Notes under the pieces: model-generated
What the model was told of the DNA's origin: nothing
The model's database searches: none
What the model saw: the letters and a program-made list of their open reading frames with translations, nothing else
Origin: a virus
Direction: 5' to 3' (one strand)
IMG/VR virus record: IMGVR_UViG_3300027741_000110
Coordinates: 1 to 45,850 of that record
DNA: 45,850 nt
Shown here: positions 1-45,850 of the stretch, one piece after another
Layout of the letters: every line of letters starts with the position of its first letter
How positions within the stretch are numbered: position 1 is the first letter of the stretch
Made by a program: the position numbers and the translations under genes

Positions 1-127
1 CAATGGAATCGGGGCTGTGTGTCGTCACCAACTCAGGCAACAACAGTTTGCCATCCACAAACGTAAGAACGGCAAAGCCCGACCGCCAGTTGAGTGGACC
101 GTGCTCGGTATAGTCTTCAAACTGTGG
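1..127. repeat. 127-bp exact direct repeat, left copy
   Basis: Positions 1-127 are identical base for base to 38005-38131; the first mismatch is C at 128 versus T at 38132. Beyond it the two copies stay collinear but diverge visibly. A repeat of exactly 127 bases starting at the window edge matches the largest k-mer commonly used by de Bruijn assemblers, so it may be a graph junction rather than a biological terminal repeat. Confidence 0.95.
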
Positions 128-946
128 CCCGTAGGGTTCTGCCAGCGTACCCGTATCAATACCGTAGCGCACCCCGTTATAGTCCGAAAATGGCGTGACC
201 TTTAAGCTGTGCAAATGGCCTGTAACGATGTTTTTGCCTGACCACATGGTGTTATTGTGGGTGGCGTGAATGCCGCCTTTGAAGCGGTGTTTTACCACTG
301 TATTTTCATTCATCCAGACTGCCCAGCAAGGTTCCCAGAGTGGGAAATGGTCACGCAAACTAAACCCTTTGACATGCTCGTATTGAGGCGCATTAGCCGC
401 TAGGAACGTCTCAAACCTTGCATCGTGGTTACCCAAGGGCCAGATCAGTTTGACGTTGTGACGGGCTTCTTTGGCGGTTTCTTCAATGTATCCCATACAG
501 ATCGTGCAGGCTTTAAGTTCTTCCATGACTGAAGGAGACTTCGCCCATCCGATTCGGGGGTGTCGGCTGATGCCAGCGCCGTCAAAAATATCGCCGTTGG
601 CAATCACTGCGTTGGGCTTGAGTTCTTTGATGGCCCACAACAAACCGTGGAATGCTGTGCTGTAGATGCCAGGCCAGAAATGCGCGTCACTGAATACAAT
701 TACAGTGCCATTTAAGATGCCAAGGTCTTTTCTGGCGGGGTGAACGTGCGCCGTTTGCAAATGTTTATATTGATCCGTGGCTTGCGGCGCTTTGATTTCT
801 ATTTTGTCCCGCTTTTCAATGCGGCGGCGACGGCGGTTTAGTCCCGACAAATCCATCCCAAGGGTAACGCTGGCTTGGCGCACTGAAGCACTATTTTCAA
901 TAGCACTTATGATTTGTTGGTCAGTAAATTTCTGGGCGGGCATCAT
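1..946 (-). CDS. Calcineurin-like metallophosphoesterase, copy A (3' end cut by window edge)
   Basis: A metal-dependent phosphoesterase of the calcineurin fold; the substrate is unknown and could be a phosphodiester or phosphoprotein. The frame is open from the ATG at 946 to the left edge (315 codons). The metal-binding motifs appear in order: SDAH, NGDIFDG, GNHD, a HATHNN histidine and GHLH. The first 45 residues look like a helix-turn-helix followed by an arginine-rich stretch (NRRRRR), so it may contact nucleic acid. Its start overlaps the acetyltransferase stop by ATGA. It aligns without net indel to the complete 327-aa copy at 37967-38950; only the last 13 codons are missing here, and they would be supplied by 37967-38004 if the genome closes there. 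Confidence 0.88.
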   Translation of the reverse strand, partial: MMPAQKFTDQQIISAIENSASVRQASVTLGMDLSGLNRRRRRIEKRDKIEIKAPQATDQYKHLQTAHVHPARKDLGILNGTVIVFSDAHFWPGIYSTAFHGLLWAIKELKPNAVIANGDIFDGAGISRHPRIGWAKSPSVMEELKACTICMGYIEETAKEARHNVKLIWPLGNHDARFETFLAANAPQYEHVKGFSLRDHFPLWEPCWAVWMNENTVVKHRFKGGIHATHNNTMWSGKNIVTGHLHSLKVTPFSDYNGVRYGIDTGTLAEPYGPQFEDYTEHGPLNWRSGFAVLTFVDGKLLLPELVTTHSPDSI

Positions 947-1359
947 AATTTCCTACGCCAGTACAGCGTGTTTTTAAAGCCCCAAGGCTTTGTCGGTTGA
1001 AATAATTTAAAACCTGTGGAAATTAAACTGTTTGCTGACGCTGGATTGTCAGTTGTATCAGTTACGACCCATTTCCACCCAAGAGCTTTCGCTTGTCTAA
1101 GTCGGACACGAATAAACTGTTTCTGTAGTCCTTGTCCACGAGCAGCAGGCACAACACCTGCACGGCACAGATAACCGCAATCGGTCCAAGACACAGTACG
1201 CACAAGCCCCGCAAAGCCAATATCCACGCCATTCTCAGTAGCAATCCACCAAGAACCAAAATTTGTGTCATACGGTTGGTCATAAGGCAAACAAATTTTT
1301 TGAAGTACCGACAATTTCGTCTGTACAGATTCTTTGCGGATGTCAACACGTTTAATCAT
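943..1359 (-). CDS. GNAT-family N-acetyltransferase, copy A
   Basis: A 138-aa protein with the GNAT acetyl-CoA signature near residues 70-80 (PAARGQGLQ, matching the R/Q-x-x-G-x-G/A motif A) followed by a long helix, and a C-terminal segment rich in aromatic and basic residues. Such phage acetyltransferases transfer acetyl groups to an unknown amine, possibly a host protein or cell-wall component. The gene lies between the endolysin and the metallophosphoesterase and overlaps the latter by four bases, so the two are probably translationally coupled. The ATG at 1359 directly follows a 6-bp hairpin (1360-1378), and no Shine-Dalgarno sequence is visible. A close homologue, also 138 aa, lies at 38947-39363. 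Confidence 0.85.
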   Translation of the reverse strand: MIKRVDIRKESVQTKLSVLQKICLPYDQPYDTNFGSWWIATENGVDIGFAGLVRTVSWTDCGYLCRAGVVPAARGQGLQKQFIRVRLRQAKALGWKWVVTDTTDNPASANSLISTGFKLFQPTKPWGFKNTLYWRRKL

Positions 1360-1378
1360 GAGCGTATTGAAAACGCTC
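1360..1378 (-). promoter_or_regulatory. Hairpin abutting the GNAT start codon, copy A
   Basis: GAGCGT (1360-1365) and ACGCTC (1373-1378) form a 6-bp stem with a 7-nt loop. The stem ends on the base next to the acetyltransferase ATG. The same hairpin with identical flanks, 46 nt in all, occurs at the equivalent place in copy B. There is no T-run after it, so a role in translation initiation or RNA stability is more likely than termination. Confidence 0.55.
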
Positions 1379-1390
1379 GGTGTGACGCCG

Positions 1391-1900
1391 TTATGACATT
1401 GACAAAGCTGTTGCGTTTACTTCTTTGACCCTGCGTTCCCATCCCTTGCCAAATGTTTGCCATGTTTGGAGCATTTTGAGATAGGCTAAACGGTATGCAC
1501 AATAAGCATCGATAAGTTCTTTTGCGTCTTTATTTCGTACAGCTTGTATTGTCTTGTCGCCAATAACGCCATCTGCGTACACGTTAACGCACGCTTGAAG
1601 CCACTTTGCGGCCCTGCCTGGGCCTGAGTTAATCGCCGCATCAAACACCGCATAATCCACGCCGTTTGGCAAGTCATCGCCTTTGGTCTTGTCCCAGTAC
1701 TTGCGCCGGTACAGTGGCTCAACATCAGCAGGAGTGAGGGCTTTCATTGTTTTGGTATCTACCATGTGACCACAATGTTCTTCCCAAACTGCTTTTGTGC
1801 AGCCAAGGTTTGTTTCCCCGCCAGGATCCATTGGATTAAAAACGTAACCACCTTCGTGGACAAGCACAGCAGCAAAGGCTTTGGGGAAATTTTCTTTCAT
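1391..1900 (-). CDS. GH108 endolysin (N-acetylmuramidase), copy A
   Basis: A 169-aa muramidase of glycoside hydrolase family 108, expected to cleave the glycan of peptidoglycan at lysis. The N-terminus carries the family signature LVHEGGYV with the catalytic glutamate at residue 16. It is followed by DPGGETNLGCTKAVW, a central YWD segment near residue 69, and a C-terminal half like the peptidoglycan-binding domain usually paired with GH108 (INSGPGRAAKWLQ, then GDKTIQAV). No signal peptide is visible, so export depends on the holin. The ATG overlaps the holin stop by four bases. The homologue at 39395-39904 has the same length and catalytic residue. Confidence 0.92.
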   Translation of the reverse strand: MKENFPKAFAAVLVHEGGYVFNPMDPGGETNLGCTKAVWEEHCGHMVDTKTMKALTPADVEPLYRRKYWDKTKGDDLPNGVDYAVFDAAINSGPGRAAKWLQACVNVYADGVIGDKTIQAVRNKDAKELIDAYCAYRLAYLKMLQTWQTFGKGWERRVKEVNATALSMS

Positions 1901-2304
1901 GTTCGCGCAACACCGTTGAGCTTTTCAATTGTTCGCAGGCCACCAATACCAAGCATACCCATCAACACGGGCGTCATTTCAGACAGATCGGCAGGGGCCA
2001 AATTTAAAGGGTGTTCAAAATACGCAGCCGCGAATAAGGCAATCTTTAACCCAATCCAGTTCCACGCGCAGGCAGCGCCGCAAACCCAGCCGATAAAAGG
2101 ACGCCAGCCGGACACAAACACGCTGGCGCTTGCCGCCTCAACTTTGTTAATTTCCAACTGACCAGCCATAGCAGCCAATTCACCAGATTGCTGGAGTTTG
2201 ACAAGTTCCAACTTAGCCGTTGCGGCTTGAACGGGGTCGGGCCAAACACGGTCAATGACTTTGCCGCCAATGTCTAACAGTGCTGATACAGGGTCTAGTG
2301 ACAT
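1897..2304 (-). CDS. Holin, 3-TM family, copy A
   Basis: A 135-aa inner-membrane protein of the 'holin of 3 TMs' family associated with phage and gene-transfer-agent release. An amphipathic N-terminal third (DIGGKVIDRVWPDP, then a Q/E/L-rich helix) is followed by hydrophobic segments around residues 65-90 and 105-120. I chose the ATG at 2304 because a GAAAG ribosome site sits seven bases upstream and because it gives almost the same length as the second holin (136 aa). An in-frame ATG at 2331 would add nine residues but lies inside the conserved pseudoknot RNA and lacks a ribosome site. It is coupled to the endolysin by a 4-base overlap. Confidence 0.85.
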   Translation of the reverse strand: MSLDPVSALLDIGGKVIDRVWPDPVQAATAKLELVKLQQSGELAAMAGQLEINKVEAASASVFVSGWRPFIGWVCGAACAWNWIGLKIALFAAAYFEHPLNLAPADLSEMTPVLMGMLGIGGLRTIEKLNGVART

Positions 2305-2322
2305 ATTAATCTTTCGATTCGT

Positions 2323-2386
2323 GGCAGACATTAACCCGTAGGATGGTCTGCCAGCACCCCCTTTTCACGCTGGAGCGTTCGGGTTA
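2323..2386 (-). ncRNA. Candidate structured RNA (H-type pseudoknot plus hairpin), copy A
   Basis: Read on the minus strand: strand A TAACCCG (2386-2380), a small hairpin ACGC-TCCA-GCGT (2378-2367), a GAAAA linker, GGGGGTGCT, strand B GGCAGAC (2352-2346), CATCCTA, strand A' CGGGTTA (2338-2332), AT, strand B' GTCTGCC (2329-2323). A/A' and B/B' are each 7 perfect pairs and interleave, giving a pseudoknot. The copy at 40632-40696 keeps the fold with compensatory changes at one A/A' pair and three hairpin pairs. TAA at the start of strand A is the stop codon of the 73-aa gene. Function is unknown: mRNA leader control of the holin, coupling between genes, or antitermination are all possible. Confidence 0.7.
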
Positions 2387-2605
2387 TTTGTCAACCTTGG
2401 AATCAAGTTTGTCAAAGATTTTGCCAAGCATTTCTTTGATGTCGTCAATGTCACGGCGGTAATCGTCTTTTGAAACGTAAGTTGCAGGCAACGCCCTGAT
2501 GTCTGAGTCAAGGCGTTCAATCGCTTTGGTGATGTTGTTTAGAACCCAGCCGCCCAAGAAAGCAGCCAAGCCAATAGCGATGTTGAATAGTTGCTGAGTT
2601 TCCAT
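2384..2605 (-). CDS. Small membrane protein with coiled coil (possible lysis partner)
   Basis: A 73-aa protein with one N-terminal hydrophobic segment (about residues 8-26) followed by a charged, heptad-like helix rich in I/L and D/K to the end. That topology resembles XhlA-like or holin-accessory proteins, but I recognise no family. It stands between the ejection genes and the holin, and its TAA stop forms the first three bases of the structured RNA. The equivalent position in copy B is occupied by a different small TM protein (40694-40906). Confidence 0.7.
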   Translation of the reverse strand: METQQLFNIAIGLAAFLGGWVLNNITKAIERLDSDIRALPATYVSKDDYRRDIDDIKEMLGKIFDKLDSKVDK

Positions 2606-2638
2606 TATTTCACCAATTAGTTAAAACTTAATTATGCA

Positions 2639-5146
2639 CTATTTTGCCAATGCGTTTTGAATTTCTTGCTCAGGTGTGAGCATGTTACGTTGGAATGCCC
2701 GAGTCTTGGGACCTTGGCCACCGCGCTGCACGGGACGCGCACCCAATGCATCTTGCAACTGTTCGGCCAAGTCTAGCATCCGTTCACGGTTTGCAACAGC
2801 CGCAGATTTGGCACGGGCATCGGCAGCACGGGCAGCAATCTGATCAAAGGCTTGCGCTTCTTGGCGTGCCTTGGCAATTGCACCGTCAACCCATGCACGG
2901 TCTTGCATTTTAGCCAAAATTGCTTTTTCGTCCAAAGCCTTAAAGCCTGGCAGAATCTTAGACAGATCTGTGCGAGTGGCTTTCCATGCAGCCTTTTCGG
3001 CCAACGTCATGTCGAATGCTTTGCCGGCAGCCAACTTCGCAGCAGCAGACTGCAACGATGCGCCGGTGTTGGCCATGAATACTTCAGGCGTTGCACCCTT
3101 GACACCTTTGGCAATCTCAGGAACGCCAGTCAATGGGTTGATCTGCAACTCGACTGCACCGCTGGTTGGACGGCGTGCAGCAGCTTCCGCAGCCGCTTGC
3201 TGTGCTTCGGCTTGTTGACCCAGCGTGCGGGACATGTTTGCGGCTCTGGCACGTTCTGTGGCCAGTGTTTCCATTGTGCCGCCATAGCCCAGCATATTTG
3301 CAGTTGGTGGCACTTCGGGTGCAACTGGTGTGATCCGCGGACCATACTGGTTGGGCTGCATTACAAAGTTTGGTGGTGTAAATGTCTGCTGCGAGTAATC
3401 GTAAGGCACCAAACCATTAGGTGTTGCGTTTGGTTCAACCGGACGCAGCATATTGGTGGCCGGACGGTAATCTTGCGGCATAGCGTTAGCGCGTTGATAC
3501 GCAGGCGTTGCCATACGACGTGCTGCCAAACCGCTTGCGGCCCCGCCGACACCCATACCGGCGGCTGTTCCAGCTAACGCGCCTGCGGGGCCAAGAGGCG
3601 AACCTATTACAGCGCCGATAGCAGCCCCTAAACCTCCACGGGTAATACGCGGCAAGACTTTAAGTTCTGTTGGCGTCAATGTAAAGTAATCAGGAAACAT
3701 TGACGCGGCTTTAGCAATATCTGCGTTAAGCCCTGTCATCCCGCCTTTACGCTCTTCATATAACTTGGCGTACACTTGCGGGTCAATTTTTTGCTGCCCG
3801 TAATTAATTGCCCGTTCGTGTTCATAAATTTGCGCCATGCGAGTACGGGCAGTTTGCAAATCACTTAACACTTTTGGTGTCGGCGCATTGGCGTCGATCA
3901 CATCCTCAAGAATCCCAGCAATGGCCATCTGCGTGTCCGCTTTGGCGGTAGCTAACGGATCAGGGTTAATTTTTTGCGCCCGATAAGTGGCTTGAGCATC
4001 CCGACGCAACGATCGGATGTCGTCTAGCACAGCAGCGCCGCTACGGCCTACGCTTACGGGTCCACCGCCCACACCAGAAAACGGGCCGCTTGTAGTCTTT
4101 TGTAATTTTGTTAGCGCGTCATCAATCAAACCGTTAATTGCGGCTGTTTTTGTGCCCCCACCAATGGGCGCTGCCCGCTTTAAGCCTTCTAGTGCAGTGA
4201 TTGATTCTTTAGGTGTTGTCAACGTTTCCATCTTACGGATCACGTCGTAAGGTTTACTGGCTTCGTCAAGCGCCCGTGTAATTGGGCTGTCAATGTTTAA
4301 CTTGCCAGTATCATCAATTTCGGGTATAAGTTTTTCGTTTGGCTTTACACCCAAATCTTCGCGGACTCGTTGAGTAACTTCAACTTCGTTTTTCTTTGCA
4401 AATTTTTGCTCCAACTCAGGGCCAACCAATTTACCTTTAATGACGTTGGTTGTTGTTGGATTGGAAATAGCGGGCGGCACTGCGCCGCCAATTCGTTGCG
4501 CGGACTGCGTTGCTTCAATCATTGGCGCGTTAGCATAGCTTTGCGCTACATTTGCTTCTTGTATTCTTGCCGCCCGTGCGGCCACAGGAGCGCGCGCAGC
4601 GTCGGACGTTGCCCGTAATGCTGGGGTCATGCCGCGCGATAAATCGCTTAGCATATTCATTGGCACGCCTTGCAAGCCGGTGCTGGATAAAAAATTGCCA
4701 ATGGTTTGTGTTTGCGCTTCTGATTCAGGGCTAACCGTAGGCTGAAAAAACTGCTGTACTTTGCGCCCAGTTTCTTCGCCTGCTTTGATACCGGCTTGCG
4801 TGCCGTACTTGCCGCTAAACAAAGTGCCGCCAATTTTGGCTGCCTCAACAATAGGCGCGGTAACAAGGCCGGTGCTCAACGTAACGGCAGTTTCTAAAGG
4901 GGCCAACATCTTACCAATAAAGCCAGATTCAGGACGTTCTGGCGCTGCAATAGCCGCAGGCGCTTTAACATTAGACCCCGGAATTTGATTAACCAACGGA
5001 TTGCTTGTAGCGGGTGGCTTGTTTACTGGCGTGGATGGCTTATACACCGACGCAGCAAACGCAATAGCGTCTTGTTCCGTTGCACCCTCAGGCGCGTCAA
5101 CCGGGATGATTGAGCCATCAGGCGCAGTGACATTAAAGCGGGCCAT
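2639..5146 (-). CDS. Large ejection (internal virion) protein, gp16-like
   Basis: An 835-aa protein at the place and of roughly the scale of the P22 gp16 ejection protein, last of three ejection genes. The N-terminus (MARFNVTAPDGSIIPVDAPEG) resembles the short beta domain common on such proteins. A glycine/alanine-rich hydrophobic stretch around residues 490-535 looks membrane-active, and the rest is largely alanine-rich helix and coiled coil. Ejection proteins leave the virion with the DNA and build a conduit across the cell envelope. The call rests on order and composition rather than on recognisable motifs. It follows the 474-aa gene with almost no gap. Confidence 0.7.
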   Translation of the reverse strand: MARFNVTAPDGSIIPVDAPEGATEQDAIAFAASVYKPSTPVNKPPATSNPLVNQIPGSNVKAPAAIAAPERPESGFIGKMLAPLETAVTLSTGLVTAPIVEAAKIGGTLFSGKYGTQAGIKAGEETGRKVQQFFQPTVSPESEAQTQTIGNFLSSTGLQGVPMNMLSDLSRGMTPALRATSDAARAPVAARAARIQEANVAQSYANAPMIEATQSAQRIGGAVPPAISNPTTTNVIKGKLVGPELEQKFAKKNEVEVTQRVREDLGVKPNEKLIPEIDDTGKLNIDSPITRALDEASKPYDVIRKMETLTTPKESITALEGLKRAAPIGGGTKTAAINGLIDDALTKLQKTTSGPFSGVGGGPVSVGRSGAAVLDDIRSLRRDAQATYRAQKINPDPLATAKADTQMAIAGILEDVIDANAPTPKVLSDLQTARTRMAQIYEHERAINYGQQKIDPQVYAKLYEERKGGMTGLNADIAKAASMFPDYFTLTPTELKVLPRITRGGLGAAIGAVIGSPLGPAGALAGTAAGMGVGGAASGLAARRMATPAYQRANAMPQDYRPATNMLRPVEPNATPNGLVPYDYSQQTFTPPNFVMQPNQYGPRITPVAPEVPPTANMLGYGGTMETLATERARAANMSRTLGQQAEAQQAAAEAAARRPTSGAVELQINPLTGVPEIAKGVKGATPEVFMANTGASLQSAAAKLAAGKAFDMTLAEKAAWKATRTDLSKILPGFKALDEKAILAKMQDRAWVDGAIAKARQEAQAFDQIAARAADARAKSAAVANRERMLDLAEQLQDALGARPVQRGGQGPKTRAFQRNMLTPEQEIQNALAK

Positions 5147-5147
5147 A

Positions 5148-6572
5148 TTATGGTTTTCCTACGCTAAAACCAGGAAATTTTGGGTTTGTAACTACATTGG
5201 CTGAGGGTGCGCCAAATTTATAGTTGTACGTAGAATCATACGCCTCACGCATACGTACTTTAGAACCTTCAATATCTGCAATTGCTTGATCAATCGCGGC
5301 TTTAACATCTTTGGCGTCTTGGCGACGATCAATGGCGGCAAACGATGCGGTAAGCTGTTTACCTTCTTGGTTAGATATGTTACCCAACGCGCCGCCAGTT
5401 TTGGACGCGTCGCGCATATCTTGCAAGGCTTGAAAGCCACCTTTAGCAACAACTTTATCGTACAGCGCTTGCGCTCGGCTGCCCTCACGGGACACGCTAG
5501 GCGTACGGCCATATATCGCACCTGTAATTTGTTCAAGACCGGGGGCATCGCGCAACGCAATAAGGTCATTAACAAACGATGTAGATTTGTTTTCAAACCC
5601 TTTAACTGCGGCGGTTGCTTGCGGAAAAACTGCTTCACGCTTTTGAATTTCTTTGGGCGGCAGACTTTCCATTGCAGCGGCAGGCGTCATCCGACCGCGC
5701 AAGGCTTCTTCGCGGCTAACAAAAATTTGTTTGCCTGTTACGGGGTCAACAACCGCTACTGGCGCAGACGGTTGCGCTGGCGTTGCTGGCGCGCGCCCTG
5801 CCAAAGCCATCTCGCGTTTAAAGTCAAACAACGAACCTTTGTAGCCTTGTCTTTTGGCGTATTCGTATTCTTTGACTTCGGACGGCGCACCTTCAACGGC
5901 TGGTGTTACAACACGGCCAGTGCGGGGGTCAACGAGGCCAACGCCAGTAACGTTGTGGTACACAGGTTCTTTAGACGCCAAAGCAATGTCAGCATCAATT
6001 GCACGGGCAGCAGCAATACTTTGTGTAGTACCCATAGAAAGCAACATGTCGCGTTTGCGGCGCAAGTCAGTTACATCTGGTCCAGCAGCCGGTGCGGCTA
6101 AGGCATTAACCGGCGCTGCGGGGGCCGATGGGGCTAGCGCATTCATTGGCGCAGCCATTCCATCCATTGGCGCTGCGGGGGCCGCAGGCGCGGCGGCAGG
6201 GCCACCGCCCATGATGTTAGCAAATTGCTTTTGCTCCATCAATTTCTGTTTGCCTTTGATGCCGATATCAACGTAATGCGCGATACCGGATTTAATCATT
6301 TCATCAAAGTTTGTCTCTAAGTCAGGCGACTTGCCGTTGGCGACAAAAGCCTCTTGCATCTTAGCCAACGAATCACGATCGCGTTTGGCTTGCTCGAGTT
6401 GCATTTGTGCAGACTCTTGTTGCAACCCCGCAGTTTTAAACTGCTGTTGGTTTGACGCTAATTGCTGTTGCGCCATCTGGTTACGCAGCGCTTCGTCTTG
6501 TCCGCGCTGAACACTGCCTGCAATTTCAGCAGGCAGGTTTGTGTTTAAAAGGCCAAAGTTAGGTTGTGCCAT
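5148..6572 (-). CDS. Ejection (internal virion) protein, gp20-like
   Basis: A 474-aa protein, very close to the 471 aa of P22 gp20 and second in the gp7-gp20-gp16 order. The first 80 residues are Gln/Ala-rich helix (QQQLASNQQQFKTAGLQQES). A low-complexity Ala/Pro-rich linker follows around residues 125-165 (repeated APAAP units), then a mixed region and a helical C-terminal domain. The stop precedes the 835-aa gene by about one base. A structural virion role is inferred from position; no enzymatic motif is visible. Confidence 0.68.
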   Translation of the reverse strand: MAQPNFGLLNTNLPAEIAGSVQRGQDEALRNQMAQQQLASNQQQFKTAGLQQESAQMQLEQAKRDRDSLAKMQEAFVANGKSPDLETNFDEMIKSGIAHYVDIGIKGKQKLMEQKQFANIMGGGPAAAPAAPAAPMDGMAAPMNALAPSAPAAPVNALAAPAAGPDVTDLRRKRDMLLSMGTTQSIAAARAIDADIALASKEPVYHNVTGVGLVDPRTGRVVTPAVEGAPSEVKEYEYAKRQGYKGSLFDFKREMALAGRAPATPAQPSAPVAVVDPVTGKQIFVSREEALRGRMTPAAAMESLPPKEIQKREAVFPQATAAVKGFENKSTSFVNDLIALRDAPGLEQITGAIYGRTPSVSREGSRAQALYDKVVAKGGFQALQDMRDASKTGGALGNISNQEGKQLTASFAAIDRRQDAKDVKAAIDQAIADIEGSKVRMREAYDSTYNYKFGAPSANVVTNPKFPGFSVGKP

Positions 6573-6578
6573 AGTTAA

Positions 6579-7301
6579 TTACCTGTATTCATAAGGCGCA
6601 GACGCAGCGCCTAACCCGCCCACATCTTGGAAAGTTCCTGAACTGTTGCCGCCATACAAGCTGCTAAAGCTAACCGGACTTTTGCCATACGCGCTACCGA
6701 TGCCTGACAAAGCATTGCCAAAAGCATTTGCGCCGACCATACCCGCGTTGCCAGAAATGGCTGCTTGATTCGTCAAAGCGTTGCCTACGTTGGTTGCGTA
6801 ATTTTGACCAGCTTGGCCCAATGTATTTGCTGATGTTTGACCAACGCCAGCCAGTGACTGCAATGGGTTTAATCTGGCGTTGCGCTCTGTCTGGTAACGG
6901 TTAAACGCATTCTGGTATTCTTGCGATCCCATCTCTTGGCCATACCCTTGGGCGGCGCGTAGGGCGTTGCCAGAAATCAAACCACCGCGAGCCGCAGCAC
7001 TTGCGTCCAATGCTTTTTGGCCTTGCTGCAACCGAAACGCATAGCCTGGGTCTTGCGTAAACTGGCCCATGCCAAACGTTTGATAGTTTGCCGCCAATGG
7101 AGCCAATTGATTAAGGGCATTTCTTCCAGCCTCAAGATAAGGCGCTTGGTTTTGCTGCTGCTGGTTAAACATGTCACGCTGGAGTTGCGTGGCTTGATTG
7201 GTGGCGTCAGCAGAAGTCCGTGCCGCGCTTGACGCGGCGTCTGATTGCGATTTAGCGCCAAGAAGGCTTGCGGCTGCGGGGATAATAAATGACCACGGCA
7301 T
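6579..7301 (-). CDS. Ejection (DNA transfer) protein, gp7-like
   Basis: A 240-aa protein, close to the 229 aa of P22 gp7 and first of the ejection genes. It starts with a hydrophobic segment (FIIPAAASLLGA) and continues with an S/A/T/Q-rich helical region and many Gly-Ala-Asn repeats (NALTNQAAISGNAG and similar), typical of small phage ejection or internal virion proteins. The ATG at 7301 has GGAG about eight bases upstream. It presumably leaves the capsid early with the DNA, by analogy with P22. Confidence 0.68.
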   Translation of the reverse strand: MPWSFIIPAAASLLGAKSQSDAASSAARTSADATNQATQLQRDMFNQQQQNQAPYLEAGRNALNQLAPLAANYQTFGMGQFTQDPGYAFRLQQGQKALDASAAARGGLISGNALRAAQGYGQEMGSQEYQNAFNRYQTERNARLNPLQSLAGVGQTSANTLGQAGQNYATNVGNALTNQAAISGNAGMVGANAFGNALSGIGSAYGKSPVSFSSLYGGNSSGTFQDVGGLGAASAPYEYR

Positions 7302-7304
7302 AAT

Positions 7305-7643
7305 TTACTCCTGAAGGCACTGGGCCAGTTCACGGGCTTGCGCGTCATCGCCTGCCACTATTAACACTTCATCAATCTCGTCTGTATCGGTGCAGTCGGT
7401 TGCGTGAACGCAATACCACACAACGTCTGTGAGTGATTTTACGCCATGATGCTTATTTGCTTCAATGGTTAAACACGCTGGCGCGTCAATTATTTTGCGC
7501 TCGCCGTCAACCATCAGTTCAATGGACCCGCTGGCCAAAATGGATAAGTGGTCATGCTTGTGCTTATGCTGGACAAGCACATGCCCCGCAGGGATGCGCG
7601 CCTCTTTGGCATACACACCAGCGCTGAAATAATGTTCAATCAT
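7305..7643 (-). CDS. Cupin-fold protein
   Basis: A 112-aa single-domain cupin. The signature is the histidine cluster HKHKHDHLSILASG near residues 26-40 and a second histidine pair (NKHHGV) near residue 68, which would complete a metal site in a small beta barrel. Phage cupins of this kind sit among tail genes; their substrate is unknown, and a structural or sugar-binding role is as likely as enzymatic activity. It lies with only a few bases on either side between the tailspike and the first ejection gene, so it is expressed late. Confidence 0.75.
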   Translation of the reverse strand: MIEHYFSAGVYAKEARIPAGHVLVQHKHKHDHLSILASGSIELMVDGERKIIDAPACLTIEANKHHGVKSLTDVVWYCVHATDCTDTDEIDEVLIVAGDDAQARELAQCLQE

Positions 7644-9746
7644 TTAGCAACGCAAAGTAATTAAAGCACTGTCACCAGTACCATATGTGACAGCAGGGAA
7701 TGTACCAGGCAACGCACCATAAGTGGCCGAGCCAAGTATGACCGTATCGGCAGTGCCAATAGCAGATGTGCCCACCGTAGCAACAGCGGCGGGGCTTAAA
7801 GTTCCGGCTTTAACTACTGCGCTAGAAGTGCTGGCAAGCAAAACCATACAATACATACCGGCAGGCAACACTTGCGAAATCGTGATTTCTTTAGTGCCTA
7901 CTGTGTCCAAGCCCACCGCGCCAGCGTCAAGTACCTTCGTGGTAGGGACGCCATTTTCCATGCGGTAGATGCCAAGGTATGCAGCGCCGCCAGGTGCTGC
8001 TGTCGTAACATACAAGCCAATCTTGTTCCAAAGTTTTTGCTGGCGCACAACAAAAGGCGTTCCGTACAAGGTATTAGCCGAAATCGACAAAGTGCTGGCC
8101 GCTGCGGGAGAAAGGGCCTCGCCAGCATAAAAACGGCCTGAGACGTAGCCACCGTAATCAAACACATCAAACGCGCCAATGTTGTCGCGGTATACGTTTG
8201 TAATCGACGCTTGGTTTGCGGGGATTAGGATTGCTTGCCCAGACGACCAAGAATTTTGGTTCATCTGGTTGTCGCTAACCGTAATGTATTCGGGCGGCGA
8301 TGTAGTGCCATAAAACCGTACCGCAGCGTAAGCGCTGTTTGACGGCGACCCCATATTGTTGCCAACGATCAACACATTTCGTGTGTTGTTGGGGCTGGCG
8401 GTTAGGGTGTTAAAACCAATGCAACTGCCTTGCGCGTAGTATGTACCATCGGCCCTTGGGTTGATAAGCGAGTTTCCGCTGATCGTAACAAATTGATTGT
8501 CGGTCAAGGAGATGCAATCAGCTTCTACGTTAGCAATAAAATTACCTGTAATGGTAAGTTGATCGCCGCCCGCTTCAATTCCAGACGCCGAAATGTATTT
8601 TCTGGTTACGCCGCTGATCCAATTGCCGGTGATAACGCAAACATTACCCGTCAGAAAAATGCCCGACTCTTTGTTGCTTTGAAAATAATTTCCAGAAATT
8701 ATCGTGCGGTCGGCAGTGGCATATATGCCTGCCCAATTGTTACTTGTAAAATTACAGCCCGTTACAAACACGTCATATGATGGCGTTCCATCGGAAAAAG
8801 CGTTGCCGATAAATAGCGCCGGTCCACCTTCAACAGTTACAGTTTGATTGCCACACGCGGCAAAAGAACAATTTGTAACCGTGGAATATACGCAGCCGTT
8901 CAACGCCGCGCCGATGTATTGCACGTTGTACACTTGGCAATTATCAAGCGTTAAATGCTGAACTTTAACAAAATCCAACAATCCAGCAGTACGTGTTCCT
9001 AGATTGTTTCCATCAAATCTAATATTAGACACACTAATTTGAGTATCTGTATATACATTTGCTGCACCGCTTTGGGTAAGATTTCGGAACAACGGCGTAC
9101 TAGAACCTAATGAAGATGTAGCTTGTATGATGGTTGTAGATGCGGAATCGCCATATACAGATGTGCCGCTTGAAACAACAAGTTGATTACAAACGTAAGT
9201 GCCAGCAGGGATATACAGCGATTTGCCCGCTGCCGCTGTCAAAGCATTTTGCATGGCAGTTGTGTCGTTTGTAACGCCATCGCCCATAGCTCCAAAATCT
9301 TTGACGCTAATCATTTCCTGAAATTTTTCATGTACTGTACGCCCCACAGCACCAGCCAAAATACCTGACGAATTTGATTGTTTAAAACCTACCAAGGCAT
9401 CGCCTTTGGCAACATCTGTTGTGTTGGCTAAATCAGCTTTAAATGCGTCTAACAAACTTATTAAATATGCGTTGCTGGTAATGTTGTCAACCGTCCAAAT
9501 CAACGTGTCAGTTGAAGTTTTGAGGACAAATTTGTACGCTGCTGAAGTCAGCCAAATGTTGGCTTCACCCCTAGTATCTAAAATAATAGGATTGGTATTT
9601 GCCGTAAAACCAGTTGAATCGGTGTACGTTGTCAACGGCGTAGTGGTACCAGCCGCATAGGTGTAAACCTTGCCACCCACCAAAGGGTTGCCATCGGTGC
9701 CAAAAAACTGAAGTTTGGGTGCGGGTGAAAGGGAAACAGATGGCAT
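7644..9746 (-). CDS. Tailspike / receptor-binding protein with pectate-lyase-like beta helix
   Basis: A 700-aa tailspike. Residues 1-110 form an adhesion-module head domain (LQFFGTDGNPLVGGKVYTYA, then TRGEANIWL) of the type that attaches phage tailspikes to the virion. Around residue 148 begins a right-handed beta helix with the pectate_lyase_3 signature (VKDFGAMGDGVTNDTTAMQNAL) and many N/G-rich coils up to about residue 540. A C-terminal beta-rich domain follows. Such spikes bind and often depolymerise surface polysaccharide. The gene lies downstream of the fibre and 111-aa genes and abuts the cupin. Confidence 0.85.
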   Translation of the reverse strand: MPSVSLSPAPKLQFFGTDGNPLVGGKVYTYAAGTTTPLTTYTDSTGFTANTNPIILDTRGEANIWLTSAAYKFVLKTSTDTLIWTVDNITSNAYLISLLDAFKADLANTTDVAKGDALVGFKQSNSSGILAGAVGRTVHEKFQEMISVKDFGAMGDGVTNDTTAMQNALTAAAGKSLYIPAGTYVCNQLVVSSGTSVYGDSASTTIIQATSSLGSSTPLFRNLTQSGAANVYTDTQISVSNIRFDGNNLGTRTAGLLDFVKVQHLTLDNCQVYNVQYIGAALNGCVYSTVTNCSFAACGNQTVTVEGGPALFIGNAFSDGTPSYDVFVTGCNFTSNNWAGIYATADRTIISGNYFQSNKESGIFLTGNVCVITGNWISGVTRKYISASGIEAGGDQLTITGNFIANVEADCISLTDNQFVTISGNSLINPRADGTYYAQGSCIGFNTLTASPNNTRNVLIVGNNMGSPSNSAYAAVRFYGTTSPPEYITVSDNQMNQNSWSSGQAILIPANQASITNVYRDNIGAFDVFDYGGYVSGRFYAGEALSPAAASTLSISANTLYGTPFVVRQQKLWNKIGLYVTTAAPGGAAYLGIYRMENGVPTTKVLDAGAVGLDTVGTKEITISQVLPAGMYCMVLLASTSSAVVKAGTLSPAAVATVGTSAIGTADTVILGSATYGALPGTFPAVTYGTGDSALITLRC

Positions 9747-9760
9747 TTGAATATCTCCAA

Positions 9761-10096
9761 TTAGGTCACTTCACGTCCAGAAACGCGGATGTTAATGGCG
9801 CTGGCAGTGCCTGCAATTGTACTGATAAAGTCGCTGACGCCAAGCACTTGGCCAACAAGTTCTGGAAACGTGTAAACCTCAGACGTTTGAAGCGTTTTGG
9901 TTTTGGTGATCAAGTTGGTATTACCAGCCGATCCAGCCGATGTGACCAAGTTTACGCTGATCGTGGCCGCCGTGGCGCTGATGTTAGTGGCCGTAAACTT
10001 GTCAATAATCGCGGTAACGCCAGTCGCGGTGTACTGGGTTGTTTGTGAGTTTTCGGCGTATTTGGCCGGTACGAGGACTTTGACGGTGACTGTCAT
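9761..10096 (-). CDS. Small beta-rich tail protein, unknown
   Basis: A 111-aa protein rich in V, T, S and A with alternating hydrophobic residues (VTVKVLVPAKYAEN at the start, INIRVSGREVT at the end), suggesting a small beta-sandwich virion protein. No family is recognised. It overlaps the fibre stop by ATGA and precedes the tailspike, so it could be a tail adaptor. Two other small proteins in the operon (15042-15458 and 15501-15908) have a similar style. Confidence 0.7.
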   Translation of the reverse strand: MTVTVKVLVPAKYAENSQTTQYTATGVTAIIDKFTATNISATAATISVNLVTSAGSAGNTNLITKTKTLQTSEVYTFPELVGQVLGVSDFISTIAGTASAINIRVSGREVT

Positions 10097-12558
10097 TTTT
10101 GCTCCAATGCCGCAATACGGGCTGTAAGTGAATCAATGGTATCAAGTGCTTTCTGCAAAGACATGACAGCCACGGCTAAAACTGAACGATCGTAGTAACC
10201 CCAAGGCTTTCCTTCTTCGGGTTCTGGAGCAGCTTCAGGGCCAATCGCGGCGTTGACGTTTTGGGCATAAAAGCCTAGTTGGCGTTCTTTGCCAAAGATT
10301 GCGCTTTTTTCGTTATTGTAATACCAATAGCCAGGCTGCAACTTTTTAAGCATGGCATCGGGGTCAGCCGGAATGCCATCTTTGATTTTCCATGTTTCGT
10401 CAGACACAGACGAGATAACGCCAGCAGCCGAGAACGTTGCCGCACCAGCACCGTACGCATTCATGGTGACGATGCCGGAAGTGTCAATACGCATCCGTTC
10501 AGTGTTGTTGGTTTGGTAAACAACAGGATGATTGCTTGTTGTGCCCCAGTAAGAGACCCCGCCAGCAGAAATAACACGGGAGACGGTAGTTCCATCATTG
10601 CTGTAAATTGCGCCAGGCGTATTTAGCGAAACTGATGCGTTAATAGCACCAGCAACATCCAGTTTGTATCCTGGTGAACTTGTCCCAATACCTACGTTTG
10701 TACCGTTAAACACAAATACAGAACTAGTAGCCAATGCACTTGTAGAACTTGCGTAAACCACACCGTTAGCGGTGAAAGATGTCAGTCCTGTGCCGCCTGA
10801 TGTTGTAGGCAATGAAGTACCAGACAAGCTAATAGCCAATGTGCCAGATGAGGTAATTGGGCTACCACTGATAGACAAGAAAGACGGAACAGTAGCTGCA
10901 ACGCTTGTTACAGTTCCAACATAATCTGTGCCCCAAGCTGGCGCTCCTGATGCAACCCGCAAAACTTGGCCTGTACTACCAATACCTAATTTAGACCAGG
11001 TATTAGTCGCTGAACCATATAACAAATCGCCTGTAGTAACTGATGTTTGACCAGTCCCGCCGTAAGCGTAAGTTATCGTACCTACGTCACCAGACCCTAA
11101 TAAACTTGTTCCGTTGACAGTTTTAATGTTTGTGCCGCTAACCAGCGCGGCTTGTTTACCATTAAAAGTATTCCAGTCGGTTGAAGTTAAATAGCCATTG
11201 ACTGATGTAGTAGCCGCTGCCATGCTAATCGCTGGTGTAACGCCGCCTGACGAAACAACTGGCGCAGTACCAGTCACTGAAGTGACAGTTCCCGAACCTT
11301 TATTGTTAAACGTATTCCAGTCTGTGCTAGTCAAATAACCACTGACCGATGTACTAGCCGCAGGAATGCTTAAATGACTTGCTGATGTTCCCGCGCCCGT
11401 TAAAGGCGCATCAGAAGTTACCGCAGTCAAATAAGCGCCAGCAGGCTGCTTGTTATTAAAAGTATTCCAATCAGTTGAGGTCAAATAACCGCTAACTGAT
11501 GCGGTAGCCGCCGCCATGCTGATTGCAGGAGTTGTGCCACCGGATGAAACAACTGGTGCCGTACCCGTCACTGATGTAACCGTACCGGATCCCTTATTGT
11601 TAAATGTAGTCCAGTCAGTTGAAGTGAGATAGCCGCTGACCGATGCGGTAGCCGCAGGCATACTGATGGCAGGGGTTGTACCACCAGAGGACACTACTGG
11701 TGATGTGCCGCTGACCGAAGTAACATACGACAACGATGGGATATCAGCGGCTACCAAAGCCCTGAACGTAGGCGCAGTCGCTGCACCTGATGTGGGGCCA
11801 GCAAGGACATAGTTTGCTGTCTTGGCAGCGTAAGGATTGACTGTATCGCCATACGCAGCGTTGATGCTGATGTTAGGTGTAAACCCGCCCGAAGACGCAA
11901 TGGGTGCTGTGGCAGTAACCGAAGTAATGGTGCCTCCAGTACCAGTGGCGCTTAATACGCCAGCTACAAAACTGACGCCTGAGCCTGTTGAGACATTGCT
12001 AAAACCACCAGAACCATTGCCGTACAAAATAGATACGCCGCTGGTTGCCGGTGCTTTGTTGTTAAATGTATTCCAGTCGGTCGATGTCAGATAACCATCA
12101 GTCGATGTATTGGCCGCAGCCATGCTGATGTTGGGTGAAATGCCCCCAGTTGACACCACAGGCGCTGTGCCCGTTACCGCTATTACTGTTCCTTGTGTTG
12201 GTGGCGGCAAAAGATTGAGGGCGTCAAGTTGCTTTTGCATTTCGGCTATTTGCGACAACAATCCAGTCGCATAGTTGGCCAAGCCAGCCGCTTCAATTTG
12301 TTTAGTTAATTCTGCGCTCAAGTCAACAGGCAACGGCTGCGTGTCAACGTTTTGCGCTAGTGCCTGCAAAGCCGCATCGTACGATGAAATTAAAGACTCA
12401 GGACTTGGGCCAAGATCGCCGTCATACACCAATGTGGCCGCATTAATTAGCGAGATAAAAAACATGTACCACGCACGGTCAATTAAACCCGTGCGAGGGT
12501 CTACCAACGGCACTCGCGGCGGCGTGATTGGTGTTGGCGTGGCGTTAGGACTAAGCAT
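10093..12558 (-). CDS. Tail fibre with C-terminal S74 self-cleaving chaperone
   Basis: An 821-aa fibre. The N-terminal 100 residues contain a hydrophobic patch (RAWYMFFISLINA) and a Q/L-rich helix and probably form the tail-binding end. The shaft (about residues 120-660) consists of modular repeats, with five copies of GYLTSTDW(N/T)TFNxK alternating with TGTAPVVSSGG-type modules. The C-terminus is an intramolecular chaperone of the endosialidase type (peptidase S74): SDETWKIKDG marks the likely self-cleavage serine, LGFYAQNV follows, and a terminal coiled coil ends the protein. A segment of the shaft is also similar at the DNA level to the fibre at 42463-44574. Confidence 0.85.
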   Translation of the reverse strand: MLSPNATPTPITPPRVPLVDPRTGLIDRAWYMFFISLINAATLVYDGDLGPSPESLISSYDAALQALAQNVDTQPLPVDLSAELTKQIEAAGLANYATGLLSQIAEMQKQLDALNLLPPPTQGTVIAVTGTAPVVSTGGISPNISMAAANTSTDGYLTSTDWNTFNNKAPATSGVSILYGNGSGGFSNVSTGSGVSFVAGVLSATGTGGTITSVTATAPIASSGGFTPNISINAAYGDTVNPYAAKTANYVLAGPTSGAATAPTFRALVAADIPSLSYVTSVSGTSPVVSSGGTTPAISMPAATASVSGYLTSTDWTTFNNKGSGTVTSVTGTAPVVSSGGTTPAISMAAATASVSGYLTSTDWNTFNNKQPAGAYLTAVTSDAPLTGAGTSASHLSIPAASTSVSGYLTSTDWNTFNNKGSGTVTSVTGTAPVVSSGGVTPAISMAAATTSVNGYLTSTDWNTFNGKQAALVSGTNIKTVNGTSLLGSGDVGTITYAYGGTGQTSVTTGDLLYGSATNTWSKLGIGSTGQVLRVASGAPAWGTDYVGTVTSVAATVPSFLSISGSPITSSGTLAISLSGTSLPTTSGGTGLTSFTANGVVYASSTSALATSSVFVFNGTNVGIGTSSPGYKLDVAGAINASVSLNTPGAIYSNDGTTVSRVISAGGVSYWGTTSNHPVVYQTNNTERMRIDTSGIVTMNAYGAGAATFSAAGVISSVSDETWKIKDGIPADPDAMLKKLQPGYWYYNNEKSAIFGKERQLGFYAQNVNAAIGPEAAPEPEEGKPWGYYDRSVLAVAVMSLQKALDTIDSLTARIAALEQK
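11140..12130. repeat. Fibre shaft repeats
   Basis: Five imperfect DNA repeats encode the GYLTSTDWNTFNNK motif, recognisable by a recurring TTGTTAAAnGTATTCCAGTC core on the plus strand. The spacers between them are partly repeated too. They lie inside the fibre gene and could promote in-frame shortening or lengthening of the shaft by recombination. Confidence 0.8.
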
Positions 12559-14095
12559 TGGTTGGACTTAAAACAAGTTCCGCGCCCATGATCGCAATTT
12601 TAATTGAATCAGTGCCCGACACTTCGTAAACACGGTCCCGCAACTTGACAGTCATGCCCAACCTGCGCCAAATTGTGCGATAAAAATACTGGCCTACAGC
12701 GCCCATGCCTTTCCAATGCTCATTGGACCATGTGTGGCCACCATCATCAGACCAACGCAACATGACGTTTGGCTGTGGATTTATGTTTTCGCCTACTTGG
12801 GTAATTATGTAATCACCAGATTCGGTCAACAAAAATGAGCCTGCTTCTGTGATTAAAAACGTATCGTTGCTACCCGTAACATCAACTTCCACTGCTGGTA
12901 AATACGCGCCAGTTTGGGCGTCCAGTTGGAGACTGTGCTGGGCAGTACGATGCAGGTTATTTGTTCCTTGTGGTAAAGCACGCCAAGACCGCAACCATTT
13001 TTGAATGCTACCGTTGTCGGTGTAGTTGTCTAAGTCAAACGCATAAATGTTGCCGTTTTGAAAGTCGCCAACAACAATCTTGTTTTGAAACGCCATCTGA
13101 CAATTTGATTGATGGCGAGTAAATTGACCATTTACAAAACCGGCACGCTCATGCCATGCTTGGGTTGCTGCATCGTAAACCCAAGTAGTGTTGGCGCTTG
13201 GAAAAATCAGCACATAAAAACTGTGGCCATCTTGCTGGTACGTGTAACCAATAGCATCCGACATGTCAGCATATTGCTGAATTTGCCATTCCACTGCATG
13301 GGTAGATATGCGTACACCAGCGTAGCCATTTGCACGGTAAACAATACCTTGGCCACGGCGGTCGCGGCCAAGCCAAAACAGACCGTTGTCCATCTTGGCC
13401 ACTGAGTAAGGCGCAGCGCAACCTAACTCATTAAAAGCGCCTTGAATGCGTTGCAAGGGGAAACCCGTACCGCCAACGTCGTACCAAACTTCAATTGAGT
13501 TTGTGCCAAAGGCCCACACTTCACGGAAGTTGGACGCGACAGCTATTAAACCATCGGGAGAACCTTCAGTGCTTGCAAAATCAAGCGCGTTAATGTTTGT
13601 GCCGTCAAGAATAGCGGTGACCCACATCAACTGGCTGTTTGGTTGGTTAAACACAAAATAACCATCCAAGTAACAGACAGTCACAGCGCCAGGAAAATCA
13701 GGATCTGTAATAGCCCCAAACACGCCTGTGGTGTTGTTGTATATGTAGCTGGGGCCATTGGCCGCAATAAATAATTGCGTGCCGTTATCAGCCATGCTAA
13801 CAGGACCAGCGCCGCTTACAGTGCCAAGTAAAGTGGCTACATAAGCATTGTTGATTTTGTAAACTTCATTGCCCGATACAACAAAAGCAACGCCATCATT
13901 GGATGAAAAAGCCCAAAGACCACGAATTGGACCAGCGCCAACCGTGTTAAGCAATTTCAAGCCTGGCGCCCGTTGCAAGAACGCAGGTTCTTTTCCCGCC
14001 TCGGGGACAATCTCTGGAAACAAGTTGACCATTCTGGCGTCCGCAACATTGACGCTGCGTGCGACATAGCTGGAGCCAAGGATCGGCGTCTTCAT
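12551..14095 (-). CDS. Packaged-DNA stabilisation / tail accessory protein, gp10-like
   Basis: A 514-aa protein matching the P22 gp10 family (472 aa in P22), which forms a ring under the portal and gp4 and closes the head. The N-terminus (SYVARSVNVADARMVNLFPEIVPEAG, then FLQRAPGLK) is characteristic of this family. The rest is beta-propeller-like with repeated W/Y-rich strands (GLWAFSSNDGVAFVVSGNEVYKI, FWLGRDRRGQGIVYR). It follows the gp4-like gene, overlapping at a shared base, and overlaps the fibre start by eight bases, as expected for stoichiometric tail assembly. Confidence 0.85.
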   Translation of the reverse strand: MKTPILGSSYVARSVNVADARMVNLFPEIVPEAGKEPAFLQRAPGLKLLNTVGAGPIRGLWAFSSNDGVAFVVSGNEVYKINNAYVATLLGTVSGAGPVSMADNGTQLFIAANGPSYIYNNTTGVFGAITDPDFPGAVTVCYLDGYFVFNQPNSQLMWVTAILDGTNINALDFASTEGSPDGLIAVASNFREVWAFGTNSIEVWYDVGGTGFPLQRIQGAFNELGCAAPYSVAKMDNGLFWLGRDRRGQGIVYRANGYAGVRISTHAVEWQIQQYADMSDAIGYTYQQDGHSFYVLIFPSANTTWVYDAATQAWHERAGFVNGQFTRHQSNCQMAFQNKIVVGDFQNGNIYAFDLDNYTDNGSIQKWLRSWRALPQGTNNLHRTAQHSLQLDAQTGAYLPAVEVDVTGSNDTFLITEAGSFLLTESGDYIITQVGENINPQPNVMLRWSDDGGHTWSNEHWKGMGAVGQYFYRTIWRRLGMTVKLRDRVYEVSGTDSIKIAIMGAELVLSPTNA

Positions 14096-14820
14096 CAGTA
14101 ATTACCCGCGTACACGTTAAAACGCTGGCGGTTAGCAACCAGCGAGTACGGCATGGCCATCACATCGTCAGGGTTGTTAATGCGCTTCAGATTACGCTTG
14201 CTGGTCATAGCAATACGCTGAACTTGTGGGCTTGGTTCAACGCCAAACTCCGGTGCAATTTCCATAGCCAAACCATACGTAAACGCACGCAAATACCCTG
14301 GCGGGTAGAACATGGCTGTGTTTAATGTAGCGGGCTGATCCAACTCTTGTACGCTGATAAAGTGCCACTCCAAGTCCTGTGTGGGACGAGGGTAGACCGT
14401 CATTTGAATGTTGGGGTATTCCATGTTGATCCACATTACTTGTGGATACGTGGATGTCACCGTTTTAACCGCAATACCATCGTACTGTTGCTGGTTGATA
14501 AACTTGATGCCGTATGACACGCCATTAGGCGCTTTGAAGTATGTGGCATCATCCAACAAAACTGGCCGTACGCCGTCAAAGCCACCGATGCTGGCACCGC
14601 TGGGGCCAAGATGACGTTGAATCTCGCCAGCAGGCCAAATAAACGTTTGGTCAATTGTGTTGAATATGGATAACCGCTCGGTGTTCCACGAGTCGATCAT
14701 CTGGTTAAGCGCAACCAAGCAATCGTTGGCTGTTTCCACGGAAGGCAATTCACCCTCGGCCAGCATACCGATCAGGCGCAGTGCCCGATTTATTTGATCA
14801 CCAGCGGTGTACGTGGCCAT
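14095..14820 (-). CDS. Tail accessory factor / head completion protein, gp4-like
   Basis: A 241-aa protein of the P22 gp4 type (166 aa in P22), which binds the portal and starts tail assembly. The first 60 residues (INRALRLIGMLAEGELPS, then LNQMIDSWNTERLSIF) show the typical helical N-terminus. The longer C-terminal part, rich in aromatic residues, resembles versions found in environmental podoviruses. It lies directly before the gp10-like gene. P22 gp4 also has cell-wall hydrolase activity; I see no catalytic motif here that lets me claim the same. Confidence 0.85.
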   Translation of the reverse strand: MATYTAGDQINRALRLIGMLAEGELPSVETANDCLVALNQMIDSWNTERLSIFNTIDQTFIWPAGEIQRHLGPSGASIGGFDGVRPVLLDDATYFKAPNGVSYGIKFINQQQYDGIAVKTVTSTYPQVMWINMEYPNIQMTVYPRPTQDLEWHFISVQELDQPATLNTAMFYPPGYLRAFTYGLAMEIAPEFGVEPSPQVQRIAMTSKRNLKRINNPDDVMAMPYSLVANRQRFNVYAGNY

Positions 14821-14822
14821 GC

Positions 14823-15011
14823 TCAGACTCCTTCAGTTTCACCTTTGCGGGTGTATTTGCGCTTTACAACAAGTGTGTTGGCCGCTTCTTCAAAGTCTGA
14901 AGGCGTATCGGGATTGTAGCGCACCCAGCCATTTTCTTCATCAGCTTCAGCTTCTAAATCCATTGTGGCCACTTTAGCGCCGTGGATGGGATGGGAAAGG
15001 TAAATGACCAT
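14823..15011 (-). CDS. Small acidic protein, unknown
   Basis: A 62-aa protein if translation starts at the ATG at 15011 (VIYLSHPIHGAKV); a TTG at 15029 would place the start inside a hairpin. It is mostly acidic (EAEADEENGW) with a basic C-terminus (VKRKYTRKG). It lies between the head and tail-completion genes with no recognisable family. No clear ribosome site is visible. Confidence 0.6.
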   Translation of the reverse strand: MVIYLSHPIHGAKVATMDLEAEADEENGWVRYNPDTPSDFEEAANTLVVKRKYTRKGETEGV

Positions 15012-15037
15012 ATTTAAGAACGGGGCCAAAGCCCCGT
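15011..15037 (-). terminator. Hairpin terminator or attenuator after the 138-aa gene
   Basis: On the minus strand ACGGGGC-TTTG-GCCCCGT (15037-15020) is followed by the T-containing tract TCTTAAAT. It is the third hairpin of the same design downstream of the coat gene and probably reduces read-through into the tail genes rather than stopping it. Confidence 0.65.
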
Positions 15038-15041
15038 TTGG

Positions 15042-15458
15042 TTAGCTTGCGCCGTGGATGATTGCGTAGTTGATGATGACAGCTTCAGAGTATGAAGTTG
15101 CAGCAGTCAAGTTTCGCAACGTAATCAAAGCAGAACCCGCAGCCAAATACGAAACGTAGGTGGTGTAAGCGCCGGCAGCACTACCAGTAGTATTGCTAGA
15201 AACACACACAATGATTGTGTCGTTTGCGGAGATTAGGTTGTTGGTTAAGGTAAACGACACCGCAGCGCCCGCTGCCAAAGCGGCGTTGTTCATTGTGATG
15301 CGGCCAACAGACTTGTTTAGAGTTACCCCTGTGGACTTGTCTGTTAACTGAGTCACAGCGCCTTGGGCTGCTACGCTATAACCAATTTCTTGGCTTGCGT
15401 AGCAGGTAGTAAATTCAGGGTCGCTATAAGCAACACCGACAGCTTGTGAATTGGACAT
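15042..15458 (-). CDS. Putative head decoration or minor virion protein
   Basis: A 138-aa protein rich in A, T, S and V with beta-strand alternation (AALAAGAAVSFTLTNNLISANDTIIVCVSSNT). It follows the coat and 135-aa genes, each separated by a terminator-like hairpin and so placed for high but graded expression. This suggests an abundant capsid-associated protein; no family is recognised. Confidence 0.65.
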   Translation of the reverse strand: MSNSQAVGVAYSDPEFTTCYASQEIGYSVAAQGAVTQLTDKSTGVTLNKSVGRITMNNAALAAGAAVSFTLTNNLISANDTIIVCVSSNTTGSAAGAYTTYVSYLAAGSALITLRNLTAATSYSEAVIINYAIIHGAS

Positions 15459-15470
15459 GATTGTTCCTTT

Positions 15471-15493
15471 AAAAACAGGGGCCGAAGCCCCCG
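15471..15493 (-). terminator. Rho-independent terminator or attenuator after the 135-aa gene
   Basis: On the minus strand GGGGC-TTCG-GCCCC (15491-15478) with a UUCG tetraloop is followed by TGTTTTT. It lies between two late virion genes in an operon that must continue, so partial termination is likely. Confidence 0.75.
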
Positions 15494-15500
15494 TTTAGAT

Positions 15501-15908
15501 TTAAGCCAAACGATACACAACGTAAGTGCCGTCACCGGTTTTACGGAAACGGAACAATTGGCTAGTTGTCACAGCGATAGCAACCAAAGCGTTGCCGCCA
15601 TCGGTCACACCAGTGTTAACAGCCAAAGTCACTGCGCCAGAACTAGTGCCGATATTGACGATTGACAAATCAAAAGTGCTACCAACAGTAGCATTAGGAA
15701 TTGCAGCGTCAATTGCCACGCCTGTAGGCAATGTGTATGTTGCAGCAGATGTGCTGGGGTTAGCCACCAAAACCTGGTTAGCAATTTGCAATGCTGTCAG
15801 GGTTGCTGTAGCCGTAGCTGTTTGAGGGACAGCCATTGCGCCCATAATTGTTTCTTGACGGTTGCCTGCACCAACTTGATAACCGCCTGCGCCATTAGGT
15901 AAAGCCAT
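15501..15908 (-). CDS. Putative head decoration protein
   Basis: A 135-aa Ala/Thr/Val-rich protein (ALPNGAGGYQVGAGNR at the N-terminus, then TATATATLTALQIANQ) ending in LFRFRKTGDGTYVVYRLA. The placement immediately downstream of the coat gene, between two strong hairpins, fits an abundant capsid-stabilising protein. I recognise no family, so the role is inferred from position and composition. Confidence 0.65.
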   Translation of the reverse strand: MALPNGAGGYQVGAGNRQETIMGAMAVPQTATATATLTALQIANQVLVANPSTSAATYTLPTGVAIDAAIPNATVGSTFDLSIVNIGTSSGAVTLAVNTGVTDGGNALVAIAVTTSQLFRFRKTGDGTYVVYRLA

Positions 15909-15927
15909 GATAATTTCCTTTCAATGT

Positions 15928-15955
15928 TAAAAACAGAGAACGGGGCCGAAGCCCC
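15928..15955 (-). terminator. Rho-independent terminator or attenuator after the coat gene
   Basis: On the minus strand GGGGC-TTCG-GCCCC (15955-15942) with a UUCG tetraloop is followed by GTTCTCTGTTTTT. It would set a step-down in transcription just after the most highly expressed head gene. Confidence 0.75.
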
Positions 15956-15962
15956 ATTCAAT

Positions 15963-17171
15963 TTAGCCCCAAAGGCGAACGGCCATTGCTGGACGAATCA
16001 CGCTGTAGCCGTACAAAACGTCAATACGGCAAGGCAGACGATCGTTGTTGATGTCGTACTGGCGCACAACACGCAAGCTGATACCGTTGTGAACGGCACG
16101 AGCAGCCATATCGACACCCTGTGGCAGCAAGAGATCAGCCGTAGCGAACGTGATGGCGTCCTTATGGTAGACCAAGTTCTGTGGGTACTGGGTTGAAGCA
16201 GCGCCGACGAACGTAACAGCTTGGCTGGTTGCAGGCAAAGTCAACACGGTAGCCAAAGCGTTAGCCGCCGAGTAGATCGGAGCCACAGTAATGTTACCAG
16301 CGCCAGAGCCGTCCAGGGTTGTAGCAGCAACTGCAACAAACTGGAACAACGAACCGGTGGACTCACGGGTCTGTGGGTTGACAGCGAAACAGCCAGCAAC
16401 AGTGAACACGTCACCGATGTTAACCACACCAGCGTTACCAGCACCAGTGATGGCGATAGTAGTTGCGCCTTCAGCGGTCACAGCAGCGGAAGTTGTACCG
16501 CCAGTAGCAGCACGCGAACCAGTTGTGAACTGTTTGATCGACTGAGACATGTTGATCTCGTCATAACCCAACACGCCAGTACCCATCATGCCGTTCTTGA
16601 ACTGCTTGCTGATAGTGTCGGTAGGATTGAACAGACCTTTCATGCCTTCAACCAAACCAGCGTTAGCGGCAGGGTTGACGGTAGCGTAACGTGGGTTCAT
16701 CACGGCAGCGTTTTCGTTCAACTTTTGCTGGGCTTGCAACAAGACCAAAGAAGTTGAAGGAGTAGTGCCTGGTGTACCAACGGTGTTACCGATGTACTTG
16801 TAACTGTTGGCAACGTCAGCATCGATGCTGGAGGCCAACTGGCTGATACGTGGCTTCAAGACACGCTCTGCAAAGTCATCCAATTGCATGGTCAATTCAG
16901 CAGATGTGAAGTTGACACCAATGTGCTTTTGGCTGGCCACAGTCAGAGTGGTGTACTGTTCGTTGTCGTCTTGAACTTGCAGGGCAGCACCGTCAGTTAC
17001 CAGAGCGCGGTCGGGCAAACGGATACGCAATGTGGAACCGATTTTCGCACCTTCGACAGCGAAGCTATCGTCATACTGGCGGTTCACGTTACGGGTGATC
17101 ACAAGGTTGTTCTCGAGGATTTCGAGACTTTTCCGTGTGATCATGTCAATGGTCAGAATACTGTTAGACAT
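15963..17171 (-). CDS. Major capsid (coat) protein, P22 gp5 family
   Basis: A 402-aa coat protein of the P22 gp5 type (430 aa in P22), building the icosahedral shell on the HK97 fold. The N-terminal third is characteristic: ITRKSLEILENNLVITRNVNR, the DDSFAVEGAKIGSTLRIRLP loop, then ASQKHIGVNFTSAELTMQLDDF. A central beta-rich insertion (about residues 225-310) corresponds to the position of the P22 I-domain. The ATG has AAAGGA about ten bases upstream. It lies directly after scaffold and before a hairpin terminator. Confidence 0.92.
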   Translation of the reverse strand: MSNSILTIDMITRKSLEILENNLVITRNVNRQYDDSFAVEGAKIGSTLRIRLPDRALVTDGAALQVQDDNEQYTTLTVASQKHIGVNFTSAELTMQLDDFAERVLKPRISQLASSIDADVANSYKYIGNTVGTPGTTPSTSLVLLQAQQKLNENAAVMNPRYATVNPAANAGLVEGMKGLFNPTDTISKQFKNGMMGTGVLGYDEINMSQSIKQFTTGSRAATGGTTSAAVTAEGATTIAITGAGNAGVVNIGDVFTVAGCFAVNPQTRESTGSLFQFVAVAATTLDGSGAGNITVAPIYSAANALATVLTLPATSQAVTFVGAASTQYPQNLVYHKDAITFATADLLLPQGVDMAARAVHNGISLRVVRQYDINNDRLPCRIDVLYGYSVIRPAMAVRLWG

Positions 17172-17193
17172 TTTAAAAGTCCTTTAAAAAGAT

Positions 17194-17961
17194 TTAGCGG
17201 TTCTGCGCTTCCCACTTCTTTTGCTGGCGTCTGCGTTCAGCTTCAATCCACTGCGAGTCGGTCATGGTCTTGGTAGACCGTGGGTCCGTAGTGTCATAAG
17301 CTGTCGATCCAGAGGACCGCGCAGTCACCGGCGAAATTGGCGCTGGTGCAGAAGTTGTTTTCTTGACTGGGGGCGAAGAAACCAATTTGGCTTCAATTTT
17401 CCCAATCTCTTTCGCCTGGCTTAAAGGCGTCATGCGTGAGATGCGATCTGCTTCTTTTGGGTTGGAGCCGAGATAGTACGCTAACTCAGGACCGACATCC
17501 GAAGACTGGATCGTTTCTGCCATCACGTTGGTGATCGGTAACTTAGGGTTGTAAGCGACTTGTTCAAAGTCATCGTACTTGCCCCGTGCTTCTTCTTCCA
17601 GATCGTGATAACTTTCAAGAACTTGCGACTGTTGCTTTGCTGCTTCACGCTTGGCGATCAGTTCTTCGGCTTTCTGAAGAGCCAATGCTTCCGCATAGGC
17701 TTCAGTAGACTCAAACTGGTCAGCGGAGGCGGCTGGCGCGGCCCTCAACGTCTGCTGTTCAGACTGACGCTGTGCTTGTTCTCGTTCCCACTTACGTTGC
17801 TCTCTTGCAAGGCGTTTGCCGATAGCTGCATCAAGTTCCTCTTGCGAGAATGATTTGGCCTCGGTTACTTCCGGCGTACTTTCAGCAACTTCAGGTGTGG
17901 CCGTCACATCCGTGGTTGGCGCGGAGTCTACTTCCGCTAGAGCTTGGACTTCTTCAGTCAT
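17194..17961 (-). CDS. Scaffolding protein
   Basis: A 255-aa, highly charged, helix-rich protein (acidic N-terminus TPEVAESTPEVTEAK; central EREQAQRQSEQQ coiled coil; basic C-terminus AERRRQQKKWEAQNR). Its position just upstream of coat and its basic C-terminal helix match the P22 gp8 scaffold (303 aa), whose C-terminal helix-turn-helix binds coat. It would direct procapsid assembly and leave before packaging. Upstream, a 5-bp hairpin (17969-17982) contains the likely AGGA ribosome site. Confidence 0.85.
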   Translation of the reverse strand: MTEEVQALAEVDSAPTTDVTATPEVAESTPEVTEAKSFSQEELDAAIGKRLAREQRKWEREQAQRQSEQQTLRAAPAASADQFESTEAYAEALALQKAEELIAKREAAKQQSQVLESYHDLEEEARGKYDDFEQVAYNPKLPITNVMAETIQSSDVGPELAYYLGSNPKEADRISRMTPLSQAKEIGKIEAKLVSSPPVKKTTSAPAPISPVTARSSGSTAYDTTDPRSTKTMTDSQWIEAERRRQQKKWEAQNR

Positions 17962-17968
17962 GGTATCT

Positions 17969-17982
17969 GAATCCTAAGATTC
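17969..17982 (-). promoter_or_regulatory. Small hairpin overlapping the scaffold ribosome site
   Basis: GAATC and GATTC pair around a TTAG loop a few bases before the scaffold ATG, and the AGGA ribosome site is inside the structure. It could limit scaffold translation, which is autoregulated in P22 by other means, but the stem is weak and chance is possible. Confidence 0.35.
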
Positions 17983-18017
17983 CTCGGTCTACTGGGCCGA
18001 TACAGTTTGTGCCGTTA

Positions 18018-19757
18018 TTATGCGACAGAATTCCAACTTGAACCATTAAACATAAATTTTTTAGAGTCATAGTTTTTTGAGATTACATATGTAGATGACC
18101 CATCTATTACAGTGCCATCAGAAGTGGCTACCGTAATGTTAAACGTAAGTGCAGTTCCTTTTCCATCAATTACAGTTGCCGTTCTACCAAGTACAGGGCG
18201 TGCGGGAAGATTTACTGTTGTAATTTGATTGGTGGTTTTATTTATTACAGCTACTTGATCGCTTTGGGTCATTTGATAATTTCCAGCAGCAGTCAACGTA
18301 TATAAATTTTCAGTTGATGCTAAACCAACGTAAAAAGTAGAACCTTGACGAATTCCAAGATAATTGTTATTGTTAACTGATACTGAAGAATTATTTGAAA
18401 ATGATACTCCATAATAGCAAAAATTAACCGATGTATCATTTATTAAAATATTGCCGCCTGCTCCAATAATGTTGGTAGTAACTAAACCTTGAACAGTTGA
18501 ACCGTTTATTAACACCGAAGCACAATATGATAAATCAGAACTTGAAAGATTATATACATTGTAATTTGTTATTTTGTTTCCATCTATTGTAAAACCAGCA
18601 GCACCGTTTAAATATATTGGTGTTGCCCTTCCAGCAATCATAATATTATTGCTAATATCTAAATTGTATACCGATGGGTTTAAACTAACAGAATTTTGAA
18701 CAATAAAAATTGAATGAAAATTGTCAACAAACATATTTTCACTGATTATTACCCCAAGTGAATTTAAATTTGCTACATCTGGCGCTAACAATATTGCTTG
18801 GCCTTTTGATATACCGTCAAAAAAATTATCTGTAATTCGCCAATCAATTACTGCCCCGTTAGTAAAATTCTTTATTGCAACTTGTGCAATACTTTGCCCG
18901 CCAAAATAATTTCCTGACAATACAAAATCTTCAAGTCCATAACATAAAATACCGTATTGAGAACCAATGGTATCAACTGCTGTAATAGTTACGTTGCCAG
19001 AAGATGGCGTATATGTTATTTGCCTTGTTATTTTATCGCCAAAAAATTTGTTATTTGTATATACATGCGTAGTTGGATTTCCGTAAACACTACTTATAGT
19101 CAATTGAATTTGTGCTATTCCTTCTTGGAGCGCTACTGTTTGCAAATCCCATGTCCCCAAAAATTGACAATTGTTAATAGTGTTTAATGTACCGCCAAAA
19201 AATTGAATTTGAAATGGAAGACGCCAAAACCAACAGTTATCAATTGTTGCATTTTGAGTGCCATACAATGCTAAATGTGCGCCACTTGTTGCCAAGTTAG
19301 GCAATGTCATTTGACCATCAGCTCTTGGCGTTGAATGTTGGAATAAAATTCCATAACATTCAAATTCTCTAGCAGGTTCACTTGAATTAGAACTTGTGCC
19401 GCAAACCATTGTATTGCCGTAATTTCCCGTACGGTAAATAACAGTTGCGTTTGGACCATCACCATGCAATTTAGCAGCACCTCTTAAATTAATGGTGCTA
19501 CTTACAAAATATCTTCCTTTTGGAAAATATAATGTTCCACCATATCCCGCTGCGTTAGCTGCCGCTTGAATAGCTGCCGTATCGTCTGTTACCCCATCGC
19601 CCACTGCGCCAAAATTTTTAACACTGGCGTTTACATAGCTGCTCACATTATCAAGTGTAGTTCTTGATGTTGTTCCGGCTTGGACAACAGGCACTAAATC
19701 CGCGCCGACCAACGGCGTTGGGGCTGGTGGCAGTTGGGAGATTTTTACGGTAGCCAT
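18018..19757 (-). CDS. Second tailspike (pectate-lyase-like beta helix), AT-rich
   Basis: A 579-aa beta-helix tailspike. Residues 1-45 (MATVKISQLPPAPTPLVGADLVPVVQ) form a short virion-binding domain common in phage receptor-binding proteins. The pectate_lyase_3 signature follows (VKNFGAVGDGVTDDTAAIQAAANAAG), then long N/G/I-rich coils to about residue 500 and a compact C-terminal domain. The gene is visibly richer in A and T than both neighbours, especially from 18050 to 19200. It sits between scaffold and a small gene upstream of it, not with the other tail genes, so it looks like a recently acquired host-range gene. Confidence 0.85.
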   Translation of the reverse strand: MATVKISQLPPAPTPLVGADLVPVVQAGTTSRTTLDNVSSYVNASVKNFGAVGDGVTDDTAAIQAAANAAGYGGTLYFPKGRYFVSSTINLRGAAKLHGDGPNATVIYRTGNYGNTMVCGTSSNSSEPAREFECYGILFQHSTPRADGQMTLPNLATSGAHLALYGTQNATIDNCWFWRLPFQIQFFGGTLNTINNCQFLGTWDLQTVALQEGIAQIQLTISSVYGNPTTHVYTNNKFFGDKITRQITYTPSSGNVTITAVDTIGSQYGILCYGLEDFVLSGNYFGGQSIAQVAIKNFTNGAVIDWRITDNFFDGISKGQAILLAPDVANLNSLGVIISENMFVDNFHSIFIVQNSVSLNPSVYNLDISNNIMIAGRATPIYLNGAAGFTIDGNKITNYNVYNLSSSDLSYCASVLINGSTVQGLVTTNIIGAGGNILINDTSVNFCYYGVSFSNNSSVSVNNNNYLGIRQGSTFYVGLASTENLYTLTAAGNYQMTQSDQVAVINKTTNQITTVNLPARPVLGRTATVIDGKGTALTFNITVATSDGTVIDGSSTYVISKNYDSKKFMFNGSSWNSVA

Positions 19758-19760
19758 AAT

Positions 19761-20027
19761 TTAATCGTAGTAAACGGTTGCAGAAACAGTGCCGCTGATC
19801 ACAACATAAATGCCTTTGTTGGTGTACAAACCTTCAACAAAATTGTGGTTTGTGTTACCGGTAGGCGTAAATGTTGCAAGCACTACAGGGTCCGATGCGC
19901 TGGACGCAAATGAATCATACACCGTGATGGTGGGCGTGCTGGACGCAGAGCTTACAAAAATGCCACGAAGTTTGCCAGCAGATGGTTTGATCTGGGCGGT
20001 GGCTGTGATAGCGGTATAGTTTGCCAT
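19761..20027 (-). CDS. Small beta-rich protein, unknown
   Basis: An 88-aa protein (NYTAITATAQIKPSAGKLRGIFVSS, then TPTITVYDSF and a YVVISGTVSATVYYD C-terminus) with the pattern of a small beta-sandwich virion component. It directly precedes the second tailspike, with a three-base gap, and could be its adaptor. No family is recognised. Confidence 0.65.
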   Translation of the reverse strand: MANYTAITATAQIKPSAGKLRGIFVSSASSTPTITVYDSFASSASDPVVLATFTPTGNTNHNFVEGLYTNKGIYVVISGTVSATVYYD

Positions 20028-20035
20028 GATGGTCC

Positions 20036-20398
20036 TTATGCGAGGAAGCGAAGTTTGTACAGAGTACGCAGATAAATCTCAATGATGTTGTCAATGAGTT
20101 GTTGAAGCGACATGTCGGTTTTGTCAACCACTTCATATCTGGCGTCTTCGATCTGCTTGAGCGAATCTTCCAAGAATTCAATGATGTTAGATGTTTTCTT
20201 GGCCGAATGCAATGTGATGGGGCCAATCAAACCATGACGACCTTGATAGCTTTCAGCAAAATCATCGGCGGCGTCAATAATGCGGTCGTAAAAAATGTTT
20301 AGCGCTTTGTGTTTGGAAAAGCTGCGGGTGTTTAAATGCACCGAATGGGCAACATCCCGCGCTAAAAACAGCAAACCTAAAAAATCACATGCTTTCAT
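20036..20398 (-). CDS. Small helical protein, unknown (ferritin/Dps-like style)
   Basis: A 120-aa, mostly helical protein (LGLLFLARDVAHSVHLNTRSF, DRIIDAADDFAESYQGRHG, LEDSLKQIEDARYEV). The helix lengths and His/Asp/Glu positions recall Dps or ferritin-like phage proteins (possibly DUF5856), but I cannot assign metal ligands with confidence. It overlaps the portal stop by four bases and so is translated with it. Confidence 0.65.
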   Translation of the reverse strand: MKACDFLGLLFLARDVAHSVHLNTRSFSKHKALNIFYDRIIDAADDFAESYQGRHGLIGPITLHSAKKTSNIIEFLEDSLKQIEDARYEVVDKTDMSLQQLIDNIIEIYLRTLYKLRFLA

Positions 20399-22584
20399 TG
20401 CGGCATCCCCATTTGTGGTTGCTGTTCCATATTTTCTTGTGGCATCTCAGCCCCAACATCAACATCTCGCCCTGGCATCTCACCCACCAGATCGCCCGAG
20501 GTAATCATACCGTGGACCGTGCCCATTACGATGTCTTGAATCTGCTCTGGTGACATAGAAGCCTGCACCGCGCTGATACGCTGAGTTTCAGCCTGATAAG
20601 CCTTAATCATGGCTTCGTAATCCTTGCGGTGCATGTCTTGAACTTCAACCGACTGGTTGACGTTTTGGATCATCTTGTGCATTTGCTCCATCTCTTGACC
20701 CATCGCCTGCATTTGCTGCTGGGCGGCTTGCAAGGCTGGATTTTCGTCAGCATCAGACATCAACTTAGGATCAATTGTCTTGGCAAACCGCTTGGCCATC
20801 TCTTGAGCGCCTGGCCAGTCCATATTCTTGACAAACAAGTCACCGGCCACAGTCCACAGTTGAGGATTACCCTGCAACAGTTGTGCCATTGCTTCAAGTG
20901 CCTCTTGACGTTTGGTCGCGTAGCCTGGGCCGGTGGTCGCCACGACATCGTACTTGCCAACGCCTGGATTGTATATTTTCTCAATCACAATCCCGTTTTG
21001 ATCCATGATTTTGTTGACCGGCTCGGGCTGATCAGGGTTAATCTTGACCATTTTGGTTTCGCCGTCTTCACCAATGATTCGGGCGATGCGTTGCGTGTCG
21101 TAAATCTTAGGGATCAGGTCCACCAGTTGACGAGCAACGTGACGCACGGCGCGGGTAAGGTTGTCACCGTAGTGATAAGTGCCCACATCGCCCTCACGCT
21201 GACGCGCAAGAATGGCTTTGCCCGAACGCTCGTTGGAACCCATGCCCAAACTGGCGTTATATTGTCCAGTGGTGGACTTAATGTCTTCAGAAGCACCCGC
21301 CTTGGCTTGCAGCAAGCCGCTGGAGGCCATCGGAGGCTGCGCCCGCTGGGGTAGTGGCATAACACTGCCCTGACCGTCTGTAACGTCAGGATTGACCTCC
21401 AAATAAGGCCAATTATTGGTGTTAGCGGTCTTCCATTTGTCTTCGTAGCCTTCAAACTGGCCACCGTAGCCAATAAATGGGGCTTTTGGAGCCAAAGCCA
21501 GCATCTCGGCTTCTTGCGACACCCAGTAGTTGTACATCCGTTGGGCATCTTTGGCATTACGCACCAAGCCAGACACGTAAAGACGGCCATCAACCTCAAA
21601 TTCGTTGCCGACAACACGGATAACCGGTATCCACTTGCCCGCCCACTCTTGTTCTTCAAGGATTTCGTAGCCATTGATCTTGCAATACTTGACCCGAGGG
21701 CGCTCAGACACGCGAGACTTGACTGGTTTGCCAAACATGTCCTTGAGCATCTTGTCTTCGGGCGTATTTACAAACGCTGACTGATTGCCAGGGTACAAAT
21801 TCAGTGTGGTTTTGTCGTAATCGATGTAGTAATACCCTGCAATACGCACGGTGTCTTTGTTCAGCCAGTTGCTGATCGACTGATCGCCCACGCCCAACGA
21901 CTGGAGCGTTGAAATAGGGGCTGCATCGGGATACTGGCGCTCGTATTCGGCTTTGGTCAAGTCTTCGGTGATAAAACACCATTTGGCATCGGCGCCAGTA
22001 GGGTCTTGAATCAGTGGGTCCATGTAAACACTGAAACTGTTGCGTACACGGCCAATCTTGATGTCTTGATCAAACGTTTTGTCGTCGCAATACTCGGTCA
22101 TCAGGGTGATGTACCCTTCGCCGTAAGACACTTGGTTCTCGCAAGCTGTGTCGTAGGCCACATCGGCATCACTGATGTACTCGATGTGCCGAATCATGCC
22201 GTTGAAAATGTCTGCCACTTCAATGTCGGCGTTGTCATCCACGGGAATGACCTTGGCCCCAGGGCGATTTTGGCGCATGTCGTTGGTGACTTGGCGCACA
22301 TGCTGGGGCAACTTGTTGATGGTCAGCGTTGGACGGGCATTGATGGTCTGCCCTTGCACTGCGCCGCGAGTGGCCAGTACGTCAGCAGGCCATTGCCAAT
22401 GGTTGTCTGGTGAACCGGCGTAAAACCGCAGATCGTCAATCTCGTCTTCACGGGACTCGGCCAACGAAGACACGGCCATATCCAGCCGAGAGCGAGCAAG
22501 GCTGAGAATGTCTGAGTCAGACTTCAGTGGTTTGCCGCCAGCAGCAACATTAGCCGCAGCGACCATTCCGGTTGGATCAGCCAT
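20395..22584 (-). CDS. Portal protein, P22 gp1 family
   Basis: A 729-aa portal (725 aa in P22) that would form the dodecameric ring through which DNA is packaged and ejected. Recognisable segments include ESREDEIDDLRFYAG near the N-terminus, DNADIEVADIFNGMIRHIEY, the long conserved core (YGEGYITLMTEY, DPLIQDPTGADAKW) and a Q/M-rich C-terminal helix (LQAAQQQMQAMGQEMEQM), which fits the barrel seen in P22. It lies after the terminase and small packaging genes and overlaps the GroES-like gene by eight bases. Confidence 0.92.
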   Translation of the reverse strand: MADPTGMVAAANVAAGGKPLKSDSDILSLARSRLDMAVSSLAESREDEIDDLRFYAGSPDNHWQWPADVLATRGAVQGQTINARPTLTINKLPQHVRQVTNDMRQNRPGAKVIPVDDNADIEVADIFNGMIRHIEYISDADVAYDTACENQVSYGEGYITLMTEYCDDKTFDQDIKIGRVRNSFSVYMDPLIQDPTGADAKWCFITEDLTKAEYERQYPDAAPISTLQSLGVGDQSISNWLNKDTVRIAGYYYIDYDKTTLNLYPGNQSAFVNTPEDKMLKDMFGKPVKSRVSERPRVKYCKINGYEILEEQEWAGKWIPVIRVVGNEFEVDGRLYVSGLVRNAKDAQRMYNYWVSQEAEMLALAPKAPFIGYGGQFEGYEDKWKTANTNNWPYLEVNPDVTDGQGSVMPLPQRAQPPMASSGLLQAKAGASEDIKSTTGQYNASLGMGSNERSGKAILARQREGDVGTYHYGDNLTRAVRHVARQLVDLIPKIYDTQRIARIIGEDGETKMVKINPDQPEPVNKIMDQNGIVIEKIYNPGVGKYDVVATTGPGYATKRQEALEAMAQLLQGNPQLWTVAGDLFVKNMDWPGAQEMAKRFAKTIDPKLMSDADENPALQAAQQQMQAMGQEMEQMHKMIQNVNQSVEVQDMHRKDYEAMIKAYQAETQRISAVQASMSPEQIQDIVMGTVHGMITSGDLVGEMPGRDVDVGAEMPQENMEQQPQMGMPQ

Positions 22585-22819
22585 TAAAGACCCCTAAAAC
22601 GTGAGGTTCGCGCATGAGGACATATTTTTTGCCCTCATGCGTAAATTCTTGCCCTACGTCAAAATACACGCGATCACCGACTTTGACGTCTTTGCAATCT
22701 GGGCCTGCGGATAATACCACACCAGTGCCAAGTTTTTCACTAGATAGCAATTCCAAGAATGCGTGTTTTTCAACATCGCGTTCCATAATCAGGCAGTTTT
22801 GCAGGGCTTTTGGGGTCAT
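22577..22819 (-). CDS. GroES-like co-chaperonin
   Basis: An 80-aa protein of the Cpn10 fold. GVVLSAGPDCKDVKVGDRVYF matches the GroES core (a G.V...G..(x)..VKVGD.V.F pattern), and the end KYVLMREPHVLGVF matches the terminal strand (Y.LLRE..IL.V). The N-terminal strand and mobile loop would be ALQNCLIMERDVEKHAFLELLSSEK. It may work with host GroEL on coat or tail folding, as T4 gp31 does. The gene is placed between terminase and portal, and it starts with an ATGA overlap onto the 47-aa gene. Confidence 0.8.
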   Translation of the reverse strand: MTPKALQNCLIMERDVEKHAFLELLSSEKLGTGVVLSAGPDCKDVKVGDRVYFDVGQEFTHEGKKYVLMREPHVLGVFNG

Positions 22820-22959
22820 TTTTTCTTTGGTGGTGTCGAAGCGCGTTTAACGGCATACGCTATGGCCACGGCCTGCTTGACCGGTTTGCCCGCTTTAACT
22901 TCAGCTTTGATGTTTTTGCGGAAGGCTTCTGGCGATTTAGATTTAACGAGTGGCATCAT
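22816..22959 (-). CDS. Small basic phage protein (47 aa)
   Basis: A 47-aa lysine-rich protein (PLVKSKSPEAFRKNIKAEVK, then KQAVAIAYAVKR) of a kind often found between terminase and portal in podoviruses. The pattern suggests a short helical, nucleic-acid-associated protein; function unknown. ATGATG starts at 22959, overlapping the upstream stop, and TGA overlaps the GroES-like start. Confidence 0.8.
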   Translation of the reverse strand: MMPLVKSKSPEAFRKNIKAEVKAGKPVKQAVAIAYAVKRASTPPKKK

Positions 22960-23111
22960 TTACCTTTCTTTGCCGTCTTGGCAGAGTCTTTAAAGTCTTT
23001 GGCGGTAGGCGCTGCTTTGTTACCGACCTTGTTCATCTTTTCGCCAGAACCCGCTTTGATACGAGCCTGTTTTGCGTGAATATTGGCATACAAGCCAGGT
23101 TTCGTTGCCAT
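22956..23111 (-). CDS. Small basic phage protein (51 aa)
   Basis: A 51-aa Lys/Ala-rich protein (ATKPGLYANIHAKQARIKAG, then APTAKDFKDSAKTAKKGK), recurrent in the packaging region of environmental phages. No known function. It is coupled to the following 47-aa gene by an ATGA overlap and preceded by the 86-aa gene two bases away. Confidence 0.8.
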   Translation of the reverse strand: MATKPGLYANIHAKQARIKAGSGEKMNKVGNKAAPTAKDFKDSAKTAKKGK

Positions 23112-23113
23112 GA

Positions 23114-23374
23114 TTAACACTTCCATCGTTTAAGGGCAGCTTTAGCGCGTTCGCCGTCCTTGGCGTTGGCCGCTACGGCGCCCATTCTTGCACAAAATGA
23201 ATCTTTGCGGCCTTGGTCTGCTTTGGTTTTAGGACTTGGCGCTGGCGCTTTAAGATGTGAGCCAGTAGCTGCGTTGTACTTCTCACGGCCCTTGGCTGTC
23301 AAGCCCGCGCCCTTAGACGCTGGCAACTTCTCGCCTCGGCCAACAGATAACGATACGCTTTTCTTTGTAGCCAT
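23114..23374 (-). CDS. Small basic protein of the packaging region (86 aa)
   Basis: An 86-aa basic protein (SVSLSVGRGEKLPASKGAGL, then APAPSPKTKADQGRKDSF and CARMGAV...ALKRWKC), a widespread phage protein with unknown role (DUF6321-like, by recall). I chose the ATG at 23374 because it overlaps the large-terminase TAA as TAATG; an in-frame ATG five codons earlier lies inside the terminase gene. It is probably co-translated with terminase. Confidence 0.8.
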   Translation of the reverse strand: MATKKSVSLSVGRGEKLPASKGAGLTAKGREKYNAATGSHLKAPAPSPKTKADQGRKDSFCARMGAVAANAKDGERAKAALKRWKC

Positions 23375-24903
23375 TACGACCCCATCCATCCAGTTGAAAT
23401 CGCGCCGCGTTCATGAACGATACGACGCTCGGTTTTGGAATTGTACTCCCCACGGCTGGCCACGGGGTACGAGAATGTCAGCGCGATTGCGTCAGCAGCA
23501 TCCGGTGACGCCAGTCCACGCGCCTTCATGTCCTTCTTAGACTCCAAAAATATTGCCCCTTTGGAGTCCGGCTTCATCATAGGCGAAATTAAATCAGTTT
23601 TCAAGAACCTGTCGTTTGGGATGCTGGCGCTTTTAAGCCACTCGCGCATATCACCCCAAATCTGCGCCCGCATATTACCGTACATTGCAGGATTGCGCGA
23701 CTTCCAGCCAAAGTTGACGCCTTTGATCTTGTACCGTTGCTCTTTCAGCCGGTCCACGATCCCCGCACCCAGCCCGCCCTCGTCGATAAACACCATCGCT
23801 GGTTTCCATTCTTCAATCGCTTCGATCACATGCCCGACTACCGTCATGGTGTCGTCGCCTCTGTGCCTGATGATCTTCACAATGTCTCGCCCTTGGCGCA
23901 CCGCCAACACCGTTGCGTCCGCACCAAACCGTGCAGGATCAACCCCAATCACTATGGGCGCTGACGGGTCTTTGTACTTCTCGCGTTTCATCGCATCGTC
24001 AACCACCAAGCTGGAGATAAACTGATCATCTCCCGCATTAGGGAATTCCCCATACACCTCAACGTGCGCCTGCGCGGAGTCCGGTCCGTATTCATCGATG
24101 ATCTGCTGGTAGACCTGTTTGTCTGTACCTTCAACCGTGCGGGCGTCCACCACCTTGGTGGACCAGAACTCCCGCTTGCTGTGAAACGTTTCGTAGAAGT
24201 ACCCCGTATTGCGACGCGGGTTACTGAACGCCAGCCAAAACCTGTTGGGTGTGTTCTCAGTAAAGAAGCCTGATGTCACCGCCCAGATCGAGTCGTCAAT
24301 GCCGCTTGCTTCGTCAAAGATAACCAACACCCCGTCGAAGTTGTGCACACCCGCGTATGCGTCTGGGTTCTCAGCCGACCACAACCGCCCTTCAACGCCC
24401 CAGTACCGCGTGCCTTTTTTCAGATCGCGCTCAACCAGTTCAGTCAGCCACTTAGCAGGCATTAGTCTGGTAGCCGATACTTCAAACCAATGCGAGTTGA
24501 GCGACATGGCCAGCCACTTGGTAATCTCGGCCCATGTGATTGAACGCAATTGCGATTCACTGTTGGCCGACACAATCGTCGTCGAGCCAATCCGCGTGGA
24601 CAGCATCCAGATCACAATCCATGACACCAGCGCCGACTTGCCAATACCACGGCCAGATGACACCGCGTGCCGCAAAGTGTTGAAGTCCACTTGACCCTTG
24701 TTTGCCTTGATCTGCTCGGCAATCTCTTGCAGCACCTCGCGCTGCCATTTGCGCGGGCCTTCAAAGTTCTCCAGCGGTGTTCCCTTAACAGCCCACGGAA
24801 ATATGAACTTAACAAACGCCAGTGGGTTGTCCTTGTACTGAGGTGCCCACAAACGGGCCATCAGTTCCTGTTCGTCTTCAGCGCTGTACTTTGTGCTTTG
24901 CAT
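23374..24903 (-). CDS. terL: Terminase large subunit
   Basis: A 509-aa DNA-packaging motor. The ATPase domain has a Walker A SSGRGIGKS (about residues 82-90) and a Walker B VLVIFDEAS (192-200). The RNase-H-like nuclease has acidic residues at VDPARFGAD (D322), FIDEGG (D374) and DAADAIALTF (D471). Two-metal cleavage of concatemers would give headful or site-specific packaging, but the mode cannot be read from the sequence. It overlaps the small terminase by 26 bases and the following 86-aa gene by one base. Confidence 0.95.
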   Translation of the reverse strand: MQSTKYSAEDEQELMARLWAPQYKDNPLAFVKFIFPWAVKGTPLENFEGPRKWQREVLQEIAEQIKANKGQVDFNTLRHAVSSGRGIGKSALVSWIVIWMLSTRIGSTTIVSANSESQLRSITWAEITKWLAMSLNSHWFEVSATRLMPAKWLTELVERDLKKGTRYWGVEGRLWSAENPDAYAGVHNFDGVLVIFDEASGIDDSIWAVTSGFFTENTPNRFWLAFSNPRRNTGYFYETFHSKREFWSTKVVDARTVEGTDKQVYQQIIDEYGPDSAQAHVEVYGEFPNAGDDQFISSLVVDDAMKREKYKDPSAPIVIGVDPARFGADATVLAVRQGRDIVKIIRHRGDDTMTVVGHVIEAIEEWKPAMVFIDEGGLGAGIVDRLKEQRYKIKGVNFGWKSRNPAMYGNMRAQIWGDMREWLKSASIPNDRFLKTDLISPMMKPDSKGAIFLESKKDMKARGLASPDAADAIALTFSYPVASRGEYNSKTERRIVHERGAISTGWMGS

Positions 24904-25333
24904 TTTGGACTTGTAACGTTTGTGCGGGTTCGTGCGCTATGACGTCCACCACGTCGGCTGCGCGGCGTTCGGCTTCGGCCAGTGCGCCGATGATTGAGAT
25001 GCGTTGGTCTACATCAACCGTAATGGACTGCTTGGCCACCCAGCCGTGGACGTTTTGCAGAATGGACAGCGCTGCTTTAGCGTCGCCTTGCTCGGCGGCT
25101 TTGTGCAGTTGTGTAGACGCCAGCTTCTCGCCATCAGCGCGGCCTTTCTGCTCGGCTAACAGCGCTACCTGATCCATCTCGCAGAGTTGCCGATAAGCGG
25201 TTGGCGTCATGCCTGACGCTAATGCCAGGTTGTCGCCTTTTAACCCGATCTTGGCCGCGTCGTAGATGCGGTTAAGCACCGCCTCGGTTGCGCGGATTTC
25301 GTTTATGACAAGTGGCAGTGAATGAAAACTCAT
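24878..25333 (-). CDS. terS: Terminase small subunit
   Basis: A 151-aa protein in front of the large terminase. The N-terminal half contains a helix-turn-helix-like segment (AKIGLKGDNLALASGMTPTAYRQLCEM, about residues 28-54), the part expected to recognise the packaging site. The middle is a charged helix for oligomerisation (KGRADGEKLASTQLHKAAEQGDAKAALSILQNV). It overlaps the large subunit by 26 bases. The start at 25333 lacks a clear Shine-Dalgarno. It is the first gene of the minus-strand late operon. Confidence 0.85.
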   Translation of the reverse strand: MSFHSLPLVINEIRATEAVLNRIYDAAKIGLKGDNLALASGMTPTAYRQLCEMDQVALLAEQKGRADGEKLASTQLHKAAEQGDAKAALSILQNVHGWVAKQSITVDVDQRISIIGALAEAERRAADVVDVIAHEPAQTLQVQNAKHKVQR

Positions 25334-25480
25334 AGTTGTATGGCCGCATGGATGCGTGCCGCCATCATATATTAAAAAATAAAAAATTGTTTGCAGACGC
25401 TCCGTAACCGCTGGCCCTTTGCCGTCGGCCCTACCCCCTCCCCTTCATGCCGGATCCAAAATGTTGTGGGTCATGCGGGT

Positions 25481-25858
25481 GACTTACCGCAAGCCGCGAA
25501 CCCCCAGCACAATGTAAGTCATGTAAGTCATTGGCCACAATGTAAGTCATGTAAGTCATGCGGTACGCAGGCACATTGGCTATTAGTTAATGACTTACAT
25601 GGCTTACGTCATGCGCGCGGCTAAAAACGTGGTGCGATGGCGTGTAAGTCATGTAAGTCATGTTTCCGGCCAATTTAAATCGCTCTACCCCATATTGAGT
25701 ATTACTGTACATAAACACAGTATATATCCTTCTTTCACTATCATATAAACATGACTTACATGACCTACAAGTAGCTCAAACCCACATGGCCGCTAGTGTT
25801 GAACGTAAGTCATGTCGCACCTATTGCATAACCCACATTGCACCCACATGACTTACAC
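25481..25858. repeat. Cluster of ATGTAAGTC iterons
   Basis: The core GTAAGTC or its complement occurs eleven times. Forward 9-mers begin at 25512, 25521, 25540, 25549, 25642, 25651 and 25803; reverse cores begin at 25481, 25592, 25753 and 25850. Three of the sites are tandem 9-bp pairs (25512-25529, 25540-25557 and 25642-25659). Degenerate half-copies adjoin 25592 and 25753. This density is far above chance for a 7-mer. Confidence 0.85.
25703..25722. promoter_or_regulatory. LexA-type (SOS) box
   Basis: TACTGT (25703-25708), eight bases, then ACAGTA (25717-25722): a perfect CTGT-N8-ACAG core with the favoured TA flanks. It lies in the A/T-rich middle of the control region, with a possible -35 (TTGAGT, 25695-25700) partly upstream. 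Host LexA could repress a promoter here until DNA damage. Confidence 0.6.
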
Positions 25859-25882
25859 TGTTACACTCTGTTACATATTCTT

Positions 25883-25892
25883 TTACATGTAA
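25883..25892. promoter_or_regulatory. ATGTAA palindrome (candidate operator)
   Basis: TTACATGTAA is a 10-bp perfect palindrome made of two inverted ATGTAA half-sites, the same hexamer that begins the iterons. It ends four bases before the plus-strand -35 box. The 11-mer TTTTACATGTA containing it recurs at 33970-33980 in the other divergent promoter region. Confidence 0.5.
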
Positions 25893-25895
25893 GGC

Positions 25896-25923
25896 TTGTC
25901 AACGTTACAAAATCCCTTACACT
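25896..25923 (+). promoter_or_regulatory. Sigma-70-like promoter of the plus-strand small-gene operon
   Basis: TTGTCA (25896-25901), a 16-base spacer and TACACT (25918-25923) lie about 35 bases before the first ATG at 25958, with the ribosome site AGTAAGG in between. It is next to the palindrome at 25883-25892, so binding there would compete with RNA polymerase. Confidence 0.5.
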
Positions 25924-25957
25924 ACCTGCACCCCATTAACTACAGTAAGGTAAAAAC

Positions 25958-26710
25958 ATGAAAGTTCTAGGCTATATCGCATATGAAGGACCGTCGCAAA
26001 TTGACGGCGCGCCGATCGTTGTCATAGTAAACAAGATCACCGACGCGTCGAAAAACGACAAAACCGGCGCACTTGTGCAAACTTTTATTATCCGGTCCGA
26101 CGTCAATCCGGTACAAGCGCTGCAAACCGGCGACGACGTAAGCATATGTGGCATGTGTTCGCATCGGCCGAAAATCGCTAAAGAAACTGGCGATGTTCCG
26201 TGTTATGTACAAGTAGCAAAATCGGTGCTATCGGTTTATAACGCATACAAGCGCGGCCGGTACGTAAAAGCCACACCGGCCGCGATCGCGCGCGTCATCG
26301 CTGGTAAGCGCTTGCGAATCGGTACGTACGGCGACCCGTTCGCTGCACCGGTGGCCACATGGCAAGAATTAACACAGTTTACGGCCGGTCATGCGGGTTA
26401 CAGCCACCAGTGGCAAGATACCCGGTTTGATCATGTTGCATGGTCGCCGTTAGTTATGGCATCGGCCGATAGCATCGACGAAGCTGCACAAGCGAATTTA
26501 TACGGTATGAGGGTTTTCCGTGTAAGTGTAGGCATCGATCGTCAAGCTGGCGAGATCGCTTGTCCCGCATCGGCTGAAGGCGGCCGCAAAACGACATGCG
26601 TTAATTGCATGTTATGCGCCGGTACAAGCAAAGCCGCTAAAGATATCGTTATAGCGGACCATGCGGCCGGGTATGCGCGCCGTGTTATTTCAATTGGAGT
26701 ATCAGTATGA
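25958..26710 (+). CDS. Phage protein with paired cysteine clusters (DUF7227-like), unknown
   Basis: A 250-aa protein that starts MKVLGYIAYEGPSQIDGAPI. It has two cysteine clusters: CGMCSHRP with a following CYV (about residues 64-83) and a C-terminal set around CPAS...TTCVNCMLC (about residues 202-221). Conserved-looking motifs include GTYGDPFAAP, GYSHQW and PLVMASADS. I recall the same architecture in many phages under an unnamed-function domain. The cysteines could bind zinc or an Fe-S cluster; the role is unknown. It is the first gene of its operon, behind AGTAAGG. Confidence 0.8.
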   Translation: MKVLGYIAYEGPSQIDGAPIVVIVNKITDASKNDKTGALVQTFIIRSDVNPVQALQTGDDVSICGMCSHRPKIAKETGDVPCYVQVAKSVLSVYNAYKRGRYVKATPAAIARVIAGKRLRIGTYGDPFAAPVATWQELTQFTAGHAGYSHQWQDTRFDHVAWSPLVMASADSIDEAAQANLYGMRVFRVSVGIDRQAGEIACPASAEGGRKTTCVNCMLCAGTSKAAKDIVIADHAAGYARRVISIGVSV

Positions 26711-26931
26711 TTAAAACAATGTCCGCTAAGTATCCCGGCCGCTGTAGTCAATCCGGCGCGCGCATAAACCCTGGCGACGTGATCCTATACGACACGGCGA
26801 CGAAGCGCGCTAGGCTTCAACCCGATAGCGACACGATCACGTTTTATGGGGAAACCGGGCCGGCGACGTTCTACCGTAACGCGCGCGGCCGGTGTGAAGA
26901 CGCGCCGTGCTGTGGGTGCTGCACTATTTGA
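26707..26931 (+). CDS. Small cysteine-containing protein, unknown
   Basis: A 74-aa protein with KYPGRCSQSGARINPGDVI at the start and a cysteine-rich end (CEDAPCCGCCTI, five cysteines in ten residues). The pattern of one early and a late Cys cluster suggests a small metal-binding fold. It overlaps the preceding stop by ATGA, so the two are coupled and may act together. Confidence 0.7.
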   Translation: MIKTMSAKYPGRCSQSGARINPGDVILYDTATKRARLQPDSDTITFYGETGPATFYRNARGRCEDAPCCGCCTI

Positions 26932-26939
26932 TTTTCAGT

Positions 26940-26962
26940 GCATGGCCATGCTGTGGCCATGC
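26940..26962 (+). repeat. Perfect inverted repeat after the 74-aa gene
   Basis: GCATGGCCA and TGGCCATGC form a 9-bp stem with a 5-nt loop. There is no T-run, so simple intrinsic termination is unlikely; mRNA end protection or a protein site are options. The next gene starts 36 bases on with its own AGTAAGG ribosome site. Confidence 0.6.
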
Positions 26963-26997
26963 GCGGACAATCCGATCCGGTAACAGTAAGGTAAACA

Positions 26998-27135
26998 ATG
27001 AAATACACTTATTCTCCATCGCGTGAAGCGATAGAAAAACGACGCGCGGCCGCTATGGATCTTTTAACGGTCCTGGCCATCGCTGGCGCGCTTACGGTCC
27101 TGGCACTTGCCTATTTTGATATTCTCACGTTCTAA
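26998..27135 (+). CDS. Small single-TM protein (45 aa)
   Basis: A 45-aa protein: a basic N-terminus (SPSREAIEKRRAAAM) and one hydrophobic segment (LLTVLAIAGALTVLALAYF) for the inner membrane. The ribosome context CAGTAAGGTAAA repeats that of the first gene of the operon, which supports the start. Function unknown. Confidence 0.7.
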   Translation: MKYTYSPSREAIEKRRAAAMDLLTVLAIAGALTVLALAYFDILTF

Positions 27136-27144
27136 GGGTAAACC

Positions 27145-27471
27145 ATGCAAACCATTAAAATCGGCCGTACGACGTACAAATTAAACGACGCGCGCGACAT
27201 ATACGCGGCGCACGCTAAGTGCACCGGTAAGCATAAGATAGTCAAGAGTAAGGGCGCCGAAAAACGACGCTATCCGGTGTTTTACGACGGCATGAACACG
27301 CGGGAATACGTGGGCCAGTATTTTGAATTGAACACGTACAAGCCAGGCCGGCGCGCGCCCTATGGCATGCCCTACGGTCCCGACGACGACGTTAACGCAC
27401 TATTTGCGCCGTTGAACGACGCACCGGCGACGGTCTATACCGGCGAAGACACGCACGAGGTGATAGCATGA
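27145..27471 (+). CDS. Hypothetical protein (108 aa)
   Basis: A 108-aa protein with a short beta start (QTIKIGRTTYKLNDARDIYAAHAKC) and a central K/R-rich block (GAEKRRYPVFYDGMN) followed by YVGQYFELNTYKPG. It shares the high CG dinucleotide use of its operon. No family is recognised. A TAAGGGTAAACC ribosome context lies before the ATG, and the stop overlaps the next start by ATGA. Confidence 0.7.
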   Translation: MQTIKIGRTTYKLNDARDIYAAHAKCTGKHKIVKSKGAEKRRYPVFYDGMNTREYVGQYFELNTYKPGRRAPYGMPYGPDDDVNALFAPLNDAPATVYTGEDTHEVIA

Positions 27472-27674
27472 AGACCGATCATCAAATTAGGCTGCGAGTT
27501 AAAAGTCTTTATGGCGGCGCGAACGCGCGCGTTACCCGAAACGGTGAAATTCACGTGCGCGGCGTGATGCCAAACACTAACAAAATAGGATGGTATTTTT
27601 TTGGTTTTACCGGCCATAGTGAAATTGAAGATAAGTTGTGGTGGCCGGATAATAGCGAAAAACGGCTATGCTAG
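27468..27674 (+). CDS. Hypothetical protein (68 aa)
   Basis: A 68-aa basic/aromatic protein (LRVKSLYGGANARVTRNGEIHV, then GWYFFGFTG). The length and strand pattern fit a small beta barrel. It is coupled to the previous gene by ATGA. The ATG of a 19-codon hydrophobic frame lies before its stop. Confidence 0.65.
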   Translation: MKTDHQIRLRVKSLYGGANARVTRNGEIHVRGVMPNTNKIGWYFFGFTGHSEIEDKLWWPDNSEKRLC

Positions 27675-27727
27675 TAATCCTAGCGCTGCTACTGGCCGCG
27701 CTACTGGCGGCGGTCCTAGACCTATAA
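27668..27727 (+). CDS. Hydrophobic micropeptide (19 aa), tentative
   Basis: MLVILALLLAALLAAVLDL is almost entirely hydrophobic and long enough for one membrane helix. It overlaps the preceding stop and its own TAA is the first part of the terminator A-tract. No separate ribosome site is visible, so expression would depend on reinitiation after the 68-aa gene. Confidence 0.35.
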   Translation: MLVILALLLAALLAAVLDL

Positions 27728-27751
27728 AAAAGCCCCTTAACGGGGCTTTTT
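27726..27751. terminator. Bidirectional rho-independent terminator
   Basis: AAAAAGCCCC-TTAAC-GGGGCTTTTT: a 10-bp inverted repeat with A- and T-tracts on both sides. It lies exactly between the convergent small-gene operon (plus) and the primase operon end (minus) and can stop both. Confidence 0.9.
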
Positions 27752-30034
27752 CTATTTCACCAGGCGCACCGATAACGGCGGCGACAATTCGACCATGCGC
27801 CGAAGATCCGATTTTGGCACGTTAACCATATCAGGCGCGACAAAAATATGCTTTTTGCTCAAATAGTCACGCGAAGCGATCCGGCCCATATCGATCCACC
27901 CGGCTTCTTTTAAGGCGTGTAAAAGGGCCGGTTGTACGATACGGGTACCGGTAGGCGATGCACCCTGCAAACGATCGCATAGCGCGTGCCAGGGCGCGCC
28001 CACAACGCCTTTATTAAATTCACCCAGGCGATGCCGCATTAGATCGACCAGAAACGATTCAGCCCCCGACATACCCGCTTCGACCATGATCGCTTTTGCT
28101 TCGGTAAGCATAGGGGTTGCACCAGGCGCAAACGCTGAGACGTCACGCGCGTGCAGCCAGGCGGCGACGGCGCTCTTACCGCTCGACTCGAGCCAAGCCC
28201 ACATCGCCGCGCCGTCTTCGTCTTTCATGCGCGGGGCATCTGACCAGATAACAAACCAACGGCGATCATCAGACGGCAGGTTAATGGCCACACGCTCGTT
28301 TGAAAATGCGATCACTTGCAGGCGGTTCACCAGATCGTACGGCGCAAGGCCCTTACGCTGCACCATCAGGAACTCAGGCGGCGCGGCGATCAAGGGTTTC
28401 AAGGTGTTCTCAAGCGCCCTTCTATCTTTGGCCTCACTCTGGCGCAGTTCATTGATGACCAGAACTTCAGTTTCTAAGGCATAACCCCATTGAGACGTCA
28501 CCTCCTCGTTGCGTACCAGTGAGACGTTGCGCAAGGCTTTGCCGCCGATTGACCAGAAAAACGGTGCCCACATGGTGTCTTTACCGCTGCCAGGGTTTCC
28601 CCCATGCAATATGGCGTGATTGATCTTGCGCTCAGGATGTTGCAATTTAAACGCCATCACGTCAAGGACGTGCGCCCGTTCCTTATCGTCGGGAATCATG
28701 CGCTCGACGTGATCCAGCCACGGCTTGACGTTGCCCGCAACAGTAGGCGGGCGGGCATCGCGCCAGCGGTTACCAAACACGATGCCATCACGGGCGCACA
28801 AGATCGACTCGCCCGCCGCGTAGGTGACACCCTTCAAGATGCGCGCACCCTTAGCTTGGCGGTTCTCGTCAAAGCAGGTGCCCGCCTCAATCTTGGGGCG
28901 CTTGCCGTGAATGCTGTTGCAGGCAATGTGCCGGAAGATGGCGTTGAACGAATGGCGCGAGACCTCTTGACGCTCAACCAGATCAAAGAACGCGTCATCG
29001 TCTTGCAGGTATGCAAAGCGCTCATACCAACCGTCTTTCTCAACGCGCTGCAACTCTTTACGCTCAACTTCAGCCACGACAGCAGCGGCAGCGTCTGGGT
29101 ATTCAGCCGTAGGGGTTAATTTGTTCAATGCAGTCTCCATCACGGTGGCCAGCAGTTCTTCACGCAGGCCAGGTGTATGCTTCGGGCCGCCGTTGTTTGC
29201 AATCCACTGAAGGAACACAGACGAACCAAAATCAATGCAGTGCGAGTGCAGGCACGTATAGGCGCGGTTAGCGGGCATATACCGGCCTTCGGGGTTGCCG
29301 TCGGTATGTGAGGCGCTGTTAGGGCAAACAACACCCGCCCAGCCCTCTTGATTGGGACGGGATAAGAGTAAGCCATTCTCAGACAACCAGACCATCACGT
29401 CATCGGTGCCGTCGTCTGAGATACGGATTGGCTTGTAAGCGTCCACTGACTCAGCGGGCGTTACGTTCAAGGCGGCGCAGATTTGTTCTAACGTAAAGTC
29501 ACGGTCGGGGTGAAACTCACGCAAGATAGACCTGAACGCATCACGACCAGGCTTGATGTTGACGCTACCAGGCAGACGGAAGTTACGCACGGCGTTAATC
29601 GCGCCCTTGTCGGTGTACCCTGCTTCAGCAATGGCAAGAATGGCGGCGCTGAAGTCGGCCTTCGTTGGCTGTTCGCTGAAGACGTAGCCCCATTGGAACG
29701 AACCCTCCGACGTCTCCATTTTCCAAGTAGGTTCTAACGGCGGCACAGTGGCTTTAGTGCCCACGTCGTCCAGCACCATCACGAGGACATATTCGCAGTT
29801 GGCAGCGCTGGCGCTGACGTGGCCATCTCTGAAGCGGTCAATAATAAAGCTGGCGGTGTTGCCGTAGATCGCCCACTCGGGGTTAACTTTGGTGTCGGGC
29901 AGCATGGCAGGCCAAGTGCATTTGACGGCGCCGTCGGCGTGGTATTGCAATTCGCCCTCTTTAAGCTGTGGTTTTTGACGCACAATTAAAAAAGTCTCGC
30001 CCTCTGGCGCTAATTTTGTGAGAAAATCTAACAC
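27752..30034 (-). CDS. Primase-helicase (RepB-like primase, SF3-type helicase)
   Basis: A 760-aa replication protein. The N-terminal 190 residues resemble an archaeo-eukaryotic/RepB-type primase fold (VLVMVLDDVGTKA, FRLPGSVNIKPGRDAF). A zinc-binding segment follows at about residues 237-266 (CPNSASH...CLHSHC). The C-terminal helicase has Walker A GGNPGSGKDT (478-487), Walker B VLVINELRQ (about 524-532) and a DDRRWFVIW segment near residue 587. It probably unwinds the origin and primes synthesis for the phage polymerase. The start is GTG at 30034 with AAGGAG eight bases upstream; an ATG at 30041 opens only a 26-codon frame. Confidence 0.88.
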   Translation of the reverse strand: MLDFLTKLAPEGETFLIVRQKPQLKEGELQYHADGAVKCTWPAMLPDTKVNPEWAIYGNTASFIIDRFRDGHVSASAANCEYVLVMVLDDVGTKATVPPLEPTWKMETSEGSFQWGYVFSEQPTKADFSAAILAIAEAGYTDKGAINAVRNFRLPGSVNIKPGRDAFRSILREFHPDRDFTLEQICAALNVTPAESVDAYKPIRISDDGTDDVMVWLSENGLLLSRPNQEGWAGVVCPNSASHTDGNPEGRYMPANRAYTCLHSHCIDFGSSVFLQWIANNGGPKHTPGLREELLATVMETALNKLTPTAEYPDAAAAVVAEVERKELQRVEKDGWYERFAYLQDDDAFFDLVERQEVSRHSFNAIFRHIACNSIHGKRPKIEAGTCFDENRQAKGARILKGVTYAAGESILCARDGIVFGNRWRDARPPTVAGNVKPWLDHVERMIPDDKERAHVLDVMAFKLQHPERKINHAILHGGNPGSGKDTMWAPFFWSIGGKALRNVSLVRNEEVTSQWGYALETEVLVINELRQSEAKDRRALENTLKPLIAAPPEFLMVQRKGLAPYDLVNRLQVIAFSNERVAINLPSDDRRWFVIWSDAPRMKDEDGAAMWAWLESSGKSAVAAWLHARDVSAFAPGATPMLTEAKAIMVEAGMSGAESFLVDLMRHRLGEFNKGVVGAPWHALCDRLQGASPTGTRIVQPALLHALKEAGWIDMGRIASRDYLSKKHIFVAPDMVNVPKSDLRRMVELSPPLSVRLVK

Positions 30035-30059
30035 GGTTCATTCTCCTTAGTTGGGATTT

Positions 30060-30092
30060 AGCCCCTTGCCTTACCGCAGGGGGCTTTTTTTT
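30060..30092 (+). terminator. Terminator-like hairpin between polymerase and primase genes
   Basis: AGCCCC-TTGC...GCAG-GGGGCT (30060-30085) followed by eight T on the plus strand. Both adjacent genes are on the minus strand, so as a terminator it would stop antisense transcription. On the minus strand it has only TAAAT after the stem and may simply attenuate or stabilise the mRNA. Confidence 0.6.
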
Positions 30093-32013
30093 ACGAGTAA
30101 CGTTTTGTTGTCACGCCTTCGGCGGCCAAGGGTAAACCCTCAGCCCACGCAGGCGGCGTACACATGATCTTGTGGATATGTGCGCTTACTTGTTCGGCTT
30201 GGGATTCGGGGCACTCGACAACAATCTCGTCATGGACGTGGGCAATCACGCCGTCAAGTTGTCGCAGTGAATGTCGTAGGATGTCGTTCGCTGTTGCTTG
30301 TACGACATTCTCGCAAGCCAAACCACGCCATAAACGGGCGCGGGGCCACTCGGTTGCATCGGCTGCTGGCTTCCAAGCTGCTTTGGTATACGTCACGTTG
30401 CCTTCTTCGTCAAACTTGGCATTGGGGTAGCACAGTACCCGACCAGAGGGAAGACTGTACCAGAGCGTCTGGCCATCAAACAAGTACACAATTCTTCCCG
30501 CAGCAAATTCATGCCCTTTGTTTCTCATGGCGCGCAAATAAGCGGCCTCCAGTTGCGTGCCGTGCTGCATGGCCCAAGGGTTTGCCCTACGCCAGCCCTC
30601 CACAGCCCGCGCAACCTCACCCGCAGACAGATGGATGCCGTACACACGGCCAAACACTTCAAACGCGCCAGTACCGCCCAGAAAACCCAGTGCCAACTCT
30701 TGGACCTTGCCCACTTGGCGCTGATCGCCCGTCACGTCGCCGTAGGCCACACGGAACGTCGCAGTAGCGTTAACCTTGTACGGGTCAAGGCCCGACCGGA
30801 ACACGTCCAGTTTAATCTCGCCCGCTGGGCAGTTGGAAAGCCACGGATGCACGCGGCCTTCAATCGCCGACCAGTCATAAGCAATCAGGACGTTACCAGG
30901 CGCGGCCACGATGGCAGGGCGCAACATCTTCTTTAGAACGTCTGTAATGCGTTTCTCGAATCGTGGCACGATCTCATGGCCTCGAACCATTGCTGTGCGG
31001 ACGGCTTCGGGGTCTTGAGCGCTTTTACGCGGGAGATTATGGACCTGAGCGCCGTACGACGAAGCGCGCCCTGTTGCACTGCCTCCAGCAAAAACAAAGG
31101 CACCTCTAACTCGGGCGTCTTCCTCGTCTGCCAAACTTGCAAGGCGGCTGAACTTCGCAACCGACGACGCCCAGAGGTCATCGGCGCACTGTATAACTTC
31201 GGCCACATCGGGCGGAACTTCATCGTGGTTCTCCATTGCAAGCAAGTTAGCCCGCACGTTTTTATCTATCGAATACTTCTCGCCGGTCCACATCAGCTTC
31301 TTGGCTTCAGGGCCGACACGTTCCAGCACCCACTCGCGCATCTTCGGCGAGCGCACGCTTGTGATCTGGCCCTCTGTCACTTCGGCGACGATCTTTTGTA
31401 TCTCATCCATTTCAGCGCCAGCGTATTTGATGGCTGCTTGGCATAGGGGCACGTCAACCAGCAGGCCACGGTCATTGATGCGTTCGTTAACATGGTAGTC
31501 AAGCAATTCTTCGGCAGACAGTGGCCGCATGGCTTTGCTGACCGCACGCATGGCACGCACGTCCTGTTCACAGTAGGCGATCATCTCGGCCATCAAGGTC
31601 GGGTCGTTGTTGAACGTGCCGTCGGCCTTAGGGATAGACAACAGCCGAATCAGTTGGCTGCCACGATGGTCTTTCTTCATGACCGCACCAGCAAAGCGGC
31701 CCACATCTTCAAGGCCGCCAGGCGCGCAGTTGGCGCGGGCTTGAGTGGCCGTGCAGTAGAACGACTCAAGCGGGTAGTTCTGTTGCAGCACATACCAAAA
31801 CATCAGACGTTCAAAAGCTGCATTGTGAGCATAAATCATATGCCCTGTGAAGTCAGGTAACGGGCCTTCGGTCCACGTCTGCACTTCGTCATCGTCAAAG
31901 GCGTAAGACATGCACAGCACCTCAGTGCTGGCGTCTTGCGCGTAGTTGTAAACGCCTGCGGTTTTTAGGTCGCAGGCGCTACGGGTTTCAAAGTCAACCC
32001 AAAGAGTCATCAA
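30091..32013 (-). CDS. DNA polymerase, family A (PolA-type) with 3'-5' exonuclease
   Basis: A 640-aa replicative polymerase. The exonuclease domain has WVDFETRS (D7, E9), AHNAAFE near residue 62 and YCEQDV (D151). The polymerase domain shows motif A AYDWSAIEGR (D380), motif B RQVGKVQELALGFLGG (about 432-447) and motif C VHDEIVVE (594-601). There is no N-terminal 5'-3' nuclease, as usual for phage forms. It overlaps the upstream 209-aa gene by four bases and belongs to one replication operon with primase-helicase. Confidence 0.93.
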   Translation of the reverse strand: MMTLWVDFETRSACDLKTAGVYNYAQDASTEVLCMSYAFDDDEVQTWTEGPLPDFTGHMIYAHNAAFERLMFWYVLQQNYPLESFYCTATQARANCAPGGLEDVGRFAGAVMKKDHRGSQLIRLLSIPKADGTFNNDPTLMAEMIAYCEQDVRAMRAVSKAMRPLSAEELLDYHVNERINDRGLLVDVPLCQAAIKYAGAEMDEIQKIVAEVTEGQITSVRSPKMREWVLERVGPEAKKLMWTGEKYSIDKNVRANLLAMENHDEVPPDVAEVIQCADDLWASSVAKFSRLASLADEEDARVRGAFVFAGGSATGRASSYGAQVHNLPRKSAQDPEAVRTAMVRGHEIVPRFEKRITDVLKKMLRPAIVAAPGNVLIAYDWSAIEGRVHPWLSNCPAGEIKLDVFRSGLDPYKVNATATFRVAYGDVTGDQRQVGKVQELALGFLGGTGAFEVFGRVYGIHLSAGEVARAVEGWRRANPWAMQHGTQLEAAYLRAMRNKGHEFAAGRIVYLFDGQTLWYSLPSGRVLCYPNAKFDEEGNVTYTKAAWKPAADATEWPRARLWRGLACENVVQATANDILRHSLRQLDGVIAHVHDEIVVECPESQAEQVSAHIHKIMCTPPAWAEGLPLAAEGVTTKRYS

Positions 32014-32639
32014 ACAGACCGACGACGACGGCCAGCAGCGGGTGCTTCTGGTTCGGCTTCCTCAACTGGCGCGCCATCCATACGCACCCATTCAACAATC
32101 TCAAACACTGGCGTGTATATACGACCATACGCTTTGTGAGAGTAATGGTCTTTCTTGAGTTTGACAATAGCCACGGGCTTGGTCTGGTCTTTCTCTACTT
32201 GCGTAGCGATGGCAACCCCCAGAGCCTGTACCGCTTTCTTACCGCCTACTGACGTAGTGGTGAAGCGCGCTTCCATGTCCTTGTCATCACCAGTCAAGCA
32301 CTTCAAAGACATGCCGATCTGAGTCTCCCACCCACGCTTGGCGCCAGCAGGTGCGGCGTCAAGTTCAGGCAATGGGTTTTGCACACCGGTCATCTTCTCG
32401 CCCAACACTTCGCCGTCACCCCAAGCAATAAAGCCGTGGACAAAGCTAAATGGGTTAACGGCCCATGTAGCGTCGTCTTCAACCTCAGTTTGGTCAGCGC
32501 CAAAGACCCAATGGCCAGTCTTATCCATTTTCAGAATGACGTTACCAGTGGTGCCTGCGCCTTGTTCAAGCGCACGCAAAGCGGTGGAGAGTGTGGAAAC
32601 TGCTGGCAGATTTGCCGAAGAAAAAGTAGTCAATTGCAT
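32010..32639 (-). CDS. Putative single-stranded DNA-binding protein
   Basis: A 209-aa protein between a Cas4/DUF2800-like nuclease and the polymerase. It has aromatic and basic residues on likely beta strands (GHWVFGADQTEVEDDATWAVN, KLKKDHYSHKAYGRIYTPVFEIVEWVRM), an acidic segment (PVEEAEPEAPA) and an unusual basic tail (GRRRRSV). Position and composition suggest a phage SSB; the usual acidic C-terminal tip is missing, so a recombination or repair partner is also possible. Confidence 0.6.
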   Translation of the reverse strand: MQLTTFSSANLPAVSTLSTALRALEQGAGTTGNVILKMDKTGHWVFGADQTEVEDDATWAVNPFSFVHGFIAWGDGEVLGEKMTGVQNPLPELDAAPAGAKRGWETQIGMSLKCLTGDDKDMEARFTTTSVGGKKAVQALGVAIATQVEKDQTKPVAIVKLKKDHYSHKAYGRIYTPVFEIVEWVRMDGAPVEEAEPEAPAAGRRRRSV

Positions 32640-32648
32640 TTTAAACTT

Positions 32649-33761
32649 TCATTGGATTTTAGAAAGAGCAGCCTTCAGGCCACTCAACTGCAACACTGCT
32701 GGGCGGGGATCGTCCTCGCTTGCCAATGTTGTGCCTGAAGACACTGACACCACGAGTTCGGGCGGCAATGTCAACTTGCTTTTTTTGAGCAATTTCTCAG
32801 CGGCTGCTGGTGAAATTAACTCAGGTTCTTTGAATGGATTAACGCCAGCCAAGTCAAGAACGACTTGCGCTTCTTTTTCGTCAATCCATTGGCGTGTGCC
32901 GCGTTTGGCCACCAGTTTGTAGCCAGGCACGGGCAGTGACTTTTCAAGCAACTGAACCGCTAACTCACGCAGGTCTTTGATCCAGTCTTCAATCACTTCA
33001 GCATTTTTGAGATACTGACTAAGCATTGTAATGTCAATCTCTTTTAACTGCGTTTGTATTGCGCGGTCTACTTGACCAGTCATCTGTGGGCACACTGGCT
33101 TGGCTGCGCACCAGCGGCAGTGGTCACCCATAGACAGTTTGGCGTCAGGCTGCTGTGCTTCTTTGACCGCTTTAATCAGATCACGCTCAAACTGCGCGAT
33201 GCGTTCTTTGGTGGTAATCCAACGCTTGATCATGGGCGGCTGAATGATGATGCACTCAATCTCCGTTGCGCCGTCAAACGCCCACTTAGCCGCGTCTGTA
33301 CGCATAGCAGCGGCTGCGTAGAACATCAGTTGTTCGTTCTCTGTAGCGTCTACAACTACACCATCACCAAACTTCCAATCCAAAACAATAGCACGACCGC
33401 CAATACGGCCAACCAAATCCGTGCTTCCAAATACATTAGGAAGCAGATCACCGAAACCAACGCGCGTTTCCACTTCATACATCATCTCCTTGTCAGGATC
33501 AACTTCATCAAGCAGCGCCAACGCCACGGTGATTTTTTCGTCGTACAAGTCTTGCGTCAGCACTTGGTCTTCGTATTTCATGCCAATCACATCGACATTC
33601 ATGTCTTCAAGAATGGCGCTGATGGCGTTGTGCAGCAACGTGCCACGGTCTGCGTGTTCGCTGCTGGGCTTTGGGGGCATCTTTTGCACCAGCACGACAG
33701 AGCCTGGGCAGTTGATGACGCGCTTGGCGGTCGAGCCGCCGACGATGTTACTGTGCTGCAT
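32649..33761 (-). CDS. Cas4/RecB-like nuclease (DUF2800)
   Basis: A 370-aa PD-(D/E)XK nuclease of the DUF2800/Cas4-like group. Key elements: SAKRVINCPGSV at the N-terminus (the Cas4-type cysteine position), GTLLHNAISAIL, FGSTDLVGRI with the motif II aspartate, LDWKFGDG (D-x-K) near residue 150 and a cysteine cluster CRWCAAKPVCP near residue 220. It likely processes DNA ends for recombination or replication. I chose the ATG at 33761 because GGAG lies nearby and an earlier in-frame start would conflict with the 48-aa gene upstream. Confidence 0.83.
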   Translation of the reverse strand: MQHSNIVGGSTAKRVINCPGSVVLVQKMPPKPSSEHADRGTLLHNAISAILEDMNVDVIGMKYEDQVLTQDLYDEKITVALALLDEVDPDKEMMYEVETRVGFGDLLPNVFGSTDLVGRIGGRAIVLDWKFGDGVVVDATENEQLMFYAAAAMRTDAAKWAFDGATEIECIIIQPPMIKRWITTKERIAQFERDLIKAVKEAQQPDAKLSMGDHCRWCAAKPVCPQMTGQVDRAIQTQLKEIDITMLSQYLKNAEVIEDWIKDLRELAVQLLEKSLPVPGYKLVAKRGTRQWIDEKEAQVVLDLAGVNPFKEPELISPAAAEKLLKKSKLTLPPELVVSVSSGTTLASEDDPRPAVLQLSGLKAALSKIQ

Positions 33762-33894
33762 CTTTTTTCTCCACGATGATGATCTCTGAAAGACCGCCAA
33801 CATTGATGGTGTCAAAACGCTTGCCAAGCAGCATGTCGTTAACGTAGTCCAAGAGGATGCGCTCGACTTCAGCGCGGGTGAATTCGATTTTCAT
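33748..33894 (-). CDS. Small acidic/hydrophobic protein (48 aa)
   Basis: A 48-aa protein (KIEFTRAEVERILLDYVND, then SEIIIVEKKDAAQ). It is the first gene of the replication operon and overlaps the nuclease start by 14 bases. The ATG follows AGGATAG. Function is unknown; I recall similar short proteins next to this nuclease in other phages. Confidence 0.75.
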   Translation of the reverse strand: MKIEFTRAEVERILLDYVNDMLLGKRFDTINVGGLSEIIIVEKKDAAQ

Positions 33895-33934
33895 TTTACT
33901 ATCCTGTAGTTGTTACCCGAGATTGGGTGATGCC

Positions 33935-33964
33935 ATCTTAGCACATAAAATAAATGTTGTGCAA
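33935..33964 (-). promoter_or_regulatory. Promoter of the replication operon
   Basis: On the minus strand TTGCAC (33964-33959), an 18-base spacer and TAAGAT (33940-33935), with an extended -10 TGC just before it. Transcription would start about 35 bases ahead of the 48-aa gene. Confidence 0.55.
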
Positions 33965-33984
33965 AAGTTTTTTACATGTATACT
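33957..33984 (+). promoter_or_regulatory. Promoter of the rightward operon, overlapping an ATGTAA-type operator
   Basis: TTGTGC (33957-33962), 16 bases, then TATACT (33979-33984). The start point would fall at about 33991, next to the VRR-NUC ATG (33992), so the mRNA would be nearly leaderless. TTTTACATGTA (33970-33980), shared with 25881-25891, overlaps the -10. The minus-strand -35 overlaps this -35. Confidence 0.5.
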
Positions 33985-33991
33985 TCACGGC

Positions 33992-34267
33992 ATGAAAGAA
34001 TCAGAAGTTGAACGGCACTTTGTTTGGGCTGTCGAACGCGCAGGCGGTAAGACGTGGAAGTTTACGTCGCCAGGGCGCAAAGGCGTGGCCGACCGGATTG
34101 CTTGTTTGCCCGATGGGCAGACGTGGTTTGTAGAACTGAAAACTAAGGGCGGCAGACTGTCGCCGTTGCAGAAAATGTTCGCCAGTGATATGGCAGTGTT
34201 GCGTCAAAACTACGCATGTTTATGGACTAAGGAACAAATAGATGGCTGGATCAGAACACCTTTTTGA
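33992..34267 (+). CDS. VRR-NUC domain nuclease
   Basis: A 91-aa stand-alone VRR-NUC (PD-(D/E)XK) nuclease. The core is GVADRIACLPDGQTWFVELK: the aspartate after GVA, then E-x-K as catalytic residues, and a RLSPLQ helix. Stand-alone phage versions are thought to act on branched DNA. The longer open frame upstream (from 33857) runs through the promoter region; MKESEVERHF at 33992 gives the normal domain length. No ribosome site precedes it. It overlaps the next gene by 26 bases. Confidence 0.85.
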   Translation: MKESEVERHFVWAVERAGGKTWKFTSPGRKGVADRIACLPDGQTWFVELKTKGGRLSPLQKMFASDMAVLRQNYACLWTKEQIDGWIRTPF

Positions 34268-34424
34268 ATTGACAGGCGTCAGTAAAACAGACGAATGTAG
34301 CGGCCATGTATGGCAAGGTAAAGGTCGGTGCCCGTACTGTAGTAACGCCCAACTTAATAGCCAACGCAATCAAGAAATCATAGCAAAAGCGCTGGAAATT
34401 TTAGCTGCGGAATTAAACAAATGA
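34242..34424 (+). CDS. Small protein with CxxC motif (60 aa)
   Basis: A 60-aa protein with HVWQGKGRCPYCSN (CPYC) near the middle and an amphipathic helix at the end (IIAKALEILAAEL). A single CxxC plus nearby His could make a small zinc knuckle. It is coupled with the helicase by ATGA and may be an accessory factor for it. Confidence 0.65.
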   Translation: MAGSEHLFELTGVSKTDECSGHVWQGKGRCPYCSNAQLNSQRNQEIIAKALEILAAELNK

Positions 34425-35737
34425 AACTGCGACCGTATCAAGAGTTGGCGGCTGACTTTATTTACGAGCATGACCGTGCGATGGTGCTTGCGCCAGTGGG
34501 CGCGGGCAAGACCGCCATCACACTGACCGGCATGTGGGAGATGCTGCGCGATCAGCACGTTAAGCGTTTTCTTGTGCTGGCGCCCAAGCGCGTCTGCACC
34601 GACGTGTGGCCAGTTGAGCAACCCAAGTGGGCACCAATGGTTTCGTTGGCTGTCGCAGTCGGGACACCTAAGCAACGGCTGGCGGCGCTTCAGTCTGACG
34701 CTCAAGTGGTTGTGACCAACTACGACAACATTCAGTGGCTGGCCACACAGAAGCTGGATTTTGATGGCATTGTGTTTGACGAGTTGACGCGCCTCAAGAA
34801 CCCATCAGGCACACGTTTCAAGGCACTCTTGAAGGTCATGGAACCTATGCGCGTTCGTTGGGGTTTGACCGGATCGTTCACCAGTAACGGGCTTGAGGAT
34901 GTCTTTGGCCAGTGCAAGATCGTTGACCAAAACCTTTTGGGCCGCGCCAAGGGCGCGTTCATGCAAAAGTATTTTGTGCTGATGAACCCTGAGTTTGGCG
35001 AGTGGGTCCCCCGCGTGGGCGCGTTAGATAAAGTGATGGACAAAATTAAGCCTGCAACGTATGTGCTGGAGCCTGGTGAGTACAAGGACAAACTGCCGCC
35101 CTGCCATCACGTTGAGGTGATGTGCAAGATGGACTTGACGCCGTACAACAAATTGAAAAAAGAGTTTGTGCTGGACACCATCACGGCGATTAACGCTGGC
35201 GTGGTCACCGGCAAATTGCAGCAGTTGGCGTCAGGGTTTGTTTACGACACGAACAGTGAAGCCTCCGATGTGCCTGGTAAGTTCACTGTAACACAGACGC
35301 CCGTGTGGTTTAGCCGCCACAAATTTGACCGGCTTGAGGAATTGTTAGAGGAAAACCAACATGCAAACACCATTATTGCTTACACCTACAAAGAAGAACT
35401 TGCCGAACTCAAACGACGATTTAGCGTTACAACGCTTGACGATGATGACGCAATCACTCGATGGAATGCCGGTAAAGTACGAATCTTTGCCGTGCATCCA
35501 AAATCCGCAGGTCACGGCCTTAACTTACAACACGGCGGGCAACACATGGTTTTTCTGTCCTTGCCTTGGAGTCTTGAGTTGTTCGAGCAAACCGTGGGAC
35601 GGCTGCACCGCAGTGGCCAGCAGCACGACGTGTGGGTCTACGTCCTTATGACTGAAAAAACTATTGATGAAAAAATTTGGGCTGCGCTGCACACCAAGCA
35701 GGCGGTATCTGAGATCGCGTTGGAGGCGCTGAAATGA
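34421..35737 (+). CDS. SNF2/DEAD-type helicase
   Basis: A 438-aa superfamily-2 helicase or translocase. RPYQ starts the protein. Walker A is APVGAGKTAI (24-33) and the DEAD box equivalent is VFDELTRLKN (about 117-126). Motif III is LTGSFTSN, and the SNF2-like motif V/VI is SAGHGLNL...QTVGRLHRSGQ near the C-terminus. It probably remodels DNA or protein-DNA complexes in replication or recombination, with VRR-NUC upstream. It is coupled on both sides by ATGA. Confidence 0.9.
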   Translation: MKLRPYQELAADFIYEHDRAMVLAPVGAGKTAITLTGMWEMLRDQHVKRFLVLAPKRVCTDVWPVEQPKWAPMVSLAVAVGTPKQRLAALQSDAQVVVTNYDNIQWLATQKLDFDGIVFDELTRLKNPSGTRFKALLKVMEPMRVRWGLTGSFTSNGLEDVFGQCKIVDQNLLGRAKGAFMQKYFVLMNPEFGEWVPRVGALDKVMDKIKPATYVLEPGEYKDKLPPCHHVEVMCKMDLTPYNKLKKEFVLDTITAINAGVVTGKLQQLASGFVYDTNSEASDVPGKFTVTQTPVWFSRHKFDRLEELLEENQHANTIIAYTYKEELAELKRRFSVTTLDDDDAITRWNAGKVRIFAVHPKSAGHGLNLQHGGQHMVFLSLPWSLELFEQTVGRLHRSGQQHDVWVYVLMTEKTIDEKIWAALHTKQAVSEIALEALK

Positions 35738-35901
35738 AACGAATAGACCAATGGAAAGCCAAGCTGAAGGCTGCAAAGTCTGAGGCCAAGCATAAAGAAC
35801 GACAGATGAACTCCGCGATCCGCAGCTATATGCGGACTGACGAGGAAGTGCAAAAACTAGAGGAAAAGATTAATGATTACATGGCGAAAACTAAACAGTG
35901 A
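35734..35901 (+). CDS. Small lysine-rich coiled protein (55 aa)
   Basis: A 55-aa charged helical protein (WKAKLKAAKSEAKHKERQMN and EEVQKLEEKIND). It starts with an ATGA overlap on the helicase stop. No function can be stated. Confidence 0.65.
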   Translation: MKRIDQWKAKLKAAKSEAKHKERQMNSAIRSYMRTDEEVQKLEEKINDYMAKTKQ

Positions 35902-36058
35902 CCTGAGTTTAAAGACTGAGGAACAAGTCTTGGCGCTGTTGACCGAAGAACGCGCTACGGGCAAGCGCATTACCGTGCTGGAGCGTTTGCACCAGCGCTA
36001 TAACACCCTACGCGTTGCCCGTGAACGTGTGGAAATCCTAAAGGAAGCAACCAAATGA
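35873..36058 (+). CDS. Small helical protein (61 aa)
   Basis: A 61-aa charged helical protein (SDLSLKTEEQVLALLTEER, then VLERLHQRYNTLRV), overlapping the previous gene by 29 bases and the next by four. Its end (EILKEATK) precedes an ATGA coupling. Unknown function. Confidence 0.65.
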   Translation: MITWRKLNSDLSLKTEEQVLALLTEERATGKRITVLERLHQRYNTLRVARERVEILKEATK

Positions 36059-36183
36059 ACATAACCCGATTAACCCAAGTACGCAGTTTGTTTCCAGACC
36101 AGCGTGGTTACCAGCGCCAGTGGGTGCGCAGCGTCCGTCTGCTTGGTGACAAGTGGCTTTTAGCAAGGCACATCAATGCTTGA
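36055..36183 (+). CDS. Small basic protein (42 aa)
   Basis: A 42-aa Arg/Leu-rich protein (NITRLTQVRSLFPDQRGYQR, then WVRSVRLLGDKWLLARH), start coupled by ATGA. It may bind nucleic acid judging from charge; no family is recognised. Confidence 0.55.
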   Translation: MNITRLTQVRSLFPDQRGYQRQWVRSVRLLGDKWLLARHINA

Positions 36184-36346
36184 ATTTATTATCGGGTGCG
36201 TCATCATTGGTTTGGTGGCATTTTTGCCGCCTGCCAAAGACGTATTCCCCCAGCACCCTGAATGCTCAGTTAGCGGTTTTAGCCCTGACTTGACGCAGAA
36301 ACAACGGGCATTTTGCCGCGAATGGAGAAATCATGGACAAAAATAA
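36176..36346 (+). CDS. Small membrane-anchored protein (56 aa)
   Basis: A 56-aa protein with an N-terminal hydrophobic segment (FIIGCVIIGLVAFLPP) and a C-terminal part with two Cys (CSVSGFSPDLTQKQRAFCREW). It could be anchored with the tail in the periplasm and disulphide-bonded. It overlaps the preceding stop by eight bases. Confidence 0.6.
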   Translation: MLEFIIGCVIIGLVAFLPPAKDVFPQHPECSVSGFSPDLTQKQRAFCREWRNHGQK

Positions 36347-36395
36347 TTGGCCTGAAAACTGGCCTTTCCCACCTTACCCATTGAGGTTTGTATGA
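36333..36395 (+). CDS. Trp/Pro-rich micropeptide (20 aa), tentative
   Basis: A 20-aa peptide with three Trp/Phe-Pro patches (NNWPENWPFPPYPL), overlapping both neighbours (its TGA overlaps the ATG of the next gene). It may only serve to carry ribosomes to the next start. Confidence 0.3.
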   Translation: MDKNNWPENWPFPPYPLRFV

Positions 36396-36487
36396 AACAA
36401 CAAACAATATTTGAGATTGCATTTTTTGTCGTTTGTGTAGTGATTGCGACAATGATTATTTGGAGGTTTTATGACTGGCTGGCGTAA
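36392..36487 (+). CDS. Single-TM micropeptide (31 aa)
   Basis: A 31-aa peptide that is one membrane helix (FEIAFFVVCVVIATMIIWRFY), coupled to its neighbours by overlaps. It is the third small membrane-type protein predicted in the plus-strand small-gene regions. Function unknown. Confidence 0.5.
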   Translation: MKQQTIFEIAFFVVCVVIATMIIWRFYDWLA

Positions 36488-36728
36488 ACGAACCATTATG
36501 GAGATGGCGCGAGAGGCAGCGGCAATTCACGGCCACACACTTAAAGATGTGCCAGAGCAAGCGACCATAGAGTTTATTACGGCCTTTGCCAAGCTGGTGC
36601 GTGAAGATGAGCGTGAACTTTGTGCAAAGTTGGCTCAATCCACTGTTTGCGATACGCACATTCCAACAGGTGTAAAAATTTATGGCACTGCCGCAGCTAA
36701 AGCCATTCGAGCAAGGGGACAAGCATGA
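36471..36728 (+). CDS. Small protein, paralogue 1 of a tandem pair (85 aa)
   Basis: An 85-aa protein: MEMAREAAAIHGHTL..., FAKLVREDERELCAKLAQ and a final AIRARGQA. The same blocks occur in the next gene (IEMAREAG, FAALVRADEREACAKVCE, QIRARG), so the pair arose by duplication. It has a strong GGAGG ribosome site. I recall the family from many phages, with unknown function. Confidence 0.75.
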   Translation: MTGWRKRTIMEMAREAAAIHGHTLKDVPEQATIEFITAFAKLVREDERELCAKLAQSTVCDTHIPTGVKIYGTAAAKAIRARGQA

Positions 36729-36916
36729 AATCAATTATTGAGATGGCGCGGGAGGCTGGATGGACAAGCTATGACTCGCAAGATGAGCGATTCATAGCCT
36801 TTGCCGCGCTGGTGCGTGCTGATGAGCGTGAGGCGTGTGCAAAGGTGTGTGAAGACAGCGTTGAATATGCTGGCGATGAACTGGCAAGACAAATCCGAGC
36901 AAGGGGGAACACATGA
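36725..36916 (+). CDS. Small protein, paralogue 2 of a tandem pair (63 aa)
   Basis: A 63-aa shorter relative of the preceding gene, sharing IEMAREAG, FAALVRADEREACAKVCE and IRARG in the same order, and coupled to it by ATGA. The part between the last two blocks is shorter. Function unknown. Confidence 0.75.
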   Translation: MKSIIEMAREAGWTSYDSQDERFIAFAALVRADEREACAKVCEDSVEYAGDELARQIRARGNT

Positions 36917-37176
36917 TGATTAAACGCGATATGGCCTTAGACAATTTAATCAAGGTCTGCCAAGAAACACTGCAAATCATTGGCGATATGGTTGAGGCCG
37001 ACAGCGTGGCCTACTCCCGTGGCTATGAAGATGGCATGGCCGCTGAGGCGCAAGTGCAAAAAACTTTGAAGCCTTGGGTAGGGCTGACGGATGAGGAGCG
37101 GCAAGACATTGCAACTGAAGTTCCGATAGATGCCGTATTCATAACCGAAGCCAAACTCAAGGAGAAGAACCTATGA
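36913..37176 (+). CDS. Hypothetical protein (87 aa)
   Basis: An 87-aa mainly helical acidic protein (LDNLIKVCQETLQIIGDMVE, then YSRGYEDGMAAEAQ), ending LKEKNL and coupled by ATGA on both sides. Its LTDEERQDIA segment resembles motifs in other small phage proteins; no function can be given. Confidence 0.65.
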   Translation: MMIKRDMALDNLIKVCQETLQIIGDMVEADSVAYSRGYEDGMAAEAQVQKTLKPWVGLTDEERQDIATEVPIDAVFITEAKLKEKNL

Positions 37177-37307
37177 ACACTGAAGACGATGAATTTGAAC
37201 GCATCGAGCGTGAAATGAAATGGCGGCAGATACCTGATGATCTGCCCAAAGCGATACCATTCATAACCGAAGAAGAACTGCAAGAACTTTTAAAGGACGA
37301 AATATGA
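37173..37307 (+). CDS. Small acidic protein (44 aa)
   Basis: A 44-aa acidic protein (NTEDDEFERIEREMKWRQIP, then FITEEELQELLKDE). It overlaps both neighbours by four bases. The FITEEEL end is echoed in the upstream gene (FITEAKL), which suggests a shared origin of this segment. Confidence 0.6.
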   Translation: MNTEDDEFERIEREMKWRQIPDDLPKAIPFITEEELQELLKDEI

Positions 37308-37510
37308 ACCCATTTTTGTGGAAAGAAAACAAGACGCCCACTGTGTTTGCACTGGACCCGCATTTCAGGAGCAAACGCAAGGCGGGCCTGCTCGATGACA
37401 CCGAGGGCCTTGGCTACAAACAGTTCGGCACGTACACCCGCGCCGTTGCCCCTGAACCCAACAAACACGTCACCCACTATGTCCAAATCCCGACACCCCG
37501 AAATTCGTAA
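37304..37510 (+). CDS. Hypothetical protein (68 aa)
   Basis: A 68-aa basic protein (NPFLWKENKTPTVFALDPH, then FRSKRKAGLLDDTEGLGY). Its end overlaps the start of the HTH-like gene by 32 bases. No family is recognised. Confidence 0.6.
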   Translation: MNPFLWKENKTPTVFALDPHFRSKRKAGLLDDTEGLGYKQFGTYTRAVAPEPNKHVTHYVQIPTPRNS

Positions 37511-37715
37511 CTTGCTTTTGGCGTCGCACGACGGCCTTACGGTAAACGAAATGGCAACGCATTTTAAGTGCGATCCGAACACTCTTTACAACACAATCCC
37601 TGCGGTGTGGGGCGTATATATTGACCGTTGGATGGGGCCAAACCGTGGACAATATGAAGCGGTATATATGTGCGCTGAAGTACCTGAAAATGCCCCTCAC
37701 CCTAACGCAGATTAA
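37479..37715 (+). CDS. Small HTH-like DNA-binding protein
   Basis: A 78-aa protein with a helix-turn-helix-like core: HPEIRNLLLASHDGLTVNEM, then ATHFKCDPNTLYNTI. It is a candidate phage regulator. I chose the ATG at 37479 (MSKSRHPEIR) because the longer frame from 37347 overlaps most of the previous gene and its extra residues have no domain character. No direct link to the ATGTAA sites can be shown. Confidence 0.6.
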   Translation: MSKSRHPEIRNLLLASHDGLTVNEMATHFKCDPNTLYNTIPAVWGVYIDRWMGPNRGQYEAVYMCAEVPENAPHPNAD

Positions 37716-37721
37716 CTGTAT

Positions 37722-37780
37722 CGGGATTGTCATTTTTAGCCTTTAGGATAGCAAATGCAGCAATCCCGCTGCGCTAGGAG
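37722..37780 (+). promoter_or_regulatory. Possible structured leader before the acidic 63-aa gene
   Basis: GCAGC (37757-37761) and GCTGC (37768-37772) enclose the loop AATCCC, which is complementary to GGGATT at 37723-37728. This allows either an H-type pseudoknot or a competing 8-bp hairpin (CGGGATTG with CAATCCCG). The ribosome site TAGGAG (37775-37780) follows at once, six bases before the ATG. A switch controlling translation is possible; only one copy is available. Confidence 0.35.
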
Positions 37781-37785
37781 CTAAC

Positions 37786-37977
37786 ATGTTTAAATTTGAA
37801 ATGGAACTTGGTTGGATGGGCAACGGCAAAATGACTGTTGAAACCCATGACTTTGACATGATCGAAGCCTTGAAGGAATTCGTTGAATTCCAAGAAGAGG
37901 CTGGCTGGATCGGCAACTGGGACGAAGTTGAAGTTGTAGAAGAAGAAGAAGTCGCTGAAGAAGAAGTTACTGAGTAA
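37786..37977 (+). CDS. Very acidic small protein (63 aa)
   Basis: A 63-aa protein with 21 Asp/Glu and only three Lys. The N-terminal half is a mixed beta-alpha fold (KFEMELGWMGNGKMTVETHD), and the tail is EVEVVEEEEVAEEEVTE. Such charge suggests DNA mimicry or binding to a basic partner, but function is unproved. It has TAGGAG before the ATG. Its end overlaps the convergent metallophosphoesterase end by 11 bases with no terminator visible between them. Confidence 0.7.
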   Translation: MFKFEMELGWMGNGKMTVETHDFDMIEALKEFVEFQEEAGWIGNWDEVEVVEEEEVAEEEVTE

Positions 37978-38950
37978 TAACTTTAATCACACGGCCTCGG
38001 AATTCAATGGAATCGGGGCTGTGTGTCGTCACCAACTCAGGCAACAACAGTTTGCCATCCACAAACGTAAGAACGGCAAAGCCCGACCGCCAGTTGAGTG
38101 GACCGTGCTCGGTATAGTCTTCAAACTGTGGTCCGTAGGGCTCTGCAAGCGTACCAGTATCAATACCGTAGCGCACCCCGTTGTAGTCAGAAAATGGCGT
38201 GACTTTTAAGCTGTGCAAGTGGCCTGTAACGATGTTCTTGCCTGACCACATGGTGTTATTGTGGGTAGCGTGGATTCCACCTTTGAAGCGGTGTTTGACA
38301 ACAGTGTTGTCGTTTAGCCATACAGCCCAGCACGGCTCCCAATCTGGGAAGTGGTCACGTAGGGTAAACCCTTTTACATGTTCATACTGCGGGGCGTTGG
38401 CAGCTAAGAACGTCTCAAATCGCGCGTCGTGATTGCCCAAAGGCCAGATCAGCTTGACGTTGTGACGGGCTTCTTTGGCGGCTTCTTCAATGTACCCCAT
38501 GCAAATCGTACAAGCCTTGAGTTCTTCCATTACAGAAGGAGACTTTGCCCAGCCAATGCGTGGGTGGCGAGAGATACCCGCCCCATCAAAAATATCGCCG
38601 TTGGCAATAACTGCGTTGGGCTTGAGTTCTTTGATAGCCCACAAGAGGCCGTAGAATGCTGTGGAGTAGATGCCGGGCCAGAAGTGAGCATCACTGAACA
38701 CAATCACAGTGCCGTTTAATATGCCAAGATCTTTTTTGGCGGGGTGAACGTGGGCCGTTTGAAGATGTGTGTATTGTTGGGTGGCTTGCGGCGCTGTGAT
38801 TTTTATTTTTTCTTTTTGCTCAATACGCCTACGGCGTCTGTTTAGCCCTGACAAATCCATCCCAAGGGTGATACTTGCTTGGCGAACTGAACTACTGTTT
38901 TCAATTGCGCTGATGATTTCTTGATCTGTATATTTTTGGACGGGCATCAT
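37967..38950 (-). CDS. Calcineurin-like metallophosphoesterase, copy B (complete)
   Basis: The complete 327-aa version. After an HTH-like N-terminus (TDQEIISAIENSSSVRQASI, then NRRRRRIE) come the metallophosphatase motifs in order: FSDAHFWPG, NGDIFDGAG, LGNHDARFE, HATHNN and TGHLHSLK. All expected metal ligands are present, so it is probably active. The last part (GIDTGTLAEPYGPQFEDYTE) is identical in copy A. The N-terminal domain differs most between copies, in the basic linker at residues 40-65. It is the last gene of the minus-strand block and overlaps the acetyltransferase by ATGA. Confidence 0.9.
   Translation of the reverse strand: MMPVQKYTDQEIISAIENSSSVRQASITLGMDLSGLNRRRRRIEQKEKIKITAPQATQQYTHLQTAHVHPAKKDLGILNGTVIVFSDAHFWPGIYSTAFYGLLWAIKELKPNAVIANGDIFDGAGISRHPRIGWAKSPSVMEELKACTICMGYIEEAAKEARHNVKLIWPLGNHDARFETFLAANAPQYEHVKGFTLRDHFPDWEPCWAVWLNDNTVVKHRFKGGIHATHNNTMWSGKNIVTGHLHSLKVTPFSDYNGVRYGIDTGTLAEPYGPQFEDYTEHGPLNWRSGFAVLTFVDGKLLLPELVTTHSPDSIEFRGRVIKVITQ
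38005..38131. repeat. 127-bp exact direct repeat, right copy
   Basis: Identical to 1-127. It lies entirely inside the metallophosphoesterase gene. Collinearity with the left block continues to about 1900/39904 without net indel, so every gene boundary there differs by exactly 38,004. Confidence 0.95.
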
Positions 38951-39363
38951 AATTTCCTACGCCAATACAGCGTGTTTTTGAAGCCCCAAGGCTTCGTCGG
39001 TTGGAACAACTTAAAACCTGTGGCAATTAAACTGTTTGCCGATGCCGGATTGTCGGTTGTATCAGTTACGACCCATCTCCACCCAAGAGCTTTTGCCTGT
39101 CGGAGGCGGACACGAATAAACTGTCTCTGTAATCCTTGTCCACGAGCAGCAGGAATAACACCTGCGCGACACAGATACCCGCAATCAATCCAACTAACGG
39201 TACGAACAAGGCCCGCAAAGCCAATATCCACACCATTCTCAGTAGCAATCCACCAAGAACCAAAATTTGTGTCAACTGGCTGGTCATAAGGTAAGCAAAT
39301 CTTTTGAAGTGCCGACAGCTTGTCCTGAATTGACTCTTTGCGAATGTCTACTCGTTTAAGCAT
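38947..39363 (-). CDS. GNAT-family N-acetyltransferase, copy B
   Basis: A 138-aa GNAT protein with motif A IPAARGQGLQRQFIRV. It aligns end to end with copy A. Substitutions are mostly conservative (for example AGVVPAA to AGVIPAA), so both appear under purifying selection. It has the same hairpin abutting the ATG and the same 4-base overlap with the metallophosphoesterase. Confidence 0.85.
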   Translation of the reverse strand: MLKRVDIRKESIQDKLSALQKICLPYDQPVDTNFGSWWIATENGVDIGFAGLVRTVSWIDCGYLCRAGVIPAARGQGLQRQFIRVRLRQAKALGWRWVVTDTTDNPASANSLIATGFKLFQPTKPWGFKNTLYWRRKL

Positions 39364-39382
39364 GAGCGTATTGAAAACGCTC
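39364..39382 (-). promoter_or_regulatory. Hairpin abutting the GNAT start codon, copy B
   Basis: Same 6-bp stem and 7-nt loop as at 1360-1378, inside a 46-nt stretch that is identical in the two copies, from the ATG back across the intergenic gap into the endolysin C-terminus. The endolysin codons just upstream differ at synonymous sites. Confidence 0.55.
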
Positions 39383-39394
39383 GGTGTGACGCCG

Positions 39395-39904
39395 TTATGA
39401 CATTGATAATGCAGTTGCGTTTACTTCTTTGACCCTGCGCTCCCATCCCTTGCCAAATGTTTGCCACGTTTGGAGCATTTTGAGATACGCTAAACGGTAC
39501 GCACAATAATCGTTGATAAGTTCTTTTGCGTCTTTATTTAGTACAGCTTGGATTGTCTTGTCGCCAATAATGCCATCTGCGTACACGTTTACACAAGCTT
39601 GCAACCACTTGGCGGCACGGCCCGGGCCTGAGTTAATCGCCGCATCAAACACCACGTAATCCACGCCTGCTGGCAGAGCATCGCCTTTGATCTTATCCCA
39701 GTACTTGTTCTTGTACAGCGGGCCAACATCAGCGGGGGTCAAGGCACGCATGGCTTTTTCGTCTACTGGGTGGCCGCAGTGTTCTTCCCAGACTGTCTTG
39801 GTACAGCCGAGGTTGGTCATGCCGCCCGGGTCTTTGGGATTATTAACGTAGCCGCCTTCGTGTACGAGGACAGCGGCAAGGGCTTTGGGGAAATTGGCGT
39901 TCAT
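39395..39904 (-). CDS. GH108 endolysin, copy B
   Basis: A 169-aa muramidase with LVHEGGYV (catalytic Glu at residue 16), DPGGMTNLGCTKTVW, YWDKIKGDALP and the INSGPGRAAKWLQ C-terminal domain. Same length and layout as copy A. Differences concentrate in residues 20-75, around the substrate-facing loops, while the C-terminal half is almost unchanged. It overlaps the holin stop by four bases. Confidence 0.92.
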   Translation of the reverse strand: MNANFPKALAAVLVHEGGYVNNPKDPGGMTNLGCTKTVWEEHCGHPVDEKAMRALTPADVGPLYKNKYWDKIKGDALPAGVDYVVFDAAINSGPGRAAKWLQACVNVYADGIIGDKTIQAVLNKDAKELINDYCAYRLAYLKMLQTWQTFGKGWERRVKEVNATALSMS

Positions 39905-40311
39905 TTTCTGCCCTTCATATCAGCCAGCTTTTCAAGCGTGCGACCGCCAAAGTAAGCGCCCATTACCAGCATGCCCCACTGCCCAAGCAAAGTAACGTAG
40001 GACTCAGCAATGTGAAAGCCTGTGCCGTCCATAATGGCCAAAGCAAGGTATGCGCTCAAGATGTAGACCAGCGTCAAAGGGCGCACGTTCTTGGACAGCC
40101 AAGAATCAGAAGCCATGTCGGCTTTCCAGCGATCCGAAGTGTTGGTCTGCTCAATCCCAACCAGCTTGGTTTCATTTGCCATCGCGGCAAGCTCCCCGTT
40201 TTGGGCCAGCACCGCCAGATCAAGTTGGGCCTTGGCTTTGGCTTCAGGATCGGGAATCAGTTTGTCGATAAGCTTGCCACCGATATTTAGTATTGCATCG
40301 AGTCCAAACAT
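39901..40311 (-). CDS. Holin, 3-TM family, copy B
   Basis: A 136-aa membrane protein like copy A at the N-terminus (ILNIGGKLIDKLIPDPEAKA, then LAVLAQNGELAAMANE), but clearly different in the membrane part (VRPLTLVYILSAYLALAIMDG and GQWGMLVMGAYFGGRTLEKL). The shared ends and changed core suggest exchange of the pore-forming part between lineages. It directly follows the spanin-like gene and is coupled to the endolysin. Confidence 0.85.
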   Translation of the reverse strand: MFGLDAILNIGGKLIDKLIPDPEAKAKAQLDLAVLAQNGELAAMANETKLVGIEQTNTSDRWKADMASDSWLSKNVRPLTLVYILSAYLALAIMDGTGFHIAESYVTLLGQWGMLVMGAYFGGRTLEKLADMKGRK

Positions 40312-40312
40312 A

Positions 40313-40612
40313 TCATCTGCCTTTCAGTCGTTCAAGAATAATGGCAATGTCTTGCCGATTGTTTGCAATGTCGTCGCGGTTTTTTTGGATTTCTTTTTCC
40401 AAATCTTGACGTAGTTTTTCACGTGCTAACTCAGCACCTGAGTTTGGTGATTGCCTATTGTCTGACGTAACAACAAGGCTAATTTTGCTGTTGAGTATTG
40501 TGACCTCATGGCCCAGATTGGACAAAGCCGACATTAAGTACACCACGCATGAAAACAGCAGTGGCAACAAAGCAAACGTGAGTTTTTCAATCAAAGCTCC
40601 TTTGTCGTCCAT
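40313..40612 (-). CDS. Spanin-like / membrane coiled-coil protein
   Basis: A 99-aa protein with an N-terminal TM (LIEKLTFALLPLLFSCVVYL) and a long charged coiled coil (LAREKLRQDLEKEIQKNRDD and after). This layout fits an inner-membrane spanin (Rz-like) or another lysis accessory. It has AAAGGAG before the ATG at 40612 and no equivalent in copy A, where the RNA is followed directly by the holin. Confidence 0.65.
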   Translation of the reverse strand: MDDKGALIEKLTFALLPLLFSCVVYLMSALSNLGHEVTILNSKISLVVTSDNRQSPNSGAELAREKLRQDLEKEIQKNRDDIANNRQDIAIILERLKGR

Positions 40613-40631
40613 ATCAACTCCTTTAATTTGG

Positions 40632-40696
40632 GGCAGACATTAGCCCGTTAGGATGGTCTGCCAGCACCCCCTTTACCCCGGAGTCGGGTCGGGCTA
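40632..40696 (-). ncRNA. Candidate structured RNA (H-type pseudoknot plus hairpin), copy B
   Basis: On the minus strand: A TAGCCCG (40696-40690), hairpin CCCG-ACTC-CGGG (40688-40677), GTAAA, the invariant GGGGGTGCT, B GGCAGAC (40662-40656), CATCCTAA, A' CGGGCTA (40647-40641), AT, B' GTCTGCC (40638-40632). The strand A change (A to G) is matched in A' (T to C), and three of the four hairpin pairs differ by double changes from copy A. TAG at the start of A is the stop codon of the upstream 70-aa gene. One extra A lies before A'. Confidence 0.7.
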
Positions 40697-40906
40697 TATC
40701 CCTAAAATCTTTTTGACGAACTCTGCGGCTACACCGGGGCCAAGCAACACAGCCGCAATCACTACATACAAAAGGTACTCGATCTTGGTCATGCGCTTGG
40801 AGCCGTCATCAAAACGTCCCTGAATGCTTTCATACCGTTCGGCGCAAATTTGCTCATGAGTAGACAATCTTGCCTCCGTTTCGGTGATCATTTTTATATC
40901 GTGCAT
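40694..40906 (-). CDS. Small TM protein upstream of the lysis RNA (70 aa)
   Basis: A 70-aa protein with an N-terminal helix (ETEARLSTHEQICAERYESIQ) and a C-terminal TM (EYLLYVVIAAVLLGPGVAAEF), the reverse order of the 73-aa protein in copy A. Its TAG stop is part of the structured RNA. The start overlaps the end of the HNH/AP2 gene by 13 bases, so MITETEARL, five codons in, could also be the start. Confidence 0.6.
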   Translation of the reverse strand: MHDIKMITETEARLSTHEQICAERYESIQGRFDDGSKRMTKIEYLLYVVIAAVLLGPGVAAEFVKKILGI

Positions 40907-41403
40907 GATGTGTGCAATTTTCTTTTAGCAATCAAGTACGCTTGGTGACCTGTTTCGGGATCTTCAAAATACCCAAGGTGAATTTTTTTGCCATCAAGGT
41001 TTATATGGGCCGAAAACTTGTTTGCAGCCTTGTAATATGAAACCCCAAGAAACCCCGAAGTGTTGTGCCTCGGCGGTTTTCTGTGGTTGTGGATGTTTTG
41101 CTGTTGAGTCACTTCGCGCAAGTTGCATAGCCTGTTGTCAAGTCCGTTGCCATTGAGATGATCAATTGTTTTAGGAATGTAGCCATAAGTCAAAAACCAT
41201 GCAAATTGATGGCCTCTCATTCGCCTGCCACACACGCCTATTTGCAAATACCCAGCGTTGACAACACCAACTTTGTCACCAGCTTTTTTGTGGCCTGATG
41301 TTTTCAAGCGCGTAAAGGCCCCAGTCTCTGGATCGTAAGCGAGGTATTGGCTCACCAATTCCTTGGTGAACTCCTTGCCAATAAAAGAAACGGGGCCTTT
41401 CAT
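40894..41403 (-). CDS. HNH homing endonuclease with AP2 DNA-binding domain
   Basis: A 169-aa selfish endonuclease. The HNH part includes KTIDHLNGNGLDNRLCNLREV (D-H, N, N of the HNH_3 group). The C-terminus is an AP2 domain (SGFLGVSYYKAANKFSAHIN, then GKKIHLGYFEDPE). It nicks or cuts DNA at a target to copy itself between phages. It stands between the 53-aa and 70-aa genes of the second block and is absent from copy A. Confidence 0.9.
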   Translation of the reverse strand: MKGPVSFIGKEFTKELVSQYLAYDPETGAFTRLKTSGHKKAGDKVGVVNAGYLQIGVCGRRMRGHQFAWFLTYGYIPKTIDHLNGNGLDNRLCNLREVTQQQNIHNHRKPPRHNTSGFLGVSYYKAANKFSAHINLDGKKIHLGYFEDPETGHQAYLIAKRKLHTSCTI

Positions 41404-41406
41404 ATT

Positions 41407-41568
41407 TTACTCAGCCGCTGGCTCTTCAATCGCAGTAGGCTCTGCACCTTGCGCTGATGCTTGCTTTTGGATCTCTTGGATCAAGCCTGCGACCTCAACA
41501 AATGGACGATTGCCCAAATATTGAAGGACGGCGTTCACCAGATCCGTTGTCAATTTCAACTCATTCAT
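41407..41568 (-). CDS. Small protein (53 aa)
   Basis: A 53-aa protein (KLTTDLVNAVLQYLGNRPFV, then LIQEIQKQ and an acidic end EPTAIEEPAAE). GGAG about seven bases upstream supports the ATG at 41568. Small acidic proteins of this kind are common near tail fibres; the role is unknown. Confidence 0.7.
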   Translation of the reverse strand: MNELKLTTDLVNAVLQYLGNRPFVEVAGLIQEIQKQASAQGAEPTAIEEPAAE

Positions 41569-41620
41569 TTTCAAACTCCATGTAAATTACCGCTGATAGG
41601 GGCAGCGGCGTGACCCCGTA

Positions 41621-41920
41621 TTAAGCCCAAGGAACGCCAGTCTCTTGCACAGGGTTGATCTGTGCGTCAATTTGGCCTTGCAAGCTGGTTTCCACCGTGT
41701 CTTTGCCAAGCGCATTTTGAACCCAACCAACCACAATGGCTTCGGTCAGGTCAGCGTAGGGGACGAATGTTTCACCGGGCTGTTGTGTGTAGCCCACAGT
41801 GCCGTAGGTTGAGGCGGTGTAAGTGCCATCAGTGGCAGATACAAAATAATGGACTGTGACCACGAACCCATCGGAGGTTAAGCGGTTCATTTCATTAATT
41901 GACCAAAGGTAGGTAGTCAT
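41621..41920 (-). CDS. Tail-fibre-associated protein (99 aa), unknown
   Basis: A 99-aa protein (YLWSINEMNRLTSDGFVVTV, then HYFVSATDGTYTASTYGTVG and NPVQETGVPWA). I recall this type in many environmental phages beside tail-fibre genes (DUF7936-like). It may be part of the fibre base. A short inverted repeat at 41590-41608 follows it. Confidence 0.65.
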   Translation of the reverse strand: MTTYLWSINEMNRLTSDGFVVTVHYFVSATDGTYTASTYGTVGYTQQPGETFVPYADLTEAIVVGWVQNALGKDTVETSLQGQIDAQINPVQETGVPWA

Positions 41921-41932
41921 GTTGATATTTCC

Positions 41933-42466
41933 TTAGTTAAAGTGATTTGATTTTTGCTGATTCAATTTTGCCGGAATTACTTGCATGTTCCAAGGCACAT
42001 GAAGTCCCGAAACAGTTTTTCCTTGCAGCGGAACAATGTGGTCAACGTGCCAATCAAAGCCAAACAGTTGCTTGCGTTTGTTGGCAATGTCGTAGGCTTG
42101 CTCCATCATCCAGTGGTCATCTTCAGTCAACCATGATGGTGTACGGTATTTTTTTGCCGCTTCACGTTTCATCCATTTGGCGTTAACTTTGTCTTTGTTG
42201 GCTTGTGCCCAATCCCGATAAATGCTTTTTAAACGATCTGGATTTGCATTGCGCCATGCTTGAATTGCAGTTTGGTATGTGTCTTGATTGTTGTCCCGCC
42301 ATTCTTGCGCTTTAACCAATCTGGCGTCATGATACTTTTGTGTTTTATTTTTGCAACGGATTGATTCACACTCTTTGCAATGCGACATATAGCCCGACTT
42401 GTGAGTTGAGCTACTATAAAAAGCCTCAAAAGGCTTATCAACATGGCAACGTGTGCAGTTTTTCAT
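41933..42466 (-). CDS. HNH endonuclease with N-terminal zinc ribbon
   Basis: A 177-aa free-standing HNH nuclease. The N-terminus has a zinc-ribbon CTRC...CKEC (residues 4-33). A long basic helical region follows (AQEWRDNNQDTYQTAIQAWR). The nuclease site is FDWHVDHIVPLQG, then LHVPWNMQV and NQQKSNHF. It overlaps the fibre stop by four bases, the usual place for a homing endonuclease inserted after a tail gene. Confidence 0.85.
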   Translation of the reverse strand: MKNCTRCHVDKPFEAFYSSSTHKSGYMSHCKECESIRCKNKTQKYHDARLVKAQEWRDNNQDTYQTAIQAWRNANPDRLKSIYRDWAQANKDKVNAKWMKREAAKKYRTPSWLTEDDHWMMEQAYDIANKRKQLFGFDWHVDHIVPLQGKTVSGLHVPWNMQVIPAKLNQQKSNHFN

Positions 42467-44574
42467 TTTGCTTCTAGTGTAGCAATACGCTGTGTTAATG
42501 ATTCAATTATTGCTTGCTGTTCTTGGATGGCTTTGACCAATGTTGGAATCAGTGTTTCATGGTTTATGTTTTTATACTCAATACCGTCACCACCAGCTTT
42601 TGATACACCAACACATTCTGGAAATACTGTTTCAAATTCATCGGCAATAAAACCAGCAGCGTTTTTCTTGTCTTGACCTTTGCCTTCTTTCCAATCAAAT
42701 CTGCGAGGTTTGAGCGCCATTATTGCATCAAGACCCGTATCAATATCACGGACATTTTCTTTAAGACGTTGGTCAGAAATAGCAGTGATTACAACTGAAG
42801 TGGCATGAACTGTACCGCCCATATCAACATAAAAACGATATGCTGAAGCACCTGTTGAATACAAATAATAAGTTGCATCAGCACTTGTAGATGTTGATTT
42901 TGTTGTATATAAAGCCCCTGTTCCATCTACTTGAAAACCTACCGATGCAGCAGCAGATGCTGTTTTCCCCACCAGTAAAGTCCCACTGGAGTCGATACGG
43001 GCGCGTTCTGCCGCACCAACATAAAAGTAAATAGGTTTAGTTGCTGAGTTTGTGGCGATTTGAGTGCCTGTTGCATCGCTACGCAAAAATGACCCGTGCG
43101 TATTGTTCTGTACTTGAATTCCAACATCAGCAACGTTTGAATAGGCGTGAACTCTATCGCTTGGACTTGTAGTACCAATACCGAAATTCCCACTGGAGTC
43201 TATACGGGCACGTTCTGAGCCTGCTACAAAATCATACCAACGATATTCTCCGGTTGTCAGGACTTGAGTAGTCCACTTAGCAGTTCCGTTATTGTAAAAA
43301 TTAATTCCAGTGTTGTTTCCTGATGCGGCATCAATAGATATTGCAGCAGCGCCGCTGGCTGGAACTACAGCAAGACGAGCCGAATAAGTGCTTGTGGGGC
43401 TTGTAGTGCCAACTCCCAAATTCCCGCTGGCATCCAGCGTCATCGCCTGAGTAAACGTGATGGCATTACCTGCTGTGCCAGAGGGGGCGTTGCGCCAAAC
43501 GTGAGAGCCTTGGAATTGATAATAATCAGATGCTGCTGCTGTATTTTTGTATATGTAATTGGTTCCGTTAAAGTAAGAATTATTGCCAACTTGCAAACTT
43601 ACGGAATCACCAAAAATATAAGCACCAGAAGACCCCATTTGCATGACTTTAGGGCCGCTTCCCCAAGCACTCGGAGTAACACCCAGTCCAAGGTTACCGG
43701 AGGAGTCTATTAACGCTTTTGTTGAACCTTCAATCTGAAAAGCAATTCCATCAGAAGCACCAGAGCCGACTGAATTTAAAGTTAATTGTCCAGTTGATGA
43801 TGCTTTATTTGATATTTCTCCATAAACACCATTGGCTGTACTTCCAAGACGCATAGTTCCATTGTTTGCATTTGAAGCGTCTGAAACTGCAAGCCTGACA
43901 CTGGGTGAAGTAATGCCAATACCCAAATTCCCACTGGCATCAAGCGTCATTGCTTGGGTGAAAGTAATGGTATTGCCTGCTGTGCCAGAGGGGGCGTTGT
44001 ACCAAGCGTGAACTCCAGCACCTTGTTGATATAGTGTAGCCGCAGCAGTTGTAATGTATTTTGAAGCCCCGCCAATACTTGCGTAGTTGTTGGATAGGTA
44101 AACGTCTGTGCTTCCGTTGTAAACCAACGAACCTATAGCACCAACTTGAAATGCTTTAAATGTTGAAGTCCAAGCACTAGGAGTAACACCCACGCCCAAA
44201 TTCGTCCCATCAAACACGAGCGCAGAACCAGTAGCCAATGCACTTGAAGATGATGCGTAGACCACACCGTTAGCGGTAAAGGATGTTAGTCCTGTGCCGC
44301 CGTTGGTCGTTGCCAATGTGCCTGCAAGAGTCACAGCACCTGTCGTTGCGGTGTTTGGTGTGAATCCTGTTGTACCCGCGCTGAAGGATGATACGTTGAC
44401 GCTACCTGCCTTGGAGGCCATCACCTGAACAACACCGCTGCTATCCTTATAAAACAACTTTCCGTCGTTGGTGTTGATTGCCAACTCACCAGCAACCAAG
44501 TTAGCGGCCAAAGGCACGTTTGTGGCTGTAGCGCTGTAGTACAGCGAAATCGGGGTGTAGTTTGTAGCTGCCAT
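42463..44574 (-). CDS. Tail fibre with C-terminal S74 self-cleaving chaperone (second set)
   Basis: A 703-aa fibre. The N-terminus (TPISLYYSATATNVPLAANL, then GELAINTNDGKLFYKDSSG) is a typical tail-binding part. The shaft has repeated ERARIDSSG and TQAMTLDASGNLG units. The C-terminus is the S74 chaperone: SDQRLKENVRDI with the likely cleavage serine, AAGFIADEFETVFPE, and a terminal coiled coil (LTQRIATLEAK). DNA at about 44215-44330 resembles 10670-10800 in the other fibre, a possible crossover point. Confidence 0.87.
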   Translation of the reverse strand: MAATNYTPISLYYSATATNVPLAANLVAGELAINTNDGKLFYKDSSGVVQVMASKAGSVNVSSFSAGTTGFTPNTATTGAVTLAGTLATTNGGTGLTSFTANGVVYASSSSALATGSALVFDGTNLGVGVTPSAWTSTFKAFQVGAIGSLVYNGSTDVYLSNNYASIGGASKYITTAAATLYQQGAGVHAWYNAPSGTAGNTITFTQAMTLDASGNLGIGITSPSVRLAVSDASNANNGTMRLGSTANGVYGEISNKASSTGQLTLNSVGSGASDGIAFQIEGSTKALIDSSGNLGLGVTPSAWGSGPKVMQMGSSGAYIFGDSVSLQVGNNSYFNGTNYIYKNTAAASDYYQFQGSHVWRNAPSGTAGNAITFTQAMTLDASGNLGVGTTSPTSTYSARLAVVPASGAAAISIDAASGNNTGINFYNNGTAKWTTQVLTTGEYRWYDFVAGSERARIDSSGNFGIGTTSPSDRVHAYSNVADVGIQVQNNTHGSFLRSDATGTQIATNSATKPIYFYVGAAERARIDSSGTLLVGKTASAAASVGFQVDGTGALYTTKSTSTSADATYYLYSTGASAYRFYVDMGGTVHATSVVITAISDQRLKENVRDIDTGLDAIMALKPRRFDWKEGKGQDKKNAAGFIADEFETVFPECVGVSKAGGDGIEYKNINHETLIPTLVKAIQEQQAIIESLTQRIATLEAK

Positions 44575-44594
44575 GATTTATTCCTTGAAGATGA

Positions 44595-45850
44595 TTAGAA
44601 CGTGCCGCCAGCAACACCGTATATTGTGCCAGTTCCACCAGCGGTTATTGGCAAAGTTCCAGATGTCAATACAGATGCCGATGATGCATACAAAGCACCG
44701 CCGCTTGTGAACGGCGTTGCACCAGACAATCCAGTACCACCTGCACTTGTTCCCAAATTGCCAAATGCTGGAGCACTTGCACCTGCGCTGATGAGAGCTT
44801 GTCCAGATGTTCCTACTGAACTATACGCATGGGCTGTTCCAGTTCCATAGCCAACACCACCCGCAGTTGGCGTTGCTGTGCTATTTGTGCCGCCATTGGC
44901 AATAGCAAGTGTTCCAGCTACTGTTATGTCTCCAGAAGTTGCCGTAGCAGGCGTCAAGCCCGTGGTTCCAAAGCTGATGGTGGTCACCGCCACACCCGAC
45001 AATGTAGACCACTGAGGTGCAGTTCCAGACGATGTCAAGATTTGGCCGTTTGTGCCAATACCTAACTTGGACAATGCTGTGCCTGTAGCGTAATAAGGCA
45101 GATCGCCTGCGGTGTACGTTGTCAGGCCAGTACCACCGTTTGAGGTGATCAGCGTACCAGCCAATGTTATTGCACCAGAAGTGGCGCTTGATGGCGTAAA
45201 CCCAGTCGTGCCTGCGCTGAATGTGGTAACAGCAACACCAGACAGGGTAGACCATTGCGGGGCCGTAGCGCCACTGTTTACAGTCAATACCTGTCCAGCA
45301 GTTCCAATACCAAGCCTTGTTCCAGCGCCAACTGCACCGCCATAAATAATATCGCCAAGCGTGGTCATTGGCGATAACGCATTGAATGCACTTGATGCAG
45401 TTAATTGGCCTGTTCCACCATTGGCAATTGGTAATGCAGTGCCAGACAAAGTAACCGCAAATGTGCCAGAGCCTGTGATCGGGGAGCCAGCAACATTTAA
45501 GAATGTCGGAACGCTCATTGCAACCGAAGTTACTGTTCCATTTGTACCGTTTGATGCGGCAGTAATTTGCCCTTGACCATTAACCGTGATGTTGGCGTTT
45601 GTATAGCTACCAGCACTCACTGCTGTATTGGCAATTGAAATAGTCCCCGTAGAAGTAATTGGGCCACCTGTGAGGCCCGTTCCAGTCGCAACTGAGGTAA
45701 CACCAGTACCCGTAACAACAGAGCCCCACGCGCCGTTTGCGTAGCCTTCAAAAGTTGCCGTCGTGGTGTTGTAGCGAAACATCCCGTTGACGGGGCCAAG
45801 GCTTCGTTGAGCAGTTGTTCCAGCAGGAAAAGCAATGCTTCCAGTGCCGG
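44595..45850 (-). CDS. Tail fibre shaft protein (5' end cut by window edge)
   Basis: At least 418 codons, open to the right edge: the frame continues upstream of the ATG at 45782 as GTGSIAFPAGTTAQRSLGPV, joined to NGMFRYNTT, so the ATG is internal. The protein is built from fibre modules with G/T-rich repeats (SGVAVTTFSAGTTGFTPSSA, its near-copy TTISFGTTGLTPATA, and GGTGLTTYTAGDLPYY). Only 20 bases separate it from the 703-aa gene, so the two may form one fibre together. Confidence 0.8.
   Translation of the reverse strand, partial: GTGSIAFPAGTTAQRSLGPVNGMFRYNTTTATFEGYANGAWGSVVTGTGVTSVATGTGLTGGPITSTGTISIANTAVSAGSYTNANITVNGQGQITAASNGTNGTVTSVAMSVPTFLNVAGSPITGSGTFAVTLSGTALPIANGGTGQLTASSAFNALSPMTTLGDIIYGGAVGAGTRLGIGTAGQVLTVNSGATAPQWSTLSGVAVTTFSAGTTGFTPSSATSGAITLAGTLITSNGGTGLTTYTAGDLPYYATGTALSKLGIGTNGQILTSSGTAPQWSTLSGVAVTTISFGTTGLTPATATSGDITVAGTLAIANGGTNSTATPTAGGVGYGTGTAHAYSSVGTSGQALISAGASAPAFGNLGTSAGGTGLSGATPFTSGGALYASSASVLTSGTLPITAGGTGTIYGVAGGTF

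Follow-up and report, generated by a model that had tools for sequence, protein, structure and literature searches.

The two RNA copies and the genes around them

The window (the whole stretch of DNA analysed, positions 1 to 45,850 of the IMG/VR virus record IMGVR_UViG_3300027741_000110) encodes a P22-like portal, and its nearest GenBank relatives are mostly aquatic podoviruses. The minus strand carries two copies of a structured RNA of approximately 65 nt, which lies between two co-directional genes. Copy A (64 nt) occupies positions 2323–2386 and copy B (65 nt) positions 40632–40696. Both span positions 1–65 of a covariance model of the relatives (cmsearch, full-length matches of 85.9 and 89.9 bits, respectively) and are assigned to the same RNA family, the window copies being themselves among the 40 training sequences of the model or identical to one of them.

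Copy A is preceded by a minus-strand gene for a 73-residue protein (2384–2605; PHROG 462, annotated as a lipoprotein), the stop codon of which lies within the first helix of the RNA, P1. It is followed by a holin gene (1897–2304, minus strand, start at 2304; GTA_holin_3TM/PHROG 3427). The gene upstream of copy B (40694–40906, minus strand) encodes 70 residues without a family match, and its UAG stop codon constitutes nucleotides 1–3 of P1. Downstream of copy B, on the same strand, lies a gene for a 99-residue protein (40313–40612) with a hydrophobic segment recognisable by eye. The first-pass annotation had termed this protein spanin-like, a label that finds no backing in Pfam or PHROG, neither of which gave a match. 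A holin is encoded in this cassette as well, one gene further on (39901–40311). A free-standing HNH endonuclease gene (40894–41403; PHROG 99) is located directly upstream of the 70-residue gene, and both lysis cassettes contain a gene for a GNAT-type acetyltransferase (943–1359 and 38947–39363) between the endolysin and phosphoesterase-like genes.

Positions 1–1904 and 38004–39907, at opposite ends of the linear contig, share 85.5% identity. The contig starts within the gene that ends the other lysis cassette, and the left cassette is cut by the contig end. The two cassettes may derive from two strains joined in assembly, i.e. a strain chimera; the finding of the RNA is independent of whether this is the case.

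A four-helix fold maintained by compensatory change

The RNA consists of four helices, namely a three-way junction of P1, P2 and P3 and a pseudoknot formed between the P3 loop and a strand downstream of P1. Copy A reads, in 5' to 3' order on the minus strand, the P1 5' strand UAACCCG (2380–2386), with the UAA stop codon of the upstream gene as nucleotides 1–3; the P2 hairpin ACGC-UCCA-GCGU (2367–2378); an A-rich junction; the P3 hairpin GGGUG-CU-GGCAGAC-CAUCC (2341–2359), the nine-base loop of which (CU-GGCAGAC) contains the 5' strand of the pseudoknot, GGCAGAC (2346–2352); the P1 3' strand CGGGUUA (2332–2338); and the 3' strand of the pseudoknot, GUCUGCC (2323–2329), with the next AUG 18 nt downstream. 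The corresponding parts of copy B are the P3 hairpin at 40651–40669, including the pseudoknot strand in its loop (40656–40662), the P1 3' strand CGGGCUA at 40641–40647, and the 3' strand of the pseudoknot at 40632–40638, where the next AUG follows after 19 nt.

The secondary structure proposed in the first-pass annotation was correct in part. The outer pairing, equivalent to P1, is present in both copies (TAACCCG/CGGGTTA in A, TAGCCCG/CGGGCTA in B), as is the invariant pseudoknot pairing GGCAGAC/GTCTGCC and the 4-bp hairpin (ACGC-TCCA-GCGT and CCCG-ACTC-CGGG, respectively). Likewise, the four compensatory double changes said to distinguish the copies were recovered, with no pair broken. However, the complete fold was not captured, as helix P3 had been missed: the stretch GGGGGTGCT, described as an invariant linker, is not single-stranded but ends in GGGUG, and these last five nucleotides before CU pair with CAUCC immediately after the pseudoknot strand. 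P3 probably extends to six pairs with a closing G-U.

The paired arrangement GGCAGAC-N10..40-GTCTGCC is found at just two places in the window, which are the RNA copies, against an expectation of 0.00 from shuffled sequence, and is therefore not attributable to chance. Single-sequence folding of the two copies, which disregards pseudoknots, was uninformative (z = -1.5 and -0.7).

Across 40 distinct sequences 96.3% of the cells are paired, and two-sided changes are found in 13 of the 23 pairs. All four helices covary, and the covariation score was reached by none of 500 shuffles of this set. When the partners were slid by one base as a control, pairing fell below 50%. In P3, two of five pairs show two-sided changes among relatives, with GGGUG/CAUCC replaced by CGGUG/CAUCG or by GGGCG/CGUCC. 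Parsimony on a tree of 45 matches gave approximately 30 compensatory events, as compared with a mean of 1.86 (maximum 11) for a null of random re-pairing, and 15 pair-breaking events, as compared with about 81; these counts are rough, since the tree was made from the short RNA itself. The same fold was obtained from a set of sequences retrieved by protein homology and not by any RNA pattern, a set that partly overlaps the pattern-derived one. Divergent members also retain the fold, with the closing pair of P3 changed, by eye, from G-U to C-G. Beyond the helices, an unpaired AAA and an unpaired CU are strongly conserved, a G-U in P3 is invariant, and the pseudoknot sequence is nearly so. In combination, these analyses show that a four-helix fold is maintained by compensatory change.

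Distribution and placement between genes

Searching IMG/VR with a 20-base core returned 30 stretches, to which relaxed patterns, a scan with the lysin protein and a scan with an early-operon MarR-like protein added further loci, giving approximately 50 distinct loci in IMG/VR contigs; the RNA thus recurs in many environmental phages, between gene pairs that are unrelated. Pattern searches of GenBank phage records and plasmids yielded only pieces at chance level, and the RNA is absent from three relatives in GenBank (DSL-LC05, Rhodoferax phage P26218 and a Manatee Spring podovirus). In bacterial genomes, the core-pattern scan gave just three matches, in which the fold was not visible by eye. 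Screening of the whole window against Rfam 15 returned no family at gathering score, the best hit below threshold reaching 14.2 bits where the cut-off was 81.3, and a search of open-licence PMC papers found no description of the RNA. It thus appears to be a previously uncatalogued family of an already known kind, the phage cis-acting intercistronic RNA, and adds an apparently undescribed but strongly supported structured RNA to phage biology.

Late-operon copies precede the gene for a holin or for one of the other small proteins of the lysis cassette. In related phages, many copies are instead located in the early operon, between a MarR-like winged-helix gene downstream and, upstream, a gene that encodes an SSB-like protein (PHROG 7364) or is otherwise small, and three genomes (L001, L012 and L105) carry one late and one early copy facing each other. 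The earlier suggestion that the fold was kept while the coding content around it was swapped is borne out across relatives, in the covariation of the fold as well as in the variety of gene contexts. The early-operon copies rule out a function confined to lysis, and to speak of a lysis timing device would be too narrow.

The position of the RNA relative to the flanking codons is constant. At 22 of the 50 distinct loci, the stop codon of the preceding gene, be it UAA, UAG or UGA, forms exactly nucleotides 1–3 of P1, and in nearly all remaining loci it lies no more than approximately 12 nt from the start of P1. Variants of the stop codon are matched in the 3' strand of P1; in the window UAA-CCCG is found with CGGGUUA and UAG-CCCG with CGGGCUA, such that the change from UAA to UAG is mirrored by that from GGGUUA to GGGCUA. 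The distance from the end of the fold to the next AUG is 16–21 nt in 38 of 46 loci, upstream of unrelated genes. Four or five early-operon loci depart from this spacing, with approximately 100 nt, including another structured RNA, between fold and AUG. The RNA accordingly displays a fixed stop-to-start placement of the type that defines a translational insulator or leader element. The strength of the Shine-Dalgarno site after the fold ranges from absent to strong, resembling that of other genes in the window, and neither this site nor the start codon is visibly sequestered by the fold.

The lysis gene pairs c8–c1 and c8–holin also occur without the RNA, in which case the genes overlap or nearly abut. 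Overlaps of the form AAATGA are found in L107 and L109 and of the form TAATG in L051 and L059, while gaps of at most approximately 10 nt are seen in L036 and L066, and likewise in L169; in L166, the gene overlapped by c8 is a short ORF. Just before c1 in L007, L008, L022 and L166 lies a conserved ORF of about 42 residues, which follows the RNA in three of these contigs and overlaps c8 in one. As the same gene pairs exist at tight junctions without it, the RNA is shown to be an optional insert of approximately 82 nt that takes the place of a closely spaced junction. Among relatives, either arrangement is found at this gene-pair junction, but the overlapping stop-start junctions (ATGA/TAATG) contain no RNA structure, and coupling requires the very short spacing that the RNA removes. 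In published reporter experiments with E. coli gene pairs, spacing the genes +38 nt apart nearly abolished reinitiation (PMC10666635), and the insert, at approximately 82 nt, is therefore expected to uncouple the pair. Uncoupling is thus supported as a consequence of the insert, whereas uncoupling as the function under selection is inferred. Phages evidently exchange two ways of arranging a gene junction, one being an overlap of stop and start codons and the other a knotted RNA; junctions that differ in the presence of the RNA but not in the genes constitute natural test pairs for its effects on the expression of holin and regulator.

Candidate functions and a second structured RNA

Among the functions listed in the first-pass annotation, which included a processing signal and a ligand-sensing leader, translational control fits best. 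Judged from sequence, we tentatively favour, at a little short of even probability, a cis-acting intercistronic element for the control of translation, which takes the place of termination-reinitiation coupling and sets ribosome start on the next gene. This preference derives from the fact that each end of the element is positioned by a codon, that the stop codon often lies within P1, and that the RNA is swapped with coupled junctions; with the upstream stop so often inside the fold, the RNA probably controls the reading of the next gene. The element begins at or a few nucleotides from the upstream stop and ends just short of the next gene's ribosome-binding region, and the insert would separate downstream translation from termination-reinitiation coupling. 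A ribosome terminating at the upstream stop would hold the 5' strand of P1 and P2 open, and the complete fold would consequently be possible only with the stop vacant. Once closed, the fold would border on the next initiation complex at its upstream edge and modulate initiation; it would probably either block 70S ribosomes in their scanning or else serve as a standby or operator site. The conserved unpaired AAA and CU, the invariant G-U and the near-invariant pseudoknot call for more than a mere roadblock. The downstream gene, whether a holin or other lysis gene of the late operon or a MarR-like regulator of the early operon, could thereby be expressed independently of its neighbour. Still, the fixed spacing could be a mere effect of compact phage genomes, the translation start site is not visibly hidden, and the loci with the long spacer fit poorly with translational control.

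A related proposal, which we regard as possible but on the unlikely side, is that the RNA represents a new class in DNA phages, one that senses occupancy of the upstream stop: a terminating ribosome would open the knot and a vacant stop would let it close, controlling translation or decay of the next gene. Were this true, and were exoribonucleases also halted, bacterial viruses would possess an xrRNA-like knot. Several other readings of the RNA were tried and rejected. Binding of the anti-Shine-Dalgarno sequence by the conserved AAAGGNGGUG (near AAGGAGGUG) was dropped because the fold persists in divergent members with AAAGUCGGGUG or AAAGUCGGGCG. A small ORF starting at the GUG of P3 (-35 starts) is, by eye, in frame with the downstream gene in a minority of loci, with no conserved frame. 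A tRNA-like end is not conserved (CCA follows the pseudoknot strand in 21 of 46 loci), and the helix order does not match that of an HDV-like or pistol ribozyme, nor was there an Rfam match.

The conserved unpaired bases, the G-U in P3 and the pseudoknot are also what would be expected of a recognition site, and the fold may bind a phage protein, such as SSB, or a small molecule, and so regulate late and early targets. By analogy this operator or riboswitch has precedents, in that T4 gp32 represses its own mRNA via a pseudoknot located ahead of the start codon (PMC3014915) and translation is among the processes that small pseudoknot riboswitches can control (PMC6698751). In the early operon, some copies come immediately after the SSB gene, and the two copies per genome in L001, L012 and L105 could form a regulon. 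Like the phage RNA, the T4 gene 32 operator is an mRNA pseudoknot ahead of a start codon that is conserved across phages; however, it is a simple pseudoknot that leads the SSB gene itself, whereas the phage RNA combines a three-way junction with a pseudoknot, comes after SSB in the early operon or occurs without a detected SSB homologue, and precedes many unrelated genes. In the window phage the RNA is present although homologues of that SSB and of the MarR-like gene were not detected, the downstream genes share no obvious pathway, and no alternative fold hiding the start site was seen. The glutamine-I and glutamine-II riboswitches (glnA, Downstream-peptide) are likewise small (approximately 60 nt), have a three-way junction or a pseudoknot, and lie upstream of ORFs in aquatic samples. 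The two have distinct architectures, a three-way junction without pseudoknot in glutamine-I and a pseudoknot in glutamine-II (PMC6698751), and the phage RNA differs from both in that no nitrogen genes were seen and Rfam gave no match to either family. An operator or riboswitch is unlikely. About equally unlikely, again by analogy, is an mRNA-decay element, in which the compact knot would halt an exoribonuclease and shield either the distal mRNA from 5'-3' decay, as flaviviral xrRNA does, or the 3' end of the upstream gene from 3'-5' decay. The helix order is that of class 1 flaviviral xrRNA, P1 enclosing P2 and P3 with the P3 loop pairing immediately 3' of P1, here in covariation-supported helices, and intercistronic placement suits segmental mRNA stability. 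Flaviviral xrRNA, for which an L3-S4 pseudoknot has been described, is reported to block diverse exoribonucleases (PMC5760640), and its PK2 comprises 2–7 bp (PMC8571300), a range that includes the 7 bp of the phage pseudoknot (PMC5760640, PMC8571300). However, there is no sequence match, and PK1, the ring and the conserved junction nucleotides could not be identified by eye in the alignments. The phage RNA moreover stems from a DNA phage and is intercistronic, not in a 3' UTR; ribosomes terminating within P1 would keep unfolding it, and decay control needs no exact abutment to a stop codon. The shared topology nevertheless raises the testable question of whether bacterial viruses use the same knot.

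Two readings do not involve translation or decay. A transcription element, i.e. a put- or nut-like antitermination or pausing signal through which RNA polymerase would read into distal operon genes, is compatible with the length and mid-operon position of the RNA, and in some genomes copies are found near the end of both convergent operons. It is nonetheless improbable, as a transcription signal has no need of a position locked to stop and start codons, and in L167 and L168 the cassette lies away from the operon end. Least probable is a conserved DNA linker mediating homologous recombination of gene cassettes: the RNA does sit at mosaic-gene junctions in multiple contexts, but the compensatory covariation contradicts such a role, two-sided helix changes, among them C-G/U-A/G-C swaps, which reduce DNA identity, being unexpected of such a linker.

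A second RNA is often present at the SSB/MarR-like junction in phages that lack the main one. Its pattern is GGGG-GAAA-stem-hairpin-AGUA-CCCC, in which a segment GACGA is conserved and an internal loop is loop-E-like; the RNA gave no Rfam match and is apparently uncatalogued. It was found upstream of the MarR-like gene in L172, L186, L188, L189, L202, L214, L218, L238 and others, and in tandem with the main RNA in L059, L105, L106, L164 and L169. In a set of 12 sequences, its middle helix shows compensatory changes.
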